A stretch of DNA of 64,000 nt from Tubulanus polymorphus. Lineage: Eukaryota; Nemertea; Palaeonemertea; Tubulaniformes; Tubulanidae. The translations under genes and the position numbers were made by a program. The stretch lies in the NCBI RefSeq assembly GCF_964204645.1, contig NC_134036.1, forward strand, positions 3,399,501 to 3,463,500, written 5' to 3'. The notes under the pieces were generated by a model. The model worked only from the letters and a program-made list of their open reading frames with translations. It had not been told where the DNA came from and did no database searches. Below are positions 1-64,000 of this stretch, one piece after another (position 1 is the stretch's first letter; every line of letters begins with the position of its first letter).

Positions 1-220
1 TTCTCATTTGGATTTGGCCTGCAGCACCCAAACTGAAGGACTTAGTCTGATCCTAGTTGCGGCCAATTCTCTTTGTTAATAGAAAGTGATTAGTTTCCTG
101 CTGAAATCTTCTGAACTAAAAATATTTTACTGCGCGTAAAATATGGAGTCTACTCGAAATCTTCAACTCCGCATTTGATGTTTAGTACAGAGACGGAGAT
201 CATTGTTTTTCTCGAACTAT

Positions 221-770
221 TACTCAGTATTTGACACCAACTCTGGGTAGAATTTTACCAGTCTCAGCTTTACGGCAGTAAGATACAGAGTCTACTGTAT
301 TTCACAAACTATTACTCAGTATTTGACACCAACTCTGGGTAGAATTTGACAAGTCTCAGCTTTACGGCAGTTAGATACAGAGTCTACTGTATTTCACAAA
401 CTATTACTCAGTATTTGACACCAACTCGGGGTAGAATTTTACCAGTCTCAGCTTTACGGCAGTAAGATACAGAGTCTACTGTATTTCACAAACTCTTACT
501 CAGTATTTGACACCAACTCGGGGTAGAATTTTACCAGTCTCAGCTTTACGGCAGTAAGATACAGAGTCTACTGTATTTCACAAACTATTACTCAGTATTT
601 GACACCAACTCGGGGTAGAATTTTACCAGTCTCAGCTTTACGGCAGTAAGATACAGAGTCTACTGTATTTCACAAACTCTTACTCAGTATTTGACTCAAA
701 TTCGGGGTAGAATTTTACCAATCTCAACTTTACCTAGCAAGAGACAGAGTTTACTGATACACTCTTATCA
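221..770. repeat. Minisatellite, 92-bp unit, about six copies
   Basis: Copies of a unit beginning TACTCAGTATTTGACACCAA start at 221, 313, 405, 497, 589 and 681, exactly 92 bp apart. The first five are nearly identical; the last has diverged (an ACTCAAATTC variant, weaker 3' part). No coding potential is visible. The high identity suggests recent expansion or homogenisation. Confidence 0.95.
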
Positions 771-3700
771 ATGGCTCCAAACTGTGTCGAGAGACGACAA
801 ATCTTTCGTTCAAACTCAGGTGGAATTCTATGAGCAGGGAGGAAGCTAAGTTGAATCGCGATAGAAATATTGATTCCAATCAGGAATTTGTCATTCAATA
901 TTTCTATTCTATAGGAATTGTTAACATGCGGTTTTTATCCCAGCACTTGACACAAATATCTCGAGTATTGAATAACAAACATATTTAATATTTGTATAAT
1001 AAAGTATTACAGATGTATGTGTGTATGTACCTCAATGATGAAAACACTTTTTTTAACATATAATCGACGCACGCAGTAAAATGTATAATAATGTGTTGAT
1101 AGTAAAATCGAAATTTCCCCGAATTCATAAGATTTTCGAGCGATCATCTTTTTGGAAATCGTGCTTTTGCAAAATTCTTCAGAAAAATCTAAAGTACTTA
1201 TAGAATAACAGGGGAAAATGGTAGAGTTTGAAAAGGGTGTTCGTAGAATTTCAGCTGATTATATTTCGAGTTGAAATTCGACGCGAAAAATACTGATTTG
1301 TTTTAATAGAACATCGATTCTAGAGTTAGGAAAATTGCTTCATACCTCCGCAAGTAGCGTTCGAATTCAATCTTCGATTTTTCAAGCTTTTTCCATTTTC
1401 TTCATGTCCGCTATCAGTGATAACGATCATTCGCGTCCGTACTTCTTCTGTCGGCTATTTCTTTCCGACTTTTTGTTGCGATCGGTGCAATATTTCTGTA
1501 CGGAATTTTTCCCTTTGCGATGTATGTAAAACTGTATTCCGGTATGAACGAAATAGATTCCCTCTCCGCCCTAAACTTTCTCCTCTCCAATTAGCGCAAC
1601 GACAGTTCCGCCTCTCTCGATTTTATTTCATATACTCCGATATTTCATATTCCGCATCCTTCACTCTCTTCGCTCCAATCCGACCTTAGGGTGCTAGTCC
1701 GCTATACCGCGCCGGATATCATTCCACCTCTATCTCTGTATCTGGCGTCTCTGCGCGTATTTACGGGTTTGGTTTGCGGGTCGAATTTTCACATTCGTTT
1801 TATAGATCTAAATAAATATCCATATGTATATACTCTCTATTATAGTCATTAGCTAGCTTTAGTCATTTAAACGTGTACATACCCGGTTTACAACCCGTGC
1901 CTGCAGTAATGTATAGTCTTCTTTATATCAGGTATATACAAATGGTGTATGTTTCTTAAAAGAATTGAGCCACCCGCCCCCACTCTGTACGTGTAGATTC
2001 GATTCGGGGGTATTTAACCGTGCACCATTCGGGTGCCCGCTTCGACGGAATTTCGCCTTAAATGGCTGTTTAATTATAGATTCCTTTAGCGCTGGTCTGT
2101 TAAGTAATCGAGGTCTATCGAGGTTAAGTTATACTATAAGACAGCGGATAATCTTGTGTAAGGCTATTAGTCATTATTGTCGATTCAATTTTCAGTAGTC
2201 TACGGCTTACTTATTAGAAAAAGCAGATAACCCTGTGTAATCCAATTCAGTTATTAAATTTCTTTCTTTTGAATTTCAATAATCAATTTCTTCATCAAAT
2301 ACCGAGGATCCCGTGAAACAATCCCGCAATTAAATTCTCGTTTGTTTGGTATCGGATCTATAGTTTATTAACATAATCTGTTAATATACACTAAAGTTTA
2401 TTCCCCGCAATCCTGAATACCCGATTTCTTTGTTGATTTAGTAAACGCAATGAAATGGCTTGGGTTACGAAAAAGATGATTTCTTATTTATTCGGTCCAA
2501 ATGATTTCACTTTGAGCGGATTTATGAAATATTGTTTTTTATCGTTTTTTATTTTAACAAATGAAAATCGCTTTCTTTTTATTTCAATAGATTCAATGAT
2601 GATGGAGAAAAATGGAGATGGCCCCGAAATGAATGACAGGACTACAACATTCCCGAGGGACCAGACCCGTCTGCCAAGGTACAAGTTGTAGGTACAATTT
2701 GAGACCGGTTTTACGGCCGCCTGACGGTTGAATGGTATATTCTCCTTCCATTTTTTTCATGGCTTGCGTGGAGGTAAAATATCTTTTGTTTATGAATATT
2801 TACGAACGAGAAATAAAAATTGAGACATTTTTAATAACACAATAAGGTTATTTACAGTCATGTATGATATATACCATTTACGATACACTACCGGGATCGT
2901 ATGAATTGCGACTAGGACGCCATCTATTAGAAACGTTCACGCACTAATGTAAATAACCTGTGAGTAATTATCCGTGTTCTAGGCATGTTCCTGTTAATAC
3001 GCGATCGCGGTTTAACGATTTCCTACACAAGCAGAAACGTTAGCTTCTCGACGACGACCGCTTCGATAGGCAACGTTTTACGCGCACATCTTAGAATGGT
3101 TTTGCTTGATCACCGTTTTATTTTACCTATGGAAATCTATACATATTTGCACAATCGTCCATGTTGGGCAAGCATTTAAGCGAGGAGGCAGCGCTGACTG
3201 TTCTCTTTTTCAATATATCAAGTAGGTCTTTGTTCTTTCGAGGACTGGCCTCACGACGCGAAGGAAATCAGTACTTGGCCAATAAACAAGAACTGGGATA
3301 TCCTACCTCATATATGTTCATCTGCTTCAGTAAAGATATCTCTAAAGTAAAAATTATCGTGTTGCGCTAGGGCCCTGTTTTATAGACCGGTATAACCTGT
3401 GACCCCGGGGTAAACTAAATTGAAAAAATGAATTAATTTAGGCCCTAAGTTGAAGGTAATACCAGTCTGCAAAACCACCCCTCGGAATTAGACATTTCAC
3501 CAGTGAACAAAAAACGGATCGTCCACACAATTTTGAAGGACAATCAATTGAAAATGAACTTCAAAACATAAGATATTTTAGACATTTCTATCAGCAAACT
3601 TGAAACTAAAAAGTGTCGATTTCACACTGCGATGGCGAATGTGAGCTGCACTGCAAGGGTTAAAGCATCTATACGGAATTCTATGCGCGGTAGAAAGATT

Positions 3701-4290
3701 GATAGATAAATGTTTGAGTAACACTAGCATCATAGAGTTTTTGAAACTCTATGAACGTCAATCGGGGATAGAGATGTTAATCAATAATTTTCTGGATAAC
3801 ACTCCGCCTCATTGCTATTGAACCTCGAAGCATCTGGGGTGTAGAAACGTTATCATCACATACATAATCATTTTGGATAACAAAAATACTGTCAATATTT
3901 AGAACAAAAAGAGGCCGGGTTAGGCGTTGAAGTTATTGGGAATGAGAAGGTCGTCATTAGTAACTGATCATAATTTTACTGAATCGTCGAAGTTATTGAG
4001 AATGAGAAGGTAGTTTTTACTTGTTATAACTAATCATTTCATTTATGAGATCAAATGAAAAATTTCAAATTTCATGTTTACACGTGACGTCATAGTATTT
4101 TGTCCGAATGTGAATCTTTGAAACAATGATCCGTTTCACTGGATTATTGAATATCTTGTTCTAGATTTTCGTATATCGAACGGGAATAACAGACGAATTT
4201 TTCAGTTGATCGGCCATTGACCATTGTGACGTCATTACGAGAATGCGAATAGTCGGCGAATATGTTCGAATGTTTACCGGTCACAATCGG
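771..4290. other. Non-coding stretch, no recognisable gene
   Basis: Only short random open frames are present, on both strands and without splice-site support. It holds a perfect small hairpin at 3731-3753 (CATAGAGTTT, TTG loop, AAACTCTATG) and two copies of a 60-bp repeat near 3926-4045. I see no domain, RNA gene or promoter I can defend. Confidence 0.6.
3926..4045. repeat. Two copies of a dispersed 60-bp repeat
   Basis: The word GTYGAAGTTATTGRGAATGA starts at 3926 and again at 3986, a 60-bp period. The same unit recurs around 30,010-30,390 and once at about 32,084-32,150, so this is a dispersed repeat family that forms short tandem arrays. Confidence 0.8.
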
Positions 4291-4575
4291 GCGGACCGGA
4301 TGGCTTAGTCGGTCGGCGACTAGCGTGTCACCGCTGTGGCCCAGGTTCGAGTCTCGGAGGAGGCGGGTCAGGATGTGGCAATTGATCTCCGGTAAGCGGG
4401 CGAGTCGAGAGTACTGTCCTCCCTGGAATGAGGTTGCTAATGCGTGAGTCCTACAGAATATCTGGCGTGGGGTAAATTATGTTTAATTCAGTCGTTTCTG
4501 GCTGAATTATTTATTTATCCCACAATGCCGGTCCAGGTTGCGGAGTAATTCCCCCAGGGACCTTCGACTTTTTTA
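4290..4575 (+). mobile_element. tRNA-derived SINE
   Basis: A tRNA-like head at about 4296-4365 carries an A box (TGGCTTAGTCGG) and a B box (GGTTCGAGTCTC) at normal tRNA spacing, with GTC in the anticodon-loop position. The sequence after the B box cannot pair with the 5' end to make an acceptor stem, and it continues into an unrelated body of about 200 bp. This is therefore a SINE, not a working tRNA gene. The 3' end is approximate. Confidence 0.65.
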
Positions 4576-6050
4576 CAATATTAGTTTGTTATTTTAAGTT
4601 TAGTGGTGAGGGTTTGGGAAATTTTTATATTTATTTAATTCCTCGAACTGAAGAAATCCAAGCGAGAATTCGGTGGTATCTGCATGCAACGCGGACGGTG
4701 ATCAATCACTCAACTGATGACAAAATTTCGATGATTTTTAAACGTCACCAAATTCCAGTCAGAGTAGATGTTCACGCGGCAATGTCTGGTGAACGTCTGT
4801 ATAAAATCGGCTTCAAAACGACTCTATCAAATAGAGAATAACTCACTGGAGACCTGACATACGCTCTACTACACAATAGTGCCGCGTGACTGCACAAACC
4901 CTTAAGCAAACTTCAATATCCTAAAGCAAAACTCGAAAATAGTAAAATTCAGCCGGTACTATAGTTCAAAACCAGACGTAAATAGAAGGGAAATCTACAC
5001 TAAAGTTTGTTTGATAGTTTAGATAAAATTTCAGCGTACAATTTTAGGCTAAAATCGTAGCATTCGATATTTCTATCTTTAACAATATGTGTCTCTATGA
5101 ATAGTCGAATTAAACTCGATGACCTGTAAGCCTCATTGAAAATGTTTGGCACGAATTGAATGGTTCTCGAGGATTAGCGTCACGTACTCGGGTCTGTCAC
5201 AGGAATGCGCGATCGAGCTTTCTGATTGATCCAATCCGGTCGCATCGATGATGCACCGTCGCTGATTGGTCGACGTAGGTATTAGAAGCGCGGTTCGAGC
5301 CTCCCGATGCCAGTCCGAGAACCGATGTCCAGTGATGAAGGTCAATCTATAAGAGCTCTGCAACAAGGCGTGAAGAACGTGTGGCTCCAAGCGAACAACT
5401 TACTAATTAGCGGCTGATGATGTTAGGAGAGACTGGAACATGAAGGAATTTGTGACGCCTAGCGATTGAGAACGCAATATGAGACTGACGGCTGTTGGTG
5501 CTGATGATTGCGGAGGAGTTCCCGATCTGCTGCTGCTGCTGATGCTACGGCTGCTGCTGCTGTTGATGTCGGATACTCAGTTGCTTATGAGGACGAGTTG
5601 CTGTTGTTGCCGATTTCCGATGTTCTATTTCAAATTACACACATTTTGATCAGGTTAGAAATTTCATATAGAATTCAAAACTCTGAATCAAATCTTGCGA
5701 AAATTATTGCGTTTTGATTGTTGAACCTAATTCGGCTTAATTTGAATCGAAATATTTCAAATCGCTTTCCTCTGGATTATATTAGTCGCAATTTTATACA
5801 TTATGAATATTGTCTTTTTAGGGTTAAACCGAAACCAGTTCGCTACTACTGACAACTACATGTACACGACTTGTTTGTCGCAACGTTCTGAAATAGTTTG
5901 ATGCTGCTAATGCTGCATTGGGAACCGCATCAACCCACATGTTTCGGTATCTTTACACTAAGATAAGGTAATTATATTAAACTGCACCCATCCGGAATCG
6001 TTTTCCAGTTCATCCGATTTCTTTTTCAGCCGGCAATATTTGAGTTACAA
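4576..6050. other. Non-coding stretch, no recognisable gene
   Basis: Contains only short unsupported open frames. A CTG/GCT-rich patch at about 5527-5565 is simple sequence. No domain or RNA gene was recognised. Confidence 0.55.
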
Positions 6051-6054
6051 CAAA

Positions 6055-6362
6055 CCTCGAGACGCAGACTCTACTCCGACTACGGCACCATCTTCAAACC
6101 TCGAGACGCAGACTCTACTCCGACGACGGCACCATCTTCAAACCTCGAGACGCAGACTCTACTCCGACTACGGCACCATCTTCAAACCTCGAGACGCAGA
6201 CTCTACTCCGACTACAGCACCATCTTCAAACCTCGAGACGCAGACTCTACTCCGACTACGGCACCATCTTCAAACCTCGAGACGCAGACTCTACTCCGAC
6301 GACGGCACCATCTTCAAACCTCGAGACGCAGACTCTACTCCGACGACGGCACCATCTCCACT
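6055..6362. repeat. Minisatellite, 44-bp unit, seven copies
   Basis: A unit starting CCTCGAGACGCAGACTCTAC recurs every 44 bp at 6055, 6099, 6143, 6187, 6231, 6275 and 6319, with only a TAC/GAC or CGG/CAG variation between copies. Because 44 is not a multiple of three, an open frame through it cycles through three peptide frames. The 124-codon open frame here is a by-product of the repeat rather than a gene. Confidence 0.95.
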
Positions 6363-6559
6363 CCGTCTTTATTTCGTTTTGCCGCATGTTATAAAGAAAC
6401 GTGTAAATAAATAAACGTCTATATATAAATTATTCGTCTTTACTTAAAATCTCTGTCTCGGGCACTTTGCCCCGGAAAGGACTCTTCCGCTTACAACTTC
6501 TCACGTTCAAGGAAAGGACAAAGTCAAAAAGGAAAGGAGAAACGCAAAGTACAAATCAA

Positions 6560-6746
6560 AGCATTTATTCCAAATTCAAAGTAGGAATTTCTTACAGTTT
6601 GTTTGCAAAAGTAAAATTCAACATTTTATTGAAACATCAAAAATAAAATTCAACCAGTAAATTTAACAAAATAAAATTATGGGATTTGAACCACCAACCC
6701 TTCGACTAGCAGTCCAGCACCCTACCAACTACGCTATAGGGACGTA
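6560..6746 (-). mobile_element. tRNA-derived SINE, minus strand
   Basis: Read on the minus strand, 6742-6678 has an A box (TAGCGTAGTTGG) and a B box (GGTTCAAATCC) and resembles a tRNA with GCT near the anticodon position. The 3' sequence is T-rich and cannot form an acceptor stem with the 5' TCCCTAT. I read it as a SINE head with a short T-rich tail; the lower boundary is a guess. Confidence 0.5.
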
Positions 6747-6812
6747 CTGACAGCACACAGAGGAACTCCTATTTATCCATTGCTTAAGCAAATTTCATTT
6801 AAAAAAATAATG

Positions 6813-6996
6813 CCATCTACCGGGCGAGACGGGAACTTTAGTTCCTATCTCAACCCGGTAGATGGTAGGAGAGATGAGAAGAGAATGAGAGGAGAGAGTG
6901 AGAGATGAGGAGATGAGAATGAGAGATGAGAATGAGAGATGAGAGTGAGAGATGAGAGTGAGAGATGAGAGAAGATAGAAAGATTTAGAGAGAGGA
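6813..6996. repeat. 12-bp-arm hairpin followed by GA-rich microsatellite
   Basis: CCATCTACCGGG (6813-6824) is perfectly complementary to CCCGGTAGATGG (6854-6865). Inside the loop a second imperfect stem forms (GGGAAC against GTTCC). It is followed at 6866-6996 by a GAGAGATGA-type simple repeat. The hairpin could be a fold-back element or a structured RNA. Confidence 0.7.
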
Positions 6997-7369
6997 TAGG
7001 ATGGCATATCACCTGAACTTCCTTGTTTTCTATCTAGGATGCTGTCAGCAGTTAGTTTTAAGTACAAACACATATTTATCCCATCAGCAGCAACGTCATC
7101 ACATAGTAGGTCCTCTAGGACATAAAGTTCACTATAACTGAAGTCAAGTTCTCCCAATATTTGTTCGTTTGTTTGTTTATCCTTTCGCTGAGTTCGAACA
7201 CTGCCCACACGTATTTATTTATCCAGTTCATCTGATGTGGTCCTGATCATCAAACACAAACGTCAATAGTTCCACCATATTGATGACAAACATCCTAAAA
7301 AATATAAATGAAACTTAATAGATTTGAGGCCACCAAACAAGAGTTATAGTTAAGTCTAGTTACCGGTGT
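6997..7369. other. Non-coding or unassigned, weak coding-like stretch
   Basis: On the minus strand, about 7130-7010 encodes an acidic peptide (SELYVLEDLLCDDVAADGI) flanked by a possible acceptor and a GTGATA donor. A second short frame lies at about 7300-7230. I recognise no family, and the pieces do not join into a convincing gene. Confidence 0.3.
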
Positions 7370-7975
7370 ATCTAAGGTACCCCCAAAATGAGGGTCAGGG
7401 GTCAAATATTTTTTGTCTCCGATTTCGATGAAGTTTAGTATAGACATGTATTCTGGGGTGCTGATCACAGATCTGAAAGAATTTTTAGGATCCAGGGCCC
7501 CAAAAATGAGAAATTAGAATTTTTGGGGGACCCCTAAATTTTCGAAAGGCCTTGGACCCCAGAATTTTCGAGATATTCAAAATCTGATAGCAGATTTGGA
7601 ATTAGCACCCCTGAAAATAGTAAGGACTAAAATTTTAACCAAATCGAAGAGATTCGATTTTTTGGCCAAAAATGGCAAAAATCTAAGGTGTAAGTCCAGG
7701 AGTTTTTTTTCGGCGAAAAATTTTTTTTCTCCGATTCCTTCGAAACTTAGTAGGAAGATGTATTCTGAGGTGTAGATTCCGGATCTGCAATCAGATTTTG
7801 AATCGGAATTCATCTTCATGACCAATTTAGGGTTTTAACGGCCAAAATATGCACCCCAAAAATGGGGTACAAAGTCAAAAAAATTTTAGGCCCTATTTTA
7901 TCAAAATTTAGTACTGACATGTTTTTTGGGGTGCTGATCACGAATATGGAGTTGGTTTTTGGATACAAAGCCCCC
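7370..7975. repeat. Diverged repeats in mixed orientation
   Basis: The phrase TTCTGGGGTGCTGATCAC at about 7451 recurs, mutated, at about 7763 and 7925. An inverted relative (AGGGGTGCTAATTCC on the minus strand) lies at about 7600-7620. Spacing suggests a period near 157 bp. This is probably an old transposable element; the family was not identified. Confidence 0.55.
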
Positions 7976-10900
7976 GAAGACAACAGAAAGAGTAAATTAT
8001 CTTAGATAAGAATATCAATCAAAATCTGTCAGTTCAATCGTTCTGCTGTCTGCATACAAGTAGGTTTTACAGTATCAGCGCACACAATTTATAACACCAC
8101 TGGTTATCAGTCAAACTTAGATTTCAGTATTTGAGTTGAATCTGCAATCTGCAATTATATCGACGCCTTTCTGACTCAAAGTACTCTTTAGAATTGTTCT
8201 AATGTTTTGTCGAATAGACCGAAAGTGTTTGGAAATCATATTTACTTACACCGAGTCTATCTGCAATATCTCTTTAATTGTTTCTGATTCGAAGTCTGAG
8301 AAACAGAATTCGATGTTTGTGATCAGTATGACGCTGATCCAGTAATAACCAGTTCAATCAAGTATACATAATAATAGCTTATGATGTACAATGAAACCTC
8401 CATCATATTTCTGAACACATAGTGCAGCATCTTATGTTCAAATCAATTTAGTCATATTTGAATTTTGGCTGCAGGACCAAAACTGCATAAAATCTAGTAT
8501 CTGGCAACTGGTGTTTTGACGCCAACTATGATATAACTATGATGAAGGTCCAATGTTAACATACTACGCTATAATAGGAAGGAGTTTATATTCACCTGAC
8601 TGCTTGACCGAATTCGAATGAAAAGTGCTGAAATCTTCATATGGGTTCATAGTTGAAACACGTTTTAGATTTAATTCGTTATCAGCATCGCGCAGCATAA
8701 CGTAGGTCCATATTGTTAGAAGGTGAATCCTACCGACGGCTTTTTGGTATGTCCCTTCCTTCAATGAATATTCCCTGTATGTCAAGTCATGGTGGTAAAC
8801 ACACACTTAGAGTTCAAAGTTCTATGTACAGGCGACATCCATGAAATGTCCAAGATATCTAAGATGTTCTTCGCGATGTCTCCAAGATTCTGTAATCAAT
8901 CACAAAAATATAAAAGTTAAGATTGAATTAAGCAGTGCCATTGCCAATGAAACTCGTAAGAGGCTGGACCCAGATGAACAGTTGTAATTCAAGTACCTAT
9001 AAGATGAAACTAGTCTAAGTGCACAGATTTGATAGGTTTGTGAACAGATTACTGTACTTACTTATGGCATCCTTTCCAAGCAATCACATACGTGCCTTCA
9101 GACAAACACATCTTAGGAGCAGCAATGACCACAGCAATCAAACTCAGATTAATATGACGCTCTCCTTTCGAATCCAATTACTGTGACCATTCAACTGGTT
9201 AGTGAGTAACCTGCCAAGACAATTTGGAAAGAAAAAACATATATTCACCCAACAGGTACACAACAAAATGTGGTCTAAGTACCTGCTAGCTGCTCAATCA
9301 GTCCCACTCCTTCGCGACTAAGCTTGAGCATAGTTACAAAGTCAAAAGTTCCACTATCCCCGTGAGCATAGTAGAGCCATACCTATGTCCATCATAACAA
9401 GTATCTGAAATATATTTCAAAAAAAGATATTTAATAAGAGCATCGGGCAAACTGAATAGAATGATAATCTAAACGCGATTAACGAGTTGAATATACCAAA
9501 CCAACGAACCATAACTGAGACGTAAATGGATAGAACTCTTTAGGTATGAATGGATCCATTTAAATCGGCAACGACAACACACGCAAGCCAGCAACACGTT
9601 GAATTTGGGTTCGAGTCCCATTTCTCCAACAGGCGAAGTGGTTTTATGCAGTTTGGTAAATCTCGGCAAATTTACGACTAAGAAATTCCCCTAGCATAAA
9701 TTATCATCATAACCGATAACGCTTTTACAGTTTGCCGAGAAAATAAATTACATATTGCATACAGTCGTATTATAAATGAGCAGTACAAGTCATTTAACGA
9801 CTAGTGTTTATTGTTGATAAGCGGAAAAATTAATTTTTTAATCTACTACGAAACTAACGCATTCAACTAGTGACCACTGTCCTGTACAATGGAATATTTC
9901 ATACAGTCGTTTCTGTAGTGAACGGGTAGATAACTTATGTTAGATTTGTTACCCTTATAAATTCATTATGAACACTTTTAAATAGCATCACGTTACTTAA
10001 TTAATCGTGTTCTAACATTTCGCTACATTTGCGCGTGGTTAGATGTTGTCAAAACATTAGTTTCAGTAAAAAATCGTCTCTAGCGGAATTCCCGTGAACT
10101 AAAAATCTCGATGTTGATAGTTCACGGAAATTCCGTCAGTGGCGCTGATCAACTGATTAAACGTTTTCCTATTGAATGCGGCGTTTGAAAACTTAGCGAA
10201 AAGTTGAAGTACTATATCTGAAACACTGTAGTGGTGTTGAAAATAAATCAAATAAATTTCAAGTCGGTGAAAAAATGAACGTAAAAATATGAACTGCAAA
10301 ATAGTAACGAATGATGAACAATATTCCTTTAAATCGAATTAGTTCACTATAATTCCGATAAGGGGCGCCACAAAACGGGCCAAAAAATCCAAAATCGCTA
10401 CGTATATCAATCACTCCAATAGTGTACATGTAAATAACGTTTGGTTGCATTTTATATCCAATTTTCTGTTTTTAATAATTGAATAACTACTCCATATTAC
10501 CATAAAATGGTTACAGTGGAAATAAATCCATCCCATTCGATTCTAAATTCTAGATGTCCTTTCAAAAAAGAAATTCAGCCTTAACGATGAAGCTAACACA
10601 ATCGATGCAATCTGTTTTGCCGACTGGTGATACTGTGAACCCTGGGTACGCCGTTTCAGACATCTATCGATGAGAACTTTAAATCAAACCTATCATTACA
10701 GAGAGTTATATATATTAACAACCAATGATTCATTCTAAATACGTATTGAAAATAACCTCCAAGTAGATGTAGATGATAGATGCTAAACCAGAAAACGAAA
10801 CTAGGTTTTATCAAGGCTTTTGGAAAGCCTTTTTGAAATAGGTAGGTTGTAGTATGCTTTATACGAATTCCAAATAACAGAAGAAACAATTTTTGCACCG

Positions 10901-11275
10901 ACAGTGATGATGAAAGCAATTTAACTACAATCGATGGCGCACTTCTTAAATGAAATCATGGAAGCTTACCTTTGTTACAGTCGTTTTCCTAATGTCTCAA
11001 GACGTGTCCTGTGTCCTCCTGCCTTCGAGACGAACTATATTGTTTTCAAATATTGGTATCTTCTCCACCGATTTTACAGGTCCTTTTAAATTCATTTTCA
11101 ATCCAGCATGCCTGCCTGGACCAACCAGTTTACTTTCAGACACTGGAGTTTCCGGTTCCAAATTTTGGTGTCATTGTCTCCTTTAAAACTGTCGTTATTA
11201 TGTATTTTAAACAAAATCCTAAAATCTCCCAAGTTCCAGTAATAATATGGCGGTGGTATATACTGTTCTATATAC
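7976..11275. other. Non-coding stretch, no confident gene
   Basis: Short open frames only. A perfect Pol III B box (GGTTCGAGTCCC) sits at about 9608 but has no A box upstream, so it is at most a tRNA-like relic. A coding-like minus-strand frame at 8806-8600 ends at a possible GTGAAT donor but matches no family known to me. Confidence 0.5.
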
Positions 11276-11460
11276 GGGAGGCTCTCCTGGTTAGTTGGTG
11301 AGTTAACTCATGCGAACGAACCCCGATTCGATCAACGATTCCTAATCCGGGTGACCTTGAGCAACGCTGAATTATTGACGCTGCGAAGCCGTTCAAAAGA
11401 ATGGATTAGTCAAAAATTAAAATTAGATGGCCTAAACAAAATTAAATAAATAACAACACC
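11276..11460 (+). mobile_element. tRNA-derived SINE
   Basis: A tRNA-like head starting near 11,282 has an A box (TGGTTAGTTGGTGAG) and a B box-like CCCCGATTCGATC. The body contains GTGACCTTGAGCAA, a phrase typical of tRNA-SINE bodies, then an A-rich tail. There is no acceptor stem, so it is not a functional tRNA. Boundaries are approximate. Confidence 0.55.
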
Positions 11461-12023
11461 AGTGTTTATTTCATTAGTGCATTTGAATGTTAATCATAAT
11501 GGTTTTTACAATAAATAAACGTGCCTTCTTTTACAATTTAATCAAGAGCAATACAATATATTATCGCATCTATTAAATGTGATGATGATTGTTAAGAGTT
11601 ATAAAACACACCATGCAAATGAATGATTAAGAAAAATAAACTCGAGATCAGTGAAAATGTTCTTTTAAACTGCAACAAGTGCTCACAAGTGCTGTAAAAT
11701 AATGAAAGAATTAATGGTTATAAAGATATCACGTAACCTCCTCCCCACTAAGGGGTTTTTCCAAAAAGGCAATGTTGTTTTTGCCTACTTGTGGGTCGAA
11801 AGAAAATTGGTTGGGAAGAAATTTTCAACTCACCCTATAATACTATCCACGCACGTCTTCTCCTTACTCGCACGGGCAAAGGGGGTTCACGCTTTTTCCA
11901 TATTCATCTTTGAAGCCCAAATCCGATCGATCACAAACTGATGTCTGTTCTAACCCAAACAGCTCTTTTCAATCCCATGGCCATGTATTGACCTGATTAG
12001 GACATGCACCGATGGAGCCATCA
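11461..12023. other. Non-coding stretch downstream of the zinc-finger gene
   Basis: No gene recognised. It may include 3' UTR of the zinc-finger gene, because a good minus-strand splice acceptor (TATTTTTCAG) ends at 12,025 with exon sequence from 12,024 downward. Confidence 0.4.
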
Positions 12024-12331
12024 CCTGAAAAATACAAACACAGGTAAATTTCCAGTTTTTAAACATTGTTTAACAAAACCATAGCAAACCCCTGAGTTCG
12101 TTTGAAAAAAGATAAACCTACTGATGAGTTAAACATGTTCAATCAAACTCGCTAAGTTATTGTAATTGGGATGATCATTATAGATATGTTGAATTATGTA
12201 TACAAATGATGACTTACAACAATTTAGTCAATCGGATTAGAAATACAAATCTCGAGATCTTAAAATGGCAATGACCTAAGTGATGCAACGACTTTCCGAT
12301 GACTACTCAAGCCAGTTTGACCATACATTAA

Positions 12332-13137
12332 TTACCTGTTGTGTATTTTAGTGATGTGTTTCAACATGTTGCCTTTCTGGAAGAACGGTTTGCCGCAATA
12401 ATCACACAGGAACGTTCCCATACTCGTGTGCAGTTTCAAGTGTTTCTGCATCGACGTTGTTGATTTGAAACCTTTACCGCACGAATAGCACCGATACACC
12501 GAGTCATCGGCAGGTGTTACCGATGTGTCCCGGTCTGGGCTAGGATGTGTCGATTCTCCATCCAATGGTCGGTGTTTGGCCCGGTTTTGGTTCTCGTGCT
12601 GCATCGATCCACCATCCAACGGTTGTTCTGCGATGTACTGGTCCTGATGCGGGTTCAGTTGTAACTCGGTTGGGTATTCCATCACGAGCTCCTCCCCCCG
12701 CTGATTTGCACGCATCGGTTCATCCGACTGATGGACCGTATGCGGACCATCCTGCGATAAGCGATTCGATTTTCCTCCTGGAGAGCCGTCATTTTCATCA
12801 CCCTCTTCATCGGAGGCACACGTATCGTACGCTTTGCGCTTCGACCGACGGCGCACGCGCCGGCAACTGTTACGTTGATGCGTCAATAGATGGCGTTGTA
12901 GATGATAACGACGAGCGAACGCCCGTTGACACAGTTCACACCGGAACGCTTTGATGCCGCTGTGGTCAGATTTTCGATGTCGAGACAAGTCGCTTTGGCT
13001 GAAAAACGATTCGCGGCACAACCAGCACACGTACGGTCGAATAGCTACGCGTTCCGATGATTTAACATCGATGGAAGGATGATCTGCGACTGAGGTCGAA
13101 TCGAGTCCACCGCATTCGTTTGTAGCCGATGCTTTTT
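12332..13137 (-). CDS. Zinc-finger gene, last coding exon with fingers 3-6
   Basis: Acceptor TTTTATTTCAG ends at 13138. The protein ends KIHNR. The stop is TAA if read through, but AACAG|GTAATT is also a donor; splicing to the acceptor at 12,025 gives AGG then TGA. Both routes give the same last residue, arginine, then a stop. Confidence 0.8.
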
Positions 13138-14344
13138 CTGAAATAAAAATGAAGAATCCAATTCAATTGCTAATGGATCTAATAAATGTGGTAATTCACA
13201 AAGCCAAGAAATTGGATGATCAGAAAAAACTAGAATAATATGACATTTCATTTCAAAAATGTTTGCTGATGAAATGTAATGGGCTAAGGCCCCAGCTGCA
13301 TTTATGACAGGGGCGGATCCAGGGGCCGACTCTGACAAAGAAATGAAAAGGGCATATTAGCGCCCCAAAAAATAATCCCATAGTTTTTTTCAAAAGGGCA
13401 CACAGATTTGCGAGCACAGGCTCCTTGTGCTCCCATCTGGATCGTCCTTGTATGATTTACCTTACAATAATCAATAAATGATTCAATGATTACCTCAAGG
13501 AAGAACATTATGAGGTGATTAATTTCATCTTTTCAGAAATTTTCAAATTATCTCCAGCACTTTCAGGTATCAATGAGTCGGCAATGTAAGGGTGTTAAGC
13601 TAGGACTGAAGATCAAATTATATTACCTGTGTCTGAAGCCGCTTCAGAGAATTCGCCATTCTTTTCACCGATAACAGTTTCTTCTATAGCGTCTTGTTGC
13701 TGCGTGTGTCCCGCCGTGGCGTTCAGCTTCATCTCCGCGTCGTAAAGCCGTTTGTTTTTCTCGTGTATTTTCACATGTCGATTCAAATGATAGCGACGCT
13801 TGAACAACTTCCAGCAGACGACGCACTTGAACGGTCGCTTGGTGACGCCGCCGTGTTCGTCGTTGACGTGCTCCGACAGGCGCCGGCGTCGCGTAGTCGA
13901 GAATTTACCGCAAATGTCGCAATGGTAGATTTTCCTCTGTCTCTCGACGCTATTATCATCGTTATTCTCTTCGCCCGTTATGTTATCATCATCATTCGCC
14001 AGGACATCCTGGTCGTCATTATCTTCCGTTTTCTTCATTCGCACTAAATGAACGATTTTTCGTTGAATGTCCGCCATCGTTTTATCGACATCGCCATCTG
14101 TACTTTCATTTCCGCCTGCAAGTGGCGGCGTAGTAGATTGTTCGCTTCCATCCTGGTCGACAGCGCCCTCATCTAGAATGTTCGGTACTAAAAATTTATG
14201 GGATGATGCTTTAGAGCAAGGTAGCTCCGAAAAGGCTGTATCATCTTTAACAGCGGCCACGAGAAAGTCCAATTCTTCGAAGGACGTCTTGTTGTGAATT
14301 CTGAAAATAATTTGCCTCATTTTATCAAACGTGCTCAATACCAT
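12332..14344 (-). CDS. C2H2 zinc-finger protein, six fingers, two coding exons
   Basis: Probable nuclear DNA-binding protein. Exon model: 14344 (or a splice acceptor giving 14300) to 13627, then 13137 to 12332; the junction restores one frame (phase 1). Exon one has an acidic low-complexity linker, then finger 1 (YHCDICGKF start, with the longer VNDEH ending) and finger 2 (FKCVVCWKLF). Exon two carries fingers 3 to 6 (YVCWLC, FRCELC, YRCYSC, FLCDYC), with a basic patch RRVRRRSKRK and a Pro/Asp-rich spacer of over 100 residues between fingers 4 and 5. The fingers are in pairs rather than one tandem array. The true start is uncertain: ATG at 14344 gives 507 residues, but a strong acceptor ATTATTTTCAG ends at 14301, so upstream coding exons are possible. 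I cannot name an orthologue. Confidence 0.8.
13308..13450. mobile_element. hAT-like MITE in the zinc-finger gene intron
   Basis: Begins CAGGGGCGGATCCAGGGGCC and ends with an imperfect inverted copy (minus strand CAAGGACGATCCAGATGGG). The interior phrase TTTTCAAAAGGGCACA and the end GCTCCTTGTGCTCCC are shared with the element at 24131-24412. Termini of the CAGGGGCGGATCC type are, from memory, typical of hAT elements. No transposase is encoded. Confidence 0.55.
13627..14344 (-). CDS. Zinc-finger gene, exon with fingers 1-2
   Basis: Ends at donor CACAG|GTAATA (intron from 13626). Open from ATG at 14344, but the sequence ATTATTTTCAG just inside it would make 14300 the exon start with phase 2. 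Both options keep the same downstream frame. The acidic stretch before finger 1 is rich in Asp and Asn. Confidence 0.7.
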
Positions 14345-14689
14345 CTATGCACCATAGACCTTCCTTACCCAGGGTCCGTCCTTACTCTAAACATGACCTA
14401 GTCTTAGCTCGCCCAAACCTTTTTCGCAAGTTGGGTAATATTGAAATCATCCATAAATTGACCCAATGCATATGCGCTGGACTTACGTGAACTGCAAATT
14501 TGTATTCGCAACACACTAGCATGAGAAAGCGTTCTAACCAGAATGAGCCACTGAAGGAAAGCAGCTGCCATAACCTTTTTAACCTGTTTTTCCAGTATTA
14601 ATTCTGTATTGAGGATGCTTTCGACACTACCCGAAGTTCCCTTTTCCTAGTTAGTACGTACGCTTAAGAGGGCTAAACAGAAAACCGAA

Positions 14690-15040
14690 GCCAAGGATTT
14701 CAGTTGAGGAGGCCGAAATGAAAAGCGCCACCAACCTTATCAACAGTAACCGCGCTAATTCGTCATCTGCCGTCATTGAAAATCTCTTCATTGTGTTTCT
14801 CCAAATGACCATCGTCTCATTCTTCAACCAGATAGATTTCAGAACGGTTGTCATCGTTGCTTTTACGCCAAAATGCACCAAAAACGGCGTATTTGTTCTC
14901 AATTTTTTTACTGTGGCGCAATGACCTTGAGAATTTCGCTCTTATTAATACGTGCGGACACGTGGATCGGACGCTGACGATGGCCCGGACACCTAACGTG
15001 TTAAACAAACGGATCTTTCTAACCCGTTCTCTCACTTTCG
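14690..15040 (-). pseudogene. Decayed C2H2 zinc-finger-like sequence
   Basis: Minus-strand translation shows finger-like words that have lost their metal ligands: KFSRSLRHSKK, then VFGAFWRKSN where a working finger would have C..CG.F, and in another frame GHLEKHNEEI. Stops and a frame change interrupt it. It lies directly upstream of the six-finger gene, so it may be a dead exon or dead paralogue. Alternative: chance resemblance. Confidence 0.3.
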
Positions 15041-17728
15041 GGACAGTTTGGACTAATTATGTTATATTCACATTAACCGAAAGCATAACTTTTTAAATGT
15101 ATATCTACATCAACCAAAAATAGAACTTCGTTTTAGAAATTAAGCATCGGGTCCCATTCAACTGAAGAAAACAAAGATCATAAGTGTTTTAGATGTATTT
15201 TCACACATTTATTAAATATACAAATATCATTAGCATCCATTTTTTTATTTAAATATAGTTAATGTATGTTTCATTATCATCATATGCACAGAATTCGGTC
15301 CGAACTTACTTCGGCAGATTCGCGTGAGTCTCTTCAACTAGTAGACTCGCAGTTCGTTTTCCGTCTTAGAAAAAATTTACAAAAACAAAGGAAACAGTGA
15401 TGAACGCACGCAGCGGCATCGATAAAATTCTTAGATGTATTTCACTGTACATAACAAAATAATTAAAACTAGTTCAACAAACATGATATTTTGCACCATC
15501 GGACCATTCTCTTGATACTGGTGTCTACGAACTACAGAAGTGGTTGGAGGTTTGTTTGATAGTTTAAATACCGCGGTACAGGGGTCAGTTACCGAGAAAG
15601 GTTGCTTAATGTTAACCAGTGTTTGAAACCGAGGTACAGGGGGTCAGTCACTGAAATGTTGTTTGCTATCATTCAGCGGCCACCTACATACATCACATGG
15701 CTGATGCTATGCAATAACGGGGCCTACGTTGAAATACATCATCGGTTTAGCACTCAAATCTACATGGTAAAACATACATTATACGCAGAACTTCACAGGT
15801 CTAACACTACCCAGAATTTCGATATGATACAAATACAGGTAATTTCCATCAGATGGATAAAAAATTTCATAACACAATAAAAATATCACAACTTAAAGTT
15901 AAGTAAATATGGTTAAATACGATACTCAATACTTGTAAGTTATCAGTACGTAGGAATGCATAAGTGTACGTAATCGTTATCGACGATAAATGATAAAACA
16001 ATTAATTAAGTTAATCAGTTGATCGATTATTTCAATTATAAACATCTCTATCTAGTGAGTAAAACGCAGTCATCGTAAATTACTACGATCGATTATGCAA
16101 ATTAAGGAAATTATGATGTTCACGCACTGATAGAATTTTCTCTGTTCACGCCATTTCTTATTACTTACGGAATATATTTCTCTTCGATCTTTGATTTATG
16201 ATTAGCACATTATACCTAATCGTTAGAAATAATATATACAAACTATCGTAAATACGATATCGATATTGTTTAATGAAGGCATAATCGAATAATATATCAA
16301 ACATGTATATACATTATACATGTATATGTAAAAAAAAATCTGGCAAAACAAATAAACGCTAACAGAGAAATGAAAATAAAACAATAACAAAAGTCCTATA
16401 AATCTTAACACATCTAGGCACCTTTCTAGAAAAGATGGCTGCCATTGCCACCGTAAATCAACTTCTATGGCAACATCATACACTTGCGGGTCGATGATTT
16501 TTTTAGTGTAGGAGTTTCACAAAGGACACCATCCATTCTAGAAAAGCGCCAACCTTAACAAAACCCGTTGACTTGTTCAAAAGAATATGACAGCATCAGT
16601 GGACATCAGTGGTACACTGACACTTGAAAATATCATTCATCAATATGCAGCCTGGATCCAGCATGTTATCCCTATTCTACCAATTTTTGATCATCCGGAC
16701 TTCGATTGTGTCCCGGATGACACCTGATCTCACAAATCTTATTGAAAATGAACTACAAACACCAGACATTAGACATTGTATCAGCCAACTTTCAAACAAT
16801 GATCATCCACACTTCAAACTATGTTGACTGTCTGAAGGCTGCTGGTTCAGGGCTGCAAAATGATACCTGCTATGATACATATATAGATAAAAACTCCATG
16901 CAATGAATTACGTTAACAAGTGTTCAAAGTTGACAAATTCTCAACTCAAGTGATAAGACTTCACGGGATGAAGTTTAAAATGGTTAAAAAACGTCTCTAA
17001 CAACAACAGCAACAGCAATCGTTCGCGATAATCTCAAAAAATAAACAAATCATCGATGTTCAAAATTGTGATTTGTAGTGATGATGTTATATATATATAT
17101 ATATATATAAATATAGGCACATAGATGTACTTAATAACCTAGCACGTTTTCTTCATTCCGTATCCATCTTATACGAACTATGGCTTTTACAAAATACGTG
17201 CGTTGCCTGACAAAATATCCACATACGTAAAAAAGATGATTCGCGCGCAAGCAGATGACTCGACAGTCAAATCAATAACCAAGAACGTTGATTAAAATGA
17301 CGCCAATGAGAATGATCAAAATAACGCCCATAGATTTTTGAGTTTGGAAAATATTCTTAATCGATGACGACATGATTTTGAAAGCATACGTCCATTAATC
17401 TTGTGTAACGCAGTACACATATTCATCCTCTTTATCTGTTTCATAACAAGTTAACTTGACTCTGTAGTCCATGATCTACTGGGTAAGTCGTTAACGTTGA
17501 AATGAATAAAATCTACCCATTGAATAGTTGATAATTGTGCGTTTGCATCGACGTTTGTGCTATGATGCAATTCGCTGTCGATGGCGCGTATATACTCGAA
17601 TAGTTAGCACATGGAGTGACACGCATTTCGACAAAAAATATACGCAATCCAGCTTCGTCTGTACGTCATTAACTATTTGTACGTTTATATTCACTAAAAG
17701 GCTCATGAAACTACGCGTTCCGGTAGTG
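15041..17728. other. AT-rich non-coding region, probable ADAM10 3' UTR in part
   Basis: No domain was recognised in any frame. It lies immediately after the ADAM10 stop codon on the minus strand and probably includes its 3' UTR; I cannot fix the polyadenylation site. A (TA)n tract is at 17,090-17,109 and a quasi-palindrome of ACATGTATAT words at about 16,301-16,330. Confidence 0.5.
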
Positions 17729-40472
<22,744 letters not shown>

Positions 40473-43400
40473 TGTCCTACCAGTAACAACATTCTACCGT
40501 AACAACAACAACAACAACAGCGGCATGAGCACCATTAGGTTCCGACGACGAGGATGATGAGACCAAGAAGGAAACGAATGAGGAAATCATCGTTTGTTTT
40601 TAATATCGTTCCCGTATAGATGCACGAATTGAAGAAGTTCCTCAGCTAGTGAAACCGGGGTGAAGCTGGATTTTAGAATTCTCCATAGCCCTGATTTATA
40701 AAATCCTAGATCCTTCATCATCTTCTATTGTTCTACCCGAGCAGTGTGCGTACTCTATCCCATCTTGTCCGCTATGTTGTGTGTGTGTGAGTTATTGTAC
40801 TGCTGCTGCTGCTGCTGCTGTTACTGCTGTTACCGCTGCATGCAACTCACTCTCAGTTCACGCTAGTCGATGCCGATCCAGGGAAGATGATGGATAAATT
40901 GCCGATACGCGCTAGAAACCGCAGGAGGTGATCAACGCTTAGCATGCCATCTGCTGGAAAAAGTGGCTGTGGCTTCAAAAATATATTCCCATAGATTACG
41001 TAATGAATGGCGCCTATAACGTCGAGTAATACTTTCAAGACACGACTGTCCGAATGAATTCCCTATTTATAGCATCAAATCTACCCTAGGAAGACATGCC
41101 GCAGGGCTAGGCCACAACACAAATCCCCCTAATAACATAATCTGGTGACGATTTGTTATACACAGCAAAGTCATTTGTAATGCCTCTATTGAGACCATGA
41201 AAAATATGGCGTTGCAACAAATTTGGCAAAAGTTGTTAAAACATATATTCTAGAAGTCCGATCTAACGTCATTTTTTTAATAGCAGCGATCAGTTTTGGT
41301 CACGGAAATATATATTTGTCAAAATATATCCCAAATCCAATCATTTTGTTATCTATGTTTTTAAACGGGTCCCAGCGCTGGCATGATAATGAAGGACTTA
41401 TAACTAAACTGTACATGGATTACGAAGAGTTGTAAACGTCTCTCTTAAACATTATCATCTCAATCAGACACCTATTTTTCCAAGCATACTGAGTCTGCTA
41501 CACAAAATATACAGTATACATGTATCACTTACTTGATGCTAAAAAACTATGTCCTCGTGATCTTTTATCCATGTGAGGTGAGTCTCTCCATATCCTTGGT
41601 CCGTGTGTGACGCGAGTCTTATCCTTGGCCCGCTGAAGAAGCCCGGCTCCGCGCTGAGTATGTCCTCTGCTGATGGACTGTCTTTCCATGTATGAAATGA
41701 CCACTACTTCTAGTAAGCATTAGATATAAAATCGATCTTCTATTGAATATTCCTATTTCACCTTTGAATTTGGGTTACATTTTCGTATTGATTCATACCG
41801 GTCTATATAGAATTATTAGACCAAAGGAAGCCGCTCGTGTCGTTGGAATGTGTGGGGCCGACAGGTCATCTATTTCTATCGATAATCCCAGAACGATGAC
41901 CTATCCTCACAGACGCGAATTCGATTGGTATTAGAGTCTAATGCACTTGGACGTACCGAGTGCATTGGACCATTTTGTGATAATCCTCAATGCAGGTAGC
42001 ACCATACGCTTACGAAATGTGGGGGTTACCATGTATGTATTTTCGAAAGTAATGTCTAGACACACAAACTCTTTTTCTAAAACCTTATACCAAGAAAATC
42101 TATACCTTCGCGAAAAGACGACCGAACGATCAACGAATATAGCACGTCATCACGACCGACAGGGTTCCTGCGGCAAGCAAGATGTCCATCCAGAACGTCA
42201 TATACAAATACGTCCGAAAGATCACTCGAATATAGAACAAAAATGAACAAATAAAACCGTCGATGTATAATGGATGATTGTTGTTTATTTATCTTAAGAA
42301 TGGCACGTACAATGTACTGTACATTACACAATGACAGAATAATAAATGCCAGGTTTCTATTTACAAAAGGAAAAAAAACAACAGACACAATCAATGATTA
42401 GGAGGAGGAAATATGAGTGCAAAAATATTACTGTTGTTGTTGTTGGTCTCAGTAGAGGGGTTGGCAGTTTAATGAGGTCAGCCCCGTACCGCATGCACCA
42501 ACTCTATCGGCATATATTCGACAATGCTTTTGGCAAATTCTTTGACAATATTTAAATTTTGGTACGAATAAAAAGATTTTCGAACACGTGTTAATACTAT
42601 CAATACTACGGGAACCACATTACAACACCAGCTTCAGTAATACACTGAGGAACCTCGTTAATACGTAGACGTAGCTGAACTTGTCATATTAAAAGGGTTT
42701 CGTATTATCCAAATCTTGATTGAAACATGTGTAAATATCTTAGTTGGGACATTCTGGAAATCATCGTAATAAACGGGGTTCCACCTTGCGAGTTAACTCA
42801 AAACTAATGCGAAAACCCGAGCCCTCGAAAGAAACATGGTTGAAGATTTTGGGTGGGCAGTGCAGCGATACGGGCCTTAAACAGTACACCACGTAAAATA
42901 ACAACGTGGGGAGAAACCGTCGTATCAGATCTTTACAATCCAGCCGACTGGTGTTTCAAATGTGAGAAAAAAAATTAACAAAAATTTTCAATACGTCGGC
43001 GAAAAATGAGATTTCAAATTTCAAATGATAATGATTTCAATCATCAATATACTTGTACTGCTGAACAAAATCATTATCATTATTTAATACAGTGACATAT
43101 TCGAAAATATTGCCAATTTTCATCGCTAAATTGAGTTTCATTTGACAAGAAAAAAAAAATCATAACAAACTTAACATTGAAACTACCCTGATGATGAAAT
43201 ATGACGCCCCCTAGTGGCCGTAATACGAACGATCTTCGTATGACGGCGATATTGTGACCGAATCGGTCGTTTATATCATATTTATTTCATCAGTTTGAAT
43301 CGAGTAATTCGGGCAGCTGAAAAATATATATTATTTTCACATCGTCTTTAGTACAGTCAATAGTAATAAATTCCTCCACCATACCGATAGGTGGCAGCAC

Positions 43401-46400
43401 GTTTGCCGCGCGCGACTTATGATGCTAATAACAGTAGTAAACGCCTGACGCGAAAAATGCTCCCTCTCTCTCTCTCTCTTAATCGATCAAATAAAAACGA
43501 TATGTAAACGTGACGAGAGTGACCGAGGGAAGGGCATCGTGCGCCGCGCGTTCAAAAAAATTCTATACAATTACAAAAAAAAATCCACTTTCATCCCATT
43601 ATTCGTTTGTCAATAATGATAACGCGAATAATAATAATAATAATAATCATAATCATCAATAATTAATAATAATAATATTTTATAAATCTATAGGTATTTT
43701 TTTTCTTCGCATGCACGTGTGTAGTGTGAAAAATTTACAGTCCGCGTTTTGATAAAATCTATGAACAACTATTTCGTAATCGCGCGCAAAATAAAGTCCC
43801 CCCTCCCAATGAAAATACGACAACTTTTCTCCTCGCGTAGAAACCTACAAAACGAGCGTCCACACCGTCGAGTAGGCGAACACGAAAAATTCTGGCTTCG
43901 ATATCGCGACCGCCGGAGTTGATGTGATATGCAAACGAAGCGTTTAAATCGACCAATGATAGTCTACTATTTTGAAAAAATAAATATCCGTCCGACCTCT
44001 TAACGCGGTGTCGACTGGCCGATCACCATCAATGATAATTTCTTATACGATAACTTTATCGCGTTATCATGTAGATATATTATGCACAGATATGTGTGTG
44101 TGTGTGTGAAACAATGATGGGGCTCATAATAATAATAATGATAATATTATAGCGATATATGCAAATGATATGCTAATGAGCGTAGCGACTGATAAACAGA
44201 TCTATATTCGCGCTTCCCCGCCCTACCCCCTACCCGAGAGTTGATTTCAACGAGGTTCTTTTCCGCATACGAAAATCAGTGGAAGACATTGAACTAACAA
44301 ATTAATACTAACGAACTCATATAGTGCACATACGAGCACACGCGCGCTTATAACCCACAAAATTCGAATACAGCAACAGCAGACGCAGTGGGATGGTGCG
44401 TTACAGTCGAAATTCAGAAAGCGACGCGCATCTTATTTGAACACCTTGTCCACGTGCTACAACAGCAACCAAAACTGACCGTAAAATCTCATATATAGGA
44501 CTGGTCTCGAATCAATGAATTTAGTTCGATAGACAAGGTGCCAGTCGCTGAATGGCTTCGATTTGAGACTCGGTCTTAGACCATCTTAGTTCTAAAACCG
44601 ACCGAGCAACTTCAAACCAGTTTGGAAGATTCAAGAACGCTTTCGCACTTAAATCGCAACTATGTTACTGGCCCCCAGGTTCTAAGGAACTGCGGATATG
44701 GTCTTACTGGATGAAACAAAATAGGTTAACAGTTCATATGCCTGCGGTAACAGGATATTCCTCTAGTGATTCCACGAGATTGCCCCACGCGCTGTTTTCA
44801 ACCCTTTCGACTGTAAAACATACATCCACTGTATACAAGCGCTATCTCTTGTACCTCTCTCTAAGAATAAACCATCAAAGTCATCATCATCATCATCATC
44901 TTTTTTGGCCATAACACAATATAACAGATCGGTCTTTAACACTTATACTCAGCACTTCTTGTATAGTATATCAAATATGGAAGAACAACAATGAAAGCGT
45001 TTTTTTTTCGTACGGGGGAACCACTTCAATTTCACACCTATCACCCGCAACTTTAGTACACTATCCGATATTTCAATAGTTAGGCTTAATTTCAAGTTTT
45101 CATTACTTTCGCTAGAGACCAACATTTCAAATTTGCGAAAAAATTCTCGAAAGTTCGCGCCGATTTCCAACCCAAAACCTAGCTGCGGGTGATAAGATAA
45201 ACAAGTGGCTCCCCCTACCCAACCCCCTGACATAATATCGACATGAATATAAATAAATAAATTAATACAATATACATTAACTAATTATCTTTCTTAGCAA
45301 AAAAATTTCCATTCATTATCAATCTATAATCTATATATCATTAAATGCAATAAAAGAAGTGCTTTCTACAAAAAAAAAAGAGTAAACAGTAATAGGTTGT
45401 CAACTGGGTCGGCACGAAAAATAATCAGTTTTCCATCGAGTGAAAAGTGTTGCTCTCTGCCAACTACGAAGAGGATCATGATATTATTGAGCATTTCGTT
45501 TTTTAAAGAAGTTCTTAGATTTACTAGTGACGACCGCGCGAGATGTACGAAACATCTCGTAGCGGCAACTGGCGTGGCACTGGAACTAGCGAGATATCTC
45601 GCACAGGCAACTGGCACATCGCTTGGCAACTGGCTTAAGCTATCTCGTATCTCGCGAGCGTTGACCGAACGAGACGAAAACAAAAAATCTTGGATCGTCA
45701 ACCAGCGTTCACCGATTAATGAGAATGAATGAATGATATGCGCCGAATGAACTAAACAGATCCGGACTGAACCGGTGCAAACGTGTGCCCCCGAAATATA
45801 TTCAGGAAAAAACAAAATACAACACAAAAATATGATATTCGTCTGCATTTTTCTCGATGACACAGAATGAAGCGCGCTCGATATGAGCGAACGATGATGA
45901 TATGATTCTCGGGGGAGAGGAGAAAAATACAGGAGGTTTTCTTAGTAGTAAAAATGTACGTGTTTCCCATACGCCCGTCTTATATCTATATATATATATA
46001 TATATATCTATATAGATATATTTATATATTTATATGCTTAAAACCATTTTCTTTCTATATCTTTTTTGTACAAATGAGAATTCTTGAAATTAAAAACGTT
46101 TTTGAGTCACAGGTGTCATCGAGCCGAGGTCCGACTTCCCGCGGTTTTAGTCTTTGGTTCTGTTCGTATTTATATATATTTATATATATATGTATATATT
46201 TACACAATTCTTCCGATGCGACGATAACGCGCGGCGACCAACGATGCCGTGTAGCGCACATTGTGGTCGTCATCTCGGAGTTTCTCGAGTCTCTTTCTCT
46301 GAACGCGCGTAGAATATCCCGTACAACGGTGCCGCCATCGCAATACGACGTGCCAACGCCATTGAACGCCGCAGAAAATGCAGCTCAAAACGCGGCATTT

Positions 46401-46477
46401 ATCGTCGAATCCCGGAACTACCGACCGACATTTTTCGCCCCCAAAAATGCGACTCACGCGAACGCAGTTTATTTTCA
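40473..46477. other. Region between ADAM10 and the E-protein stop codon
   Basis: No gene recognised. The part nearest 40.5 kb should hold the ADAM10 5' UTR and promoter; it has a CAA run and a CTG run at about 40,800. The part nearest 46.4 kb probably is E-protein 3' UTR, AT-rich with TA runs at about 45,985-46,035. Other simple sequence: AAT runs at 43,625-43,680 and TCA at 44,880. A hairpin-like AATGCACT/AGTGCATT pair lies at about 41,940. Confidence 0.5.
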
Positions 46478-46881
46478 TCACTGATTAGTCTGTTCGACGG
46501 CGATGCTTCCCGGGGAGTTCGTTAACTGCTGCTGCTGCTGCTGCTGCACCATCATACCACTGGCGTTTACGTCACCAGCGCCGTGCTGCTGCTGCTGTGG
46601 AACCGGCGCCAAACCGAGCATCGATAAGTGTTCGGCGTGGTGATGAGGCGGTTGATGGTGATGGTGGTGCTGCGTATGGTGCATCGACATCTGATCGGCG
46701 TGGTGGTGATGATGGTGGACGGGTAACTGGTGGTCTCCACCACCGGGCGTCTGGCCGCCGCCGTTATTGCCGGGATGCATCTCGGTCGAGCTCATGTCCA
46801 TCGGCATTCCAGCCGCCGGAAGATAGTCGATCGATTGAGACATCATCTGACGCGTTACGCCTCCGAGTCGTCTGTTACTGG
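46478..46881 (-). CDS. TCF12: E-protein exon e15: last exon, His/Gln/Met-rich C-terminus
   Basis: Acceptor CTCTTTACAG joins e14 in phase 1 to read [16 protein letters not shown]. The 133-residue tail has several His runs ([25 protein letters not shown]), PQQQQHG and a seven-Gln run, and ends VEQTNQ with TGA at 46480-46478. Vertebrate E proteins end about 25-30 residues after the same block, so this tail is a lineage extension. Confidence 0.85.
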
Positions 46882-49800
46882 CTGTAAAGAGTAACGGAGA
46901 GAAAACGTGTGAAGATCGCGATGACATTAAAAATCAATGAATTCGTCTGATGAAGGTAAGTAACGTGCGAAACCATGCGGTTAAAAACAAACTAAATTCA
47001 AAACTGATGCATTAGTTCATTCATTTCTCTCTACAGTCTAGCTATACGAATTAAGACATGTGGTGGCATAGGCCCATCAGATTCAATTCCCGGCGAGGGA
47101 GGAATGTGGCTAAGCCTTGTGATGCCACCAGGTTCAGATCTCTGCAAGGGAGGAACGTGGTGTAATCTCACGATGCCATCAGGTTTTAATCCCTGCGAGG
47201 AACGTGGCAGAGTCTCGCGACGCATCAGGTTCAGATCTCTGGTAGGGAGGAATGTGGCCGAGTCTAGTGATATAATCAGGGTCAAAGCCCCGACGAGGGA
47301 GGTAAGTGGCTGAGTCTACCGAAGCCATCAACGACCTAAGTCGCACGATAGTTAACCTACCTCTCGTGATAGACATCTGGGTGATCGTATTCAGGATGCA
47401 ATAAATGCCGATCGTAACCTACGGAGAGATCAATAGCAGAAAAAAACAGGCGATTAGTGTTAAACTCGACATGCAACTAAATAACTACACATTACAGCTA
47501 CATCAAACTCTCGTGCCTCTATCACATCCCTAGAGCAAATCTGACATTCAAATGGTGCGACTAAAACCGTTATCGGGTTGAAGGACTGCGCCCTCTTGTG
47601 ACTTCCTAATGAATTATTATTTCATGCAAACGACTTCTCTAAATTTCGTTCACCTGTCGCTCATAAATGCTATGCGTCGACCAATTCCACTCTGGGAGGA
47701 CACAACTACACAGTTCTGCGAGATTCAACTCACCAAGAATTAGAGATAGATTCATTTTCGCTTAACTTCCAAAAACTCTTTAACCCTGTAGATGCATTGA
47801 AAGGGTTAAGAGTCGAAAACAGCACTGCGTAGCTTAGTCCGGCATGCAAGAGAATTCTGACTCGGTCGTCAGCGTTGCTCTCGTTTTTAGGAAAGTTATT
47901 TATCGCTCTGTTCTATAACATACCGGCCATGGCAGCGTGTTGAGCTAATTCATCCGGGTTCATCGACTGCGGCTGTCGTCCCGGCAATTCTTCTGACTTC
48001 TCTTCCTCCCGACGTTTTAAACAAGCTGCTTTCGGGTTTAGATTTCGCTCTGCAGAAAAAAGAAGATCGAAAATCGTTAATTCACGTTTCTCGACAATGT
48101 TACTACATGGCTGGGAGGATGACGCTAGCTCTGAAACCAACTTTCAAAAGGGAAACCCAGAAAGAAGCCAAAAAGTGAGCCATTACCACTGACAAACAAA
48201 TTGTAACCTATGAACCCCGAATTGACGAGGTACTATAATCATAGTTCCCTGAGCTTTCCCTGATTTTTCTGACTGCGTTTTCCAGGTTTTGCAGGTCAGT
48301 GGCCGCCCTGAACAACTTTTACAAATAGGTAGAGAACATAGGAGGATTGATGTTTTGGCTCAGTTCCAAGAGCCAGTTTTCTTCACACTCGAATCGAATA
48401 GACAGTCACTCGTCTACGGACGCTCTCCACACGTCTCGTCGTTGCCGACCTTATCCGACCGGAACATACCTCTCACTTGTTGCTCTAATTGAGTGATAAT
48501 ATTGACGGCTTGTTGCAGTATCATTAGTTTAGTCAGCGGCTGCGTGCTGCCCGTGTGAATCGTCACCATGTGCCCGAGTTCTTTGAACGACTCGTTAATA
48601 TCGCGCACGCGAATCCTGAAAACGATACAAACATCGAAAAACACATAAACGGTTAGACGCCGTCGCTGATCGAGTGTTGCTGCCCGGCTCTATCCACGCG
48701 TCAGGATTGAGGAATATTTGAAAATACCGTTCCGTCGATCGAAAACCGTGCGAAATTTCGTTTTTCCCCGGTTTTTTTTTTCTCAACTATTCGTAGCCGA
48801 TATGAGCGGTGGTTCTCGTCGCCTAGCAACACCCGACGCGCGCAGACGTCCTCCGCAGCAGTCGTCGTAGATACGTACCTCGAACTTGATTCTCGAGTTG
48901 CGTAATCACGGCGACCGCCTGCTGCAGTATTTGCAGTTTCGTCAACGGCTGCGCCTGTTGCTGATGCGGTTGTTGCCGCGGCGACGATGTTGCTATGGCG
49001 ACGGCCCCGCCGGGCGTATGTAAGGCTATCATTTGACCTAGTTCCTTTAATGCGTTGTTTATGTCACGACCGCGAATTCTGCAGTGTATAAAACGTATTC
49101 ATGATGTTTAATTAATATCGTTGTGCTCCCCAATTATTGTCAACCTACGGGGTCCCGGTCCCGGCCCCCACCCGGTTAAAAACCCTTCAAAATCAAACCC
49201 CCAGATTATTACCCCTCATCCCTTAATTATCAAATTAGCATGTAACCAGGCATAACTTGCATGTTAATCAGTAGATTTGTGAAGCGCCTGTTTCATTTTT
49301 TCATTTTTGAATTGTTCAAGTGTGTGTCAGTGAAAACTGCATCTACAGCCCGTTGTATGCTGAGCAGAAAAACAAGTTTCTGACTGTGTTTGCGCATACT
49401 AATCAATTTGATACTCATTACGCCCAAAAATTACCTCTAGCCACAACATTACGAATAAAAGAACCTCATTGAGTTAAGACTGATTATCCAGAAAAAAATA
49501 GAATTTACAAATTTAAACCAGATAACGTATTCTATGACCCCCGATGTAACGAAATGGACCGACAAGAAATAAGGCGAGTTATTTTGCGTAGGATTTGATT
49601 CGATTAGATTTTTTTTCACTTAATGATTTTGAGATTTAGAAATTTCGCCGAGAATCAAAAACGGAAAAGACACAAACCACGAATGAAGAGCAGAGAAAGT
49701 CGTGACATAAACAAAACATCGTTTGAAAAGGACGAATTTCGATAGAATTTGTGATCGATTGTGATTTTACGAGAAATAAAATTTTTGCGCGCGAATGTGC

Positions 49801-52800
49801 TACGCGTGGATAGAGCTGGCGGGAAGATCGTGAATTCGGGATGAAAGGTACGACGAGAGAGAGAGTGGGCGCGAGTGCTTACCTTTCACGGGCGTTATTC
49901 GCCTGGCGTCGTAATCTCTCGCGTTCGGCCTTCGTTTCGGGAGATTCGTCCTCGTCGGGTTCCGTTCTGAATAAATAATCGAAAAGACGAAAACATGAAT
50001 TCATCGTCGCTCAAACGCAAACAACATTTCATCGACGCACTTTATCAACTGCTGATATACAATAGATAGATTCGTATTCGATTTATAATGACAAACAAGT
50101 TGTGCCAGTTCCACTACCAGTTTCACAAAAAACCTTTCGAAAAATATCTTCTTCAATTTATAAATTAAGTTCATGCTTATCAAATTTTCAGCGTTTGCAA
50201 AATATCAAAATCTATAAAACCAGATATAAAACCGGATACAAAAATATTGAAATTAAAAAAAAAAAATTAGTAGGATTTCCGCAGAGGAAAATCTTTTTTG
50301 ACAGCTTTTTTGTGAAACCATTCGCGTCCTGGATATTTTTATAAAGTTAGTTCAAAACCACAATTTAGACCTTTCGCCTCGATTAATGGTGAAGGGATTT
50401 TTTGAAATATCGCTGTACACCGCCGTAAAAAGAAATCCCACCTCCGCAGACGCGCGGAGGCAATGAATAAAGCAAAAACTACAACCCAGAGAGGAGAAAA
50501 GTTTAATAGAAATGTATAAGAGAGAGGCAGGGAGGGAGGGAGAGAACGGGGGCTAAAGATCGAAGAGGTTTCATTTATAGAATTCTATATTCATGCAGAG
50601 TTGTTTCCGATTCCCACCACTACAAAAATCTACTTTAGTAATTTCGCTATCCAAACATCGATCCGTTGTAGTTCTTAATTTCAAGTTGCATCTCAATATA
50701 TCGATATTTCTGTCCAATAAACAGGGTGGACATGTTTCTGAATTTCAAGTCTACTACGCTCTACTCTGTAGAGCGCAAAGTTTGGTGTTCATATGATTTC
50801 TAGGATCGATGTTTAAGATTAATTAGCTGTGATTAGATTCTCATTCACCAGTCAAAACAAATACCGAGTAATAAATCAAGTTGCTTTCAAAAAAGTCACT
50901 CTCGCAAGTCTGCAATTTTCATTTTTTCTCTCCCCTTTCGTAATCAACTAAGGAGTAAGTCCCCTTATCGAAATCAACACTAACGCGCTAAAATCAGGGA
51001 TTGTGGCTTGGAAAAGAAGGCAGGTATTAATTAAATTTTTTTTTCAGGTTTTATTTCCGATTCCCTGGATTCAGTCTTATTCGCTCGGTATACAGCATAG
51101 GCCAATTCGCCTGAATCACGAAGAATCAGAGAATATTCTCAAAATCATCTAAATATATCCAGAATTGACGCATTAATCATTGCTATAGTTTAAATTTACA
51201 TTCACAACATTCATTTAATCATCAACGATTACGGCATTTTTTTTCAGTAACAATTTGTGTCAGCTTCACAATGGTGCAAATCAAACAAAGACATCTTTTT
51301 AGTTATTTCCCCGAATTTTGAATATCTCGTACACCAAACATGCCCGAACAAGTTCAACTTCGAAAGCCACCCCTAATTCAGACCCGGAGATTGTAAACCC
51401 AAAATGAAATTTGTTAGAATTTCTTTTTACACAATCTAATATCGTTAACCCCTAAGTATATTTTTTGTTTTCAATCTTAGTTTCTAAAATTACGTAAAAT
51501 TCATCCAAACCCTTCGAAATAAATTGTTAAGTAAACCCATTTTTCGGAGATCTCGAAATAGATGGATTACCAATCAAGTTCTACGCGAAGTTAATTCCGG
51601 GTCTAATTGCCCCTCAAGTTAAACGAAAACATTTTAGGTCCCCCGAATTATGAAACATTCTTTGAATGTCTGAAATGCATTCTCGTTGTGCCACATCACA
51701 GTAACATGATTTTGTATCTTATTCATTTGTTTTTTGGTCTAGTTACCCATCAGGATTTTCGTTATCCGACATTGGCTCCGAAGAGCACATAGTGTTAATT
51801 GCAGACCTGCACGCGCGACTTAGAGTTGCTAGGGTTACAGACCTAGAATGGTTTGATAGCGAGTCCGCGTCCCTGAAATGATACGAAAAAATTAATTCAA
51901 TACATTTTCACGATAAACTGCAACAGAGATTTCTCAAACAAAACTGACAAGACAGTGGAACTGGATCCAGAGACAAATTAAACCCGCACAACTTATGAAC
52001 TGGATCCAGAGTCAAATTAAACCCACACAACTTAGGAACTGGATCCAGAGTCAAATTATACCCACAACTCAGGAACTGGATCCAGAGTCAAATTAAACCC
52101 ACACAACTGTGGAACTGGATCCCGAGTCAAATTAAGCCCACCCAACTGTGCAACTGGGGCAGTCAAATCAGACCCACACAACTGTCAAATAACTACCTGA
52201 ACATCTGCTGCAAATTTTCTCCTAGTGACGTCGGGCAAACCTCGTCAAACTTTGAGCTGGAGTTCTCAGTGTTTTGAAACTTTTTCCTGCAAAGTAAGAA
52301 ACGCGCGTAGACAATGAAAACACGTTCCGATTGAGTCAAATGAAACGAACGAAGACGTATTACGAATTGATACAAACCTCGGTCGTTTCGAACCATTGGA
52401 AGGAGTTGAAGGAGTTTTTGGAAGTGGTTTCTCATCTTTTTCCGACTTGTTGTCGTCGCGATGATTTTCTATTTTTTCGACCTGCAAATGAAACGGGGAA
52501 CGTAAGATAATCGGAACTATCAAAAATATATCGTAATCGAACAATGGTGAACTCAGTTATAACCCAAATGCATTTTTTGCTGGTATTCTAAAGGGGCTGG
52601 AATCATGGAGTATGACATCTAGGCTGCTGAAGTAGCAAGGCCTTCAATACCCGAAAAAGTACGGAAAATTAAAGCCCCATTTTGGTGAAATCTATTTCTG
52701 GTAAGAGCAGCAGATATTCTATAAGGGGTGGATGATTTTCAGAGGTGTCGATGTAAAATTGAAAGGAGTGGCCCGTTGTTGAGAACACCGAGACCCTGGG

Positions 52801-55800
52801 CATAGTTAAAACTCATCACACGTTAGCTAAGGTTTTCTACTCGGGATCGACTTCTCTCGACTGGTATGAAATACGTACATGTACCTTAATGCTACCATCA
52901 GTGGTTTGTTCGGTATGTTTATCGGCCGTACTCGACGGCGGCATGTACCCGCCATCGACGTGGTCTAGACCGGCTCCTGACGCCCGCGCCCGCTCGTCAG
53001 GGGGAAGGTGATGAGCACTATTCGGCTGAAACGACAACGAAAATAGAAAACGATTATCAAAACGAGCGGTTAAAATTTCGAAAAAAACAAAAACATAAAC
53101 GCAGAGGAATCGAGTGATGATAGACAACTAGAAAGTTACTTCAGTTACAAGGAAGAAGATTTTCTGGCCTCCCTTTTCATGTGGAGAGGATGGAAGATTA
53201 TTTTCAGGGACATTCTTTTGCTCAGCATATCATCATCGGAATTGAAACCATGTTTAAAAGAACTGTCTATGAACACATACATGTCGCTTTAGAAAAAGCA
53301 AATATACAGTAGACTCAACTGTTCAACTCAACTCATGTTTGTTGGGATATTTTTTGGAATACTATTTATTGAATACAAAACATCAAACTCCGATATCACT
53401 CAAATCGGACACATTTCTACAGTTTCAATACATCTGACTTGAGCTGAGTCTACTGCAGTTTTGATTATAGGTTAATCGCTGATTTCATTAGACAATAACA
53501 TATAGGCAATAGGCGAGAACATCGGTTATTGAATTGATAACTAGTTCCTACTACACTGTGTGTGTGTAAGAACCCTAAATAGAACATGCACACACACTCA
53601 CGTTCAGAGTTGAGGGTAAGACTACTAAATCGAAACACATGTGTTACTGCTTATCACCAGTGACTTATCATCATCATCAGCATTCAAAGGTAAAACTGAC
53701 ATAATCCTCTGAGAGGCTTCCAGTAGGAGGAGAACCCGTGGGCTTCCAGGAAAACTCTGATGAGTAAACAATCCTATAACTCCCTGACCGGTAACCCCCT
53801 CGCCTAATGAAGGCTGGCTACTACTAACATGTTGAATATCTATGTCTAAAGCTGGGTAGACAGTCTATCATACATTGGCAAGAACATCAGTCATTGAATT
53901 GATAACTAATAATTTTTTCTTAAACCCTTACAAGTTCAAAAGCATGATACCTATCCGTTCCACTAAACTGGCATCCGACATTTACAATAAAAACTTTCAA
54001 CAATGTTTTGAAACTAGCTCCCAAATTTACAGTTTTAAAACTGAAGGATACCCGCGGCCGCGCATTCTAAACGGTGTATTGTTTTTATAGTAATATATCA
54101 TCACTACCGCTCGTGAACTCTTTAACTAATAACACTTGTACAAATACAGAGGTTCTAATTCGCTCTGCTCCTTCTCATCTACAATACACTATAGCAGGGC
54201 CTTCAACATCATCGCTAGTACTGTCTGTTACATTCTCAACCTGATTTATAGGCCCTGCTAAAGAACAGGGCTAATCTTCACCCGGGGCCGGACGAGGAAT
54301 CCTGTGGGGGAGATCCTAAGCTGACCGAATTGAGGATCCCCGTGAAAGACATTCACCTGGCAGAATCGAGGATATTATGAGATCTTCACCTGGCCACATG
54401 GAGGATTCCAGCGGGGAAGATCTTCACAGGACTGAATGAGGAATCCTGTGGGTCGGACCTTGTCCAAATGATTTGAGGATTCCCGGGGAAGACCTTTACC
54501 CAACCAGATGAGGATTCCCCGACAAGATCTCTACCCAACCGACCGAATCGAGAATTCCCGGAGAGAATCTACGCACACTTTTCACGTAATCGTAACACAT
54601 ACCGAGGGCGAAGAATACCACGAGGCGTTCGATCCGTAAAGCTGTCCGGTTGTGTAGTAAGCCGCCGGCGAACTGACCGGATGATGATGATGATGCTGCT
54701 GCTGATGAGGATGGTGAGGATGACCGTTCAGATGCTGATACGTGAACGCGTTACCGTTCGTTAAATTCGTGTAACCGTTCGTTAGATTGGGCGTCGTCGA
54801 CGGCGACAACGACGCGGGCCCGTTATTGTTGTTGTTGTTGGAATGTGTCGACAGGTTATACGGCGCGTCCATGACGCCGGCGCCACCTGGTGGCATCATG
54901 TAGTTATAACCCTGCAGACCTCCGACGTCCTGCATCGGGTAACCGGCGTTATTGTATCCCCACTGCGTACACCACATCGTAGCGATTCTCAACGATTCGA
55001 TTCGCGGCGAATCGGACGAAACTGATTCTCGAAACTAAAATAATTGTCTTCTTCCGTGTCTTCTAAATTCACTAGAATCTTTCTCTAATTTTGCTACGTG
55101 TTTGAAAAGTCAGTATTCCCGAAGATAAATCCGATATTTCAGAGACTTTCGCGACCTCTCAGTTTGGTGAAAATCTCCGATTCGCTCCGCGTTTGAACTG
55201 GTTTATATCGCTTGATTCCTGATTAAGAGATTTATATGTGACCTTTTCAAAAAACGCCGTTGTTAAAAATGTATATATATTTCGGTGTATACGCACAGCA
55301 GATGTGTTAAGTGCAGGAACGTGTGGTGTAATATGTGGCTAACACATGTCTGCCAGGAACACACTGATTATTAGAACATCACCGATATATTCAACACAAT
55401 AGACAGCACAACAACAGCAGCAGCAACAGTTCCAAAGAAATTTCGATTGTAGTTAAAATATCCACGAGAGATCAATGTTTTCTAAGTTTTATAAGCCACG
55501 TCCCAGGTTAATAACTTCACTTTAGAGAGAACAGAATACCTTTACAACGTTCGGTCGAAATTCGCGCATCAAAAAAAAAACCGGTCGATAGAATTTCTGA
55601 TGATGTGTCCCGAAATCGAAACCAGCGATCTAATGAATCTACACTCTCAGCTCGAATATAGCCTAGCCCTATATCCTGACTAGCCGAAAACTTATCCAAC
55701 GAGCCACATTTTGAAATTAATTCCAGTCGCCAATATCCAAAACTACTTTTTCAAACTGAACAAATTCCGAATTCGTCTGTCTGTCTTCCGCCACGTTGTG

Positions 55801-58800
55801 TTCTATCTAATCTAATCTGTAGATGAGTCAAAGAGATTCCCTCACTCTCTTCCAGTTGTGTTCAAGTCTATCGAGTCTATAGAGAAAGCTTCACTCACTC
55901 GCTCATACACTGTACAGAGATAGAGAGGTATCATTCGACCATGTGACAGCCAGATGCAGTGCAGTTACACCGACCGCGCGTTCTGATTGGCTCGTTTTGT
56001 TTATCTGCCAGACTCTCAAGTGCCTCTCTAAAATCCAAAACTTGTAACAGAACTTCCTGGTTTTTGTGCGCCGAGCGAGGGCCCTGAAGAGCGCACTTCA
56101 CACCGACGCAGAAAGAAAGAGGCAGGGAGAGAGAACGAGGGGGTCTTTCGAAATTATTGAACAGAATCTATACACTGTTTGAATAATGTTCTCTTGATCT
56201 CAGGAGAAGCAAATTCCCACACTGTCATGTCAAATTTCATTTTGAAATTCAGCATGAAAATGGCTAAGATATTGGGACCGTGGTGGCTTCAAAATTAAGA
56301 GATAAATTTGATTGGAACCGCGGTGGCCTCAAAATTAAGCGATAAATTTGATTGGAACCGCGGTGGCCTCAAAATTAAGCGATAAATTTGATTGGAACCG
56401 CGGTGGCCTCAAAATTAAGAGATAAATTTGATAGGAACCGTGGTGGCCGCAAAATTAAGAGATAAATTTGATTGGAACCGCGGTGGCCTCAAAATTAAGA
56501 GATAAATTTGATAGGAACCGTGGTGGCCGCAAAATTAAGAGATAAATTTGATTGGAACCGCGGTGGCCTCAAAATTAAGAGATAAATTTGATCTCGAATC
56601 TTTTTCATACATTTTCTGACTCCAATTCGATTTTCCAACCTTTCAAATATTTCGAGGCTTTATTTTACCCGACTTTTCCAATTCAACAATAACGAAACCG
56701 AAAATAATATCTCTAATTTTGACAATGAAAAATAATATGTATATTTCCTCTCTATATTTTCTTTCTATTCCCAGAGAGAGAGAGAATCTCTCTACTACGT
56801 TCAAGGAGAAGTGATTCATTTTCAAAGAGCCACAGGCTTCGGTTTTCAGCTTTCATAAATATTTCGCCCCGAGGGCCACTTATAATCGCTATCGAATACA
56901 CTACAGAATACACTACAGACTCCTCCGGTAAAGATGGGTCAAGTACTTCGGGGCTTGCGGCTTGGGTTTAGCTTACAGACGCTTTTATTGACAAAGGGAC
57001 ATTCAGGGAAAAAGTTAAACTCCCCGCGCATTGACAAAAACCGGCTTGCGTTCGGATGTTTCTTTTTAATCTCCATCAAAAATTTACTATGAAAACTTTT
57101 TTTGAAAATATTATCGCAAAAAATAATACGCGCGCGTAAAAACTAAAATTCCATTCCGAAGAAGACTGATGATATACAGTGTAATTTCTGGATCCCAACC
57201 ATCTAGAAATTCGGTCTATCGATATGAAAAACCTGCGATATCAAACTAGTTCAGGAAGTGTGAATTTGACCAATTACATAAGTATTAAGTGATAATATGC
57301 AGGGCTGTGTCAACATCTGAAAAGTTGCCATCAGTAACTAATTGAACTTTTTAACTAACATTTCATTATGAAAGAAAATTTTAGAATTTATCAGTAATCA
57401 ACAGTAACAGTAAGACCCTAAGTAACATCTTTCATATTTCTGTTAAAATTTATCAGTATTTTTCTTTATAAAGTAATAACAAATACTGAAAACAATAACG
57501 GTGTTGAAGCTCTGAATGTGCATGCGAAAAATCCACAATCTGGACGATCCGAAATTTGGATTTTGAACTAAATACATCTTCATCAATCTCACAAACCAAA
57601 TGAATCGCAAATGATGTGAATCGTTAGACCAGGGATTCTGATGGCGACAATGAGTAAGATTGAGTGGAGGAGCCCCTCACACGCCGGCTACAGTCAAAAG
57701 GTTTTCACCGACTCACTCCGAGAGGGGGTAAACCGAAAAGAGAAAGGAATAGAGGGTATAATTGTAACTGACAGTTATAGGTTGCCGCCGGTAACTGCAG
57801 TTACATCTGTTTCCTATTACTACCGCTACTGGTAAATTGCTTATAACTGCGTTTACGACTTTTATTTTCGTCGATCCGTTAATTTCGTCGCTCCCGATCA
57901 TCATTGAACTATTAATCAAAGCTAATTTTCGCTGATCGCTTAATTTCGGTAGTTCGCCAATTTCCGGCAAATTTTTAATTCTGCCAAATATCGATAATTC
58001 CCGATTCCTGGCAAACTATTCATCAATTCATTCCAACCCGGCTAAATTTTTTCCTTAAAATTTTTTTTTTCTTTGGACTAAAATATGTCCAGCAAATAGC
58101 GACGATTTTCCTCTAACCGCCAAAGATGTTCAGGATTTGAACATCAGCGCTGTGAATGCTTATTAACTACCGCCCCCTGGTGAGCCGCGAGTTTAAAACC
58201 ACACTGCGACAGGAATTTCCCCTCGCCGAAATATACACAAACTGAGGCAGGTATTTTGTGGTTATACGTGAAATACAGCTATCAATCTCGTGCAGCCTGG
58301 GACCGCCCCTTTACGCATTCATTATAGCGTAGATGATCAGTTTATGAAAGTGAGCTCTGATATGTCTCAGGTGAAGTTCTGAATACATTTGAAGCCAGGA
58401 CAATCAAGTTGCTAGAAGAATGCTAAAGTCAGAATGATAAACTCAGGGTTTCTTTTTTCATACCTTTTCTATACCCAGATTATAAATTTTCGATAGCCCT
58501 AAGTTACAAATCGCCCAAAAAAGTGACAACTGCCAATTGTAAGTAAGACAATTACGCATAATAGCCTAACATCCAAAATAGAAGGAACATTTTATTTTGG
58601 GACCATTTTCTGATTTTCCATCTTTCTATAGCTATAGATAAGAAGAGAAACCAGAATTAACCAAAACTTCCATAGCTTTTCCAAGGCCTGGAAAAGAATA
58701 TTCCCATTTTCCGGAACTTTCAGAAACCTGCACGAACCCTGAAAAGTGATTGATAGGAACGTATTGATCGGAAGAACTTACCATATGCGAGGGATATGAC

Positions 58801-61800
58801 ATCAGACCGTTGGAATGTGGTGGTAGTAGACCTTGCAGGTGACCGGGTAAACCGGGTAACTGTCCTTCTGCGTGGTTGCGTAATACGTGTATCGCGTCGT
58901 CCAGTCTTTCTTCCATTCGACTTTGCTGCAAAGAGACGACGTCGACGAATTCAATGATAACCGCCATTTTTAAAACATTTCCATGTCCCTGGGGTCCCTA
59001 CGGAGCAGTCATTCCTGGATTTAACGAGTTTTAAAGATTTCAAATTGTCTGCATTTACTAGACATTTTTCCCATTACTAGGACTCCTCTTTAGTCGGGAC
59101 CGTTTATCTCAGTGGTTTTATAAGCGAATTCCAATACTTTCTAATTTTTGGTAACCGCCTAATTGGGCAACAATTCCTCGTACCATCTGTATCGATTTAG
59201 GCGTAGTCTACTGTACGACTACACGTGCAAACATTTCTAATTGCCTATTTCTCAAAATTGAAGGAGTTTTAAAGGAGTTTCTGGCATTTTGCTCAAATCA
59301 AAGGAGTTTCGAGCACCTTTGAAAGCATTTCCCGTTTAGGAGTTTCTTAAGGAACGAAGGAGTAGTAGGGACCCGGTTTGTAAAGCGTCCGCAAACCGAG
59401 GATCATTGGTTACGCTAGATTGAAACTAAATTTATACACCGCGTGAAATTACTTATGAATCAATTCATAATGAACATATTTTTGGAACTTTCCCTCTGAC
59501 ATTTTCCGGCTGGGTTTCAGAGCGACGGGGTACTGAAGGACAGGCTGCTTTGATGTATGATAGTTTTATGGCGTAATATTTCATTCGAACACATATATTT
59601 ATTTACGCAAAGCATTGCTTCTAAACCTTTCTTCTCGGGACACTTTCAGCAAGGTAGCAGAAAGTATGAATCAGATGACAGGCTTTATACATTGTTGATA
59701 ATGATAATAATTATCATAATTATAATAATTATTCAATTAATTGATTGAACTTGTTGAAAAGTTGATAAATATGGGAAATTGATTTTAGAAGCCTGAAAAT
59801 CACTAACAGGAACCTCGGGAAAAACCAGGTTTTGATTAAGCGAAAAACCTCCAGAATTTTTTCAAATTATCAAACTGAAAATCGCCCGGGGTATGGTAGG
59901 GGGGAGGTGTTTAGTACGGACGGTTAAAATCTAAAATACCTGAGCGGCGTCCGGAAGTAAACATGCCACGTCGTCCAATAACAACTGAATATACGGGAAA
60001 AAGTTGACGAGGACAAATTGAAGAAAAAATAAAAACGAAAAAAAAACTTGTGTGCGTGTAAAGAAAGAAAATGCGACTAAGTAAAAAATATTTCTAAAAA
60101 AAGACATGTTGCATAGCAAAAATCTATTAGGGGTCTCGCAAAATCCTGAGATAAATAGAAATTAATTTTCTGAGGCTCGAAATGTTAGGAAATTCAAATC
60201 GTCCACGCTCCATGAATTTATCAATAATTTAGTTTGTAACAAGAATTAGCGAATTATGAAAAAATATTGAAAGCAATGCAATAAAAAGGAAAAAGAAAAC
60301 TGATTTTGCAAAAAAATTCTCAAGGTAGGGTGAGGGTAATAAAATCTAGGCGATCGGTTTTTAGTTTGTGAGAAAAAGTGACGAAAAAGAAGAGCTTTTT
60401 CGATCAGCAAAAAAAGTGAAAAAAAAAAACAAAACAATTGAAATTTTTAACACTAGCAACGGGTGATTGAGAGAGATACAGATAGAGAATGAACTTACTT
60501 TTGATGGCCCCATTATGTTCTACAAGAAAAAATCGAAACAGAAAAATGTCAACGAAATAAAAACGAAAAACGAAAAAAGAAAACCAGCGAAAATTACAGT
60601 CACGACATGTAGCAAGATATGATATATATATATAACAGGCAGAGAATCGTCCTCGTTTTCGGACATTTTTTCTAGAAATAATTTGAATATCATGACACAT
60701 AAATCGACGAAAATTACGTACCAGCGAATGTAAATGACTTTCGAACTGTGAAGAGGTAGTTGTTTGAGATGATACGTTTGGGCGGGACCATTGACTAGTA
60801 ATCGGACCTCCGACTGAAAGACAGAAAAACATTTCGAATTCGGAAAAAAATCGGAAGGAGGCTGAAGAGGTACGACCGGGAGGTATTCATTACTAACCTG
60901 ACATGGGAGGAGGTGATGAAACAGGCGTGGATGGATTTGATCCATAACTATTACTATGTTCTGTAGGGTATATCTGAAATGAGTTAATTGAAATAATAAT
61001 TAGTTAATTGATCTAATTAATCCTATAAGATTGATAATTTTCATCTCCGAAAATACTAATAAATTAAATCAATGTTGTCCTCGGAGGAAGCATCCTTTAT
61101 TTTAAGCGGTTACAACCAGAAGCGTTTCCTGTCCCTAAATCGGGGTGGCGAAGAACATTTTTGAACTTTTTTTTTCATTTTCAATTCGTGCAAATCCCGC
61201 GGAAACTGGTCAGCTGCTCGCGAATGTATACAGGTAATTGCTAATTAGCGGATTCGAGAAACTCCGGATGCGAGTCCGGATTAAAACGCGATCGATCGAT
61301 CGACGAAATCCCGCGCGTTCGCGTCGACGCCGCCGTGTAAGTCATGGGAACCGGTCCATCTGACGAGACCGCGTGGGAACCAGTCCATCTGATCATCATC
61401 GTCGTTTCGTTCGTTATCGAGCGGTAAAGTTTCGTCAGTTTTTCCTCGTTGACGCGGCGCGCGGCTCACCGATCATTCAAAAACAAGAAAATCGCGGATG
61501 ATATTTTTCGAGATAAGACAAACAAAAAAAGATTCCTGCGAAAGATTTCTGTTCTTTTTTCAAGAAAATTTCCTCATCTTGATATGGAAAAATCAAAGGG
61601 GGCAATTTGTCGAGTGCCCTCAGTTTCTGGCCCAATTTCTTAAATACTCATTTCTATAAATACAAATACATGTATTGTTTCATAAGGGCTACTATAACGT
61701 AGATAATGAGATCGGATGCCCTGAAAATTCACAAAAATAAGTCTAAATTTTCTGGGGGAGGGCACCGGACCAACGCCGAACATGAAGGATACTTGCACTT

Positions 61801-62903
61801 TTTTTGAGCCCCGCCCTTTGAAGCAATCTGAGATCTGTCCCTGAATATTGACCTGAAAGACATGAAATAATTCAACCTGTGAAATACTTACAGACGCGAG
61901 TGCTTTGCCTAAAGCGTCGCCCGTCTGCTGATTCGACGTGCCGCCACCGCCGCCGCCGCCACCAGGGGGTGCCGGCTGCCGACTGATCATGTCGGCGCCG
62001 TTCACCACCGACGGCGACGACGTTTGGTACGGCTGAGACGATGGCACCATCTGCTGGCCGCGGAAAGAACTCATAGGTGGAAGACCGGATGTCTGCATTA
62101 GGGAGGGATCGTGACTGGGGGATACTGTCGAGTGGTAGCCCTAGATTTAGAAAAATGGAAAAAGAAAATTCATTATTTCAAGTCTTTTCATGAGTTTAAA
62201 CATTTTGGAACGAAACGCAGTAGAATGCTTTCATTAAAACCCTTGCACTAGTAGATGAATGCACCCAACTTTTCCAGAGTAGGTAATAACTTCATACATA
62301 GTTCCCAGAATTAGATAAATTCAAAATATGCTAAGTATTTCATGGCTGATTTTTCAATTGTCCAAATAGTGTCTTCGCTAAAGAGAACATACCATCATAG
62401 TTTTAGTGGCGACTGGTCGATAAAGGTGTTTTCCGAGAATATTCAGATTACCACCCTAGTATACCCATCCTCCAATGCAGGGATTTGAACCCAAAGGCAT
62501 CGCTTGGCTCTGAGGATACCTTCTACAGTACGGTCACTGTGATTTCATGAATTGAAGGTCGGGTGGAGTACTTACCATTTCATGTTGTGAATGATGTAAA
62601 CTAGTGAACGATGATTGGGGATGATAATGTGGATTGGATGGAACGCCATTTTGTTGACTGGACCACGGATCTTGGCCGCCGTGTGATCCATCTAGAAAAC
62701 CGAACATAACGAAAATATCGATGAATATCATTTCCGATATGGCAGACATTTCTCAAGAGCCGGAACTCTCAAATTCAGGATTTCTATTTGTAGTTAGACG
62801 TACCCATGAAATATTGTGCAGCTTCTCCGTATAAACCAGGTTTCGGTGACGTGTAACGCCCCGGCGAATCTTGTCCGAATTCATCGGGACTCGGTGAATA
62901 AAC
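46478..62903 (-). CDS. TCF12: E-protein class I bHLH factor (TCF12/TCF4/Daughterless), 5' end outside window
   Basis: Nuclear transcription factor; its family binds E boxes as homodimers or with tissue-specific bHLH partners. Coding exons in order: 62903-62804, 62691-62576, 62140-61892, 60973-60898, 60813-60722, 60519-60499, 59984-59940, 58925-58782, 55034-54603, 53025-52885, 52481-52378, 49966-49883, then either 49078-48879 or 48615-48470, then 48049-47924 and 46881-46478. All phases agree: 759 residues with the second bHLH exon, 777 with the first. Family hallmarks: [44 protein letters not shown], and [18 protein letters not shown]. The activation-domain-1 start is beyond 64,000. TCF12 is used as the symbol because ADAM10 is next door, as in human; invertebrates usually have one gene for TCF3/4/12. 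Confidence 0.93.
47060..47345. repeat. ~58-bp tandem repeat, five copies, B-box-like core
   Basis: Copies of ATGCCATCAGGTTCARATC followed by a GAGGGAGGAAYGTGGCNGAG stretch. It is the reverse-complement relative of the degenerate array at 38,280-38,545. It lies in the last intron of the E-protein gene. Confidence 0.75.
47361..47418 (-). CDS. Possible 58-nt cassette exon of the E-protein gene
   Basis: Flanked by CTCTCCGTAG and GTAGGT. Joined to e14 in phase it reads [19 protein letters not shown] and then, on joining e15, SQ and a stop. Inclusion would replace the His/Gln-rich C-terminus by about 21 residues. No homology support; could be chance splice signals. Confidence 0.25.
47924..48049 (-). 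CDS. TCF12: E-protein exon e14: post-bHLH conserved block
   Basis: Acceptor TTTTTCTGCAG, donor GGCCG|GTATGT. Encodes [20 protein letters not shown], identical to human through EEEK, then [14 protein letters not shown]. Phase 1 in and out. Confidence 0.95.
48470..48615 (-). CDS. TCF12: E-protein exon e13b: canonical bHLH exon
   Basis: Acceptor TCGTTTTCAG, donor TGAGAG|GTATGT; 146 nt. Encodes [20 protein letters not shown] then [17 protein letters not shown] and [10 protein letters not shown], close to the vertebrate consensus RVRDINEAFKELGRM. It lies 263 bp downstream of e13a. Confidence 0.95.
48879..49078 (-). CDS. TCF12: E-protein exon e13a: alternative bHLH exon, loop-expanded
   Basis: Acceptor TACACTGCAG, donor TTCGAG|GTACGT; 200 nt. 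Encodes [20 protein letters not shown], a long Gly/Ala/Gln/Pro loop ([13 protein letters not shown]) and [20 protein letters not shown] then QVRG. Compared with e13b the loop is 18 residues longer, and the basic-region Val of RVRD is Gly. Same start and end phases as e13b. Confidence 0.9.
49883..49966 (-). CDS. TCF12: E-protein exon e12: bHLH basic region, first part
   Basis: Acceptor TTTATTCAG, donor GAAAG|GTAAGC. Encodes [20 protein letters not shown] and NARER, the DNA-contacting Glu-Arg core of the basic region. Phase 2 out, shared by both following bHLH exons. Confidence 0.95.
49967..52377. other. E-protein intron (about 2.4 kb)
   Basis: Contains a 39-bp minisatellite at 51,957-52,180 and AT-rich filler. 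No additional exon was recognised. Confidence 0.6.
51957..52180. repeat. Minisatellite, ~39-bp unit, five to six copies
   Basis: CTGGATCCAGAGTCAAATTA starts at 51961, 52000, 52039, 52076 and 52115, followed by a degraded copy. Located in an E-protein intron. Confidence 0.9.
52378..52481 (-). CDS. TCF12: E-protein exon e11
   Basis: Acceptor CATTTGCAG, donor CCGAG|GTTTGT, phase 2 out. Encodes [20 protein letters not shown] and ends NGSKRPR. Charged linker ahead of the bHLH, comparable to human IKTENKEKDEN. Confidence 0.85.
52885..53025 (-). CDS. TCF12: E-protein exon e10
   Basis: Acceptor GTCGTTTCAG, donor ATTAAG|GTACAT; phase 0 both sides. Encodes [19 protein letters not shown] and ends TTDGSIK. 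Linker before the bHLH; weakly conserved in the family. Confidence 0.8.
53026..54602. other. E-protein intron between e9 and e10
   Basis: No coding exon recognised. The half nearest e9 carries a 40-50 bp degenerate repeat at 54,285-54,575 based on GAGGATTCCCGGGGAAGAT. Confidence 0.6.
54285..54575. repeat. Degenerate ~45-bp tandem repeat
   Basis: Six or so copies of GAGGATTCCCGGGGAAGATC with TTCACCYRACCGAAT spacers; variable length and sequence. It lies immediately 3' of exon e9. Confidence 0.7.
54603..55034 (-). CDS. TCF12: E-protein exon e9: Asn/His/Gln-rich, internal or alternative first exon
   Basis: Donor CCCTCG|GTATGT joins in phase 0 to the next exon. Upstream, the frame is open to a possible acceptor CAATTATTTTAG giving a 432-nt phase-0 exon, exactly compatible with exon e8. 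Its pyrimidine tract is weak. The first ATG, 54977-54975 ([18 protein letters not shown]), could instead start a short isoform with its own promoter, as vertebrate TCF4 and TCF12 have. The product has a run of six Asn, [11 protein letters not shown], and [15 protein letters not shown] know no equivalent in vertebrate proteins. Confidence 0.65.
55035..58781. other. E-protein intron between e8 and e9
   Basis: Non-coding. The part adjacent to e9 (55.0-56.2 kb) would hold the promoter if e9 is an alternative first exon; a short TATATATA run lies at about 55,273, which proves nothing. A 40-bp minisatellite is at 56,274-56,592. Confidence 0.5.
56274..56592. repeat. Minisatellite, 40-bp unit, eight copies
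   Basis: GGAACCGCGGTGGCCTCAAA followed by ATTAAGAGATAAATTTGATT repeats every 40 bp. Copies alternate among a few variants (TGG/CGG; CCTC/CCGC; AAGAG/AAGCG), showing higher-order structure. Confidence 0.95.
58782..58925 (-). CDS. TCF12: E-protein exon e8
   Basis: Acceptor CTCTTTGCAG, donor CATATG|GTAAGT. Encodes [20 protein letters not shown], nearly identical to human, then a Pro/Gly/Leu-rich stretch ending SYPSHM. Confidence 0.95.
59940..59984 (-). CDS. TCF12: E-protein exon e7 (45 nt)
   Basis: Acceptor TATATTCAG, donor GCTCAG|GTATTT. Encodes [15 protein letters not shown], corresponding in position to human HLQDAMSFLKDVCEQ before SRMEDRL. Phase 0 both sides. Confidence 0.75.
60499..60519 (-). 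CDS. TCF12: E-protein exon e6: 21-nt microexon
   Basis: AACATAATGGGGCCATCAAA plus A, encoding NIMGPSK, lies between a strong acceptor TTTTCTTGTAG and a perfect donor GTAAGT. It is phase 0 on both sides, so it can be included or skipped without shifting the frame. It sits where human E proteins have KNRVEQQ after HSL. Confidence 0.65.
60722..60813 (-). CDS. TCF12: E-protein exon e5
   Basis: Acceptor GTCTTTCAG, donor TCGCTG|GTACGT. Encodes [16 protein letters not shown] and FESHLHSL, matching human TGTSQWPRP and YENSLHSL. Confidence 0.85.
60898..60973 (-). CDS. TCF12: E-protein exon e4
   Basis: Acceptor CTCATTTCAG, donor TCAG|GTTAGT. Encodes [20 protein letters not shown], matching human [20 protein letters not shown]. 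Confidence 0.9.
60974..61891. other. E-protein intron between e3 and e4
   Basis: No exon recognised. A GATCGATC run at about 61,290 is simple sequence. Confidence 0.6.
61892..62140 (-). CDS. TCF12: E-protein exon e3: activation-domain-2 region
   Basis: Acceptor CTAAATCTAG, donor GCGTCT|GTAAGT. Encodes [18 protein letters not shown], an eight-Gly run and [11 protein letters not shown], a strongly conserved E-protein segment. Confidence 0.9.
62576..62691 (-). CDS. TCF12: E-protein exon e2
   Basis: Acceptor GGTTTTCTAG, donor GAAATG|GTAAGT. Encodes [17 protein letters not shown] and [12 protein letters not shown], matching the human DGTHNSSDLWSSSNGM region. Confidence 0.9.
62804..62903 (-). CDS. 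TCF12: E-protein exon e1 (first in window)
   Basis: Acceptor ATATTTTCAG, donor CATGG|GTACGT, phase 0 in. Encodes [20 protein letters not shown] and ends YFM, aligning with human [20 protein letters not shown] and FFMQD. Confidence 0.9.
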
Positions 62904-64000
62904 CTGAAAATATCACGAATAAGACGAATTAAATTCAAACGTCACGAAAACAACGCGCAATGAAGTTTAGCGAAGTAGAACATATTAACAATGATGATGA
63001 TGATGATGATGATGATGTTGTTGTTGCTGTTGCAGTCAAAGAAAAGAAAAAAATTTACCCATCACCTAAAACGATCAGAGTGAAGAATAGAAAATAGATA
63101 TCTGACAACAATGAAAAGAAACTTTATCAAAATCGCTATATATTCTGGAGTTTGATTAAAAAAGCACAAAGAAGTTCGCAAACTATAAACTATTTAGTAT
63201 CGAAAGATTCGGTAATATATTTAACATGCGTTGTTGTTGTGTTTAGTGTTTAATGACTGTTGAAGTCGTCTGCTATGAATTAACTCCAGCCACGCTGCTG
63301 CTGCTGCTGCCGCTGCAGCTACGCGTGGTGATTTATGAGGCTTTTAGACGCATTTCTAGAGCACAAAAAAAAATGTCCTGCCCCTAGAAAATAGCCAATC
63401 GATTAGACATTCCGATCGATCGAGACAGCCATCTTTTCTGGAATGCCCTGTATAAATCTGGATGATGTCATTGGGAGAGTTACGGAAGCAGCCATTTTTT
63501 TTCCACTGCAGAGCCTTTATAATCTTCTAAATAGGATATCAATGGAGGCAGCCATCTTAATCCAAGCAATGAAATAATCAAGAACAACTTCCTTCGTAAT
63601 AATAGCGCTCATTACCTACCAGACGGGTCATCAAAGCCGGTTCTTCATCATAAAATGCCGGGTGAAAATGAATGTTAGGAAAGATTGTTTATTTACACTA
63701 AGAAGTTACGGGTGGAAGAGTGAGGGGAAAGGTTTCTATGGCTACTGTATGTTGAACAGATCATCGACCCAGCGCTACTACAGCTGCCACGATCAATCAA
63801 ACTTCACGGAGAATCCTCAAAACTTGCTAAGTCAATAATCACATCAATAGAAGTTACCGATGGTGTGACTGACTGTCTGTGAGCACGGGTTTCTTAAAAA
63901 CAGTTCTAGAAATCAGCTTTTTAAACACTCAGATTTACCTTTGAAATAGCAAGGATATGTGCATGTCTATAGGGGACAAAGTGACCTATTTCAGCTTTTG
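62904..64000. other. E-protein intron running off the window
   Basis: Contains (GAT)n/(GTT)n at about 62,993-63,028 and CTG repeats at about 63,296. Three copies of a GCAGCCATCTTTTC-like word lie at about 63,428, 63,487 and 63,547, also seen near 32,722 and, inverted, near 16,430. No exon could be supported here. Confidence 0.5.

Follow-up and report, generated by a model that had tools for sequence, protein, structure and literature searches.

An E-protein gene lies on the minus strand in the final third of the window, the 64,000-nt stretch of DNA analysed here. The parts that encode its bHLH are, in the direction of transcription, a shared upstream exon, two alternative exons, designated B and A, and a shared downstream exon, all of them on the minus strand (Table 1). 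The upstream exon contributes 27 residues and two bases of the following Arg codon. Joined to exon A or to exon B, it matches the HLH profile PF00010 with E = 4.3e-14 or 3.2e-12, respectively, and when either form is compared with PDB chains the top match is E2A (E = 9.3e-34 with A, 1.7e-24 with B). The extension of 18 residues that follows the bHLH is identical to E2A in the alignment. With this extension, and with a bHLH nearest to those of E2A and TCF4, sequence searches place the protein in class I, the E12/E47/daughterless family. Upstream in the same gene, a further open frame matches residues 389–421 of E2A, a segment within the range 310–430 given for AD2 in a published study (PMC8283981). 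The N-terminal activation domain, AD1, may be situated past the end of the window. When the 268 Mb genome was queried with the exon A protein, exons A and B were the sole matches at E ≤ 0.001; by sequence search, the gene at this locus is the single E-protein gene recognised in the genome.

Table 1. Features of the E-protein gene, with positions in the window
Feature	Position	Strand	Remarks
Open frame with E-protein motif	58635..58997	minus	upstream in the same gene; phmmer match to E2A 389–421, E = 5.7e-05
Shared upstream exon, 84 nt	49883..49966	minus	acidic stretch and start of basic region; based on reading frame, splice sites and E2A alignment from residue 537 onward
G-run cluster	49128..49222	minus	in the intron directly upstream of B; candidate splicing switch
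Alternative exon B, 200 nt	48879..49078	minus	last part of basic region through helix 1 and a longer loop to helix 2
GGT (Gly) codon in exon B	49069..49071	minus	at the position of E47 V559; exon A has Val (GTG) there
Loop insertion of exon B, 18 residues	48961..49014	minus	Pro/Gln-rich; placed by MAFFT
B–A intron, 263 nt	48616..48878	minus	CTAAC, resembling a branch point, about 36 nt before the 3′ end
Alternative exon A, 146 nt	48470..48615	minus	canonical version of the segment from the last part of the basic region to helix 2
Shared downstream exon	47924..48049	minus	final part of the E-protein bHLH region

An open frame with His and Gln runs at 46481–46933 of the minus strand may hold the gene's final coding region. 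Minisatellites with units of 92, 44, 39, and 40 nt are found at 204–756, 6051–6357, 51957–52183, and 56271–56592, respectively; two of these arrays fall inside the span of the E-protein gene. Elsewhere in the genome, ten Hox-type homeodomains are encoded on one strand of a single contig (C6:5318228-5634753). The homeodomain flanks there are presumably of the Lox5, Lox4, Lox2, and Post2 types, and we take a homeodomain on a separate contig (C7:16160411) to be Post1-like and genes on C5 to be Cdx- and Gsx-like. The Hox genes suggest that the animal is a spiralian, perhaps an annelid given the separate contig of the Post1-like gene. It is probably not Capitella teleta, since two primers for that species (PMC5539756) gave 0 matches in the genome when up to 2 mismatches were allowed. 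A search for COX1 in the genome gave no match.

Exons A and B are both entered in phase 2 and left in phase 1. The upstream exon supplies AG of the Arg codon, to which exon B adds A and exon A adds G as the third base, and the one base left over at the end of either exon completes the Glu of ERNLNPK in the downstream exon. Joining the shared exons through B alone or through A alone gives an open frame in each case. Including both B and A brings in a stop after roughly 50 nt of exon A, with 93 nt left before the A donor; skipping both brings one in after 97 nt of the downstream exon, with 26 nt left before that exon's donor. The two exons are thus adjacent and homologous, share their phases and have plausible splice sites, and neither their joint inclusion nor their joint skipping yields a full-length product, as would be expected of a mutually exclusive pair. 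The sequence-only reading had proposed such a tandem, frame-enforced pair in an E-protein gene. The anatomy, the frames, and the homology support it, and the exon coordinates, the lengths of 200 and 146 nt, the phases, the splice dinucleotides, and the broken frame of both unproductive joins were reproduced as it gave them. Its further statement that exactly one exon must be used is correct for a full-length protein, but unproductive transcripts with both exons or neither may still arise.

The splice sites were scored with splice-site weights and ranked as percentiles among the GTs (donors) or AGs (acceptors) of the sense strand. On this scale the shared upstream exon has a donor at 99.9, followed by the donors of B (99.5) and A (99.3); among acceptors, A stands at 98.9, B at 95.5, and the shared upstream exon at 90.7. 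The donors of A and B, at or above the 99.3 percentile, and their acceptors agree with the earlier description of both exons as having good splice sites. Because the acceptor of the upstream exon ranks below that of B, the B acceptor is nothing special. A stretch of 48 nt within exon B that begins with GT and ends with AG, removal of which would shorten the loop, was considered by eye as an intron and set aside; its donor-like site looks poor and its length lies below that usual for animal introns.

Exons A and B are related to one another (BLASTP, E = 2e-16), with identity at 33 of 48 aligned residues. Over the 48 codons they differ at 15 first, five second, and 30 third positions, and at 8 of 13 fourfold sites. 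When the same 50 changes were distributed at random in 20,000 simulations, 75% of the runs met a stop; at most 27 residues stayed identical, and not one run reached the observed 33. Estimates over 45 codons give dN of 0.21–0.23 and dS of 1.5 and 1.8 by two methods, with saturation by a third. Since 33 residues have been kept though 30 third positions differ, A and B have each evolved as coding sequence. By these comparisons selection has acted on both at the protein level through a large part of their past, and their present-day use is a separate matter.

The arrangement recalls exons 18a and 18b of vertebrate TCF3, likewise an E-protein gene with tandem exons of which one or the other is used, so that the bHLH is altered. 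Human exon 18b spans S530–R604 (PMC11286708) and measures 224 or 227 nt (PMC12324280). The 3′ boundary of A and B, after QVR, is that of 18b; the lengths are 2 mod 3 in both systems, and in both a G-rich element lies in or near one copy. The 5′ boundary, however, is different. Whereas 18b holds the whole basic region together with residues upstream of it, here the residues through E555 lie in the shared upstream exon and the alternative part starts in codon R556 (E47 numbering), so that the duplicated unit lacks most of the basic region. A further departure from TCF3 is that one copy bears Gly at the position of V559 and an 18-residue loop insertion. Nor do A and B pair with E12 and E47 respectively. 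In a tree of five sequences and 48 columns, A and B are grouped against E47, an E12-like E2A sequence, and TCF4 with 98% ultrafast bootstrap; the quartet-informative columns divide 4:0:0, all in favor of this grouping, and E47 is joined with the E12-like sequence with just 55%. Because the 5′ boundary differs and A groups with B, the pair is probably independent of the duplication that gave E12 and E47. The sample of five sequences contains no other spiralian, and gene conversion between the tandem exons could also bring A and B together; independence from TCF3 is accordingly put forward as the likelier reading. The earlier comparison, that TCF3 makes E12 and E47 in the same way, is apt for the splicing logic but probably not for descent.

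TCF4 provides a second point of reference. It too is an E-protein, and its bHLH in the PDB shares 32 of 48 residues with A and 30 of 48 with B, but that bHLH is encoded by exon 19 alone, and the available part of the report does not mention an alternative HLH exon (PMC3137626). The upstream exon and exon A together amount to 230 nt (84 + 146), close to the 224 or 227 nt of the single human exon. This agreement suggests that an ancestral exon was split in the present lineage or, conversely, that a split exon was fused in vertebrates. Convergent tandem duplications of exons in orthologous genes of distant animals are documented (PMC9741552). In the portion of that work that is available the cases are mostly ion channels and other genes that do not encode transcription factors, and the terms “transcription factor” and “TCF” are absent from its main text. 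Among the matches listed in a search of open-licence titles and abstract beginnings, there was no report of an alternative HLH exon pair in an E-protein gene outside vertebrates.

The alignment bears out the description of one version as canonical and of the other as having a Val-to-Gly change, which falls where the basic region meets helix 1, and 18 extra loop residues. The 54 genome matches to the HLH profile include 52 loci besides exons A and B, from class A and from other families; their residues in the V559 column are R (21), M (16), V (8), T (4), L (2), and Q (1), and Gly is found in none. In an alanine scan of human E47, V559A had low or no activity and V557A was harmless; in reporter assays, co-expression of V559A with the wild type recovered activity (PMC11286708). 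Recovery beside the wild type means that V559A is not dominant negative. A dominant-negative effect of isoform B is possible, although by analogy the E47 data would oppose strong dominance. At six of the 15 residues that differ between the exons, A alone has a residue seen in the vertebrate sequences; at four B alone has one, and at five neither does. The branch leading to B is 2.3 times as long as that to A (0.31 versus 0.13 in the five-sequence, 48-column tree). An AlphaFold2 model of the two exon sequences alone has helices at residues 3–20 and 47–65, but it is of low confidence, with a mean pLDDT of 65, a pTM of 0.43, and pLDDT below 50 in the loop segments 24–33 and 37–41; the 18-residue insertion has no secondary structure in this low-confidence model. 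Given the Gly at V559 and the long loop, a homodimer of isoform B is expected to bind DNA weakly, and the likeliest role for B, judged by analogy with E47, is to dimerise while binding DNA weakly. If so, B would resemble the Id proteins in dimerising and weakening E-box binding, but unlike them it retains most of the basic region and is an isoform of the E-protein rather than the product of a separate gene.

The manner in which one exon might exclude the other was also considered. Steric exclusion, for which a published account gives a threshold of less than 50 nt between branch point and donor (PMC5740500), was rejected, as the B donor lies about 226 nt from the CTAAC site; in an intron of 263 nt with CTAAC near its 3′ end, a steric block to B–A splicing is not expected. 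Docking of RNA between introns was rejected as well, because for the three intron pairs 20, 87, and 98 out of 100 shuffled controls pair with an energy at or below that observed. The reading frame explains the exclusion, acting as a filter with its both-included stop well before the junction. What selects A or B would be a matter for splicing regulators, of which the G-run cluster may mark a site of action. With 33 G in nine runs per 150 nt, the cluster is the densest in the window on either strand, the next-best values being 25 elsewhere on the sense strand and 19 on the other strand. It contains a G-quadruplex-type motif at 49173–49154, one of two on the sense strand of the window. Because the measure was picked after the cluster had been noticed, the cluster serves as a lead. 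The idea that it is a dispersed repeat was dropped when a genome search, in which very common words were skipped, returned the cluster alone. No Rbfox-type GCATG was found between 49882 and 48050. In human TCF3 the choice between 18a and 18b is controlled by HNRNPH1 via a G-rich region in exon 18b (PMC12324280). The parallel with the present cluster is suggestive, with the difference that the G-rich site is inside the exon in TCF3 and in the intron upstream of B here.

The explanation that probably accounts best for these observations is that A and B are true mutually exclusive exons, which arose by a tandem duplication independent of that in TCF3 and are held apart by the reading frame, with A an ordinary activator and B a weak DNA binder. 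An exon carrying the last part of the basic region and, after it, helix 1, the loop, and helix 2, behind a phase-2 intron in codon R556, would have been duplicated in tandem. Thereafter the frame would enforce exclusion, two copies or none leading to a premature stop. The proportion of A to B would probably be set by splicing regulators, for which the G-run cluster upstream of B is the most visible candidate. Isoform A would act as an ordinary activating E-protein. Isoform B would keep the dimer helices and bind DNA weakly as a homodimer; it might modulate or counteract activation through E-boxes, or work with particular partners alone.

The most serious challenge concerns isoform B. It is conceivable, if clearly less probable than the reading just given, that exon B encodes a fully active E-protein in which the loop and the Gly shift the choice of partner or site. 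Some fly proneural proteins tolerate long bHLH loops, B keeps the core residues of the HLH, and both helices are retained in the model, which is of low confidence. Against full activity stand the low or absent activity of V559A in E47 (PMC11286708) and the lack of Gly at this column in any of the 52 other HLH loci. The same Gly, at a position where Ala means loss of function in E47, can be turned to a different use. Together with the weaker acceptor, the longer branch, and the Gln-rich expansion of the loop, it would fit a decaying duplicate that is recently dead or rarely used and still looks intact. That B is such a relic is unlikely, because in spite of high synonymous divergence it is open over 66 codons, with intact splice sites and a length of 2 mod 3, and because 33 of 48 residues are still common to A and B when three-quarters of random-change simulations hit a stop.

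The frame itself could be the point of the arrangement, if transcripts with both exons or neither served as regulated unproductive splicing that sets the level of the E-protein. The position of a stop relative to a junction is tied to nonsense-mediated decay by a distance rule, and the both-included stop, 93 nt ahead of the junction, would be well suited to it; direct splicing of B to A is, moreover, sterically possible across the 263-nt intron. Such a scheme would not need B to retain HLH-specific residues, however, and it seems quite improbable. Least credible of all, and very unlikely, is a pair ancestral to bilaterians and orthologous to E12 and E47. It would account for the shared splicing logic and the 3′ boundary after QVR, and the length and residue range of human 18b allow phases of 2 in and 1 out to be deduced for it. 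It is opposed by the 5′ boundary, at R556 here as against S530 in 18b, and by the tree, in which A is grouped with B and not with any of the three sequences from vertebrates.

If the pair is indeed a second, independent origin with a different duplicated unit, tuning of the E-protein dimer by splicing would appear to have been favored repeatedly. Many tissue-specific bHLH factors of class A have E-proteins as their common partners. The pair would add an E-protein, with an altered DNA-binding module, to the convergent tandem exon duplications, and it offers a naturally occurring experiment on V559 and on the length of the loop within a living animal.

The weak DNA binding proposed for B invites comparison with the Id genes of the same genome. 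None of the 52 HLH profile loci other than A and B is Id-like. An emc-like query gave two matches at E ≤ 1, the better at 0.12, and an Id1-like query gave 13, the best at 1.6e-4; all fall at HLH profile loci that bear a basic region. These searches would miss an Id gene that is split by introns, diverged, or absent from the assembly. Should the genome really lack Id, weak DNA binding by an E isoform would take on more meaning. A bolder proposal, which is speculative and rather doubtful, is that an antagonist of the E-protein is supplied by the E-protein gene itself. Isoform B would dimerise and barely bind E-boxes, splicing would do the work of Id where no Id gene is recognised, and the balance of A and B would be set by a G-run switch that arose in parallel to the one operated by hnRNP H in vertebrate TCF3.

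The minus strand of the window also carries exons of a reprolysin-type (M12B, ADAM-like) metallopeptidase at 20359–21248 and C2H2 zinc-finger exons at 12335–14344, those at 13616–14344 scoring slightly below the Pfam cut-offs. A perfect (TA)70 run is found at 34431–34570.
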